This document shows, in pieces, positions 1 to 42,057 of a stretch of DNA of 42,057 nucleotides (position 1 is its first letter; each line of letters begins with the position of its first letter). The translations under genes and the position numbers were made by a program. The DNA is from a virus: the IMG/VR virus record IMGVR_UViG_3300047174_000299, positions 1 through 42,057 of that record, one strand, 5' to 3'. The notes beneath the pieces were generated by a model. It saw only the letters and a program-made list of their open reading frames with translations, made no database searches and was not told where the DNA came from.

Positions 1-732
1 TTAGGGCGGCCAAAACGTGTCGAGGTTGAGGTTGATCGTGCCGGAACCGGTGAAGCCGAGCCCGGCGTCCGCCTGCAAGTAAAGCGGAACAGAGAACGCC
101 ACGCCGTCGATCGTGAGAGTGAGCGGACTCGTGAGAACGCTGTCTTGAGCACCCCCTCCGGCGAGCTGATTCGCGTCGACCAAAGTAGGAGGGTACTCGA
201 AATTCGGGTACGTGCCGTTGTCGTAAAGATCAATGGTGCACTGGACGCATGATAGGTAGTTCGACCCGCTTTTCGTCACGTAAACCTGCTGGTACGTCGG
301 CGCATCAACGAAGGCCCGAGCGATCGCGAGAAGCATGACAAAGCTGGCCGTCACGCCGTTGCCCGTGCCGGACTCCGGAGGGATTCCGCCACTGCGAATG
401 GCACTCCAACTGACATCCCCGCCGCCATCGAGTAGGTTGGGCCTAAACAGAACGCGTTGTGCTGGCGTAGTCGCCGACATATCGATTGTCCCCGAGCCCG
501 ATACATGACCTGTCCAGTCCTCGTAAGTCGCGGAATGGAAATCATAGGTAATGTCCCACGACGCCGACTTCACGCCCCAATACGCCTTCACGAGCGAAGT
601 CAGCGGCAGCGACAGGTTTCTTACCGCCGCAGACTCTGACAGTAAGGTGTCATCATAGATGCAGGTGGGATTAACACCTGGGTCGGCCACGATGATCGGC
701 AGCGGCGACCGCATGTTGTTCACGGAGGGCAT
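1..732 (-). CDS. Hypothetical tail-tip/late structural protein
   Basis: A 243-residue protein that I do not recognise. It has no signal peptide or membrane segment and is rich in Ser, Thr, Gly and short beta-type stretches, as virion proteins often are. It starts with ATG three bases after the stop of the 788-residue tail protein, so it belongs to the late operon downstream of the tape measure gene. That position points to a tail-tip or baseplate accessory role, which is inference only. The TAA stop occupies the first three bases of the window. Confidence 0.6.
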   Translation of the reverse strand: MPSVNNMRSPLPIIVADPGVNPTCIYDDTLLSESAAVRNLSLPLTSLVKAYWGVKSASWDITYDFHSATYEDWTGHVSGSGTIDMSATTPAQRVLFRPNLLDGGGDVSWSAIRSGGIPPESGTGNGVTASFVMLLAIARAFVDAPTYQQVYVTKSGSNYLSCVQCTIDLYDNGTYPNFEYPPTLVDANQLAGGGAQDSVLTSPLTLTIDGVAFSVPLYLQADAGLGFTGSGTINLNLDTFWPP

Positions 733-735
733 GGC

Positions 736-3102
736 TTAGATCGGGTACGGATAGAGCGCGATCTCCTGGCCAATGGGGACGAGGAAGAGCTGTAGGTTGG
801 TCGTGGTTTGCCTTGTCTTCAGCACGGGCTGTCCACTAGAGCCGGCCTCGAACTCGGCGATGACCTTGCGGAAGTGGGTCTGGCTCGGTGGCGTGTCTCC
901 GTCATCCTCGGTCAGGCCGCCATCCGTCCAATAGGTATTCGGATTGGTCAGCGTAGTGTTGCCGTTACCGTAGGAGCAGAGGTCGATCTCGGTGTAGGCC
1001 AGGCCCGACACGTCACCGTCCAGCCAGAGAGTGTCGTCACCATCGAGATTCATCTTTGTGCCCAGGCCAGTGACGGTGATCTCCGCGCCGGTTTGATCGA
1101 GGAAGATGCCGTTGAGGTCCACCTGAACCCAGTACGTGCTCCCATCGGGGTTCGCCCCGTAGGTGATCGTGAACGGCCCGACCTGCGCGCTTGAAGTAGG
1201 CAACGCCGGCGGCGGCGTGTGGTGACTGTCGTGGCTGTGCTTGTTGCCGATCACGTTGCTGCCGGCCGTCAGCTTGCCACTCATGCGCTGGTCGAGCTTG
1301 TAGGTCGGTTGCCTACCCCATTGCGCCCGGAACAACTCCTCCATTTCCTCGGCGTCCAGGAAGAGCGGCGGCCCGAACTCGACCGACGTTTCGCCCAGAT
1401 CGATGCCTTCCCGCACGCTGATCACGAGCGCATTCATCGTCTGCCAGTCCGGGTTGCCGTCCACCGTGTTGAAGATGCAGCCCATCGGCAGCAGGTCGGA
1501 ACATTCCTCCTCGATGACGGTCATGGTGCCGGCGTAGTGCGGCTGGCTGAGCGACTCATACAACGCCTGCGCCATCCCGGGCGGGATCGGCTCGGAGGCA
1601 GCCCACGACGTCAGCTCGCTGTACGTGTTCGTCGCCGCGTTGGTGGCGCGAAAGTTGAACCAGCCCTCGATCACGCCCGTGCCATCGGTGAGCGGCGTGG
1701 TCAGATCCGACAAGTTCTTCCAAAAGATGGCCTTGGTCTTGGCGTCCGCGCCGGTGTATTTCAGTGTGAAGTAGACCGAGACCTTGGCCGCATCCAGGTT
1801 GTTCGGGTCGTCCTGCAGCCAGTCCGGGAACGCGCTGGTCAGCAGCTCGAAGACCAGCTGCGGGCAGTTCGGCAGCGAGATATTGTTCGGGTTATCGTCC
1901 GGGTCGTTGAGCGGATCGTTCGCATCGATGGTGGTCTGCACCAAGCCCACGCTGATGTTCGCAATATCGAAGGTGCCCTGCGTTCCATCGGTCAGCCACG
2001 GCAGCTTGCTGATGCACCAGGTCGACGCGATCTCATCGCCCGGAGTTATCGGCCGCAGGATGGATTTGATATCGGCCGACTGCTGCGTGGTGTGTCCGCC
2101 GACGAGATCGATGGTCTGCACCCAGGCAAACGGCTGGCTTTCCCATGCGCCCTGGTCCACGCCGGCCGGCGCCGGCGGATAGCTCTGCACGACACAGGCA
2201 TCGTACGTCGCGCCGTCGATCGAGTTCTTCTGCTCGAACTTCAGCACGACGACAGGCACCTGCACGTCGCGGCGCGGGGTCGGGCTAAAGCCACTGACGC
2301 CGTAGCTGTCGCTCTCGAAGTTGGGGAACGCCTTGATCGTCCGCGCGCTGCCGCCGGGCCCGAGGTTCGCCGCCAGGTTCGACCGCGTGTCGATATGCAG
2401 CGTGGGCCACGGCGTGGTCGAGTAATCAAACCACGCGACGCAATCCGGGCAATACTTCAGCACCTCGCGGATGATGTCCGCGCACGAGCGGTCCCGCAGC
2501 TGCTTGTACGGCACGGTGATCGTCGGTGCGATCGTCCCGATGAGAAACGGCCCGTTGGCCGGCGGCGCGGCCGGCAGATGGTCCACGCCCACGGCCGTGG
2601 GGAACGGCAGCATCTGGTAAGCGTACTGCGCGTAGAGCAGCACCTCCTTCAACACCTGGCCGGAATTCATCTTCGTGCCGTCGAGCGATTGGCCCGACAG
2701 GATACTGGATCGTGTCGTGGTCAGCGTGACCAGCGCACCGCCGGCGATGTCCGTCGTCACCCACTGCTGCTGGAACGGCGTCTTTTCCAGGAACAACCAC
2801 GGCCCGGAGATCTCGTAATCGATCGACTCGGCAGCTCCCGTCGCGTTGCCCTTCGGCTTCGTCACGATGCCGCTGAACCAGCGCACGCCGTTGCGCGTGA
2901 TCGTCAGCCACGGGATCGTGTTCGCCACCTGTTGCCCGAGCAGGCACGGAAATGGCAGCGGGTTGGTGTCGATCAGCGTGCCATCGAGCTTGAACGTCAC
3001 CGTGTCTGTCGTGGTGTGTTTGCGCTCGCGCACGAGCTGCCCGGCGCCCCAGTCGGCCACGGCCTTGGTTGTGCCGTTGTAGGCCAGTTCCCAGAAGGGC
3101 AT
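736..3102 (-). CDS. Large tail-tip / tail hub-like structural protein
   Basis: A 788-residue protein immediately downstream of the tape measure gene, overlapping it by one base. In long-tailed phages this position holds distal tail or hub proteins. The N-terminal ~120 residues (aromatic, beta-rich, with a segment like 'TITRNGVRWFSGIV') resemble the start of siphophage tail-hub proteins, which begin with a short beta domain on which a ring is built. The C-terminal ~200 residues are Gly/Thr/Asp-rich, compatible with a fibre-like or carbohydrate-binding end. No enzyme motif is visible. Tail-tip assignment rests mainly on gene order and size. Confidence 0.6.
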   Translation of the reverse strand: MPFWELAYNGTTKAVADWGAGQLVRERKHTTTDTVTFKLDGTLIDTNPLPFPCLLGQQVANTIPWLTITRNGVRWFSGIVTKPKGNATGAAESIDYEISGPWLFLEKTPFQQQWVTTDIAGGALVTLTTTRSSILSGQSLDGTKMNSGQVLKEVLLYAQYAYQMLPFPTAVGVDHLPAAPPANGPFLIGTIAPTITVPYKQLRDRSCADIIREVLKYCPDCVAWFDYSTTPWPTLHIDTRSNLAANLGPGGSARTIKAFPNFESDSYGVSGFSPTPRRDVQVPVVVLKFEQKNSIDGATYDACVVQSYPPAPAGVDQGAWESQPFAWVQTIDLVGGHTTQQSADIKSILRPITPGDEIASTWCISKLPWLTDGTQGTFDIANISVGLVQTTIDANDPLNDPDDNPNNISLPNCPQLVFELLTSAFPDWLQDDPNNLDAAKVSVYFTLKYTGADAKTKAIFWKNLSDLTTPLTDGTGVIEGWFNFRATNAATNTYSELTSWAASEPIPPGMAQALYESLSQPHYAGTMTVIEEECSDLLPMGCIFNTVDGNPDWQTMNALVISVREGIDLGETSVEFGPPLFLDAEEMEELFRAQWGRQPTYKLDQRMSGKLTAGSNVIGNKHSHDSHHTPPPALPTSSAQVGPFTITYGANPDGSTYWVQVDLNGIFLDQTGAEITVTGLGTKMNLDGDDTLWLDGDVSGLAYTEIDLCSYGNGNTTLTNPNTYWTDGGLTEDDGDTPPSQTHFRKVIAEFEAGSSGQPVLKTRQTTTNLQLFLVPIGQEIALYPYPI

Positions 3103-5921
3103 TAGTTGGATCCTCCCGAGCTGCCTCGCTGGCCGCGCTGCAACTGGCCGGCGGAACGAGCGACCTGGCTAAGCTGCGTCCGGGTTTCGCTCAGCTGCGC
3201 CTGGGTGTGGACCAGCGCATCGGCCACGACGCGCACATGCCCGGCCAGGATGCTTTGCAGGAGGGATGTCTCCTGCGTGAGAGAACCGGATGCCTCGGCC
3301 TGCTTGATCATCGGCTCGAAGGCGGATCCATGGGGCATCGCGCCCACCTGCCGCTTCAGCTGCTCGACCTCCTTGCGCTGGGCCTCCATTTGTTGCTTCT
3401 GCGCTTCGGCCTCACTGCGGGCTTTCTCGGCGTGAACAGCCGCATCGGATCGTTGCTGGTCAGCACCTGCCAGGTCGCGCTCCGGATTGGGCGACGCCGC
3501 CTGGCCTACGTGCTGACGAATCCGATAGGCCTCGTCGTCAGTAAGCGCCCCCGGCCCGTTGTTTGGCATTCCGTAATCGGGTTGCAGCTGGGCCGCGAGC
3601 GCGACGAGCTGTCGGTTCAAAATCCGGATGATCTCCGGATCGTTCAAAAGGTTGTTGCGCACCTCGCGGTTGATCCGCGCCACTTGTGCCTGGATGTCCT
3701 CGATGTGCGCCTGCTTGGCGGCCAGTGCGGGATCCAGCGGGGGAACGTTACCGAGCGTCAGGCCGGCCTGCTGGTCGGCGCCTTTGTTCCGCTCCTGCTC
3801 GGCCTTCGCGTCACCCAGTTCCTTCGTCAACGCCGGCGAAGGTGAGGATGCCTGTAGACGTTCCAGATCGGAGACCCGAGCGTCCAGTGCGGCGTCCCTC
3901 GCTTCCCGTTCCTCCTTGGCCGCGAGCGCCTGCTGCGCGTTCGCATCCTCCTGCTGTTTGGCCGCCGCATCCTGATCACGCGACTGCCCCACAATCCCCA
4001 GCCGGCGCAGATTGATGTCCGATGCCTGAATCTGCGACTGGTTATCGGCCTGGAACTTCTGGTTGTCGTTGTACGCCTTGGTCGCCGCATAGTCGGCGGA
4101 ATCAGATTGCTTCAGCAGCTCGTTGTACGATTCCACCTGCTTCATGAAGTCGCCGAGCGCCTTGGCGCGATCGGTCCACTGCCGCACCTGGTCCGCCGTT
4201 TCCTCGGCGTTCATGCCCTTGATCGTTGAGCCGTTGGAGAGGGCGCCCGTCGCCTTCTCGATGTCGTCACGCTCCTTCTTCGCGCGCTCGTACGCATCGT
4301 CGTAGAACGAGTGGCCGGCCTGTTGCTGGCGTTGACGGCGAGCCTCCACTCCGCCGTTCTGCAGGTTGTTCAGTTCGATTTGCTCGGCCACCGTCAGGGC
4401 CGGTATCGCCCTTCCTGTCTGGATATCCGCCTGCCCGGCCGCATGCCCCTGCTGTTGCAGGGCCAGCTGCTGCATGCGATCTCGCGCCGCCTGGAAGTCA
4501 TCCTTCGCATCGGGGTTGTTGTCACTGATCTGCCGCGCAAAATCGAGGGCGCGCTGATGGAAGGCCGTCGCGGCGCGCTGGGCATCCACCGCCGCGCCGG
4601 CCGATTCCGCCTGGTGCGCTTCTCCAATGCGGACCAGGAGGGCTCGGTGGTCCTGCTCGTGCTGGGCCTCGCGGGCATTGCGGTCCTGCTCGTTCTTCGC
4701 GTTCGATTCGTCCCGCAGCGCGGCGTACTTCTGCTTGATGATCTCGACGTCGTCGCCGCTCTTTCCGGCCAGGTCCTCCTGCTCCCTCCGGTTCAGCACC
4801 GCGATCTCGAGCTGGTGCTGCGCCTCGGCATACTTGTCCTCCGCCTCTTTCACCGTCGCCAGGGCGGCCGCCTGCTTGCCGATCTCGTCCGTCACCTGCT
4901 TCGCAACGGCGAGCTGCTGGTCCCAGAACTTGCTGCGCGAGATCGCCTCGATCTCCCGCTTCAGCTCGTCGTTGGACGAGATCCACGCGTCCTTCACCTC
5001 CTCGGCCGCCTCCTTCTCCGCGTCCGCCGCGCCCTTGGCCTCGCCCGCGCGACGATGGTGGGCCGTGGCCAGCACGCCCGCCATGAGAACGACCTGGGCA
5101 ATCGCGGCATACATCGCGTATTCCGGGCCCAGGGCATACTGGGCTGCCTCCGCCAAATCCATGACACCCTGCGAGGCCGCGCGGCCACCCAGGGCGAGAT
5201 CCTTCAAACCCTCCGCCGACCGGTGGACCATGATGACCGAACGCATCAGCGTCGCCTGGTGCTCGCGCATCAGCGCGTTCAGTCGTTCCGCCTGCTCGGC
5301 CTGCTCAGCGCTCGCGGTCGTGGCCAGCCGAGACTCAGTCGTCGCGGCGCTCGTAGCGGTTGCCGACGCCCGAGCCGCCTGGGCCTGGTCAGTTTCACCG
5401 GCCGCCGCCTCCCGCGCTGCGGTGGCCAGGGAACCCATCTCGACGCGCAGCCTCAGGATATCCTGGCCGAGTTCGTTCGTGCCAATGCCGGCGCGGACGC
5501 TGGAAGCCCCGAGTTCGCTGATAGCGCGCTGCGCAACCTGGAGCGGGACGCCGTACGTGTCCGCCACTTCGCGGCCCAGTGCGGCGACGTTGCTTCTGGA
5601 GAGCTGGATCGCCTCGCCGAGCTGGTTGGAACCGATGGTGGCCTGGGCTGCCGCCGGGCCGAGCGATTCCAGGGCATGAGCGGCAACCTCCACGCTGACG
5701 CCGTAGGCGTCGGCCACGCCCTTGATCCTCTGGAGGGAGGCAGTCGCCGCAGTGGCCGCCCCTGCCGCCTGCTGCGAGGCCTGCGCGGAAGAGTCCGTGG
5801 CCGCCTTGGCGGCTGCAGCCACCGAGTCCACGTCCGCCTTCACCTGCGCGGCACCGGGCCCGGTGTTCGCGGCGATGGAGGCGCCGATCCGGATCTGCGG
5901 ATCCTGTGAGGAGTCAGCCAT
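3102..5921 (-). CDS. Tail tape measure protein
   Basis: A 939-residue, Ala/Gln/Glu-rich, mostly helical protein. Tape measure proteins span the tail lumen and set tail length. Residues ~66-165 hold two tandem copies of a ~45-residue unit: each has VAD(A/T)YGV, then an amphipathic helix ending LG, then IG(S/T)N(Q/E)LG. A short hydrophobic segment near residues 255-285 is followed by long coiled-coil stretches, including runs such as EAEDKYAEAQHQLE. The size, composition, hydrophobic patch and position before the tail-tip genes all fit. The ATG start lies just after the tail fibre stop. Confidence 0.8.
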   Translation of the reverse strand: MADSSQDPQIRIGASIAANTGPGAAQVKADVDSVAAAAKAATDSSAQASQQAAGAATAATASLQRIKGVADAYGVSVEVAAHALESLGPAAAQATIGSNQLGEAIQLSRSNVAALGREVADTYGVPLQVAQRAISELGASSVRAGIGTNELGQDILRLRVEMGSLATAAREAAAGETDQAQAARASATATSAATTESRLATTASAEQAEQAERLNALMREHQATLMRSVIMVHRSAEGLKDLALGGRAASQGVMDLAEAAQYALGPEYAMYAAIAQVVLMAGVLATAHHRRAGEAKGAADAEKEAAEEVKDAWISSNDELKREIEAISRSKFWDQQLAVAKQVTDEIGKQAAALATVKEAEDKYAEAQHQLEIAVLNRREQEDLAGKSGDDVEIIKQKYAALRDESNAKNEQDRNAREAQHEQDHRALLVRIGEAHQAESAGAAVDAQRAATAFHQRALDFARQISDNNPDAKDDFQAARDRMQQLALQQQGHAAGQADIQTGRAIPALTVAEQIELNNLQNGGVEARRQRQQQAGHSFYDDAYERAKKERDDIEKATGALSNGSTIKGMNAEETADQVRQWTDRAKALGDFMKQVESYNELLKQSDSADYAATKAYNDNQKFQADNQSQIQASDINLRRLGIVGQSRDQDAAAKQQEDANAQQALAAKEEREARDAALDARVSDLERLQASSPSPALTKELGDAKAEQERNKGADQQAGLTLGNVPPLDPALAAKQAHIEDIQAQVARINREVRNNLLNDPEIIRILNRQLVALAAQLQPDYGMPNNGPGALTDDEAYRIRQHVGQAASPNPERDLAGADQQRSDAAVHAEKARSEAEAQKQQMEAQRKEVEQLKRQVGAMPHGSAFEPMIKQAEASGSLTQETSLLQSILAGHVRVVADALVHTQAQLSETRTQLSQVARSAGQLQRGQRGSSGGSN

Positions 5922-5932
5922 GGTCTAGGAGG

Positions 5933-8900
5933 TCAGGGCGCTTCGACGCTTCCCACGCCTGACACAGCGCCGGTCGTGCTGATGACAATGGAGCCGGTTG
6001 CCGTCGTGACGGTGACGCCGGTAGGAGCGGAGACGATGGGAGACGACGAAGTCATTGCCGTCGGCAGCGTGTAAGTTCCGGAGCCCAGGAAGGCAATGCA
6101 GTTAAAAAGCACCTTCTTGTCGTCGGTGCGCCGGATCGGCTCGCTGAACGTCGCCGTTCCCGACGTGGATCCACTCACCGTCTTGATGCCCTGCGCGGCG
6201 TCTGCCACATAGGAACTCGAAGCCCCGAGCGATGAAGGATAATTGCTCGTCTCCATCAAATTACCCAACGTCACCGTGTCCGTGTTCGCTGTCGTCACGA
6301 CCGTGGGCGAGCCATTGGTGTTCGCGCTGCTGGCCGTGCCGGTGATGATCACCGTGTTGGTGCTGCCGCTCAGGTAGAGCGCGCCGGCGCCGGAGGTGTT
6401 CGTTCCCAGCCACTGGGCGTCGCCGTGCACCACCACCTTGTTGCCGTTGTACTGAACGTAGATCACCTGATCGTACGAGCCACCTCCCGTCGCGCTGGCC
6501 GTGCCGTTGACGGTCACCAGCGACGCCGCTGCAGGCGTCGCACCCGACATGAAGACCGCCGCCTTGTAGGCATTGCCGCCCGCGTTGGTGTAGACGTTGC
6601 CGTTGACGGTCACGGTGCCCGAGCCGCCCGGCGCTATATTGATCCCGTTATCACCGGACGCTGAAACATTGCCGTTGACGGTGACGATCTCGGACGGCCC
6701 GTTCAGCACAATGCAGGGAGACGCATTGCTCGCGCTCAGGTTCAGGTTGTTGAACGTGAACGAGGACGATGTGCCGGTGAAACTCAGGCAGTAGCTATTG
6801 AGAAAACCATTTCCATCCGTCTGGCCGCTGCCGGTGATGGTGCCCGTGACGGTGGCGCCGCCATCGGTAATGCCGCCACCGATGCCGACTCCCGGCATCA
6901 GGAACATCGACACGCCGTTTGGCCAGACGGCGCCGCCGCTCGAATTGCCCAGCGTGACGCCCCCATCCTGCACCACGATGGTGTCGCCGGACTTGGCGAC
7001 GGCCAGCGCCGCCGTGGCGGTTTGAAATGGGCAGGCGATCGAATACTTGCTCCCGAACCTCGGCGAGTCGCTCCCGAAAAGCGCTGAAACCCAGATCAGC
7101 TGGCCGGAGCCCAACGACAGGGACGCGAAGGGCACAGCGGAGCCGCCGGTATTCGTCGACTTGGTGATCGTGAGCAGGTATTGCCCCAGCGTCTGGCCGT
7201 AGAGTGCGGCGCCGGCGGGCGTGAAGTGCAGCCCACCGGAATCGAAGTAGGGCGATCCGTTGTTCGCCACCAACGACGCGGAAGTCGGCCAGGCCGGCAG
7301 CGGGTTGAACGTGTAGTCCTGCCCCAGCGTCCCGCCGCTGATCACGCTATTGAACAACTGCCGGAAGGCATCGGAAAGATCGGTCCGGCTGTTGGACGCT
7401 TGCGGAATCAGCAGCGGGATGATCACGCCGCCGCCATTGGCCGTCGTGTTGCCGTCCGCGTGGCAGGCCGTGACGAACGCCTGCGCATTGGAAACGCAGC
7501 CGTCCAGCGCGTTGATGGATGAGTGCACCGTCAGCGTAACCGTGCCCGAAGCGGTGGCGTTGCCGGATAGCGTGACGCTCGTTGTGCCCTGGCCGCTCAC
7601 CACCCACAACGCGTTGCTGCCGGAGGGCAGGCCCGTGCCCGTGAGGATGCTGCCGTGCACGATGCTGGCGTACGAGCCGGTGAGCCCCGTGACCACCGCG
7701 CTGCCCGAGGTGAGCGTACCGGTCACCTGGAAGACGACGGTGAGATTCGCGGTCACGGTGGATTGCGTGAGCGTGGCGGGGGCCGACATCGTGATCGTCG
7801 TGCCGGAGATGGCCGTCACGTACGTGCCCTGGGGCACGCCGGTCGTTTCGATCCGCGAGCCCACGCTCACGCTGGTGGCGCTGCCGAGGGTGGCTGACGT
7901 GCTGCTGGCGGTCGTGGTGATCGTCGTGGTGACGATGTTCTCGTAGTAGTCGTTGCCGAGGAGATAGAGCAGGTCCAGCGTCGGCATGCCCGTCACCGCG
8001 TACGACAACCCGTGCCCGGTGCCCATGAAGTTGACCCAGCCATTGGCTGCGCCGCCGCCATAGTAACCGCCGTAGTAATCACCGACCGGAACGGAGTTGA
8101 GCGCGCAGGTCACGCCGGATTGCGACGACGTGGGCGCCGCGCTCAGCGTCACCGTGGTGCCGGAGATCGCCGTCACCGTCGTGCCGGGAACACTGCCCTT
8201 GAACGCGATCGCGTTGCCGGCCGAGATCCCGGCGCCGCTCGCCACCGTCGCGCTCGTGCTGCCGGCGGTGGTCGTGATCGTGGTCGACGCCGCACCCTGG
8301 TTGTAGTGGCCGTAGATTTGCGAGGTCGTCTCGCCGGCGAACCCCATCGCGTAGACCAGCGATCCGCCCGATCCCCAAGGTCCGCCCTGGACCACGGCGG
8401 GATAATTAGCGGCCGCGTAGTTGGTGGAACCGTGCAAACCTTCGGTGATCGAGTCGCCGGGAATGACGAGGTTCATCCCAGGCGGCCCGGTCAACGCGGG
8501 CAGCCCCAGGTTGGCGGCCGCCGTGGATGGCGACGCCACGTCGCTGAGGTTGTTGGTGGATTGGAGCGCGGACGCCCTGACGGCGGCGGCCGCCCCGAAG
8601 GCATCCACCGTGCTGCCGATCGCATTCGTCTGCAGCACATAGGCGGGCATGTTGGTAGCCGGCACGTGGAGCGCGCTGCCCACAACCGAGTTGGCCATCG
8701 GGCCGGTGACATCACCCATGATCACTCCGTCGTAGTAGGTGGCGTGCGTGGCCGTGCCGGACTGGGCCGCTGTCCCGGTGGTGCTCTGGTTGAGCTGCGG
8801 ATAAAGCGCCGGGTTGGCGGGCAGATTCGTCAGGGCCGCGCCAGGCGCGTTGGTCAACGTGTACGCTTTCAGCTGCGACATATAGACATTGAAGTCGTGC

Positions 8901-9034
8901 GGCGCGGCCTGCTCGTAGATGTACATCTGGTCCGTGTCGTTCACGCCCGGCGCGTTGGTGTACTGATTCACCGCGCCGGCTATCGCGCTGTTGGTCACCG
9001 CGACGGCATAGAGAAAGAGGAGAAGTTTTTTCAT
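5933..9034 (-). CDS. Tail fibre with SGNH-hydrolase and beta-helix domains
   Basis: A 1033-residue receptor-binding or depolymerising tail protein. The N-terminus (MKKLLLFLYAVAVTNSAIAGA) looks like a cleavable signal peptide, which is odd for a virion protein. Residues ~190-200 carry GDSITEG, the block I nucleophile motif of SGNH/GDSL hydrolases; D598 and H603 in a DSGGLHFTPAG segment fit block V. Between them lie three Thr/Ser/Val-rich beta modules (~248-315, ~368-435, ~435-505), the first two clearly related and marked by GTTVTAISGTT(V/I)T. The C-terminal ~400 residues hold a GDTIVVQDGG segment and many VTVNG-type repeats, as in parallel beta-helix (pectate-lyase-like) spikes. Probable role: deacetylation or cleavage of a surface polysaccharide. 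Confidence 0.75.
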   Translation of the reverse strand: MKKLLLFLYAVAVTNSAIAGAVNQYTNAPGVNDTDQMYIYEQAAPHDFNVYMSQLKAYTLTNAPGAALTNLPANPALYPQLNQSTTGTAAQSGTATHATYYDGVIMGDVTGPMANSVVGSALHVPATNMPAYVLQTNAIGSTVDAFGAAAAVRASALQSTNNLSDVASPSTAAANLGLPALTGPPGMNLVIPGDSITEGLHGSTNYAAANYPAVVQGGPWGSGGSLVYAMGFAGETTSQIYGHYNQGAASTTITTTAGSTSATVASGAGISAGNAIAFKGSVPGTTVTAISGTTVTLSAAPTSSQSGVTCALNSVPVGDYYGGYYGGGAANGWVNFMGTGHGLSYAVTGMPTLDLLYLLGNDYYENIVTTTITTTASSTSATLGSATSVSVGSRIETTGVPQGTYVTAISGTTITMSAPATLTQSTVTANLTVVFQVTGTLTSGSAVVTGLTGSYASIVHGSILTGTGLPSGSNALWVVSGQGTTSVTLSGNATASGTVTLTVHSSINALDGCVSNAQAFVTACHADGNTTANGGGVIIPLLIPQASNSRTDLSDAFRQLFNSVISGGTLGQDYTFNPLPAWPTSASLVANNGSPYFDSGGLHFTPAGAALYGQTLGQYLLTITKSTNTGGSAVPFASLSLGSGQLIWVSALFGSDSPRFGSKYSIACPFQTATAALAVAKSGDTIVVQDGGVTLGNSSGGAVWPNGVSMFLMPGVGIGGGITDGGATVTGTITGSGQTDGNGFLNSYCLSFTGTSSSFTFNNLNLSASNASPCIVLNGPSEIVTVNGNVSASGDNGINIAPGGSGTVTVNGNVYTNAGGNAYKAAVFMSGATPAAASLVTVNGTASATGGGSYDQVIYVQYNGNKVVVHGDAQWLGTNTSGAGALYLSGSTNTVIITGTASSANTNGSPTVVTTANTDTVTLGNLMETSNYPSSLGASSSYVADAAQGIKTVSGSTSGTATFSEPIRRTDDKKVLFNCIAFLGSGTYTLPTAMTSSSPIVSAPTGVTVTTATGSIVISTTGAVSGVGSVEAP

Positions 9035-9043
9035 ATATAGATA

Positions 9044-9550
9044 TCAATCAAGAATGGGTTGGCCGGTGGAGTCCGTCAGGCCTCCGCCGGAGGAGTCGGT
9101 CAGCGGCTGGGCCGCGACCAAGGCGCCGAACCGGAAGGTATAAGTCACATCCACGCCCACGCCGCGTGGCTGGCACTCCGGTGTCTTGAGCACGGCCGGC
9201 AAGGCGCTCTTCACATAGAGAGGAGGCTCGCCCCAACCCCCGCAGACCAGGAGCAGCGTGGCCGACCTGGGCAGCAGGGTGCCGTGCAGCAGGGCGAACG
9301 CCCCGGCCTGCGCGATCGGGTTGTTCGCTCCCGGCATCAGGAGCTGGAAGTTGCGCGTGACCTTGAACGTGAACGTCTGGCCGAGGTTGCCCCGGTCGAA
9401 GTAGGTCGCCGCCGCCGCCCGCAGAAAGCGGGCTTCCTGGATGACCTCCTCGCCGTTCAACTTCGCGCCGATCGTCGACGTGATGGCGCGCTCGGGGAGC
9501 GCGCCGGTGCCGTCGTTGGTCAGCCATACGTTGCCGAATTGGACAAGCAT
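9044..9550 (-). CDS. Hypothetical tail-associated protein
   Basis: A 168-residue protein between the tail tube gene and the tail fibre gene. It has no membrane segment; the middle is beta-rich (GNLGQTFTFKVTRNFQ). The last ~20 residues carry a doubled LTDS-G motif (PLTDSSGGGLTDSTGQP) also found in the tail terminator-like protein at 10788..11561. Position between tube and tape measure is where siphophages often keep tail assembly chaperones, but the sequence looks structural rather than chaperone-like. I do not recognise the family. Confidence 0.55.
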   Translation of the reverse strand: MLVQFGNVWLTNDGTGALPERAITSTIGAKLNGEEVIQEARFLRAAAATYFDRGNLGQTFTFKVTRNFQLLMPGANNPIAQAGAFALLHGTLLPRSATLLLVCGGWGEPPLYVKSALPAVLKTPECQPRGVGVDVTYTFRFGALVAAQPLTDSSGGGLTDSTGQPILD

Positions 9551-9556
9551 GGTTCA

Positions 9557-10771
9557 TCACGCGATGACGGCGGTGGAGAGGGCGAGCTTGGGGGTTGGGA
9601 CGCCGGCGGCGAGGACCTGCGTCGACTCGAACGTCACATCGCCGAGGCGCTTTACCTTGGCTCCGGCGCGGATTGGATCGGCCATGGTCAGCGCGGCCTG
9701 CGGCATCTTGGCGTAGATGCCGTTGCCGCTCAGATAGAGATTGCGCCCCAGCCCGGCGCGGCTGCGGCCGCGCATGGCGTTGGCGTCCTGCACGCCGAGC
9801 AGGTTGATCAGCTCCTGTGGCGTCGGGAGGACCGGCACGCATTTGCAGGTGACGTCCAGGTACTGGAACGTCATGTCGATCCGGCCGCCATCATCCGTTT
9901 TCTCGTCGTTGAGATTGACCTTGGAGGAGATGGTGAATCCCGCCTCCGTGGTGAACACGCCATCAAAGCCGTTCGCGCGCGTGATCGTGCCGCCGCTCAC
10001 GTAGGCGCCCGTGCCGGCGATCGGCGTTCCAGCCAGCGTAGTGAACGTCAACGTCGTGGCGCTCGGCACCGTGGCCACCATGACCGTCCCGTTGAGGGCA
10101 TTGTCTCCCACCACGCCAGTGATGGTCACGCGGTCGCCCGGGATGAACGGATGCGCGGCCGTCGTCGTCACGACATCGGGGTTCGCGTCGCTGTCGGCCG
10201 TGATCGTGGCCGTCGGCGCGGCAAAGCCCGCCGGCGTCCACAAGGCGGTGAAGGGCTCCGTGATGATGTTGCCGAGGTTGTAGTTGGCGTCGCCGGGGTA
10301 GGCGGCCTGGACCGGCGCCAGCATCAGGTTGTTCGCGGTATTCCACGCGGTGTTGTTCGCGCGAATCATTCGGAAATTGATACCCCCGAAGAGGGTCTTC
10401 ACGCCCTGCGCCATGAAGTCGGGCTGCTCGACGACGGCCGCGCACGGGAAGACGTACTTCCAGCCGTCGCGCGTCCAGATGGTCAGCGGCGTATCCGCCG
10501 CGCCGAAGACGCTGGAGCCGGGATAGATCGCCGCCTGGATGAACGGGTAGAGCAGCGCCAGGAGCGCGTTGGTCACCTGGCCGTCGGGCATAAACTTGCA
10601 CATCGCGTCGACGTCGTCGTCGCGCAGGTCCACCTTGCCGATCGCGTCGGTCATGATGGCTTCGGTCTTGGGGTTGATGCTGACGACGACGTTGTCCTTC
10701 GAGTAGAAGACTTGGCCGCCGAACTGGACCTGGCAGGGGCCGCGCAGGATATATTGACGTGGGACGCTCAT
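9557..10771 (-). CDS. Major tail tube protein with inserted beta module
   Basis: A 404-residue protein in the tail tube position (after the terminator, before the fibre and tape measure). Residues 1-180 and 265-404 look like one domain: FGGQVFYSKDNV near the start, and strands such as GGRIDMTFQYLDVTCK later. Residues ~185-262 (VTTTAAHPFIPGDRVTITGV ... GAYVSGG) form a separable Thr/Val-rich module of the kind often inserted into phage tail proteins (FCCH/Ig-like). Such modules usually project from the tail surface. Tail tube role is inferred from position, size and architecture. Confidence 0.6.
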   Translation of the reverse strand: MSVPRQYILRGPCQVQFGGQVFYSKDNVVVSINPKTEAIMTDAIGKVDLRDDDVDAMCKFMPDGQVTNALLALLYPFIQAAIYPGSSVFGAADTPLTIWTRDGWKYVFPCAAVVEQPDFMAQGVKTLFGGINFRMIRANNTAWNTANNLMLAPVQAAYPGDANYNLGNIITEPFTALWTPAGFAAPTATITADSDANPDVVTTTAAHPFIPGDRVTITGVVGDNALNGTVMVATVPSATTLTFTTLAGTPIAGTGAYVSGGTITRANGFDGVFTTEAGFTISSKVNLNDEKTDDGGRIDMTFQYLDVTCKCVPVLPTPQELINLLGVQDANAMRGRSRAGLGRNLYLSGNGIYAKMPQAALTMADPIRAGAKVKRLGDVTFESTQVLAAGVPTPKLALSTAVIA

Positions 10772-10787
10772 GATGTTTTCTCCGGGG

Positions 10788-11561
10788 TTAGTTGAAGGTG
10801 AAGGTGGTGGGCTGGCCTGAGTTGCGGCCCTGCAGATAGGCGCGGGCGCGCAGCGTCGTGCCGGCGCTGGGGATGAGAACCGAGCCGCCGGTCATCAGGT
10901 AATTGCCTTGCGAATCCGTGAGCGGCTCGCCGTTGGAATCCGTGAGCGGCGAATAGGGCTCGTATAGATTGGTGAATGGCCCGGGGAACGAGCCGTCGAG
11001 CGTATAGAAGATCGCGGCACCGGGCACCGGCTGCGCCAGGGCGAGCGTGACGTTGAGCGGGTACTGCAATCCGGCGCCCGGCGCGGGCGCGGCCACGATG
11101 GCCGGCATGTCCGGCAACACGAGGGGCGCGAAGCCGGCTGGCATCTGCAGGTAGAACCGGCGCAGGTTGTATTGCTTGTCGTCCACCTCGGACCAGTCGC
11201 TCACCCACGCCGCCTCGTTCGCCCCCATGGGCGCGAACTGGTGCAGCAGGCGCATCGCCGTCTCGCCCACCTCGTCAACATCCGGGCCGCCCTTGGACTG
11301 GTTGATCGTCACCTGCTCCAGCACGTCGACCATGAGGCGTGCGTCATCAAAGTAGGGCCCGGGCGTGTTTGGGTTCGGGTTGCGCGCGGAGAAGCCGCCG
11401 ATGAGGATCGCCAGGCCGCCCGCCGGGTACGTGCCGGCCAGGATGCCGGACTGGATCTCGGTCGAGACCTTGATCAGCACGGGGATGTTCGCGAAGTAGG
11501 CCTGCGACGTGACTTGGTCGCTCACGCTCTGCTTGATCGCGCGGATGACGGAATCGCTCAC
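10788..11561 (-). CDS. Tail terminator-like protein with C-terminal beta module
   Basis: A 257-residue protein starting at GTG in a GTGA overlap with the upstream gpG-like gene. Residues 1-150 look like a tail terminator or head-tail joining protein (DQVTSQAYFANIPVLIKV; LMVDVLEQVTINQ). Such proteins cap the tail tube and bind the head. From ~165 onward there is a segment with AIFYTLDGSFPGPF, the hallmark of chitobiase/beta-hexosaminidase C-terminal beta domains, interrupted by a doubled LTDS-G motif (PLTDSNGEPLTDSQGN). The C-terminal part probably decorates the joint. The terminator role is inferred from gene order. Confidence 0.55.
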   Translation of the reverse strand: MSDSVIRAIKQSVSDQVTSQAYFANIPVLIKVSTEIQSGILAGTYPAGGLAILIGGFSARNPNPNTPGPYFDDARLMVDVLEQVTINQSKGGPDVDEVGETAMRLLHQFAPMGANEAAWVSDWSEVDDKQYNLRRFYLQMPAGFAPLVLPDMPAIVAAPAPGAGLQYPLNVTLALAQPVPGAAIFYTLDGSFPGPFTNLYEPYSPLTDSNGEPLTDSQGNYLMTGGSVLIPSAGTTLRARAYLQGRNSGQPTTFTFN

Positions 11562-12205
11562 AGCGCACCCTCCGCCTGAGCGGCAAAAAGAAAGTCGAGC
11601 AGACCCTCCGTTGCCGCATCGTTAAGCTCCTGCTGCGTGGGCAGCACGGCGGGATCCGGCTCCTGGTGCACACTCTTCACCAGCCAGTAGATGATCGAGC
11701 CTTCGTCGACGCGGAGCTTCTTCGGCGCGCCGCTTTTGGTGCGCTTGCCGCTGCCTGGATTGCGCACGTCGTCCGACGCCATGAGTGCGATCGGGCGGAC
11801 CATGCCCTCCTTGTCGCGGCCCCACAGAAAGACCAGTCCGGTGAAGCTGCGCGCGCGGATGCCGTAGCCAAACCCCTGCGCCGGGATGGCCAGGTACTTC
11901 GAGGGCGAGCCGTTCTTCCAGGGCGGAACGATATCGCCGCCCAGGTAGCGCTGGCGCATGCCGAGCTGCGTGATCGAAATGTAAACGCCCACGCCATCGA
12001 TCACCGGCTGCGTCACGCTTTCCGCCGCGCTGGCGTAGAAACCCGTCGACGGGAAGCCGGCCTTGTTCGTCGGCAAACCCTGCAGGTGTTCGACCACGCG
12101 GTTGCGGATGGCGCGGCCCACGGCCGTGCGGCCCTCGTTGACCAGCGCCGGCACGCGCGCCAGGGCGGCGTCGACGTTCTGCTCGACGTGGAAGGTCAGT
12201 TCCAT
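11558..12205 (-). CDS. Virion morphogenesis / tail completion protein (gpG or gp10-like)
   Basis: A 215-residue protein after the gpF-like head protein. The first ~60 residues (VDAALARVPALVNEGRTAVG followed by a basic helix RAIRNRVVEHL) match the usual start of Mu gpG and HK97 gp10-type proteins, which act in head completion or head-tail joining. The middle includes GFPSTGFYASAAESV and an aromatic, beta-rich core, and the C-terminus is an amphipathic helix. It overlaps gpF by 10 bp and the next gene by 4 bp. The family is fairly likely; the exact role is inferred. Confidence 0.65.
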   Translation of the reverse strand: MELTFHVEQNVDAALARVPALVNEGRTAVGRAIRNRVVEHLQGLPTNKAGFPSTGFYASAAESVTQPVIDGVGVYISITQLGMRQRYLGGDIVPPWKNGSPSKYLAIPAQGFGYGIRARSFTGLVFLWGRDKEGMVRPIALMASDDVRNPGSGKRTKSGAPKKLRVDEGSIIYWLVKSVHQEPDPAVLPTQQELNDAATEGLLDFLFAAQAEGAL

Positions 12206-13149
12206 GACGCCTCCTGCAACAAACGGTGCACGGCTGCTGCGCGGCGGCGCGGCGCCTCGTTCACCAGGTCAAATGCGCGCTGGCATCGGGCCCGGGATGC
12301 CTCGTTGCTGAAGCGCAGGATGCCGTCCACGAGCTCGACGCCTGCGCTGAGGCCATCGGCCAGCGCGGCGGTGAGCGAATCGTCCAGGCCGGCCACGGAC
12401 GCCTGCAGGCCGTCGTTCATCCGGCGGGGCGCCGGTGCGATCGGATTCTGCCCGGGCGCCATCAGGCCGAGCTCGACGGCGCGACGGGCGCCGACGTCGC
12501 GCAGCCCCATGCCGCTGCCGTAATCGAACGGCGGGTACGGCAGGCCGAAGCGCGAGATCGCCGGCCAGATCGGATCGTTCTTCAGCGCGAACGCATTCAG
12601 GCCGGCGAAGTCTGTTGCCTTGTTGCCGAAGGCGCGCGTCGCTGTCGTGGCGGACCCGAGCGTGCCGGCCGAGTCATTCCAACGCTGGGCCCACTCGCGC
12701 TTGTTCACGCGGCGCGCCACGCGGATCAACTGCTGCGCCGGGAACGCCATGAGCGCACCCGGGCGATTGCCCTGCTGCCACGCGCCGAAGTTGCGGACCA
12801 TGGAGACGTTCGTGTCCAGCATCACGTCGATGCGCGCGTTGCTGAAGAGGTCCTCCAGCGATCCTTCCTTGCCGCGCTCCGGCCGGTACTGCAGGCGGCG
12901 GCCGAGCTCCTGCAGGCGCAGCCGCTGCGTCGCCTTGTCGCTCGTGCCGTCCACGATCGCCAGGCATGCCGTCTTGAACGCCGACAACAGCCGCGCGCTG
13001 ATCACGCGCGCCGAGAAGAATCCACGCTCGCGCACATCCGCCGACGTGTGCACCTGCATCTCGCGGGAGTTGAGCTCGGAGGGCATCTCCGGCTTGCCGG
13101 CCAGCTCCGCGATCGCGTCATCGAAAGGGATAGGTTGAGTGAGGTTCAC
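12196..13149 (-). CDS. Minor head protein, Mu gpF/gp30-like
   Basis: A 317-residue protein starting with GTG in a GTGA overlap. It carries the signature region of phage head morphogenesis proteins of the SPP1 gp7 / Mu F type: NARIDVMLDTNVSMVRNFG near residues 105-123, then basic segments and LKNDPIWPAISRFGLPYPPF followed by DYGSGMGLRDV. These proteins are minor capsid components near the portal. In Mu this gene directly follows the portal gene; here it lies after the major capsid gene, a local change in order. Confidence in the family is good. Confidence 0.75.
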   Translation of the reverse strand: MNLTQPIPFDDAIAELAGKPEMPSELNSREMQVHTSADVRERGFFSARVISARLLSAFKTACLAIVDGTSDKATQRLRLQELGRRLQYRPERGKEGSLEDLFSNARIDVMLDTNVSMVRNFGAWQQGNRPGALMAFPAQQLIRVARRVNKREWAQRWNDSAGTLGSATTATRAFGNKATDFAGLNAFALKNDPIWPAISRFGLPYPPFDYGSGMGLRDVGARRAVELGLMAPGQNPIAPAPRRMNDGLQASVAGLDDSLTAALADGLSAGVELVDGILRFSNEASRARCQRAFDLVNEAPRRRAAAVHRLLQEASWN

Positions 13150-13646
13150 AGCAGCCCCCGGGTTTGGCGCCGCGTGTAGAGCCGCTTCTCGCGGCGTACA
13201 ATTTGAATGGGACCACCGCGCTGCTGGTCGTCCGGCGTCAACGGATCGGGAGGTGTGGTCACCAGGGCGAGGCCGTCCTGGATGCGCTCGATGTATTTCC
13301 GGGCGCGGTCGGCCGAGGCCTTGATTTCCTCCAGTCCGAGCGTCACGCCGGCGCGCGCGAGGCGTCCCTGCATCGACTCAACAATGAGGGCCAGCGCATG
13401 CCCGCGCAGTTCCGGGGGAACGCTGAGCGGCGTCATGCTCACGACGACGGGCGTGTGGTTGCGGATGCAGCCGCCGCGCACGGCGGACCGGATCAGGTTC
13501 ACCACGTCGGTCATGTGCGTGGTGAACGGATCCGGCTGGCCGGCCTGAAGCGCGGCCGTCTGCAGGGCGGACACATAAGGTCCGGCGAGGTAGCCGTCGA
13601 CGTCCAGGACGGCGATCGTCACCCAGGGCTCGGAGTTATTCGGCAC
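13146..13646 (-). CDS. Putative head-tail connector protein
   Basis: A 166-residue protein between the capsid region and gpF. I place the start at GTG 13646, an 11-bp overlap with the upstream small gene, because the reading frame before it is antisense-like low-complexity. The protein begins VPNNSEPWVTIAVLDVDGYL, has a helical core (HMTDVVNLIRSAVRG; ELRGHALALIVESMQGRLA) and a basic C-terminus. Length and position resemble Mu gp36-type or HK97 gp6-type adaptors, but no motif proves it. A later start at the internal GTG (VTIAVLD) is possible. Confidence 0.5.
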   Translation of the reverse strand: MPNNSEPWVTIAVLDVDGYLAGPYVSALQTAALQAGQPDPFTTHMTDVVNLIRSAVRGGCIRNHTPVVVSMTPLSVPPELRGHALALIVESMQGRLARAGVTLGLEEIKASADRARKYIERIQDGLALVTTPPDPLTPDDQQRGGPIQIVRREKRLYTRRQTRGLL

Positions 13647-13818
13647 TCGCCTCCTCGGGCTTGAGCAGAACCGTGAACGGCGCGGAGACGACGGCAATAA
13701 TCTCCGCCCCCTGAGTGAAGTCGCGGAACTCAACGCGGTCGCTGCGGACATCAATGTTCGTGGCCTTGACCACATGCTTGCGGCCGGGCGTGTGCACAAT
13801 GTAGGTGTTCAGCTTCAT
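13636..13818 (-). CDS. Small hypothetical head-region protein
   Basis: A 60-residue protein starting at ATG 13818 (MKLNTYIVHTPGRKHVVKAT). It is beta-rich and basic-acidic mixed (VRSDRVEFRDFTQGAEIIAV) with no Cys or membrane segment. It lies directly after the major capsid gene, where Mu carries the small gp35. Its size and a KATNIDV type strand pattern resemble small phage proteins that turn up in this position, but I cannot name the family. Confidence 0.55.
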   Translation of the reverse strand: MKLNTYIVHTPGRKHVVKATNIDVRSDRVEFRDFTQGAEIIAVVSAPFTVLLKPEEASAE

Positions 13819-13871
13819 GTTCAGTGGATCCAGGACTGCGCGCCCGGTGAACCAGGCGCGCAGGATGAGGA

Positions 13872-14933
13872 TCAGCTGATGGTCAGCTTCTCCATGCCGA
13901 GCGTCGTGCAGACCACGATGCGGCTGTAGTACTCGACGAAGATGTCGACGAACTTGCCGTAGTCGTGCCGGTAGACGCGCATGGCGCCCGACTCGGTGGG
14001 CGACCAGAACCGCTTGAGGTGCGACGGGTCCTCCTCGTCCACGCCGTCCAGCGCGTAGAACATCAGGACGACTTCTGTCATCAGCCGCGCCTTCGAGGCG
14101 GAGGAGGCCTGGTAGACGGACTTGCTCACCATGCCCTTGTCCATCTGCAACGCATCCGCGATCTGCTGCGGGCCCTTGTCCGCGTAACGGTAGCCGAGCG
14201 GGTTGTTCGATTGCTCGAACGCCGTCTGCTGCGTCGACCACGCGTCCTTCGCCCAGAGGATGCGATTGTTGAACAGGCCGGAGGAGAGCTGGGCCGTGTC
14301 GTTCGTGGACCGGATGTCCGCGATCGGGTTGGGCGCGCCGCTGCTCCAGGTCTTCGCCGTGTTCGTCGCCGCGCCCAGGGCGAGCGTCACCGCGCGCACC
14401 GCCTCGTTGCGCCAGCACCGGCGGATGAGCTTGGCCACGATCCGGTTCTCGTACTGGCTGGGATCCTCGAGCGAGACGCCCTTGCCGAACGTGCCGCGCA
14501 GCTTGTCGCGATCGTAACGGAAGCCGAGTCCCTTGTTGAGGGTGTTTTGCCAGTTCGTCCGGCCCGAGTACTCGACGCGCTTGAAGTCCGCCCCGGTCGC
14601 ACGAATATCGTCCGACTCGGTGTAGAACTCCTCCGCGTTGCTGAACGACTTGAACTCGAACACCGGCCCGACCAGGACGTCGGGCGCCAGGTAATTGACC
14701 AGCGCCTGGTTGTTCTCGGGATCCTTGTAGCCGATGGCGTACGTGGTCAGCGGCTCGCTGAAGGTTTCTTCCGTGTAGGAAGCCTCGTTGCCGAGGAACA
14801 TCTCACCATGCTGGGCATCCGGGCTGTAGGAATTAAGCATGGGCAGGTCAATGACGCCGTCATTGGCCAGGTTGTGGACCTTCGGCAGGCGGCTCGCGCC
14901 GCGCCCCGAAGGAATCTTGCTTGCTGTTTTCAT
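13872..14933 (-). CDS. Major capsid protein
   Basis: A 353-residue protein in the major capsid position, after protease, scaffold-like and cement genes. The N-terminal ~35 residues are basic and contain HNLANDG at residues 20-26, the motif shared with protease, scaffold-like and cement proteins. Beyond that the chain shows features of an HK97-fold capsid protein: a long early helix with loop (EEFYTESDDIRATGADFKRV), a helical spine (YENRIVAKLIRRCWRNEAVR) and a C-terminal beta segment (DYGKFVDIFVEYYSRIVV). A ribosome-binding site AAAGGAG lies about 12 bp upstream of ATG. The N-terminal region may be removed on maturation. Confidence 0.8.
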   Translation of the reverse strand: MKTASKIPSGRGASRLPKVHNLANDGVIDLPMLNSYSPDAQHGEMFLGNEASYTEETFSEPLTTYAIGYKDPENNQALVNYLAPDVLVGPVFEFKSFSNAEEFYTESDDIRATGADFKRVEYSGRTNWQNTLNKGLGFRYDRDKLRGTFGKGVSLEDPSQYENRIVAKLIRRCWRNEAVRAVTLALGAATNTAKTWSSGAPNPIADIRSTNDTAQLSSGLFNNRILWAKDAWSTQQTAFEQSNNPLGYRYADKGPQQIADALQMDKGMVSKSVYQASSASKARLMTEVVLMFYALDGVDEEDPSHLKRFWSPTESGAMRVYRHDYGKFVDIFVEYYSRIVVCTTLGMEKLTIS

Positions 14934-14958
14934 GTGGGGTGGTTTCTCCTTTCGGGGG

Positions 14959-15765
14959 TTAGGTGTTGACCGCGCGCTTCACGATCACGTTGTACTTCGT
15001 GTTGCCGATCGAGGCCGCCGCGCTGAGCGTGACGTTGATCTGGCCCGCAGCCGCCTGGGCGACCGTGACCGTCTCCGCGCCGTGCTGCGTGTTCAGCGTC
15101 ACGAGGACGATGTCCGTGTTGAGCAGGCCCGCGATCGCGAGCACGTCGTTGACGCCCGCCACCGTGGCCGCCATCACGCCGGCAAACAGCGTGACGTACC
15201 CGCTGCCCGCTTCCGGCAGGATCGGGTCGAACTCTATGTTGTCGCCCGCTGCGCCGGACTGCTGTGCCCGGCCGAACGCATAGAAGACGCCCGCCGTGGC
15301 GGCTGGCTTCGTCCGCGCGTAGCCGTTGGCGTCCGGCACCAGGAGGTCGCCCTGGTTCACGTTGCTGTTGATCGAGACGAGCTTCGTCTCCTCGGCGGAA
15401 CCGAAGAGATCCACCTCGATCGGCTTGGACAGGTCCGTATACCAGCCGCCGCCGACGGCGCCGGTGTCCGTGCTGTCGCGGAACGTCCCGATCGGGATGT
15501 CAGCCACACCGGCCAGAGCCGCGTGGAACGAATCCGAGCCGTTCTTGGCGAGGAAGTACTTGTGCTCACCGTTGGGCCCGCACGGCACCTGCACGTCAGG
15601 CAGGCGCGAGATGCGGCCGCCCTTGTGCGTGCCCTCGGCGATGTTCGCCAGGTTGTCGACGATTCGTCCGCTGCCGTACTGCGGGATGCGCTTGAGCGCA
15701 ACGATGAACAGGACGAAGCCCACCAGGGCCAGTCCAAGGAGCATCAGATTGAATGCGATGTGCAT
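14959..15765 (-). CDS. Capsid cement (DUF2190-like) protein with N-terminal membrane-like segment
   Basis: A 268-residue protein directly before the major capsid gene. Residues ~130-190 (NVNQGDLLVPDANGYARTKP ... GVFYAFGRAQQSGAAGDNIE) match the pattern of DUF2190-type decoration proteins that stabilise the expanded head. Unusually, residues 5-24 form a strong hydrophobic helix (LMLLGLALVGFVLFIVAL), followed by RIPQYGSGRIVDNLANIAEG. The segment RIVDNLAN is identical to that of the scaffold-like protein and is a plausible protease cleavage point that would release the hydrophobic part. The start is supported by AAAGGA about 8 bp upstream. Confidence 0.65.
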   Translation of the reverse strand: MHIAFNLMLLGLALVGFVLFIVALKRIPQYGSGRIVDNLANIAEGTHKGGRISRLPDVQVPCGPNGEHKYFLAKNGSDSFHAALAGVADIPIGTFRDSTDTGAVGGGWYTDLSKPIEVDLFGSAEETKLVSINSNVNQGDLLVPDANGYARTKPAATAGVFYAFGRAQQSGAAGDNIEFDPILPEAGSGYVTLFAGVMAATVAGVNDVLAIAGLLNTDIVLVTLNTQHGAETVTVAQAAAGQINVTLSAAASIGNTKYNVIVKRAVNT

Positions 15766-15797
15766 GTCTTGTTTTCCTTTGGGTTGGTGCCTCGGGG

Positions 15798-16229
15798 TTA
15801 AGCCTTGGCGTGTTTGGTTTCCTTCGTCTCGACCTTCACGGGCGTCGACGGCGGGGGATTGTTCTCGCGGACCTGCGAGGCGTTGGCGTTGATGCCCGCC
15901 TCCGCGATGCCGGCCTCCTTCGCGTCTGATTTCTCCTGCGCTTCCTTGGCGGTGAGCGGCGGCTGGACCGGACGCTCCTGGCGTCCCAGCGGGACAAACC
16001 CGCCGGCGGGGCTCGTCGGCATCAGGGTGGACTTGCGCAGCTTCTCCTGGCGCTCGACCTCGGCGTCGCGCTTCAGCTGCGCGGTGACGACCTGCTCGGC
16101 CTGCTCGCGCGTGAGGCCGGCCATCTGCTTTTCGGCCACGAGCTTGGCGACGCGGTCGCCGTAGAGCTCGATCGTGGCGGGGGTGAGTTGAGTGAGAACT
16201 TCCTCTTTGTTGACGGGGATATTTTCCAT
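15798..16229 (-). CDS. Hypothetical head-region protein, charged and Pro-rich
   Basis: A 143-residue, strongly charged protein between the scaffold-like and cement genes. The N-terminal half is helical (ELYGDRVAKLVAEKQ; GLTREQAEQVVTAQLKRDAE), the C-terminal half is Pro/Lys/Glu-rich and looks disordered. It lacks the NLAN motif of its neighbours. Composition and position are compatible with a small scaffold or internal head protein, but no family is recognised. Confidence 0.5.
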   Translation of the reverse strand: MENIPVNKEEVLTQLTPATIELYGDRVAKLVAEKQMAGLTREQAEQVVTAQLKRDAEVERQEKLRKSTLMPTSPAGGFVPLGRQERPVQPPLTAKEAQEKSDAKEAGIAEAGINANASQVRENNPPPSTPVKVETKETKHAKA

Positions 16230-16255
16230 GGGAATCAGTCTTTCTTGGTGAGTGG

Positions 16256-16924
16256 TTATTTCTTGGCGGCGGGATCCTTCATCGCGCCGAAGAGTTCCTT
16301 GTGGTGGCGCTGGACCTTGGCGAATGCCTTGTCGTAATCGCCGCCGTTCTTGCCCATCTCCTCGTTCACGAGCTCGTCGACCTTTTCGCGGCGGGCGGTT
16401 TCGTTGGCGATGTGCTGCTGGCTCTGGTCGCCCAGGTTGCCGGTCACGGGCCTGGTCTTGATCACGCCGGCCTTTTCGTTGGCCAGAGCGGTTTCGGCCG
16501 CGTCGAAGTCATTGGCGAACTGCTCCAGCCAGTGATCCTTCTTCGCGGGGAGGATGCGGCCGGCCGCAATGGCGCCGCCGACGAGCGTCTCGGCCAGCTT
16601 CTTGCGGGTCTTCACGAGCTCCTCGTTGGCCAGGCCGTCCTCCTTGCCCTTCTCCTCGTTGTCGGCGGAGATTTCCACCGGTCCGGGAGGTGCGTCCTCC
16701 AGCTCGTTGGCGGCCTGCATGTGCGCGTCGTGCGCCGCCTCAAGCGATTCGTCGTCGGCGTTGGCGAGGTCCGGCCGGCCGATGGCCAGCGCCGTTTTGC
16801 GCTTCCAATGCTGGGCGCTTCGGGACGTGGCGGCAGCCTCGTTGGCGAGGTTGTCGACGATTCTTCCCCGCGACAGCCCCGCGAGGGAGGCCAGTGCGAG
16901 GACCGCTACTTTCAGTTTATTCAT
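16256..16924 (-). CDS. Scaffold-like head assembly protein with repeated LAN motifs
   Basis: A 222-residue, highly charged helical protein just after the protease gene, the position of the Mu scaffold Z. The ATG start gives a short hydrophobic N-terminus (KVAVLALASLAGL) followed by SRGRIVDNLANEAAA. The tripeptide LAN occurs four times (NLANE, DLANA, GLANE, ALANE), with FAND and IANE as variants, spaced along the chain. Scaffolds are normally destroyed by the head protease, so these could be cleavage sites; this is inference. The N-terminus could also be read as a signal peptide. Stretches such as VKTRKKLAETLVGGAIAAG are helical. Confidence 0.55.
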   Translation of the reverse strand: MNKLKVAVLALASLAGLSRGRIVDNLANEAAATSRSAQHWKRKTALAIGRPDLANADDESLEAAHDAHMQAANELEDAPPGPVEISADNEEKGKEDGLANEELVKTRKKLAETLVGGAIAAGRILPAKKDHWLEQFANDFDAAETALANEKAGVIKTRPVTGNLGDQSQQHIANETARREKVDELVNEEMGKNGGDYDKAFAKVQRHHKELFGAMKDPAAKK

Positions 16925-16956
16925 GGTGTGTTGCTGTCGGGGGTTGGGGTTGAAAT

Positions 16957-18426
16957 TTAGGAGGCGCCGCCGTCGTGGACGTGCGGGTTTTTGAAGGCGT
17001 CGACCAGCTTCGAGAAGAGACCCTGCTTGCGGGCGCCCGTGGACGTCTGCGCCGACGTTGCGGCCCACTTGTTCAGATTGGTGCGCACGCCTTGTTGAAA
17101 TTCGGTGGGCGTATGCTGGATCGGAGTCGCAGGCGTTGCGGGTCGGGCCGGCAGCGCGATCTTGAGCGGCTCCTCGGCGGCCTTGATCGCGGGCGGCTTC
17201 GGGACATTGAGGCCGAGCTTTTCCGGCTCTTTGGCAGGCGCTGACTTCGCGGGAGACGCGGCGGCCATTCGTTCCTGCGACTTCTCGTGAAGTTCGGCAG
17301 CCTTGTAGGCATGCGCCTTGGAACCAGTCGCGATCGGCCCCATGCCGCCACGGTGATGGAGCGAATAAACGCCCGCGCCGTGCTGCTTGACCGCGTACGC
17401 GCCGCTACGTGCGACTTCCGAGGCTTTGCCCTGGCCCTTCTGCAAACGCCACACCGCGCGGCCGTCAGCCTGGCGCTCCAGCTTCCCGGCCGAGTTTGCC
17501 TTCATCTGGCTTTCGAGATCCTTGCCGACGGGCACGGCGCTTTTCTTGACTGGCCCTGATCGCGTCGCCGCGCGTGTCCGCGCTGCCGCCTTGGCAAACG
17601 GCTGCCCGCGCGATTCCATATTCGCGCGCCGCGTGATCCAGCCCTTGCGCGCCGCCTCACTGCGATCCGCGTTCGCCAGCGCCCAGGCCGCATCGGTAAA
17701 GCTCTCGTTGAAGTAGCCAAGCCACTCGTCGCGGTCCGTCTCTTCCAGGACGCCGTTGGCGACATACTCGCTGATCACGGCCTGCGCGGCCGTGTGCATC
17801 CCGGTCCCTTCAATGGCGTCCTCCTCGTTGGAGAGCGGCACCACCGGGATGTTCGGCCGGTTCGTGAAGGCGACGCTGTTGAGGCGGACCGGCATCATGA
17901 TCTTGCGCCCCTTGTCGTCTGTCTCGCCGGTGTAGGCCACGCCCCAGTAGGCCGAGAAGTACTTGAACGTCTTCTTGTCGATCAGCGACTGGCCGTCGGG
18001 CGTGAACTCCGCCCGTGCATAAATGCCGTCGTCGCGGTTGGCGATGTCCTTGATCCAGGCGTACGAGTTGGGGTCCGGATACTTGATCGGGTCCTGGTCG
18101 TGATGGCCCCGATACCAGGGACGCTCGCCGACGACCTTCTGTCCAACGATGGTCCGAAGCTCGTTCGCCATGGCCTCGCCGGCCGCGCGGTTCACGCGCT
18201 GGATGACGCCCTTTGGATACTTGCGCTTTCCATCCTTGGTGAAGCCGCCCGGGTGCGGGTAATCGCCGTAGGGCGCGATCTGAACCCAACCCTTCTCGTC
18301 CTGGTGAAACTCGTTGCAGAGGCCGTTCTCCGGCTCGGCCACCTGCGGCAGGTTGTCGTCGTGGTTGGCCAGGTCATGAAGCACTTCGCGTCGGCGGTGC
18401 AGCTTAAAGATGGCGGATAGATTCAT
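16957..18426 (-). CDS. Head maturation protease, Mu gpI-like
   Basis: A 489-residue protein starting at ATG 18426 in an ATGA overlap with the portal gene. Residues ~25-200 follow the Mu prophage I-protein protease pattern: VQIAPYGDYPHPGG, ERPWYRGHHDQDP, SYAWIKDIANRDDGIYARAE, and RLNSVAFTNRPNIPVVPLSNEED. This enzyme processes head proteins during assembly, usually including itself. DLAN occurs at residues 18-21 and ALAN further on. The C-terminal ~240 residues are Ala/Lys/Pro-rich and low-complexity, suggesting a fused scaffold-like tail as in Mu, where protease and scaffold share a reading frame. The catalytic residues cannot be assigned by eye. Confidence 0.75.
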   Translation of the reverse strand: MNLSAIFKLHRRREVLHDLANHDDNLPQVAEPENGLCNEFHQDEKGWVQIAPYGDYPHPGGFTKDGKRKYPKGVIQRVNRAAGEAMANELRTIVGQKVVGERPWYRGHHDQDPIKYPDPNSYAWIKDIANRDDGIYARAEFTPDGQSLIDKKTFKYFSAYWGVAYTGETDDKGRKIMMPVRLNSVAFTNRPNIPVVPLSNEEDAIEGTGMHTAAQAVISEYVANGVLEETDRDEWLGYFNESFTDAAWALANADRSEAARKGWITRRANMESRGQPFAKAAARTRAATRSGPVKKSAVPVGKDLESQMKANSAGKLERQADGRAVWRLQKGQGKASEVARSGAYAVKQHGAGVYSLHHRGGMGPIATGSKAHAYKAAELHEKSQERMAAASPAKSAPAKEPEKLGLNVPKPPAIKAAEEPLKIALPARPATPATPIQHTPTEFQQGVRTNLNKWAATSAQTSTGARKQGLFSKLVDAFKNPHVHDGGAS

Positions 18427-20030
18427 GCGTTGAGTCCGGTGGGTTGGGTGAGGCCGTCCAGGTAGGCGGCGGTGTAGGCGGCGGAAAGAAGGGTTGCCGT
18501 GCTTGGATCGGTCTCGACCGCCTTGAGCACGCTGGGCAGATCGTCGATGACGCGGCGGACCTCGTTCTCCAGGTCCGACTCCGGATCCGCGAGGATCTTC
18601 GCGATGCGCTGGTCCAGCGGCTTGAGCGCGGCGGCCTGCAATGGCAGGAGGCGCTGGCGCACCGCGCCGATCAGGCGAATGTGCTGCATTTGGTAACTGG
18701 ACAGCCGCTCGTTGCCGAGGCCCGGTGGGATCTGCTCGTCCTGTTGCGGCGGCGTGAGCAGCGTCTCGCCGGGCTTCGCGGCCACGCGGCCGTACCGGCG
18801 CATCGCATCCTCCACGCTGAGCTGCGCGCCGGCGCTGAGCAGGAACTGATCGACGGCGAGGTCCTGCGCGGTGGCCTCCTTCGGCGGGATGACCACGCGA
18901 TAACGGACCAGCGGCAGCGTGCCGAAAAGGTACTGGCAGGCGGGGCGCACCAGGCGCCGGTTGATCGTGTCCTCGATCATCTTCACGTCGTCGTCGAGGA
19001 TGATCTCCGCCTCGTCCTCCTGCCGGTTGGATCCACGGCCCTGCGCGTGCGCGCCGCTCGATTGCGTGGAGAGATCGCCGCCGCGCCACAGCGCCGCGAT
19101 GCGCGCGTCCATCCGCTTGACCAGCGGCTCGTAGGGCAGCGCCGCCTGGGAGCCTTTCAGGTCCACGACATCGATCTTGTCCATCGAGCTCTTGATCGCG
19201 GCGAGGTCCGACGCCAGGTAGCGCAGCGCTTCCTCCAACGCGGTCCAGGTCTGCGAACCCTTCGGCGAATCGGTTGTGCCGATGAAGGCCGGCATGCCGT
19301 TGCGCTCGCAGAACGTGGCCCAGTCCAGCAGGGGCATCTTCTTGAGGGTGTGTGCGATCATCGTCGCGATCATCAACCCCTCGCCGACGGTGATCATCCA
19401 GCCGCCCTCGTCCAGGTCGATGCCTTGGGTTTCACCCTCCTGCTGCAGGTAGCGCAGGCGCCCGAGCGTGCGCTCGAAAAACCAGAGAGGCGTCCAGCGC
19501 AGCTCCGCCGTGAGGTTGCCATCCTCCTGCGGCTGCCAGACGATCTCGTGGATGGAGTAGCGCGAGCCGACAGCGCTCATCATCTGGCGCTTCATCAACG
19601 TCTCGCCGCCGACGTGGTCGGTGTCGATCGTGCTGGTCGCCGTGATGTTCGAGAAGAAGTACTCGATCTTCTCCTGCTGCGCGGCCGCTTCGTCCAGTTG
19701 CGATTCGTCCAGGTTCTCCGTCGGCTCGATCTGGTAGTCGTAACGGGAGATGGCCTTTTCGCGCAGCGGCTTGACCAGGGCAACGACGTCGTCACGCTCC
19801 GCGATCTCCGCCCAGGCAATCGAAATCTCGCGCGGGTAGCCGATACGAAAGCGGTTGATGTACCAGCCCAGCAGCTCCGGCGTGAGGTACCGGAGAGGAT
19901 TGAAGCCGGATCGCAGGTAAAGCTGCACACGGGCGGAGGAAACGACCGGGCCCTTGGTCGGCAGCTTCTTCGGCAGGCCTTTTACCTTGGCGGCGGCCAC
20001 CGTCTTTTTGCGTTTGCCGCGCTGCGTCAT
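18423..20030 (-). CDS. Portal protein, Mu gp29-like (DUF935)
   Basis: A 535-residue portal subunit that forms the dodecameric DNA-entry vertex. Family features of Mu gp29-like portals are visible: a basic N-terminus; an early helix LLGWYINRFRIGYPREI; the segment RRQMMSAVGSRYSIHEIVWQ; AELRWTPLWFFE; FIGTTDSPKGSQTWTALEEA; a long helix KSSMDKIDVVDLKGSQ; and DDDVKMIEDTINRRLVRPAC. Length is typical (about 500-540). It overlaps the large terminase and protease genes by 4 bp each, as expected for a packaging operon. Confidence 0.85.
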   Translation of the reverse strand: MTQRGKRKKTVAAAKVKGLPKKLPTKGPVVSSARVQLYLRSGFNPLRYLTPELLGWYINRFRIGYPREISIAWAEIAERDDVVALVKPLREKAISRYDYQIEPTENLDESQLDEAAAQQEKIEYFFSNITATSTIDTDHVGGETLMKRQMMSAVGSRYSIHEIVWQPQEDGNLTAELRWTPLWFFERTLGRLRYLQQEGETQGIDLDEGGWMITVGEGLMIATMIAHTLKKMPLLDWATFCERNGMPAFIGTTDSPKGSQTWTALEEALRYLASDLAAIKSSMDKIDVVDLKGSQAALPYEPLVKRMDARIAALWRGGDLSTQSSGAHAQGRGSNRQEDEAEIILDDDVKMIEDTINRRLVRPACQYLFGTLPLVRYRVVIPPKEATAQDLAVDQFLLSAGAQLSVEDAMRRYGRVAAKPGETLLTPPQQDEQIPPGLGNERLSSYQMQHIRLIGAVRQRLLPLQAAALKPLDQRIAKILADPESDLENEVRRVIDDLPSVLKAVETDPSTATLLSAAYTAAYLDGLTQPTGLNA

Positions 20031-22027
20031 CCGACAACCCTCCGGTTGAAGCGGCGGCTGCTGACCTGGGCGCGCGTGATGCCGACGCGCTGAAACTGGA
20101 ACGGCCCCGCCTTACCGTGGAGCGCCTCACCCTCGGCCAGGGCGCTGTAGGCATTCGCCAGGAGGAAGTGATTCTCGCAGCCGTCGACGTAATCGCCGAT
20201 GTCCCCGTTATCCTTGCGTTCGCGCTCGCTGCCGACGATGAAGTGGGAGGCGACCGTGTCGATCATCTCCACGCCCCGGCGCGGCAGCAGCGTGGCCGGC
20301 TCGACGCGCATGACGTTCTCGAAGTACTCGGTCACGCCCTCCTCCGGCGTGAGCAGCTCGCGCACGACGCGGTCGATCGAGTCCTGGCGGTTGCACTTGA
20401 TCAGCGGCACGAACTTCTTCAGGCCGCCTTCATCGAACTGGTCGAACCCGTGCTCGATGCCCGCGCCTTCCTGCTTCTTGTCGAACCGCACGACGGCGCA
20501 GCGCAGGTTTTTCCAGCGGCCCTTGTTGCCGTCCCAGGCGAGTCCGCCGGGCAGCGCGAGGTAGACGTCGGCGCCGTAGATGGGATCCGGCACGACCGGC
20601 CACGCCTGCAGCGCATCGAGCCCGTTCAACGCCAGCGCAAGCGAACGCGCCTTCGACGCCTCCGGCCGCTGGTCGATAAAGAGGCAGCTGCAGCCGATGG
20701 AATGGAACAGCGCGGTGCAGCGCGTGACGATGTCCGACGAGGGCAGCGTCGTGGCGTAGATGATGCGCTTGCGCCGTGCGCTCTCCCGCTCCTTGGCGAT
20801 GAAGAATGACTTGTCGCCCACGTCGACGCCGGCGTAGACCGGGCGGCCGGCCGCCGGCTTGTTGCGCATGTCGTAGGGCTCCAGATCGCGCGCGCGGTCC
20901 AGCACGGCAGGGGTGAGCGCCTGCGTGCTCGACTGCGGCAGCGCGAGCACATCGCAACGGAAGACGATCATCCGCTCGGCGTCGTTCACCGCCAGCGTCC
21001 ACTCCGCCACGATCTTCGACAGGCTGATCGCGCCAATGCCGAGCTGGGAAAGGCGGAAGGACCAGTTGCGCATGCCGATGCGTTCCGGCTTGCGGTGCGT
21101 CCACTCCACCGCGCGGCGATCCAGCGTCGCGCCGGTGAGCGGATGCGCGAGGTAGTAGACTTGCTCCGGGTGGTGCGTGGCCACGACGTGCGACGGATCC
21201 GCGTCGCGGCGGAAGTCGCCGGCAAAGGTGAGCTTCGGATCGGTCGGACTCGGCGCCGCGTCCAGCTGGCAGCGCACAATGCCCGGGAAAGCCTCCTCCG
21301 GGTTGATTCCGCCCAGCTCCATCACGCCCTGGCTGCCGCTGCGCCACGCCGAGTTCATCCCCCGGCCGTTGACCCGCTGCGTGCCGATGCGCAGCTCCAG
21401 CCGCAGATCGGATGCGCCCATGCGGCCGGCGGCGAACTTGCCGTACTTCTCCGGGATGTCGTCGCATTCGTCCTTCTCGATGATGTCGGCGGAGAACGTC
21501 GTCGGCGTCTTCTGCAAGCCCATGGCCATCGCCTGGGCGCGGCTGCGGCCGTCGTTGACCGTGAAGGCGCCCTTGCGGTCCACCGCCTTGCCGGACTCGT
21601 TGATCGCCTTGCCGACCTGCATCATGCGCGCCAGCCACGGGATCTGGTCGACCACGTCGGGCCGGAACTTTGCATCCATCACGCCGGCGACCAGGTCGCG
21701 GTCCGGCAGAAAGAGGATGCCGTTGAGAAACCGCTGCGAGGTTGCGTAGGCGAGGAAGTTGAGTTCCAGGATGGTCTTGCCGAACTGCGCACCGCCGGCG
21801 ATCGCGACGACGGAATCCGCCAGGTTGCCGGCCAGGATGCGATCCAACGTCGTGACGATTTCCCGTAACGCCTCGCGGCCCTCGAAGGTGTAGGGCACGT
21901 GCCGGCCGCCCTTGCCCGGCACCCTGGCGTCCTGCAGGAGGAACTCCTCGAAGGTGGCGCGATCCGGCCGGCCTTCGATGGTCTTGCCGCCCAGCTTCTG
22001 GTCCAGGATGTCGACGGCGGATTTCAT
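20027..22027 (-). CDS. Terminase large subunit, Mu gp28-like
   Basis: A 666-residue packaging motor. I set the start at ATG 22027, an ATGA overlap with the small terminase; the upstream frame is antisense-like. The ATPase domain carries a Walker A loop GGAQFGKT (78-85) and a Walker B-like DIIEKDE (D186, E187). The nuclease domain shows an RNase H-like set of acids: GVDVGDKSF (D402), CLFIDQRPE (D452) and GDYVDGCENH (D612, D615). Packaging ATPase and headful/end cleavage nuclease therefore both look intact. It is longer than Mu gp28 (~550), and resemblance to GpA-type terminases cannot be excluded. Confidence 0.8.
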   Translation of the reverse strand: MKSAVDILDQKLGGKTIEGRPDRATFEEFLLQDARVPGKGGRHVPYTFEGREALREIVTTLDRILAGNLADSVVAIAGGAQFGKTILELNFLAYATSQRFLNGILFLPDRDLVAGVMDAKFRPDVVDQIPWLARMMQVGKAINESGKAVDRKGAFTVNDGRSRAQAMAMGLQKTPTTFSADIIEKDECDDIPEKYGKFAAGRMGASDLRLELRIGTQRVNGRGMNSAWRSGSQGVMELGGINPEEAFPGIVRCQLDAAPSPTDPKLTFAGDFRRDADPSHVVATHHPEQVYYLAHPLTGATLDRRAVEWTHRKPERIGMRNWSFRLSQLGIGAISLSKIVAEWTLAVNDAERMIVFRCDVLALPQSSTQALTPAVLDRARDLEPYDMRNKPAAGRPVYAGVDVGDKSFFIAKERESARRKRIIYATTLPSSDIVTRCTALFHSIGCSCLFIDQRPEASKARSLALALNGLDALQAWPVVPDPIYGADVYLALPGGLAWDGNKGRWKNLRCAVVRFDKKQEGAGIEHGFDQFDEGGLKKFVPLIKCNRQDSIDRVVRELLTPEEGVTEYFENVMRVEPATLLPRRGVEMIDTVASHFIVGSERERKDNGDIGDYVDGCENHFLLANAYSALAEGEALHGKAGPFQFQRVGITRAQVSSRRFNRRVVG

Positions 22028-22572
22028 TTCGCGATCGCTCCCTTCAATGCCTCGAAGGCCGCCAGCGCCGCCGGGTTGTCCTTGATCTGCGTGTGCAGCT
22101 CCTCCAGCCCTAGCTCGATCTTCTTCATCAGCGAGGACCGGAACTTTTCCTTCTCGAACGCGAGCGACTCCGACTTCTTGTCCTGGTCCCGCCGCTTGAG
22201 CAGAAGCCCCATCAAGTTCTTCACGTCCTTCGGATCGATCGACGGCGCGCTCGCCATCTCGAAGCACCAGCGCTCCAGGAGTGCGATCGTGGACTTGTCG
22301 AAATCCTCCGGGCTGGTCTCCGCTTCGGAACGCACTGACTTGGAAAGCGTCGCCGCGCGCTGCCTGCGTTCCAGTAGCGCTGAGGTGCAGTACTCCGAGT
22401 AAAACTCCGACAGCGCCCGGACGGAGGTTTCGATATAGAACGGCTCCTTCTCCAGCAGTACGAGCGCCTTGCCGTAGGACATGCCGCGCAGCAGCCACGA
22501 GACGAGTTCCTCCCGCTGTTCGTCGGGAAGGTTCATCAGCTTCGAGTCGCTGCGTGGCTTGCGGAATCCCAT
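22024..22572 (-). CDS. Terminase small subunit, Mu gp27-like (DUF3486)
   Basis: A 182-residue protein directly upstream of the large terminase. The N-terminus (MGFRKPRSDSKLMNLPDEQR followed by EELVSWLLRGMSYGKAL) matches the start of Mu gp27-type small terminases: a basic leader, then an HTH-like segment beginning LP-EQREEL. The rest is helical with a long charged coiled coil (FEKEKFRSSLMKKIELGLEE). These proteins recognise phage DNA for packaging. The start abuts the stop of the upstream wHTH gene. Confidence 0.75.
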   Translation of the reverse strand: MGFRKPRSDSKLMNLPDEQREELVSWLLRGMSYGKALVLLEKEPFYIETSVRALSEFYSEYCTSALLERRQRAATLSKSVRSEAETSPEDFDKSTIALLERWCFEMASAPSIDPKDVKNLMGLLLKRRDQDKKSESLAFEKEKFRSSLMKKIELGLEELHTQIKDNPAALAAFEALKGAIAK

Positions 22573-22812
22573 TCATGACTCCTTCAGCCAGGCGCGGCCG
22601 GCGCCGGTGATTTTCCATTTCACGCGGCCTTGCACGCGCTGCGAAACGACGAGCCTCTGCGTCTCCAGCTCATTCAGCAGCGTGCGGAACTCAGCGACGG
22701 TGACGGCTTCCGCCGCCATGTTGTTGACCTCGACAAAGAGCACGTCCTCGCTCTGGAGGTAGACCTCGGGAAACGTGGCCAGGATGTGGAGGGTGGCGCG
22801 ATCCGGCTTCAT
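22573..22812 (-). CDS. Small winged-helix protein in gp26 position
   Basis: A 79-residue protein starting at ATG 22812 in an ATGA overlap with the gp25-like gene. It reads as a winged helix: helix LHILATFPEVY, helix TVAEFRTLLNELETQRLVV, then a wing of two strands SQRVQGRVKWKITGAGRAW. Mu has a small gene, gp26, at the same place between gp25 and the small terminase. A role in late regulation or in DNA recognition during packaging would fit, but neither is shown. Confidence 0.6.
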   Translation of the reverse strand: MKPDRATLHILATFPEVYLQSEDVLFVEVNNMAAEAVTVAEFRTLLNELETQRLVVSQRVQGRVKWKITGAGRAWLKES

Positions 22813-23267
22813 GCGGCTCCGTGCAGGCGCTGGCTGTGCGAGCGCAACCGCTCCTTGGCGGCGCCCAGCTCGGTCAGCAGCGGGTTGATCCGGTTGTGCA
22901 GGTCGATGGCGCGCTGCTCGTGCCTCGCCTCGTTGGTAATCACCAGCGCCTTGATCTCCGAGACGGATTGCTCGATGCGCGACGCGTCGGTGCGCACGTT
23001 GGTCAGCCGCGTATCCTGGTTGACGAGCGTCGTCGAGAAAATCTCGCGCGCGTGGGCCAGCTCCTCCTTGGTGGCGAAATGCTTCTCCGCCCATTCGCGC
23101 AGCTCCTTGCCGAGCTGGCTGGACGAGGGCTTGTCGCGGAATCGGTTGATCAGGTCGCCGATTTCATTGACCGCCTTGGCCGTGGCCGCCACGGCGACGA
23201 CCAGGATGCCGACGACGGCCATCTCCCAGACCATGTCCGGGATCTCTGCCGCGAAGACCGGGATCAA
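22809..23267 (-). CDS. Membrane-anchored coiled-coil protein, Mu gp25-like (DUF2730-like)
   Basis: A 152-residue protein with an N-terminal membrane helix (MVWEMAVVGILVVAVAATAKAV) followed by a long charged coiled coil (KELREWAEKHFATKEELAHA to the end). This TM plus coiled-coil layout and the position upstream of gp26/gp27 homologues match Mu gp25. Its function in Mu is not established; a lysis-accessory or packaging-accessory role is possible. Both ends overlap neighbours by 4 bp. Confidence 0.65.
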   Translation of the reverse strand: MIPVFAAEIPDMVWEMAVVGILVVAVAATAKAVNEIGDLINRFRDKPSSSQLGKELREWAEKHFATKEELAHAREIFSTTLVNQDTRLTNVRTDASRIEQSVSEIKALVITNEARHEQRAIDLHNRINPLLTELGAAKERLRSHSQRLHGAA

Positions 23268-23863
23268 GCGGTCTCCTTTCCGGCCGGTGCGGCCGTGCCG
23301 CTCGATGGGGCGCCGGCCACGCCCGACTCGCCTTTCGACCCGAAAGTTAGAATGGTCTGCGCCGTGGCTTCGGCCGCTTCGCCGGCCTGGACGCCGATGA
23401 CCGGCGCGCCGCCCAGGGAGATGTAGCGGGCCGCGTCAATGATCCGGAACGAGACCTTCAGCAGACCGGCCTCCAGATCGCCCTCCAGCGCCACAAAGGC
23501 GGGCGGCGTCAGATCGATCGGGCGGTCTTCAACCAGGTCCGGCCCGCAATCGATCAGCGGGATGATGATGCCGCGATAGTCGACGGAAAGCTGCCGGTCC
23601 GCGCGCCACACCTGCACATAGGTTTTCAGGTACGGCATCGTCGGCAGCGGCGAGCCCTTGCAGCCGGGGACCGCCGCGCCGTTGGAAATCGCCATCGGCA
23701 GCGCGCAGCCCAGCAAGCCGGGATTGCTCCGCGTGTTCAGGCCGCTGGCCGTGCGCCCGTCGTCGTCGGGATCGTTCGGGCCGCCAAACCACGACGCGGT
23801 GACGTTGAGGACATAGATGTCCCCCACCGCGCCGGGCTGCCAGGTATAGGGCTTGGCGCTCAC
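23264..23863 (-). CDS. RlpA-like double-psi beta-barrel protein, candidate cell-wall lytic enzyme
   Basis: A 199-residue protein. I choose GTG 23863 as start because it forms a GTGA overlap with the upstream gene; a TTG at 23869 is the alternative. The chain shows the double-psi beta-barrel pattern of RlpA and related lytic transglycosylases: VTASWFGG ... DGRTASGLNTR, then GCALPMAI, then IIIPLIDCGPDLVEDRPIDLTPPAF, where RlpA-type domains have V-V-x-D-x-GP-x-R-x-IDLS. It lies in the lysis region where Mu carries its endolysin, and no lysozyme-type gene is visible. No signal peptide is apparent, so export would need the holin. Confidence 0.6.
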   Translation of the reverse strand: MSAKPYTWQPGAVGDIYVLNVTASWFGGPNDPDDDGRTASGLNTRSNPGLLGCALPMAISNGAAVPGCKGSPLPTMPYLKTYVQVWRADRQLSVDYRGIIIPLIDCGPDLVEDRPIDLTPPAFVALEGDLEAGLLKVSFRIIDAARYISLGGAPVIGVQAGEAAEATAQTILTFGSKGESGVAGAPSSGTAAPAGKETA

Positions 23864-24141
23864 TCGCAATCAGGGAGGCGGTAGATTTTCTTGATGTCGC
23901 TGAACGCGAATGATCGCGGCGCGCTGCGCTCGTTCTTCCGGCGGTGCTCGTGGAAGCGGCCGTCGAACGCGTACGTGGCCACGGTATGCCGAAACTTCGG
24001 CAGCCCATCGTCGTCGCTCGGCACCAGGAGGAGGTAGTCCGTGCCTTCCTCAACGGAGGGCAGGCTCACCCGTTCAAAAAGGGCCTTGGGTTTTGCGGCG
24101 CTCTTCTTTTTCGCTGGGAGTTTCTTCTCGGTCGTTTTCAT
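23860..24141 (-). CDS. Small hypothetical protein, Lys-rich N-terminus
   Basis: A 93-residue protein in the lysis region. The first ~22 residues are Lys/Ala-rich (KKLPAKKKSAAKPK); the rest has beta-type segments (TDYLLLVPSDDDGLP) and ends DIKKIYRLPDCE. It is overlapped at its 5' end by a small membrane-protein frame (24074..24238). No family is recognised. Confidence 0.5.
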   Translation of the reverse strand: MKTTEKKLPAKKKSAAKPKALFERVSLPSVEEGTDYLLLVPSDDDGLPKFRHTVATYAFDGRFHEHRRKNERSAPRSFAFSDIKKIYRLPDCE

Positions 24142-24238
24142 GTTGGTTTTCTTTCACGCTTCCGCCGACGATCGCTGCCGTGCTGATGACCAGGACGACG
24201 AGCACGAAAAGCGCGAACGTGACGGTCTGGTCGTTCAC
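24074..24238 (-). CDS. Small single-span membrane protein in lysis region
   Basis: A 54-residue frame starting at GTG 24238 in a GTGA overlap with the lipoprotein stop (TGA at 24237-24235), so translational coupling is likely. It has a short N-terminus (MNDQTVT), one membrane helix (FALFVLVVLVISTAAIVGG) and a strongly charged C-terminus (ENDREETPSEKEERRK). It overlaps the next gene by 68 bp in another frame. Architecture fits a small holin, antiholin or inner spanin-like protein. It is inferred from the overlap pattern and hydrophobicity only. Confidence 0.5.
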   Translation of the reverse strand: MNDQTVTFALFVLVVLVISTAAIVGGSVKENQHENDREETPSEKEERRKTQGPF

Positions 24239-24693
24239 TTGGCCGTGGCGCCTCCGCTGCTGACGTAGGTGAACATCACGCCCTTATCGATGGCGGTAAG
24301 AGGAGTGGATCCCGGCAGATGGTTAAGCACGCCCTGGACGCGCCATTGCTCGTGGCTGACGTACCAGATCGAGACAAAGCCGCTCGTGCCGCCAACGCGC
24401 TTCGCGACCCTGGCGGCGAGGCCGTCCGTGACGACGTTGTAGCCGCGCCCGTTGATCGTGATGTCGTCCAGCAGGCCGCCGTTGAACTCGTTCATCCCCT
24501 TCGGCGTGGTGGCGTCGGGATAGTCCGTCGCCGCCTTGCCGCCGTCCGGGGTCATGGTGCAGCCGGCCAGCAACATGGCGGCCACGGCGATGACGATGGC
24601 CAGGATGAGGGCGGGGCCGATCAGCTGAAACGAAAGCCGGTCCGCCTTCATCATGCCCGGGCCGCGCCGGTCGTGCGCCGTGTAGTTCCTCAC
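24235..24693 (-). CDS. Putative lipoprotein in lysis region
   Basis: A 152-residue protein. GTG 24693 forms a GTGA overlap with the upstream gene and is my preferred start; ATG 24654 is a reasonable alternative giving 139 residues. A hydrophobic segment (LILAIVIAVAAMLLAGC) ends in a lipobox LLAGC, so the mature protein would be an outer- or inner-membrane lipoprotein. The remainder is beta-rich (DDITINGRGYNVVTDGLAAR; VMFTYVSSGGATAK). An outer spanin role is possible from its position, but it is longer than most. Confidence 0.55.
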   Translation of the reverse strand: MRNYTAHDRRGPGMMKADRLSFQLIGPALILAIVIAVAAMLLAGCTMTPDGGKAATDYPDATTPKGMNEFNGGLLDDITINGRGYNVVTDGLAARVAKRVGGTSGFVSIWYVSHEQWRVQGVLNHLPGSTPLTAIDKGVMFTYVSSGGATAK

Positions 24694-24917
24694 GACACCG
24701 CCTCCACTTCCTTGCGCTCGGCTTCCAGGTTGTTGGCCTTCTGCGCGGCGACGAACGCGTCCAGCTCGGCCAGGCGCTGCTTCGCGGCAGCCGCCTTCTG
24801 CTCGTCCGGCGAATTGGCCTCGCGCTGCAATTCGGTGATGAGGCCGAGTGAGGCGGCGCCCAGCTCCAGCGCTCCGCCGATGGGGCCGCTGATCCCGATG
24901 TTCGCGTTGATGTCCAT
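24690..24917 (-). CDS. Small hypothetical protein, Ala-rich coiled coil
   Basis: A 75-residue protein. A Gly/Ile-rich N-terminal stretch (NIGISGPIGGALELGAASLG) precedes a charged helix (ITELQREANSPDEQKAAAAK and onward). It starts one base inside the stop of its upstream neighbour (TGATG overlap). The first segment is only weakly hydrophobic. Function unknown; part of the lysis region by position. Confidence 0.5.
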   Translation of the reverse strand: MDINANIGISGPIGGALELGAASLGLITELQREANSPDEQKAAAAKQRLAELDAFVAAQKANNLEAERKEVEAVS

Positions 24918-25159
24918 CAGCCGAGGTGTTGCTGGATCTGCGAGAAGACGTCGCCGTAGGACGCGAGCCAGGGCTTGTCGATGACATCCACGACCAGCGT
25001 CGTGCCGTCGTAGGTGAAGTTGGCCGTGAGCGCGCCGAACATGGTCTTGCCCGTGATCTGCCCGCTGTTGCCGGGCGGCACGGTGATGTGGTTGTCCGCC
25101 AGCTCGGCGCGCATCTTGTCGATCTGCGCCGGCGTGACGGGTGAGAAGGTTTTCTCCAT
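24917..25159 (-). CDS. Small hypothetical protein
   Basis: An 80-residue soluble-looking protein (MEKTFSPVTPAQIDKMRAEL start) with a beta-rich core: GQITGKTMFGALTANFTYDG then TTLVVDVIDKPWLASYG. The pattern resembles small phage proteins that fold as a compact alpha+beta domain with a C-terminal strand 'TLVVDVIDKPWL', but I cannot name the family. It lies between two lipoprotein genes of the lysis region. Confidence 0.55.
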   Translation of the reverse strand: MEKTFSPVTPAQIDKMRAELADNHITVPPGNSGQITGKTMFGALTANFTYDGTTLVVDVIDKPWLASYGDVFSQIQQHLG

Positions 25160-25161
25160 GG

Positions 25162-25689
25162 TTACTTGGCTGCCGTGGTGGTGGATGCCGGCAGCGCCGC
25201 GCCGTCGACGGGCGTCGAGGTGAAGGGCAGCACGACGGGAGTAGTGCCGACGGGGATGGTCAGGCTCGGCGCGGCCGCAGCGGCCTTGGCGATCACGCCG
25301 GGATCGCTGAGCACGGCCGTCTGCGCGGCCTGGATGCCGGTGCCCGTCGCGCCACTGGCGGCCGCTGCGCTGCCCGCGTTGGAGGCCGCCGTGGCCAGCT
25401 TCGCCTGGATCGCCGCCACCTGCGCGGACGCGACCGACTTGAGCGCGCCGTCGGCCTGCTTGCCCAGCGCGTCGACCACCGCCTCATCCGGCGTGTTGTG
25501 GGTGGAAACCAGGGCGGCGTTGAGCAGCGAGCTGGTCAGCGCGCCGCCGGCGGCCGTGTTGGCCGTCTCGTACGCATTTGCCGTGGTCCAGGCAATCGAT
25601 TCGCCGACGGTTTCGGCCTCCTGCAGTTGGGTGGTGGAGCAGGCCGTGAGCGCGACCGCAATTAAGGCGGTAACAATGAGTCGTTTCAT
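25162..25689 (-). CDS. Putative lipoprotein, Ala-rich
   Basis: A 175-residue protein with a clear lipoprotein signal: MKRLIVTALIAVALTACSTT, lipobox LTAC with Cys17. The mature part is Ala/Thr/Ser-rich and mostly helical (AIQAKLATAASNAGSAAAAS), ending in a Pro/Thr-rich tail. It overlaps the putative holin gene by 4 bp. In a lysis cassette it could be an outer-membrane spanin component or a structural envelope protein; the sequence does not decide. Confidence 0.55.
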   Translation of the reverse strand: MKRLIVTALIAVALTACSTTQLQEAETVGESIAWTTANAYETANTAAGGALTSSLLNAALVSTHNTPDEAVVDALGKQADGALKSVASAQVAAIQAKLATAASNAGSAAAASGATGTGIQAAQTAVLSDPGVIAKAAAAAPSLTIPVGTTPVVLPFTSTPVDGAALPASTTTAAK

Positions 25690-26057
25690 TTGTCGATGAG
25701 GTCGGTCGACTGGCCGGGGCCAGTCAGGGATTGGGGTGGACTGGCGGAAGGAGAAGCAGCCGCGTCGGCGGCGGCTTTCAGCGCCTGCTTCGGCGCGTTG
25801 ATGTCGGCGGCGGGGACGCCCGCGTTGTAGGCGACCTGCCGCAGCGCCACATGCTGGCCGGCGAGTTGGAGATGGCCCCAGAGCGTGAGGCCGAACCCGA
25901 TGAGGTACGCGGCCGATTGCGCGAACTGCAGCAGGTTCGCCGTCAGCGTCGGGACATCCGCATGGATGTCCACGCCGACGAACTGCAGCATGACGGCCAG
26001 CAGGCCGACGATGATCCCGACGAACGACTTAAGCGGAACATGAGCAAGCGCGCGCAT
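25686..26057 (-). CDS. Putative holin / small membrane protein
   Basis: A 123-residue protein at the head of the leftward late operon. Two hydrophobic helices are visible (SFVGIIVGLLAVMLQFVGV and AAYLIGFGLTLWGHLQLAG), followed by a polar Ala/Ser/Pro-rich C-terminus. Two-span holins of phages have this layout, and Mu also opens its late region with lysis genes. Its first 18 bases are repeated imperfectly 426 bp upstream (see direct repeat). Confidence 0.55.
   Translation of the reverse strand: MRALAHVPLKSFVGIIVGLLAVMLQFVGVDIHADVPTLTANLLQFAQSAAYLIGFGLTLWGHLQLAGQHVALRQVAYNAGVPAADINAPKQALKAAADAAASPSASPPQSLTGPGQSTDLIDK
26040..26057. repeat. Direct repeat copy A
   Basis: The 18-mer ATGAGCAAGCGCGCGCAT, which holds the first codons of the putative holin gene on the minus strand, matches 16 of 18 bases at 26466..26483. 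The two copies flank the plus-strand gene at 26093..26461. Confidence 0.5.
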
Positions 26058-26092
26058 TTGTCTTTAGCCTTGAGCTCCGCTAGGGTGGCCAG

Positions 26093-26461
26093 ATGAACCT
26101 GGAAGAGGCGTTGCGACGCCGCCTAACGGAGTGCTATCGGTGGGCCGATCCGCCCGATGCGGTGATGCGCTCGCATCCTCCGATCCCGGATGGTTTGGAC
26201 GCGGATGCGGACCGGCTGCTCCAACTGTGGATTGAGTGGCCGGGGTGCCCGCCACCGGCGCTGCCGCAAATGCGGATCCTGATTGGGATCCGCGTAGCCG
26301 TTGCAGAATTTCAGCTAGACGATCTGGCGTCAGCCGGTGCGCCGGACGAAATGCTTCTCGCAGAAGCCGACGGACCCGCTCTTGAGCTGTGGCTGAAGCA
26401 GCTTCTGATTGGAATGTGGCCGACGTACCGGGCGTGCTGGGTAAATCCGCACCGGAACTGA
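26093..26461 (+). CDS. Hypothetical protein, plus-strand gene inside the leftward operon lead
   Basis: A 122-residue frame (MNLEEALRRRLTECYRWADP start) facing against the adjacent late operon. Its composition, with Trp, Leu and acidic residues (LLQLWIEWPGCPPP; ALELWLKQLLIGMWPTYRAC), looks more protein-like than the antisense frame, which is Pro/Ser/Gly-rich. No strong ribosome-binding site is visible. It is bounded by imperfect 18-bp direct repeats, which would fit an inserted cassette. Function unknown; whether it is expressed is uncertain. Confidence 0.45.
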   Translation: MNLEEALRRRLTECYRWADPPDAVMRSHPPIPDGLDADADRLLQLWIEWPGCPPPALPQMRILIGIRVAVAEFQLDDLASAGAPDEMLLAEADGPALELWLKQLLIGMWPTYRACWVNPHRN

Positions 26462-26465
26462 AGAG

Positions 26466-26483
26466 ATGAGCGAGCGCGCGCAC
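26466..26483. repeat. Direct repeat copy B
   Basis: ATGAGCGAGCGCGCGCAC, 16 of 18 bases identical to 26040..26057. On the minus strand it reads as GTG plus the same next codons as the putative holin start (RALAH). Confidence 0.5.
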
Positions 26484-26500
26484 GCCCGACTGCTACTATG

Positions 26501-26511
26501 GATAACTTATC
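26501..26511. promoter_or_regulatory. Operator palindrome O1 (left pair)
   Basis: GATAACTTATC, a perfect palindrome around a central C, extended to GGATAACTTATCC at 26500..26512. It is one of four GATAA-N-TTATC copies flanking the repressor module and overlaps the -10 element of a candidate leftward promoter. Binding by the repressor at 27102..27743 is inferred. Confidence 0.65.
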
Positions 26512-26534
26512 CATGTCGAGATAAATTATCACAA
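26506..26534 (-). promoter_or_regulatory. Candidate leftward promoter (late side)
   Basis: On the minus strand, TTGTGA (26534-26529) is separated by 17 bp from GATAAG (26511-26506), giving 4/6 matches to each sigma70 element. Both operator palindromes of the left pair overlap it, so repressor binding would block it. It would transcribe toward the late/lysis operon. Confidence 0.4.
26520..26530. promoter_or_regulatory. Operator palindrome O2 (left pair)
   Basis: GATAAATTATC, perfect palindrome around a central A, 19 bp centre to centre from O1. Same consensus as the right pair near the repressor start. Confidence 0.65.
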
Positions 26535-26562
26535 TTGCCATGAAGAACGCGCGGATCCGAGC

Positions 26563-27099
26563 CTATAGACCGCCAACAGTTTTGACAGCCTCAGCGCGAT
26601 CCTTGCCGTCTTCCGCCTTCATCGTCTCGGCTAGGTAGGCGGGGAAGTCAGGGGATTCGATTGATAGAGACCCGCCAAGCCTCCACAAAGCAAATCCTCC
26701 GTCGTCACGTTTGTAATCTACAGCGGTTTTGTCTTCGATTAAATTGCCAACCTTATCCCAAACATGGCCCTGGGAGTTCTGGCTCATGAGCGCATCAACC
26801 TCTGCGCTGGAAAAGCCCCCTGGTGGCGCATCGGCATAAACCGGCGGTTCATCAGGCGGCGTGATCACGTGTCCTCGCGCCAGGACAAATTCCATTCGGA
26901 CGCAAACACCCTTGTAGAAATTCGCGACGATGTCCACTTGACCATAACTAAATTTCGCCTCGAAGCACTCGGGGGCTAGATATGTTTTCGACTTCATCTG
27001 CCCATAACGCGCCATACTTCCAGGCAAATCTTCGCCCAATCGACCGAGCGAAGTGCCGCATAAGCAGATTGAGAGTACCGCCGTTATCGCGAGCTTCAT
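26563..27099 (-). CDS. Secreted hypothetical protein co-transcribed with repressor
   Basis: A 178-residue protein two bases downstream of the repressor gene. It has a signal peptide (MKLAITAVLSICLCGTSLG) and a mature domain with two Cys (APECFEAKFSYGQ; YKGVCVRMEFVLARGHV). The start is backed by a strong ribosome-binding site, AAAAGGAG, 6 bp upstream of ATG. Base composition is visibly less GC-rich than the late genes. Because it follows the repressor it should be made in the lysogen, so it may alter the host envelope (superinfection exclusion or lysogenic conversion). No family is recognised. Confidence 0.7.
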   Translation of the reverse strand: MKLAITAVLSICLCGTSLGRLGEDLPGSMARYGQMKSKTYLAPECFEAKFSYGQVDIVANFYKGVCVRMEFVLARGHVITPPDEPPVYADAPPGGFSSAEVDALMSQNSQGHVWDKVGNLIEDKTAVDYKRDDGGFALWRLGGSLSIESPDFPAYLAETMKAEDGKDRAEAVKTVGGL

Positions 27100-27101
27100 T
27101 C

Positions 27102-27743
27102 TTATCTCCTTTTTAGTTTTGAGATGACCGAGTCGACAGGGTAAATCCAGTGAAAGTCGGCGGCCGAATAAAACTTCGGAGGGTAGGGTTTGTCGTTGTA
27201 GCTCGACAGCTCGATCTTCTCTCCCCTCGCGTGGTAGAGCTTCATGATCGCGCCCTTGTTCTTGATGTTGGCCACGACCACATCCCCGTTACGCACTTCG
27301 TGGGACGGCAGCAGGACCGCCAGCTGGCCCTCGCGGTAAATCGGCTCCATGGAATCGCCGACGATCTCGACGCAGAACGCAAATGGGTCATCGGCGTCGG
27401 ATGCGATGCGCCGCATCCAATCGCTGGGCAAATCGTCATAAGCCATCGCCTGCCCGGCCTGCGCCCAAGAGACAACCGGAATCTGGCGTAACCGCGAAAT
27501 CGGCGCGCCGTGGGCCGCCGCCCCCTCTTTAAATGCATTGGCTGAGTAAACCGGGATCGTCGCGGCTTGCCGTATGGAGACCATGGTGTGCTTGCCTGCC
27601 TGCTGATGCCCGGCAGCCACCCGTTTGAGAGTCGCAAGGTTGACCGCCGCCTTCTGGCTGAGCTCGACGAGAGTCATTCCTGACTCCCTGAGCAGCTTTT
27701 GAATCTCGAGCGACTGAGGGGTCTCTTTAATCTTTTTCGGCAT
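27102..27743 (-). CDS. CI/LexA-like repressor with S24 peptidase domain
   Basis: A 213-residue lysogeny repressor. Residues ~12-48 form an XRE-type HTH (IQKLLRESGMTLVELSQKAA ... LATLKRVAAG). The C-terminal half is an S24 autoprotease: Ala96-Gly97 in SWAQAGQA is the likely self-cleavage site, S131 lies in EIVGDSMEPI and K168 in AIMKLYH. It should dimerise and be inactivated by RecA-stimulated self-cleavage after DNA damage. This differs from Mu, whose repressor is not of the S24 type. Operator palindromes lie just upstream of its start (27759..27789), so it probably regulates itself. Confidence 0.85.
   Translation of the reverse strand: MPKKIKETPQSLEIQKLLRESGMTLVELSQKAAVNLATLKRVAAGHQQAGKHTMVSIRQAATIPVYSANAFKEGAAAHGAPISRLRQIPVVSWAQAGQAMAYDDLPSDWMRRIASDADDPFAFCVEIVGDSMEPIYREGQLAVLLPSHEVRNGDVVVANIKNKGAIMKLYHARGEKIELSSYNDKPYPPKFYSAADFHWIYPVDSVISKLKRR
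27106..27113 (-). promoter_or_regulatory. Strong ribosome-binding site for the secreted protein
   Basis: Minus-strand AAAAGGAG, inside the last codons of the repressor gene, 6 bp before the ATG at 27099. It allows efficient translation of the downstream gene from the repressor mRNA. Confidence 0.6.
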
Positions 27744-27758
27744 TTTCTTTTGACTCCA

Positions 27759-27769
27759 GATAAGTTATC
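27759..27769. promoter_or_regulatory. Operator palindrome O3 (right pair)
   Basis: GATAAGTTATC, palindrome around a central G, between the divergent repressor and early operon starts. A TTGACT at 27750-27755 with a weak TAATTG at 27773-27778 could be the rightward early promoter, which O3 and O4 would cover. Confidence 0.65.
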
Positions 27770-27778
27770 CGTTAATTG

Positions 27779-27789
27779 GATAAGTTATC
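27779..27789. promoter_or_regulatory. Operator palindrome O4 (right pair)
   Basis: GATAAGTTATC again, 20 bp centre to centre from O3. On the minus strand both pairs read TGTGATAA-Y-TTATC, 8-9 bp, GATAA-S-TTATC, so the two control regions share one layout. Confidence 0.65.
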
Positions 27790-27807
27790 ACATCTCACAC
27801 CACGAAC

Positions 27808-27978
27808 ATGAGTCAATCAACAGTGTGGCAGGAAATCAAGGGAAAGCTTATCTCGCGTTACAAGACGCTTTCCAGGGCCTCCCACGTTTTAAAATGCCAC
27901 CCGAACGCGCTGCGCAAGGCGGCGGAGGGCACGGCGCCGAAGGTCCGGGCCCGCATGGCGGAGAAGGGCATCCTGTGA
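27808..27978 (+). CDS. Small Ner/Cro-like DNA-binding protein
   Basis: A 56-residue protein, the first gene of the rightward early operon. It begins MSQSTVWQEIKGKLISRY and continues KTLSRASHVLKCHPNALRKA, then EGTAPKVRARMAEKGIL. The pattern helix-turn-helix (ASHVLKCHPNALRKAAEG) followed by a short basic helix is like Cro/Ner-type regulators. In Mu, Ner is also the first early gene and represses early and repressor promoters. Its stop overlaps the next start by 4 bp (GTGA). Confidence 0.55.
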   Translation: MSQSTVWQEIKGKLISRYKTLSRASHVLKCHPNALRKAAEGTAPKVRARMAEKGIL

Positions 27979-28214
27979 GCGCGGCTGATTTTTTTATCCG
28001 CGAAGTAATCGAGCACTCGCGCGCGATGCCCGTCCGCGACGCAAAGACTTTCCTGGCTGGCGCTCTTCTCCTTAGCAACGAGAGCGAGGTTATTCAACCG
28101 GTGCGGCGCGCCTTCAACATCCTCAACGAATGCGACGAGCAGCTGGAGCTGATCGCGAAGGGTCAATTCGAAATTCAACCGCCGGCCGCGCCGGCGAAGA
28201 AGGGAGGCAAGTGA
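27975..28214 (+). CDS. Small hypothetical early protein
   Basis: A 79-residue protein starting with GTG in a GTGA overlap. Helical throughout: VIEHSRAMPVRDAKTFLAGA then VIQPVRRAFNILNECDEQLE, with a Pro/Lys-rich tail. Family not recognised. Confidence 0.6.
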   Translation: MSAADFFIREVIEHSRAMPVRDAKTFLAGALLLSNESEVIQPVRRAFNILNECDEQLELIAKGQFEIQPPAAPAKKGGK

Positions 28215-28495
28215 TGCTTCTCTATTCCGACGCGTGGGACCCGTCCCACAACCCCGAGACGATCTATCTCTGCTACTTCACCGGTCGTCTGATGGATTTT
28301 GCTCAGGCCAAAGACGATTTCCAAAGAGTGCTCGCTCATAAGCAGCGGCGCGATCGCCAAGCGATGTCGGCGGCTGGTCAGACTTCAATCGCTCCTTCCA
28401 GTCAGCCGGCTCATTCCACTCCATCAGCTGGTCAAGCTTCGCGTGAAGAAGGGCCAGCATCGTTTTCAGATTCATCAGGTCAACGTCGTTCATAG
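28214..28495 (+). CDS. Small hypothetical early protein
   Basis: A 93-residue frame starting at ATG in a TGATG overlap. The first ~48 residues (LLYSDAWDPSHNPETIYLCY then FTGRLMDFAQAKDDFQRV) look like a real protein. The last ~40 are Ser/Gln/Pro-rich (SSQPAHSTPSAGQ) and run antisense to a more convincing minus-strand frame (28278..28493). The true extent of this gene is therefore uncertain. Confidence 0.5.
   Translation: MLLYSDAWDPSHNPETIYLCYFTGRLMDFAQAKDDFQRVLAHKQRRDRQAMSAAGQTSIAPSSQPAHSTPSAGQASREEGPASFSDSSGQRRS
28278..28493 (-). CDS. Possible antisense small protein
   Basis: A 71-residue minus-strand frame (MNDVDLMNLKTMLALLHAKL start; GDRAAAYERALFGNRLWPEQ later) antisense to the early operon. 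Its composition looks like a genuine helical protein, more so than the overlapping C-terminal part of the plus-strand gene. GAGGAG lies ~15 bp upstream of ATG, rather far, with GAGG closer. Expression is uncertain. Confidence 0.3.
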   Translation of the reverse strand: MNDVDLMNLKTMLALLHAKLDQLMEWNEPADWKERLKSDQPPTSLGDRAAAYERALFGNRLWPEQNPSDDR

Positions 28496-28515
28496 GCCTC
28501 GATTCTTTCTCCTCT

Positions 28516-28716
28516 ATGTCAAACCGCCATACCAAACCGATGATGTGCTCGACCTGCGATACGGTCGAACCGAAGGACGCCGGACTCGAAGCCTGGTGCT
28601 GCTGGAAGTGCTGCTTCGAGGATGCGTTCAAGATCCGCATCACCGGCCACACGCGCCGGCGCGTCGTCGCGGTCGTGGCCGTGCACCAGCTCGAATTCGG
28701 GGAGGTGGCGCCGTGA
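28516..28716 (+). CDS. Small zinc-ribbon-like protein
   Basis: A 66-residue protein with paired cysteines, MMCSTCDTVEP and EAWCCWKCCFED, typical of a zinc-binding fold. The C-terminal part is a strand-rich basic segment (ITGHTRRRVVAVVAVHQLEF). No Shine-Dalgarno is visible before its ATG; the next gene starts in a GTGA overlap. Function unknown; may bind nucleic acid. Confidence 0.55.
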   Translation: MSNRHTKPMMCSTCDTVEPKDAGLEAWCCWKCCFEDAFKIRITGHTRRRVVAVVAVHQLEFGEVAP

Positions 28717-28934
28717 TCGTGCCGGACAACCTGACGCGCCTGGTGCAGAGCGGAATCGCGACGATGCGCGAGCTGCAATCCTCCACCTACTTCACCGAGG
28801 GCGACGGCTCCATCATCCGGCTGGACCGCTACGTCAACGGTTCGATCGGCGTGACCTTCGCCGATCGCCGCAGCGCGGCCGGCCTGGAGATCCAGCGCCA
28901 GGCCGAGCGCCGCTACGTGGGAGCCGCGCAATGA
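28713..28934 (+). CDS. Small hypothetical early protein
   Basis: A 73-residue protein starting with GTG in a GTGA overlap and overlapping the transposase start by 4 bp. It runs from IVPDNLTRLVQSGIATMREL through a beta hairpin (GSIIRLDRYVNGSIGVTFAD) to a helix with Gln/Arg. It is probably translationally coupled to the transposase. Family not recognised. Confidence 0.6.
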   Translation: MIVPDNLTRLVQSGIATMRELQSSTYFTEGDGSIIRLDRYVNGSIGVTFADRRSAAGLEIQRQAERRYVGAAQ

Positions 28935-31243
28935 ACGTCGAGCTCTCCCCGCTCATCGCCGGCGAGCTGGTCGGGGCGCGCGACATCGCCGCGCTCATGG
29001 GCCTCACGCCGCGCGCGGTGCGCCTGCGCATGAAGGGCATCGCGCCGCAGTTCCGCGACGGGATCCAGGTGTGGCCGGTGCAGCAGCTGCCGCGCGATTA
29101 CCAGATCCAGCTGGAAGGCATGCGCCGGAAGCAGGGCGCGTGGATGCTGGAGGACCTGGTCCGCATCGCCACGCCGCGCTGGCAGCCGGATTTCAAGCTC
29201 GCGACGCTGCCGGCCTTTTCCCAGCTCAAGGCGCAGAAGGTGCGCGCGGTAATGATCGCCTACTTCGAGGCGCTGGACCGCGACCTGCGCGAGCACGAGG
29301 CCAATTGCGAGGCGCGCGACCGATGGCTTCAGGAGTTTTCGTCCGCGTGCAGCGAGAAGACGATCCGCAACTGGGCGGCGAAGATCGAGCTGCGCGGCGG
29401 CGTGGAATGGGCGCCGCTGGAAGCGTACGCGGACCGCAAGGCGACGCCGCACCTGGCCGCGCGCCTGGAGAACCGGGAGAAGCGGCGCGTGCCAAGCGAG
29501 CTCATCCGCGAGTTCAAGGCGCTCTGCGTGCAGCCGGACATGAACATGGCGGCCGCGTTCCGCAAGCTGGAGCTGGACTGGCAGACCGGCCACGAGGTGG
29601 CGGGGATCGGCACGATGCCGGCGCCGCGCACGCCGTTCCCATTCAAGCTCACCCAGCTCAGGAAATTCGCGCCGAGCATGGCCGCGCGGAAGCTGGGCAA
29701 TCGCGGCAAGGCCGAGGCCCGGCGCGATGCGCTCTCGCACATGACGCGGACCTACGCGGAGCTGCGGGCCTGCGAGATGTACGTGATGGACGACACGCGC
29801 ATCAACGTCACGGTGGCGAACGATGCTTCCGGTTTGCCGACGGAGATCAAGGCGTACGTCTGCATGGAGGTGGCCAGCCGCAAGATCGTCGGGTACGTGC
29901 TGCGCGAGGGCAACATGCGCGCGACCGACGTCGACGCGCTGATGGCGCGCGTGCTGCGCACCTCCGGGCTGGCGCACCCGATGGCCGGCTACGCCACCAC
30001 GTTCCTCTTCGAGCGCGGGTCGGTGGCGTGCTCGCCGGCACGGCAGGAGTTCATCGAATCGATGTTCGGCGGTCGCCTGAAGATCCGCCGCACGTCGATG
30101 GATGGCGGCCAGAACATGCCGGGCGACTTCGTCCAGGCGTCGAGCGGGCACTGGATGGGCAAGGGCGTGATCGAGTCGTTCATGCGCACGCTTGGCTACA
30201 TCACGCGGCACATCGCCGGCCAGCGCGGCAGCACCTACCAGACGATGCCGACGATGGTGGGCTATCCCAACGACGCCCACGCCGGCAGCCAGGTGGCGGA
30301 GGCGAAGCAGCTCATCCAGGCGGCGCGCGCGGCGGTGTACCTGAAGAGCAACGGTGCGGACGCGGAAGCGCCCGCGAAGGAAGCGGTCGACGCGATGGGC
30401 GTGAAGCCGCCGCTCCTGTTTTTCTCCGAGTTCCGCAATGCGTTCGCCCTGGCCATCACGGCCTACAACGACGAGACGGATCATCGCCGCGAAGGTTTCC
30501 GCCAGATCGGCGAGGAGCAGACGGACGGCGGCCTGCGCTACCGCGCGGAGTCGAGCAACGAACGCTGGACCTGGTTGAACTGGCAGGCGGAGCAGACTGG
30601 CCGCGCGCCGCAGCGCATCGCGCCGGCGGAGGCCGTCATGCTGCTGCACCAGGCGCGGCCCGTCACGATCACGCCAAACGGTGTGACCATCACGGTCGAC
30701 GGGCGCCCGGCCCGCTACTGGCACCAGGACAGCCTGGTGTGCATGGAGGCGCGCCGCGTCACCACGCTGAAGAAGGAGTACACCGCGATCTGCGATCCGG
30801 AGGACCGCTCCGGCATCTACCTGCTCAAGAACGCGTGGGCAACATGGAACGACGGCGATACGGCGCAGTTCCTCGAATGGCTGCCGCTCTACGTGAAGCC
30901 GGGCGAGGGCGATTCATCGGCGAAAGCCGCGACGGCCGAGCTGCACCGCGTCGAGCACAACCGCGTGTCGCGCGAGCTGGCAGCGGCGGCCGAGCCTTAC
31001 CTGGAGCAGTTGACGGCGGATCGCCGCGACAACACGGCGAAGATGCACGGCGTGGTTGCGACCACCAACGGTGAATGCCGCGAGGTGCGCGGGCTCGGCC
31101 AGCTCTCCAAGCAAATGGCGCTGCAGCGCTCCCGGGTGCGGAACAAGGGCAACGGCCGCGAAAATCCCGGCGCCGAAGACGTCGGGAAGATCGATGCGCT
31201 CCACAAGTTCCTTAACACCGATCACACCCAGGAGGGCGCGTGA
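28931..31243 (+). CDS. MuA-like DDE transposase
   Basis: A 770-residue transposase acting on phage ends to integrate and replicate the genome. Residues ~10-60 form the Mu-type winged-helix DNA-binding domain (GARDIAALMGLTPRAVRLRM; VWPVQQLP). The catalytic core has D287 in MYVMDDTRINV and E415 in KGVIESFMRTL. At the place of the second Asp the sequence is FLFERGSV, so E361 stands where D is expected; spacings of 74 and 54 residues compare with 67 and 56 in Mu. The C-terminal beta-barrel region (ITPNGVTITVDGRPARYW) and a helical tail follow. ATGA overlap with the upstream gene. Confidence 0.85.
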   Translation: MNVELSPLIAGELVGARDIAALMGLTPRAVRLRMKGIAPQFRDGIQVWPVQQLPRDYQIQLEGMRRKQGAWMLEDLVRIATPRWQPDFKLATLPAFSQLKAQKVRAVMIAYFEALDRDLREHEANCEARDRWLQEFSSACSEKTIRNWAAKIELRGGVEWAPLEAYADRKATPHLAARLENREKRRVPSELIREFKALCVQPDMNMAAAFRKLELDWQTGHEVAGIGTMPAPRTPFPFKLTQLRKFAPSMAARKLGNRGKAEARRDALSHMTRTYAELRACEMYVMDDTRINVTVANDASGLPTEIKAYVCMEVASRKIVGYVLREGNMRATDVDALMARVLRTSGLAHPMAGYATTFLFERGSVACSPARQEFIESMFGGRLKIRRTSMDGGQNMPGDFVQASSGHWMGKGVIESFMRTLGYITRHIAGQRGSTYQTMPTMVGYPNDAHAGSQVAEAKQLIQAARAAVYLKSNGADAEAPAKEAVDAMGVKPPLLFFSEFRNAFALAITAYNDETDHRREGFRQIGEEQTDGGLRYRAESSNERWTWLNWQAEQTGRAPQRIAPAEAVMLLHQARPVTITPNGVTITVDGRPARYWHQDSLVCMEARRVTTLKKEYTAICDPEDRSGIYLLKNAWATWNDGDTAQFLEWLPLYVKPGEGDSSAKAATAELHRVEHNRVSRELAAAAEPYLEQLTADRRDNTAKMHGVVATTNGECREVRGLGQLSKQMALQRSRVRNKGNGRENPGAEDVGKIDALHKFLNTDHTQEGA

Positions 31244-31500
31244 ACCTGCTGCCGCGCGACGAGATCGCGAAGCTGATCCTCAACTTCCGCGCGCCGGAAC
31301 TCACGCACGAGCGGCGCGAGAAGCTGGTCGAGTTCGCGGAGTACTTCACCCCGCCCGAGGTGGAGGCGCTGCTCTCCTGCGAGACGATGCCGGCGGAGGA
31401 GATCGCCTTCCTGCGCGCCTGCTACGGCCTGCCGGAGACCGATGCGCGGCCACTGCCGGGCATGAAGCCCTCCAAGACTCCCATCCTGCGACTTCTATGA
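31240..31500 (+). CDS. Small hypothetical protein between transposase and ATPase
   Basis: An 86-residue protein starting with GTG (GTGA overlap) and overlapping the MuB-like gene by 3 bases. It is helical and acidic (EIAKLILNFRAPELTHERRE; MPAEEIAFLRACYGLP). Mu has no gene between A and B, so it is an addition. It may be a partner of either protein; the family is not recognised. Confidence 0.6.
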   Translation: MNLLPRDEIAKLILNFRAPELTHERREKLVEFAEYFTPPEVEALLSCETMPAEEIAFLRACYGLPETDARPLPGMKPSKTPILRLL

Positions 31501-32624
31501 CGACGAACCTTGCCTACACCCCCATCGACGATCTCAAGGAGATCGAGGACAAGGCCGCGACGGCGCGTGCGGCCCTGCCTCACATTCACATCGGCCTCAA
31601 CACCACGGTGCGGGCGACGCGCGGCCGGCCGGAGCGCGAGCGCCGTGCGTTGCGCTGGCTCTCCAGCTACATCCACCGCGAGCGGCTGACGGCGGAGGCG
31701 GTCTGCGGCCGGCTGGATACCAGCGTCATCCCGCTGCGCGCGGCGTTGACCGATGCGGACGCGGACGTGAAGGCGCTCATCCCCAGGATCGAGTCGCTGC
31801 GCGCGATCCTCGATTCCAACCTGCGCGAGCCGGCGGAGACGCAGCTGCTCTGCGACGTGAAAGAGGCGTTCGACTTCGCGATCGAGAAGGGTGCCCTGGT
31901 CGAATACATCGACATCACGCGCACGGGCAAGACCACCGTGGCGGACTGGCTGCACCTGACTCACCTGGACCGCGCCGTCTACGTGGATTGCACCAGCGCG
32001 GAATCCTACGCGGCGTTTGTCAACAGCGTGGCGCGCGGCTGCGGCATCCGCGTCTCCGAGGGCAAGAAGGGGCGCGGCCCGGAGCGGATCGAGGCGCAGA
32101 TCGACGCGATGCTCGGCGCCGGCGGGATGGACGTGCTGATCCTGGACGAGGGCCACTATCTCTGGCCGACGAACATCAAGCTCAAGCCGCGCCGCATCGA
32201 GTACGTGCGCAAGCTGTGGGACCGCATGAAGCGGAAGCTGGCGATCGTGATCCTGAGCACGCCGCAATCCGTGCTTTCCAGCAACATGGCGCTGAGCCTG
32301 AACAAGCGCTGGAGCCCGGGCCAGTGGGATGGACGGATCAACCGGTTCTACCCACCCACGGACGAGCCGACGCTGAAGGACGCGATGGAAGTCGCGCGCT
32401 GGCATTTGCCGAACGGCAGCGCGGCCATGATCGAGGGCCTGGCGCAGTTCGCCCTGGCTTCGGTCGGACTCTACGGCGCGATGGTGAATGCGCTGGACCG
32501 CGCGCAGTTCAAGGCGAAGCGGCGCGGCGAGAAGCTGTCGATCGAGCACATCAAGGCCGGCATCAGCGAGGCGATTCGCGGCACGAAGCTGGGCGCGGCC
32601 GTGGCGAAGAAAGGCGGGGCGTGA
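31497..32624 (+). CDS. MuB-like AAA ATPase (transposition target activator)
   Basis: A 375-residue ATPase directly after the transposase gene, the place of Mu B, which binds target DNA and stimulates MuA. The Walker B motif is clear (VLILDEGHYLW, D217, E218). The Walker A loop reads DITRTGKTT at 139-147: G144, K145 and T146 are present but the first Gly is Asp139. Sensor-like LAIVILSTPQSVL follows. The N-terminal ~100 residues are helical, with an Arg-rich patch (RATRGRPERERRALRW). ATGA overlap with the previous gene. Confidence 0.75.
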   Translation: MTTNLAYTPIDDLKEIEDKAATARAALPHIHIGLNTTVRATRGRPERERRALRWLSSYIHRERLTAEAVCGRLDTSVIPLRAALTDADADVKALIPRIESLRAILDSNLREPAETQLLCDVKEAFDFAIEKGALVEYIDITRTGKTTVADWLHLTHLDRAVYVDCTSAESYAAFVNSVARGCGIRVSEGKKGRGPERIEAQIDAMLGAGGMDVLILDEGHYLWPTNIKLKPRRIEYVRKLWDRMKRKLAIVILSTPQSVLSSNMALSLNKRWSPGQWDGRINRFYPPTDEPTLKDAMEVARWHLPNGSAAMIEGLAQFALASVGLYGAMVNALDRAQFKAKRRGEKLSIEHIKAGISEAIRGTKLGAAVAKKGGA

Positions 32625-32953
32625 TGAACGGCGACCACGTCCTGGCCATCCTGCGCTCCCGCGTGGGCCGCGAGCAGGCGATCACGGCGCCGGCCATTGC
32701 GCTGCGCATGGGCTGGACGCCGAACTCGGAGCGGGTCGTGCGTTCGCTGATCGAAATCCACGCGAACGGCGACTGGCCGGGCGTGTTATGTGCCATGCCG
32801 GGCACGGGCTACTACTTCGCCTCCAACCTGGAGGAAATCGAGGAGTATCGCGGGCTCCTGGCCACGCTGAAGAAGGCGGCCAACGCGAAGCTGCAGAAGT
32901 TCGACGAGCGGGTGAAGGCCGAGGGTTTCCGGCTGGAAGCGAGGGCGGCGTGA
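32624..32953 (+). CDS. Winged-helix-like hypothetical protein
   Basis: A 109-residue protein starting at ATG in a TGATG overlap. The start reads like a winged helix: LAILRSRVGREQAITAPAIA, helix VVRSLIEIHANGDWP, then a wing VLCAMPGTGYYFAS, followed by a coiled-coil helix (EEIEEYRGLLATLKKAANAK). This is a common phage regulatory or replication-accessory layout. No specific function is visible. Confidence 0.6.
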   Translation: MNGDHVLAILRSRVGREQAITAPAIALRMGWTPNSERVVRSLIEIHANGDWPGVLCAMPGTGYYFASNLEEIEEYRGLLATLKKAANAKLQKFDERVKAEGFRLEARAA

Positions 32954-33183
32954 GCACGAAGTACAGGCAGCACGCCGTGTGGAGACGCGAGCACGACAAC
33001 ATCGTCATCGTGGCCCCCGCCAACCCTCGAACCATCGAGGCCGCCTACGACATGTTGGAGGCGCTGAAGGACATCATTGATCAGGCCGAGAAAACGTCCA
33101 TCGCTCTTCCGGCGGATCTGTCGGACTCGATTCGCGTGTTGGGCAAGGCGGCCGTCGCCAAAGCAGAAGGGAGCATGTCGTGA
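32950..33183 (+). CDS. Small hypothetical early protein
   Basis: A 77-residue protein (GTG start, GTGA overlaps at both ends). A beta strand NIVIVAPANPRTIEAAYDML leads into helices ending in an Ala/Lys-rich tail. No family is recognised. Confidence 0.55.
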   Translation: MSTKYRQHAVWRREHDNIVIVAPANPRTIEAAYDMLEALKDIIDQAEKTSIALPADLSDSIRVLGKAAVAKAEGSMS

Positions 33184-33404
33184 GCTTCGAGTGGCCTCGC
33201 ATTCAGCCGACGGACTTTCCGGCGAACACGCTTGGCGCGCCGGTAGAAATCTACATCGACGAGCGCCTGGTCGTGATCGAACAGGAGGAACAATACGCCG
33301 TGCACATGGTCTTCGTCGAGCCTGAGAAACTTGACGCTGTTATCCAAGGCTTGGAAGCAGCGCGGGCCTACCTGTCCAATCTTCCGAAAGAGGTGGCGTC
33401 GTGA
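33180..33404 (+). CDS. Small hypothetical early protein
   Basis: A 74-residue protein (GTG start, GTGA overlap). Acidic beta-rich middle (VEIYIDERLVVIEQEEQYAV) and a C-terminal helix (KLDAVIQGLEAARAYLSNLP). Family not recognised. Confidence 0.55.
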   Translation: MSFEWPRIQPTDFPANTLGAPVEIYIDERLVVIEQEEQYAVHMVFVEPEKLDAVIQGLEAARAYLSNLPKEVAS

Positions 33405-33841
33405 AGATCCGCGTCATTCGCGACGACTGCGGCAACCCGTACCTGGTGCGGCTGTCGATCATCGAGCTGTTCGGCTACGCGCTGAAGCTGCACATCATCC
33501 TGCGCTCGGATCGCAATCGCGAGCTGCACGATCATCCCTGGACCTTCTGGACGTGGATGCTGTGCGGCGGCTACTGGGAGCACACGCCCATCACGGAATG
33601 GACCTGCCGCTCGGATTGGAACTGGCCAGGCCGGCCAAAGATCGTCGGCACGACACGCACCTGGATCGCGCCGGGCAGCCGGCGCACGTGCCGCTCGCCG
33701 TACCCGCACCGGCTTGAACTCGAAGCCGGCAACCCGGCGGTGACTCTCGTCCTGATGTGGCCAAAGGAGCGCGAGTGGGGCTTCTACAAGCCCAGCGGCT
33801 GGGTGCCCTGGCACAAGTACAAATCCGAGGAGGAGTGCTGA
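33401..33841 (+). CDS. Cupin-like phage protein
   Basis: A 146-residue Trp- and His-rich protein. The pattern LKLHIILRSDRNRELHDHPW then FWTWMLCGGYWEH, and later SPYPHRLELE ... TLVLMWPKEREWGFYKPSGW, follows a conserved phage cupin-like family in which His residues would bind a metal. The role of this family in phages is not established to my knowledge. GTG start in a GTGA overlap. Confidence 0.6.
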   Translation: MKIRVIRDDCGNPYLVRLSIIELFGYALKLHIILRSDRNRELHDHPWTFWTWMLCGGYWEHTPITEWTCRSDWNWPGRPKIVGTTRTWIAPGSRRTCRSPYPHRLELEAGNPAVTLVLMWPKEREWGFYKPSGWVPWHKYKSEEEC

Positions 33842-33843
33842 TC

Positions 33844-34197
33844 ATGGTCTTCCCGCTTCACCACTGCGACGCACCCGGCTGCCTGGAGCTGGTCCGGCCT
33901 GGCCAGCTGATGTGCCGCCGGCATTGGCGCCTGGTCGACGACTTCACCGTCGTGCTGCTGCTCGTCGCGGACACGCCGAAGGAACGCGCCCTGGCTGAGG
34001 GCCTGGCGCGCGCCGACGTGATCCTGGCCGAGCGCCGCCCCTGCGTTTTCCCGGCCGATCCGGATTACGGCCACGACGAGGACCATCCCCTTTCACCGCC
34101 TCCTGACGCCAGCCAGGAGGAAACCGAGCAACCATCCCCACCCGTACCTGGCGACGCGGGAAACCGAGAGGAATCCCATGAGCACATCCACGCGTAA
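33844..34197 (+). CDS. Small zinc-binding protein
   Basis: A 117-residue protein starting at ATG two bases after the previous stop. The N-terminus has a C-x4-C ... C-x2-H arrangement (HCDAPGCLELVRPGQLMCRR then HW), like small phage zinc fingers. The C-terminal third is acidic and Pro-rich and overlaps the Gam start. A nucleic-acid-binding role is likely but not specific. Confidence 0.55.
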   Translation: MVFPLHHCDAPGCLELVRPGQLMCRRHWRLVDDFTVVLLLVADTPKERALAEGLARADVILAERRPCVFPADPDYGHDEDHPLSPPPDASQEETEQPSPPVPGDAGNREESHEHIHA

Positions 34198-34747
34198 GAA
34201 AGAGCCGGCCATCGTCATCACCCGCGAAGAAATGGAGCAGTCCATGGCGGAGTATCGCCAGGCCCGCATAGATCAGCAGGCAGTGACGGCGGAGCTAAAC
34301 GCAGCGCTCACGCTGGCGCGCGAGCCATACGACGTCCAGCTCTCCGAACTCAACGCTACGATCGACAACGCATTCGCCCGGATCAAGGCGTGGGCGGTTG
34401 CCAACCCGGCCGAGTTCAAGAAGCCGCGCTCGATCACGCTGCCGTCGGGCACCCTGGGCTACAAGCTCGGCAACTTCACGGTCGAGCCGATCGAGAAGCG
34501 GACGCTGAAGTCCATCGTTGCCTTCCTGGTCACGCGACGCGGTTGGATGAAGAAGTATTGCCTGCGCGTGACCGTGGCGCTGAACAAGGAGTTCCTCCTG
34601 GCGCGTCGCGTGAAGCTGGAGCGCAAACCGAAGCTGCTGGAGAAGATCGGGATTCGCTTCGTGCAGGAGGACTCGTTCTACGTTGACGCGAAGATCGAGA
34701 CGGCGCTGCCGGTGAGCACGGAACCCGTACTTCAGGAGGCCGCTTGA
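34178..34747 (+). CDS. gam: Gam-like host-nuclease inhibitor (DNA-end protector)
   Basis: A 189-residue protein of the Mu Gam family, which binds linear DNA ends as a Ku-like protector against host exonucleases. It shows the expected layout: helical N-terminus with coiled coil (EYRQARIDQQAVTAELNAAL ... LSELNATIDNAFARIKAW), a beta core (RSITLPSGTLGYKLGNF), then basic helices (RRGWMKKYCLRVTVALNKEF) and VQEDSFYVDAKIE near the end. AGAGGAA precedes the ATG. In Mu, Gam also lies in the early region. Confidence 0.8.
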   Translation: MSTSTRKKEPAIVITREEMEQSMAEYRQARIDQQAVTAELNAALTLAREPYDVQLSELNATIDNAFARIKAWAVANPAEFKKPRSITLPSGTLGYKLGNFTVEPIEKRTLKSIVAFLVTRRGWMKKYCLRVTVALNKEFLLARRVKLERKPKLLEKIGIRFVQEDSFYVDAKIETALPVSTEPVLQEAA

Positions 34748-34845
34748 ATCGCGTCGAGCAAATCCTGGCGTGGGTCTTCGCGCTCCTGATTTTGTGGGAA
34801 GCCGGCTGCTTTCTATATCACTTCGTCAGCGGGAGCCAGCTATGA
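34744..34845 (+). CDS. 33-residue membrane micropeptide
   Basis: A frame starting with TTG in a TTGA overlap with the Gam stop. One membrane helix (ILAWVFALLILWEAGCFLYH) with short polar ends. It overlaps the next micro-gene by 4 bp. Inferred from coupling pattern and hydrophobicity. Confidence 0.45.
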   Translation: MNRVEQILAWVFALLILWEAGCFLYHFVSGSQL

Positions 34846-34931
34846 GCCGCGCCATCCTGATCGCGTCAGCCCTGGCCTACGTGTGGCCGCTGGTGTACGC
34901 GATCCTGCTCTTAACGGGGGATGCGCAATGA
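34842..34931 (+). CDS. 29-residue membrane micropeptide
   Basis: MSRAILIASALAYVWPLVYA plus a short tail: almost entirely one membrane helix. Joined by ATGA overlaps to the genes on both sides, which supports translation. Confidence 0.45.
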   Translation: MSRAILIASALAYVWPLVYAILLLTGDAQ

Positions 34932-35509
34932 AGTATCCGCTGAACTGGCCGCTCCAGTTTCCGCGCGCGAAGTATCGCCAGGGCTCGAAGTTCAATCGTC
35001 ACAACATGGAGCGCGTGACGCGCGAGCTGGGACTGGAGATTGAGCGGCTGCGCGGGACGGATGCCGTCCTCACCACGAACCTCAAGCTGCGCCTGGATGG
35101 CAGTCCCATCCTGAACCTGCCGTGCGGCGACACGGGGGCTGCGGTCTATTTCAAGTTAAAGAATCGTGAGATCGCTCTGGCCTGCGACAAGTGGACTCGC
35201 GTCGAAGACAATGTCTGGGCGATCGCCAAGCATATAGAATCCATTCGCGGCCAGGAGCGCTGGGGCGTCGGCAATATAGAACAAGCCTTCACCGGCTACC
35301 TCGCGCTGCCGGCGCCGACGGGGCCCGAGTCGAATTGCTGGGCAACCCTGCAGATGCTCGACGGTCCGCGCACCCTTGAGCGCGTCAACGCGAATTACCG
35401 CGCCCTGGCGGAGAAGTATCACCCCGATCGCGGCGGAACGGACATGGAGATGGCGCTGCTGAACAAGGCGCGCGAGGAAGCGCTGGCCTCGTTGAAGGGA
35501 AACCAATGA
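34928..35509 (+). CDS. J-domain (DnaJ-like) phage protein
   Basis: A 193-residue protein. The C-terminal ~45 residues are a J-domain fragment with the HPD motif at 165-167 (YRALAEKYHPDRGGTDMEMA), the signature for stimulating DnaK-type chaperones. The N-terminus (WPLQFPRAKYRQGSKFN then a helix and WTRVEDNVWAIAKHIESIRG) is the phage-specific part of a family common in transposable phages. A role in loading or remodelling replication proteins (the DnaB-type helicase lies downstream) is inference. Confidence 0.75.
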   Translation: MKYPLNWPLQFPRAKYRQGSKFNRHNMERVTRELGLEIERLRGTDAVLTTNLKLRLDGSPILNLPCGDTGAAVYFKLKNREIALACDKWTRVEDNVWAIAKHIESIRGQERWGVGNIEQAFTGYLALPAPTGPESNCWATLQMLDGPRTLERVNANYRALAEKYHPDRGGTDMEMALLNKAREEALASLKGNQ

Positions 35510-35808
35510 ACGGCCCACAGGAAAACGAGACGCGGACGCAGGCACTGGCTCGGCTGGCGGAGCGGCTGTGCGGGCTGGAGCCAGGCGCGCCGGCTTTCAC
35601 CGCCAGCACGCACCGCTGGGTGTTTGAGGTCCACCGCTACCGGGACGGCTGGACGATCCTGCGCACCTATCGCTATGGCTCCGAGCGCGAGATTCCGTTC
35701 GCGCAGAAGAATGACCTTGGCCGCTTCTTTGCGGAGCCGCTGGACCTGATCAACTTCGTCCTGGGCGATCCCATGAACCAACACGTACTGGAGGCGCCGG
35801 AGGCATGA
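35506..35808 (+). CDS. Hypothetical early protein
   Basis: A 100-residue protein between the J-domain and membrane-protein genes. Helical start (RTQALARLAERLCGLEPG), a beta-rich middle (HRWVFEVHRYRDGWTILRTY) and a C-terminal segment DLINFVLGDPMNQHV. No family is recognised. Confidence 0.55.
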   Translation: MNGPQENETRTQALARLAERLCGLEPGAPAFTASTHRWVFEVHRYRDGWTILRTYRYGSEREIPFAQKNDLGRFFAEPLDLINFVLGDPMNQHVLEAPEA

Positions 35809-36077
35809 CCTGGCTGCCCTTCATCGCGGTGTGCGTCGTGTGGTCGCTCTACGGCGTCGTCCACGTATTTGAGAACACGCCGCGCATCATGGCGCTGCCG
35901 CAGTGGCGCCAGTGGCTGGTCCTGGTCGCGGCGGGGCCTCTCGCCTGGCTCTGCATCCTTTGGAGCCTGATCGATTGGTCGCGCGACTGGGTGCGCTGGC
36001 ACTGGGCCATGTATCAGGCCCGTCGCGAGCTTCGCGATATCGAGCGCCAGATCGAAGATGTGCGGAGGGGCCGGTGA
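35805..36077 (+). CDS. Small membrane protein
   Basis: A 90-residue protein with two hydrophobic segments (WLPFIAVCVVWSLYGVVHVF and WLVLVAAGPLAWLCILWSLI) followed by a basic C-terminal helix (YQARRELRDIERQIEDVRRG). Probably inner membrane with a cytoplasmic tail. It precedes the helicase with a GTGA overlap. Function unknown. Confidence 0.55.
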   Translation: MTWLPFIAVCVVWSLYGVVHVFENTPRIMALPQWRQWLVLVAAGPLAWLCILWSLIDWSRDWVRWHWAMYQARRELRDIERQIEDVRRGR

Positions 36078-37561
36078 TCATGCCGCGCGAATCACAACCA
36101 CTGCCCGGCTCGATGGCAGAGCGCCGGCGCAGCACGCGCCGCTCGGAGCCAGCCGGCGTGATGCTGGAGGCTCCGCTTCATTACTCCGCCGAGGCGGAGC
36201 GCGCGGTCCTGGGCTGCATGCTGACGCAGCCGGCGGAAGTGATTAATGAGGTGACGATCGCCCTGGGGCGCGACGACTTCTTCGTCCCGGCGCATCAGGA
36301 AATCTATACGTCGCTCGTTTCTATATATAATGCCGCGCAGCCGGTCGATGTGATCGCGGTGCATCAATCCCTGGTCGACGGCAAGATGGCCGAGGCGGTC
36401 GGCTCGCCGGGCATCCTGGCGGAGCTGCTCGTCGGCTTTGCCAATCACCTCAACGTCGGGTCGTACGTCCGCATCGTGAAAGAGAAGAGCCTGCTGCGCT
36501 CGCTGCAGGCGGCATGCAGCACGATCGTGCAGGACATCGCGGAGATGCCGGATTCCGTCGCCAGCGTGCTGGACCGCGCGGAGTCGGCCATCTTCCACGT
36601 CACCAACCTGGGCCTGACGCAAACCACCGTGCCGGCGCGGGAGGAGATCGACAAGGCGATCGCGCTGATCGAGCGGTATCGCACGCGGAAGGGTCACCTG
36701 CAGGGATTGCCGACGGGATTCCATCGCCTGAACGAGCTGACGGCCGGTTGGAAGCCGGGCGAGATGATCGTGCTCGCGGCGCGGCCGGGCCAGGGCAAGA
36801 CGGCGCTGGCCCTGACCTTCGCCCGCCGCGCCCTGGAGCAGCGCTATGACGAGGCGTCGGACATGTACAAGAAGCCGGGCCACGCCGTGGGCATGTTCAG
36901 CCTGGAGATGACGAACGAGCAGCTGATGCTGCGCCTGCTGGCCAGTTACGGCAGCGAATCCTTAAACGCAATCCGCAGCGGCCAGCTGGACGATCGCGCG
37001 ATGGAAAAGCTGCGCCTGCTGGCGGCGGACATGCGCGAGTGGCCGCTGTACCTGGACGATTCCTCCTTCCTCACGATCAACCAGCTGCGCGGCAAGGCGC
37101 GCCGGATGAAGGACCGGCACAAGATCGAGCTGCTGGTGGTGGATTACCTGCAGCTGCTGCGCGGCGAAAGCGGGCAGGCGAAGGACAACCGGCAAAACGA
37201 GGTGGCGGAAATCTCGCGCGGGATGAAGGGCCTGGCGAAGGAGCTGGGCATTCCGGTGATCGTGCTGGCGCAGCTGAACCGCAAGAGCGTGGAGATGCCC
37301 GGCAACCAGGAGCCGGAGCTGCACAACCTGCGCGAGAGCGGCGCGATCGAGCAGGACGCGGACGTGGTGATGCTGCTCTACCGCAATGCGCCGGAGAAAG
37401 ACGAGGACGGCCAGGAGCGGCCGCCCGGGCCGGTGATGCCCTACACGCTCAAGCTGGCGAAGCAGCGCAACGGGCCGACCGACTTGATGCCACTTCTCTA
37501 CCATGCGCCCTACACGCGTTTCGATGACCCGGTGCGGCATGAGACGAGGAGTTCTCTATGA
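36074..37561 (+). CDS. dnaB: DnaB-type replicative helicase
   Basis: A 495-residue replicative helicase (GTG start in a GTGA overlap; ATG 36080 is an alternative). The N-terminal domain matches DnaB (EAERAVLGCMLTQPAEVINE; FFVPAHQEIYTSLVSIYNAA). The ATPase domain has Walker A ARPGQGKTALAL near residue 240, FSLEMTNEQLMLRLL, Walker B LLVVDYLQLL near 355, and the DnaB signature LRESGAIEQDADVVMLLYR. It would unwind DNA at the phage fork. Mu itself relies on host DnaB, so its presence here is unusual. Confidence 0.85.
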   Translation: MIMPRESQPLPGSMAERRRSTRRSEPAGVMLEAPLHYSAEAERAVLGCMLTQPAEVINEVTIALGRDDFFVPAHQEIYTSLVSIYNAAQPVDVIAVHQSLVDGKMAEAVGSPGILAELLVGFANHLNVGSYVRIVKEKSLLRSLQAACSTIVQDIAEMPDSVASVLDRAESAIFHVTNLGLTQTTVPAREEIDKAIALIERYRTRKGHLQGLPTGFHRLNELTAGWKPGEMIVLAARPGQGKTALALTFARRALEQRYDEASDMYKKPGHAVGMFSLEMTNEQLMLRLLASYGSESLNAIRSGQLDDRAMEKLRLLAADMREWPLYLDDSSFLTINQLRGKARRMKDRHKIELLVVDYLQLLRGESGQAKDNRQNEVAEISRGMKGLAKELGIPVIVLAQLNRKSVEMPGNQEPELHNLRESGAIEQDADVVMLLYRNAPEKDEDGQERPPGPVMPYTLKLAKQRNGPTDLMPLLYHAPYTRFDDPVRHETRSSL

Positions 37562-37760
37562 AGGGCATCTCCATTCAACAGCCGTTGCTTTCCGAAACGG
37601 CATTGCGCCAGGTGCGGAATCGTCCGCCGAAGCGCCGGCGTACCAAGAGGCATCCAGCCTCGGTGCGCCCCGCTCCCCAGCAAGCTGGCATGGCGTTCTC
37701 CGTCGGCGAGGCCGTCCGTGAATACGTTCTCCAGATTTCCACCCCACAACCTAAATCTAT

Positions 37761-37764
<4 letters not shown>
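37558..37764 (+). CDS. Small hypothetical protein, basic
   Basis: A 68-residue frame coupled to the helicase by an ATGA overlap. It begins MKGISIQQP, like the start of ASCH-domain proteins, but the rest (RNRPPKRRRTKRHPASVRPA) is basic and Pro-rich and lacks that fold. It may be a truncated or diverged gene or a genuine small basic protein. Confidence 0.4.
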
Positions 37765-38509
<745 letters not shown>

Positions 38510-38513
<4 letters not shown>

Positions 38514-38731
38514 AACGAGATGAGCGTCGCCCCCCCAAGCAGCCGTTATGCCCACTGATTCGACAACCCCGCGTGCGCGGGTACGCACTGAAGATCGCCC
38601 GCGAATGGGGCGTCGAGTACTCGCGTTTCTCGCCGAGCTTCTTCGCGGCCGTGGACGAGGCGACTCGGCGCGCGATCGCGCAACTGGTCCTCTCCAACAA
38701 CCAGGGCAAGCCGAGGAAGACGCTGCGATGA
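38510..38731 (+). CDS. Small hypothetical basic protein
   Basis: A 73-residue protein (GTG start, GTGA overlap). Basic N-terminus (MKRDERRPPKQP), then ALKIAREWGVEYSRFSPSFF and a helix DEATRRAIAQLVLSNNQGK. Probably soluble and nucleic-acid binding by charge; family not recognised. Confidence 0.55.
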
Positions 38732-38769
38732 AATTCCAAATCGGACGGAGCGATGACTTCATTTATTGA
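38728..38769 (+). CDS. Possible 13-residue leader peptide
   Basis: MKFQIGRSDDFIY followed by a stop, starting in an ATGA overlap with the previous gene and overlapping the next start. It may only couple translation to the following gene. Also compatible with a frameshifted 5' end of that gene. Confidence 0.25.
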   Translation: MKFQIGRSDDFIY

Positions 38770-39094
38770 CGGCCCAGCAAAGGGCAAAACCCTGATGCTA
38801 AAGCGCTCGCCCAAATACCTGCGCGTCGTGATAGATGAGGCGGGGAAAGTGGATGCTCTCGATCAGTTGCACGACAGTCCGGGTGAGAACGAGCGAGTGT
38901 TCGCTTATCGCGTTCACGGTGAGATCGGATCGGTCCACCTGAACATGGGGCGTGGCCGGGGAGGGTTTTATCCACTTGCCGAATACCGCCTGATTCCAAC
39001 TCAACCGGCGGACAGTGTTCTGCGCAAAAACGAGGCGTGGCGTGCGTGGACGATTGCCACGGAAGCGGATGCCAGGGAAGGAGCCCCCGTATGA
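38753..39094 (+). CDS. Hypothetical phage protein
   Basis: A 113-residue protein beginning MTSFIDGPAKGKTLMLKRSP then KYLRVVID. This start, with FIDGP-x-G then a hydrophobic-basic strand, is seen in a small conserved phage protein of unknown function. The middle is beta-rich (RVFAYRVHGEIGSVHLNMGR). CGGAG precedes the ATG by 2 bp, close for a ribosome-binding site, so coupling to the upstream frame is likely. Confidence 0.6.
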   Translation: MTSFIDGPAKGKTLMLKRSPKYLRVVIDEAGKVDALDQLHDSPGENERVFAYRVHGEIGSVHLNMGRGRGGFYPLAEYRLIPTQPADSVLRKNEAWRAWTIATEADAREGAPV

Positions 39095-39285
39095 AGCCGC
39101 TGCGCCGCACGCCACGCATCGGCGACCCGATTTCCCTCGTGGGGGGGGGGCATTTCCGCTGTAGCGAGTTTTGCTCTCTATCAGCCGGAAGCGCCGGCAA
39201 GAGTGACGCTGGACACGCACGAGGGCGCGACAGTCGTCGCGGCCTGGGACGGCGCGGCGTGGATCCAGGAGGGCGCCGTGGATAA
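39091..39285 (+). CDS. Gene start broken by a G10 tract (frameshifted)
   Basis: As written the frame gives 64 residues (MKPLRRTPRIGDPISLV, Gly run, then a Ser/Gly/Arg-rich stretch that looks out of frame). A run of ten G at 39141..39150 lies after codon 17. With nine G the frame would continue as GISAVASFALYQPEAPARV and TLDTHEGATVVAAWDGAAWI, then run without a stop to 39871. Thus the true gene is probably 39091..39871 with a frameshift at the tract: phase variation, programmed slippage or a sequencing error. Confidence 0.45.
   Translation: MKPLRRTPRIGDPISLVGGGHFRCSEFCSLSAGSAGKSDAGHARGRDSRRGLGRRGVDPGGRRG
39141..39150 (+). repeat. G10 homopolymer
   Basis: Ten consecutive G inside a coding region, a typical slippage site for strand slippage during replication or for base-calling error. 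One base less joins the two reading frames around it. Confidence 0.85.
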
Positions 39286-39408
39286 GACTTTGGGCGGGCC
39301 GGGCCGTCGCGATCGGGAGACCTTAGCTAAAACGTCCAACGGTTTAGCAGCGGGTGCATCTGCAAGTGATGCCTCGCCCTCCAGCTTGGCGAAGAATGAA
39401 GACGATTT

Positions 39409-39417
39409 AAAGGAGGT
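39409..39417 (+). promoter_or_regulatory. Near-perfect ribosome-binding site
   Basis: AAAGGAGGT, 4 bp before ATG 39422, the best Shine-Dalgarno in the early operon. It supports independent initiation at 39422 inside the longer frame. Confidence 0.7.
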
Positions 39418-39421
39418 TCCT

Positions 39422-39871
39422 ATGCCCGCGCCTGGTGAAAGCCAGGATGAGGCGGCGCCGGCCGTGCCTATCCCTACGCCGCCGGCGCCGCTGAAGGCGC
39501 GGACGAAGCGGGGGATGTCGGCGGTGATTCACGCGGACATGCGCAGCGCGAAGCCGAAGCGGCCGCGCAAGCACGTCTCGGCAGTGGGCGCGGTCTCGTT
39601 CTATCGCGAGGAGACAGAGAAGGCCGGACCGATCGCCGCGCTGCACGCGGAGCTGGACGAGGCGCGGGATCTCTACTGGCGCGCGCGGGACCAGGACGAC
39701 AGCGATGACGCGATCCACTCGCGCTTCGAGACGTACATGAACCTGGTCGACCGCGTGAACGAGGCGGACCCGGGTTTCTATAACGGCCGGCTGCGTTCGC
39801 GCATGGAAGGTCCGGCCGTGCCGACGGGACGCATTCAATTCGGAATGCAGAGGGAGGCCCATGCCTTTTGA
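39422..39871 (+). CDS. Hypothetical early protein
   Basis: A 149-residue protein from the ATG behind a near-perfect ribosome-binding site. Pro/Ala-rich first ~30 residues, a basic segment (KRGMSAVIHADMRSAKPKRP), then an acidic helix (AALHAELDEARDLYWRARDQ; RFETYMNLVDRVNEADPGFY). The reading frame is open further upstream (from GTG 39203 and, across the G10 tract, from 39091), so a longer product is possible. Family not recognised. Confidence 0.6.
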   Translation: MPAPGESQDEAAPAVPIPTPPAPLKARTKRGMSAVIHADMRSAKPKRPRKHVSAVGAVSFYREETEKAGPIAALHAELDEARDLYWRARDQDDSDDAIHSRFETYMNLVDRVNEADPGFYNGRLRSRMEGPAVPTGRIQFGMQREAHAF

Positions 39872-40202
39872 GCGCAGATGTAGAAAGTGCGGCTGCACTG
39901 ATCTGGACTGCTCCGGCTGCATCAGGAAAACAGGACAACCTTGTTACTGGGTGAGCGCGGATCTCTGCAGCGCGTGCCGCGATGAGATCATCAACTCGGA
40001 CAAACCGCACGGCTATGAGGTGTGGATTGAGCTGAAGACCAGCATGGTCTCGACTGAGGTAAAGCAATTCCACAAGCAGGGCAGCGAGGCGACGGTTCGC
40101 CGCTGGGCCCTGATGAAGAGCGGATTCGTGCGTGTGGTGAAGCTGGAGCCGTACACGCGCAAGCAGTGGCACAACGCCTACGGCCACGGTGGGAAGATGT
40201 AA
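39861..40202 (+). CDS. Cys-rich zinc-binding phage protein
   Basis: A 113-residue protein whose first ~45 residues hold eight cysteines in a pattern common in phages: CRKCGCTDLDCSGC, then CYWVSADLCSAC. This zinc-ribbon-like module with 'WVSADLCSAC' is recurrent in transposable and lambdoid phage early regions. The remainder (YEVWIELKTSMVSTEVKQFH; VRRWALMKSGFVRVVKLEPY) is an alpha+beta domain. Role unknown. Confidence 0.65.
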   Translation: MPFERRCRKCGCTDLDCSGCIRKTGQPCYWVSADLCSACRDEIINSDKPHGYEVWIELKTSMVSTEVKQFHKQGSEATVRRWALMKSGFVRVVKLEPYTRKQWHNAYGHGGKM

Positions 40203-40654
40203 TGTTCTCTCGCCCGCAACTGATTCGGTTCTTCCGGCCGATGGTCGACAAGGCGTGGAAGGCGCACTGCGATCGCGAGTGCATTACGGAATCCACGACG
40301 GCCTCGAAGGATGGGTGGTATCGCGCGGAGCTGAAGAAGGTGTTCGGCGTCGACACGACGAAGCGGCTGAACAAGAGCAAGGATTTCGACAGGGCGATGG
40401 CCCACTTCGAGGAACTGGCGGACGAGGGCATCGTGTGGCAGGTGAAGCTGCTGCAGGGCGATGCGGTGCGCGCGCGGTACCAGCTGGAGGAAATGGCGAA
40501 GCTGCTGCGCCTGGACGAGGTCTACCTCAGCACGATGCGCGAGCAAATGGGGATCCCGGCTGGGCCGCTGTCGGTGGAGCAAGCGGTGCGACTGCGCGTG
40601 GCGCTGCTCTATCACGTACGCCGGCGCCAGGCGCGGGCGAAGGAGGTCGCTTGA
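40202..40654 (+). CDS. Hypothetical early protein
   Basis: A 150-residue protein starting one base inside the previous stop. Mostly helical with charged surface (LIRFFRPMVDKAWKAHCDRE; DFDRAMAHFEELADEGIVWQ; LAKLLR-type helix EEMAKLLRLDEVYLSTMREQ). The last part resembles an HTH (RLDEVYLSTMREQMGIPAG). It lies where some Mu-like phages keep GemA-type regulators, but the sequence does not match clearly. Confidence 0.5.
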   Translation: MFSRPQLIRFFRPMVDKAWKAHCDRECITESTTASKDGWYRAELKKVFGVDTTKRLNKSKDFDRAMAHFEELADEGIVWQVKLLQGDAVRARYQLEEMAKLLRLDEVYLSTMREQMGIPAGPLSVEQAVRLRVALLYHVRRRQARAKEVA

Positions 40655-41001
40655 GCGCGGAGGGCATCGAGCACTTCCTGCTGCTGCGCCCGGCCTGGGT
40701 GCCGGCCTCGGAGATCGCGGCTTGGTTCCGGGTGGACGAGCGCGAGCTGCGGTCCACCGGCGGCGAGCCGGGCCTCTGCTCCGCCTTCGCGATCAGCAGC
40801 AACCTGGGCTACAAGCACGTGCGCCACGCAACCGAGGAGGAGTTCCAGGCTTTTCAAAGCCGCCTGCGATCGCATGGCTGGGCGGAGATCCAGCGCGCGG
40901 ACCAGCTGGTATCGGCTCGCAATGGCGTCCCGGTCCAGCCGAAGCAGGTGCAGCCGGCGACGGCGTTCGATCAGGAGGGGCAGGGGCTGCTTCTGTCATG
41001 A
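40651..41001 (+). CDS. Winged-helix protein upstream of methylase
   Basis: A 116-residue protein starting with TTG in a TTGA overlap. It reads as a winged helix: FLLLRPAWVPASEIAAWFRV, DERELRSTGGEPGLCSAFAI then SSNLGYKHVRHATEEEFQAF. It is coupled to the methylase by an ATGA overlap and may regulate or assist it. The C-terminus is Gln/Pro-rich. Confidence 0.6.
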   Translation: MSAEGIEHFLLLRPAWVPASEIAAWFRVDERELRSTGGEPGLCSAFAISSNLGYKHVRHATEEEFQAFQSRLRSHGWAEIQRADQLVSARNGVPVQPKQVQPATAFDQEGQGLLLS

Positions 41002-41822
41002 TTTTGTTGGCAGCTTTTAACTCGCGCCGGAGGCGCATCTTTGTCCGCATCAAGCAACCCCGTCCGTTCCGCACTCGCCCCGCCATCTCATGGCCTGGAG
41101 GCAAGCGCCGTCTTCTCGACATCATCCTTCCCCTCATCCCGGAGCATACGTGCTACGTGGAACCGTTCGCCGGCGGCCTGGCCGTCCTACTCGCCAAGCC
41201 GCGCTCCAAAAATGAGATCATCAACGACACGCACAGCGATCTGGTCAACTTCTACCGCTGCGTTCGGTTTCACGCGGACGTGCTTCTGACCGAGCTGGAG
41301 TTCGTGCTTAATTCCCGGCAGGAGTTCCACGACTTTCGCGCGCAGCCTGGCCTGACGGACATTCAGCGGGCCGCGCGCTGGTTTTTGCGAAACAAGATCG
41401 GTTTCGGCGGCAGCCCCGAAAGCTTCGGGGTCCGCGTGCAGCACCCGGTGTCGTCGCGCGCGGGACGCATGGAGGTCATTCGCCAGCTGAACCTGCGCCT
41501 CGACGCGGTGACGATCGAGCACCTGGACTGGCAGCGCTGCGTGGAGTTGTACGACCGGACGTCGTCCTTTTTCTTTCTCGACCCGCCGTATGTCGGCGGG
41601 GGGACGAAAAACTACAGCGCATGGCAGGATTCCGACGTAATCGCCTTGCGCCAGCGCTTGGATCGTCTGCGGGGCAAGTGGCTCCTGACGTTGAACGACA
41701 GTCCGGCGATCAGGGGCATCTTCCACGACTGCCGGCTCAAGGCGGTAAGCCGGGCGCGCGGCATCGATAATCGGGCCGGGGAAACGACCATTTACAAGGA
41801 GCTGGTGATTGCGCCCAGGTGA
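40998..41822 (+). CDS. Dam-type N6-adenine DNA methyltransferase
   Basis: A 274-residue methyltransferase. The S-adenosylmethionine site is SWPGGKRRLLDIILPLIPEH with YVEPFAGGLAVLLAKP, and the catalytic DPPY motif is at 195-198 (FFFLDPPYVGGGT). The layout and length fit the D12 (Dam) class, usually modifying adenine in a short palindrome such as GATC. Phages use such enzymes to escape restriction or to regulate their promoters. It is the last gene of the early operon and ends 1 bp before the convergent minus-strand gene. Confidence 0.8.
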   Translation: MILLAAFNSRRRRIFVRIKQPRPFRTRPAISWPGGKRRLLDIILPLIPEHTCYVEPFAGGLAVLLAKPRSKNEIINDTHSDLVNFYRCVRFHADVLLTELEFVLNSRQEFHDFRAQPGLTDIQRAARWFLRNKIGFGGSPESFGVRVQHPVSSRAGRMEVIRQLNLRLDAVTIEHLDWQRCVELYDRTSSFFFLDPPYVGGGTKNYSAWQDSDVIALRQRLDRLRGKWLLTLNDSPAIRGIFHDCRLKAVSRARGIDNRAGETTIYKELVIAPR

Positions 41823-41823
41823 C

Positions 41824-42057
41824 TCACTCGGGCGGGTCCGGCAGCCAGAAGGAGGCGCCGCGCTTCTCCAGTTCGCGCCGGGCGGCGCGGAGGACCATGA
41901 TGCGGAAGCCAGTCTTCTCCGGGAGCGACTCGACGTGCTGACGCAGGTCAAAGTACTGGCCTTTTATCTTGCCGGCCGGGACGCCGGCGGCGAGGAGCCA
42001 GCGCTCGGCTTCGCGGACCGCCTGTTGCCAGCTCATGCCGGGATTGAAGCCCGGCAC
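41824..42057 (-). CDS. Hypothetical protein at window edge
   Basis: 77 residues are visible. GTG at 42057 could be the true start, or the gene could be cut by the window end; ATG 42036 is another choice. The chain begins MPGFNPGMSWQQAVREAERW and has a helical middle and Trp near its end (ASFWLPDPPE). If the window is circular it would follow the tail gene at 1..732 without a gap and would be the last gene of the late operon, converging with the early operon. A 7-bp inverted repeat lies in its start region. Confidence 0.5.
   Translation of the reverse strand: MPGFNPGMSWQQAVREAERWLLAAGVPAGKIKGQYFDLRQHVESLPEKTGFRIMVLRAARRELEKRGASFWLPDPPE

Follow-up and report, generated by a model that had tools for sequence, protein, structure and literature searches.

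The prohead protease gp21 of phage T4 cleaves at L/I-X-E sites, and its autocleavage has been termed a major gap (PMC9026906). Sites of the form A-X-E, several per propeptide, are cleaved by gp245 of phage SPN3US (PMC10052503). For phage Mu, the record of the capsid protein gpT states that its start was verified by amino acid sequencing, and gpT is therefore taken to lack a leader. In the herpesvirus assemblin-scaffold system a serine protease and its scaffold are joined in one protein or encoded together, and P1 is Ala.

The locus described here lies in IMG/VR virus record IMGVR_UViG_3300047174_000299, whose 42,057 nucleotides were analysed as a whole (the window); the phage is Mu-like, with a host probably among the Verrucomicrobia. 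Genes on the minus strand follow the order terminase (phrog_675), Mu-type portal (PF06074), protease, scaffold-like protein, small protein, cement-like protein and major capsid protein (Table 1). Comparison with T4 gp21 revealed common ground in a short degenerate motif with a hydrophobic P3, a free P2 and a fixed P1, in a scaffold with sites for cutting into several fragments, in N-terminal propeptides on head proteins and in a site near the N-terminus of the protease itself. The T4-type layout, that is, several motif copies in the scaffold and sites near the N-termini of the shell proteins, is thus present, whereas P1 is Asn (or His) and not Glu (Asn in 68 of 71 capsids), the protease belongs to the Mu-like family PF10123 and the so-called cement substrate has a hydrophobic leader. 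SPN3US gp245 resembles the window in its short tripeptide motif and its several motifs per propeptide and differs in its P1 Glu and its jumbo-phage protease family. With Mu gpI/gpZ and gpT the window shares a PF10123 protease encoded upstream of the capsid gene, the conserved His and Ser, and a scaffold that is a homologue of the C-terminal region of the protease protein. Unlike the window, Mu repeats L-S-A and not L-x-N in its scaffold and has Trp at position 76; scaffold and protease are separate genes in the window, where the scaffold-like protein has its own ORF (16256-16924) and not a Mu-style internal start inside the protease gene. The solved folds nearest to the AF2 model of the window protease are those of herpesvirus proteases (a weak match), with P1 Ala there and Asn here. 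Our best reading is that x-x-Asn cutting would be a new specificity variant of maturation of the T4 gp21 ([LI]-x-E) type. The open-access literature (subscription papers were outside the scope) contained no report of Asn as P1 specificity in a prohead protease.

The gene block is kept in two IMG/VR relatives (L001 and L003, capsids about 50% identical to that of the window) and in Verrucomicrobiota prophages (L006, L007, L043-L082, L114-L122, L132-L138 and L166-L205); gene starts were picked by eye and many of the relatives are MAG contigs. Searches of INPHARED phage records for relatives of the capsid, the scaffold or the full-length protease, PDB sequence searches with capsid, protease and cement profiles, and an initial profile search of genome contigs with a two-sequence capsid alignment all returned none; a scan of viral contigs was precluded for the alignment of 13 capsids by its high divergence. 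In the order of G130 (Verrucomicrobiota) a window-like capsid occurs in 91 of 273 genomes, many of them MAGs of 0.7-1.1 Mb.

Table 1. Head genes of the window and predicted processing sites (the arrow marks the predicted bond).
Feature	Coordinates	Strand	Remarks
Mu-like head maturation protease, 489 aa	16957..18426	-	core ~42-203; PF10123 match
Predicted pro-region site LAN↓H, residues 19-21	18364..18372	-	in disordered N-terminus; LAN aligned in L001 and L003
Predicted pro-region site LCN↓E, residues 36-38	18313..18321	-	adjoins folded core
Gln76, candidate specificity residue	18199..18201	-	Gln throughout the Asn-type proteases; Glu in the His-type; Trp in Mu
Predicted site LSN↓E, residues 198-200	17827..17835	-	C-terminal end of core; PLSNE invariant in A4
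Predicted site LAN↓A, residues 250-252	17671..17679	-	junction to KGW-module C-terminal tail
Scaffold-like protein, 222 aa	16256..16924	-	homologous to C-terminal part of Mu-like protease-scaffold fusions
GRIVDNLAN↓E, predicted scaffold-like leader end	16841..16867	-	N-terminal
Predicted internal scaffold sites LAN↓A 53-55, LAN↓E 98-100, FAN↓D 136-138, LAN↓E 147-149, IAN↓E 172-174, LVN↓E 185-187	16364..16768	-	
Small protein	15798-16229	-	between scaffold-like and cement-like genes
Cement/decoration-like protein, 268 aa, hydrophobic leader	14959..15765	-	gene order and iterative HMM family with L069
GRIVDNLAN↓IAEGTH, predicted cement leader end	15643..15669	-	Asn just before GTH-type start in leader-bearing relatives
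Major capsid protein, HK97 fold, 353 aa	13872..14933	-	phrog_1005 (weak) and AF2 model
Predicted conserved site LGN↓E, residues 47-49	14787..14795	-	Asn49 conserved in relatives at constant spacing
Secondary candidate leader site LAN↓D, residues 22-24	14862..14870	-	site of the first-pass annotation; position not conserved

The first-pass annotation had described an N-L-A-N motif near the N-termini of four head proteins, and its positions were all found to be correct: DLANH at 18-22 in the protease, RIVDNLANE at 21-29 in the scaffold-like protein, RIVDNLANI at 34-42 in the cement protein and HNLANDG at 20-26 in the capsid. The scaffold-like protein has, as had been claimed, four copies of LAN (26, 53, 98 and 147) together with FAND at 136 and IANE at 172. 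LAN was also said to be rare elsewhere, and the other ORFs of the window contain one copy. This lone LAN lies in TerL (20027-22618) as LLANAYS, near the C-terminus of the terminase. Our analysis added sites at LCN 36-38, LSN 198-200 and LAN 250-252 in the protease, LVN 185-187 in the scaffold and LGN 47-49 in the capsid.

The protease matches PF10123 with an E-value of 3.2e-11 (43.8 bits, above the curated cut-off of 25.2). In its AF2 model the core (about 42-203) has pLDDT >90 and residues 1-41 are predicted to be disordered; the weak fold matches are best for herpesvirus proteases (E 0.005), with T4 gp21 (5jbl) at E 0.15. Sequence positions of the motif predict self-cleavage of the protease at either end of its core. 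At the core end the His and Asn lineages have LPH↓E or LPN↓E. A recurrent module, x-x-N↓[DASV]GTSEGAxKGWETRR, follows the motif in the tail of the protease and in head proteins encoded downstream of the capsid gene; its carriers are the window (17671-17679), L001, gp30-like proteins of L003 and L006, L118 and L186. The LAN junction of L006 is followed by a PBECR1 nuclease domain (PF18809, E 9.9e-9), an arrangement suggestive of a packaged nuclease set free by the head protease.

The scaffold-like protein matches phrog_3894 (E 1.2e-8, profile 297-445/458). Scaffold and protease are fused in L007, L043, L079 and others. The cement-like protein gave no direct match to Pfam (PF09956 and PF22758 were sought), and its name rests on a distant link, through gene order and iterative HMM, to L069, which matches PF09956 Phage_cement_2 at E 1.1e-8. 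Cement leaders of relatives are highly diverse (trans-membrane-like, or short and basic), yet end in x-x-Asn immediately ahead of a GTH-type start.

The AF2 model of the capsid protein matches 3bjq, HK97, lambda and others in Foldseek (E 2.8e-14 to 1e-7), which identifies the HK97 fold; residues 1-34 have very low confidence. Analysis of 13 capsids of 32-50% identity revealed Asn49 as the sole invariant residue besides Met1 in the first ~90 residues. Asn stands at this site, with constant spacing to the SEPLT-like block that comes next, in 68 of 71 leader-bearing capsids; capsids without it include L204 (HAQ↓E) and L205 (CLSS↓T). The conserved site is thus LGN↓E and not the LAND that the first-pass annotation took for the capsid signal, and LAN↓D at 22-24 would at most be an extra site inside the leader. 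Capsids of the second prophage group begin with MSRLS and have neither leader nor x-x-Asn site. Leaderless capsids and cements of relatives start near the predicted P1'.

Comparison with relatives confirmed the sharing of the motif among head proteins, whereas its exact form did not hold and generalises to hydrophobic/Ala-x-Asn. The constant part is [LAF]-x-Asn, with LSPLWN in scaffold and cement of L003, FFAN in protease and cement of L007, and LFN and LWN in L001. The motif was looked for in relatives that keep the protease, and dozens of Verrucomicrobiota prophages proved to have x-x-Asn in all four proteins (protease, scaffold, cement and capsid). In several relatives the scaffold is reduced or the protease is without its pro-region site. 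In L188, L195, L196 and L204 the protease tails are reduced or basic, copies of the motif in the scaffold are almost nil and capsid leaders are very short. Vibrio phage 1.136.O (L219) has ALN↓R three times in a PF10123-type protease tail, possibly another local variant of the site.

Analysis of the P3 position revealed concerted change within single phages. A-A-N occurs in capsid, cement and scaffold alike in L064, L132 and L187, and A-A-N or A-S-N in L044; others have L-x-N. Capsid Leu goes with cement Leu (7/2 vs 1/32, Fisher 1e-5) and with a Leu-dominated scaffold (18/0 vs 7/16, Fisher 2.6e-6), both P values being inflated by relatedness. Parsimony places some 6-10 P3 changes on the tree; the tree-aware paired test, with one or two starred pairs, has too low power to decide. 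A second concerted change, the strongest case, affects P1. Three contigs of a single lineage (L137, L212 and L213) have a complete exchange of Asn for His, with x-x-His↓Glu at capsid, protease and scaffold sites: VALAH↓E in the capsid, SVAH↓E at the N-terminus and LPH↓E at the core end of the protease, and for example LEH↓E, LAH↓E and ALAH↓E in the scaffold. Relatives with 41-45% capsid identity to this lineage have Asn at the same sites, and L134 and L136 are mixed for Asn and His at the protease N-terminus. The concerted P3, together with His for Asn in a lineage in which Gln76 is replaced by Glu, argues for recognition of the motif by the protease.

Alignment of 85 Asn-type proteases revealed three positions with 100% invariance, namely Gln76 and the presumed catalytic pair, His108 and Ser158; the pair is also kept in Mu and the His-type lineage. 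Position 76 is Glu in 3 of 3 His-type proteases, in which four other conserved positions are also altered, and Trp in Mu and four other phages of the Mu type. Repeats of L-[ST]-A occur in the scaffolds of Mu and of the Shewanella phage, the latter with 22 hydrophobic-x-Ala against 10.9 expected; the enrichment is weaker in the others. The P1 of the scaffold was not clear in several PF10123 phages whose residue 76 is Phe, Met or Tyr, and the rule is therefore limited to Gln, Glu and Trp. From this correlation, which includes a single switch to His, Gln76 may set the P1 preference. We lean slightly towards the wider proposal that residue 76 is the main P1 determinant in Mu-like prohead proteases (Gln with Asn, Glu with His, Trp with Ala) and that capsid, protease and scaffold sites are rewritten jointly with it, so that the scaffold tripeptide tells the cut sites. 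The determinants of prohead protease specificity, and the joint change of an enzyme and many substrates, are poorly known; in this family a natural switch from Asn to His comes with a single strong candidate for the residue behind it. As a reading rule, the repeated scaffold tripeptide would name the cut site and so predict mature N-termini in uncultured phages.

Taken together, the phage's own PF10123 prohead serine protease very probably recognises this motif, most likely cutting after Asn in [LAF]-[small]-Asn↓[EDSAI]. As the head matures, the protease core would be freed from its disordered pro-region and tail by self-cleavage; the scaffold would be chopped at about seven sites, the cement protein would shed its N-terminal leader, hydrophobic segment included, and the major capsid protein would lose residues 1-49. 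The proposal of the first-pass annotation that a head protease trims N-terminal leaders and destroys the scaffold thus gains support from recurrence and concerted change in relatives; we infer from these patterns the cut after Asn, the PF10123 protease as its agent, the prohead as its place, and its timing. Alternatively, the motif could stay uncut and serve as a docking peptide by which proteins are brought to the scaffold or the protease, since a short linear motif common to the partners of one assembly would also co-evolve, and the scaffold has many copies. We consider this unlikely, given that in capsid and cement the motif stands exactly at the end of a variable leader, about where leaderless relatives start, that copies of it lie at either end of the protease core, and that its final residue changes along with a protease position which elsewhere is just as invariant as the presumed catalytic pair.

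Cleavage at Asn could also proceed without the phage protease, by signal peptidase acting on the cement leader or by spontaneous Asn cyclisation and chain break. Asn is a chemically labile residue, and the cement leader is hydrophobic, with some leader ends A-x-A-like. Capsid, protease and scaffold, however, have no hydrophobic leader comparable to that of the cement, the His-type lineage keeps the system with a P1 His that is unable to cyclise like Asn, and P1 type varies with protease residue 76, which makes this route very improbable.

Cleavage by the PF10123 protease also has to be weighed against a functionless copied gene segment, through recent duplication or conversion of a leader. The 16-bp DNA core reported by the first-pass annotation is indeed identical at 15650-15665 (cement) and 16848-16863 (scaffold-like), with no other match at up to 2 mismatches (0.02 expected). 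In L003, however, the shared LSPLWN is encoded by different codons in the scaffold and cement genes, so DNA identity is unnecessary to explain the shared peptide; the motif moreover recurs across very different leaders and folds and is conserved in distant relatives, and there is little chance that copying accounts for it.

The four head proteins of the window contain [LIF]AN 11 times, where shuffles give 1.4, the highest count in 5000 being 8. The 9-mer GRIVDNLAN, common to the scaffold-like and cement proteins, has a shared length never reached in 2000 shuffles. Scaffold and protease tails were scanned without a preset motif (offsets 1-4 by 20 residues), and hydrophobic-x-Asn was by far the top pattern in both the window-like group (107 vs 44 expected, z 11.6) and the second prophage group (112 vs 50, z 10.6), both counts being pooled over homologous sequences that are not independent. 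Single phages also have an excess (13 vs 2.2 in L001, 8 vs 0.85 in L043), and portals, scanned for comparison, reach only 1.2-1.4 times expectation. L137 has 5 hydrophobic-x-His-[ED] in protease and scaffold against 0.23 expected (0 of 20000 shuffles). Compositional chance or a shared helix periodicity, suggested by Ala/Glu/Leu-rich scaffold tails, is hardly credible against z >10 over composition-preserving shuffles and the same pattern with His in L137. Composition, helix periodicity and copied DNA were accordingly rejected as sources of the repeated LAN on the grounds of the shuffles and the L003 codons.

A further head protein of the window (12196-13149) has FSN↓E and LVN↓E close to its C-terminus (12259-12312) and, judging by these tripeptides, may be another substrate of the protease.
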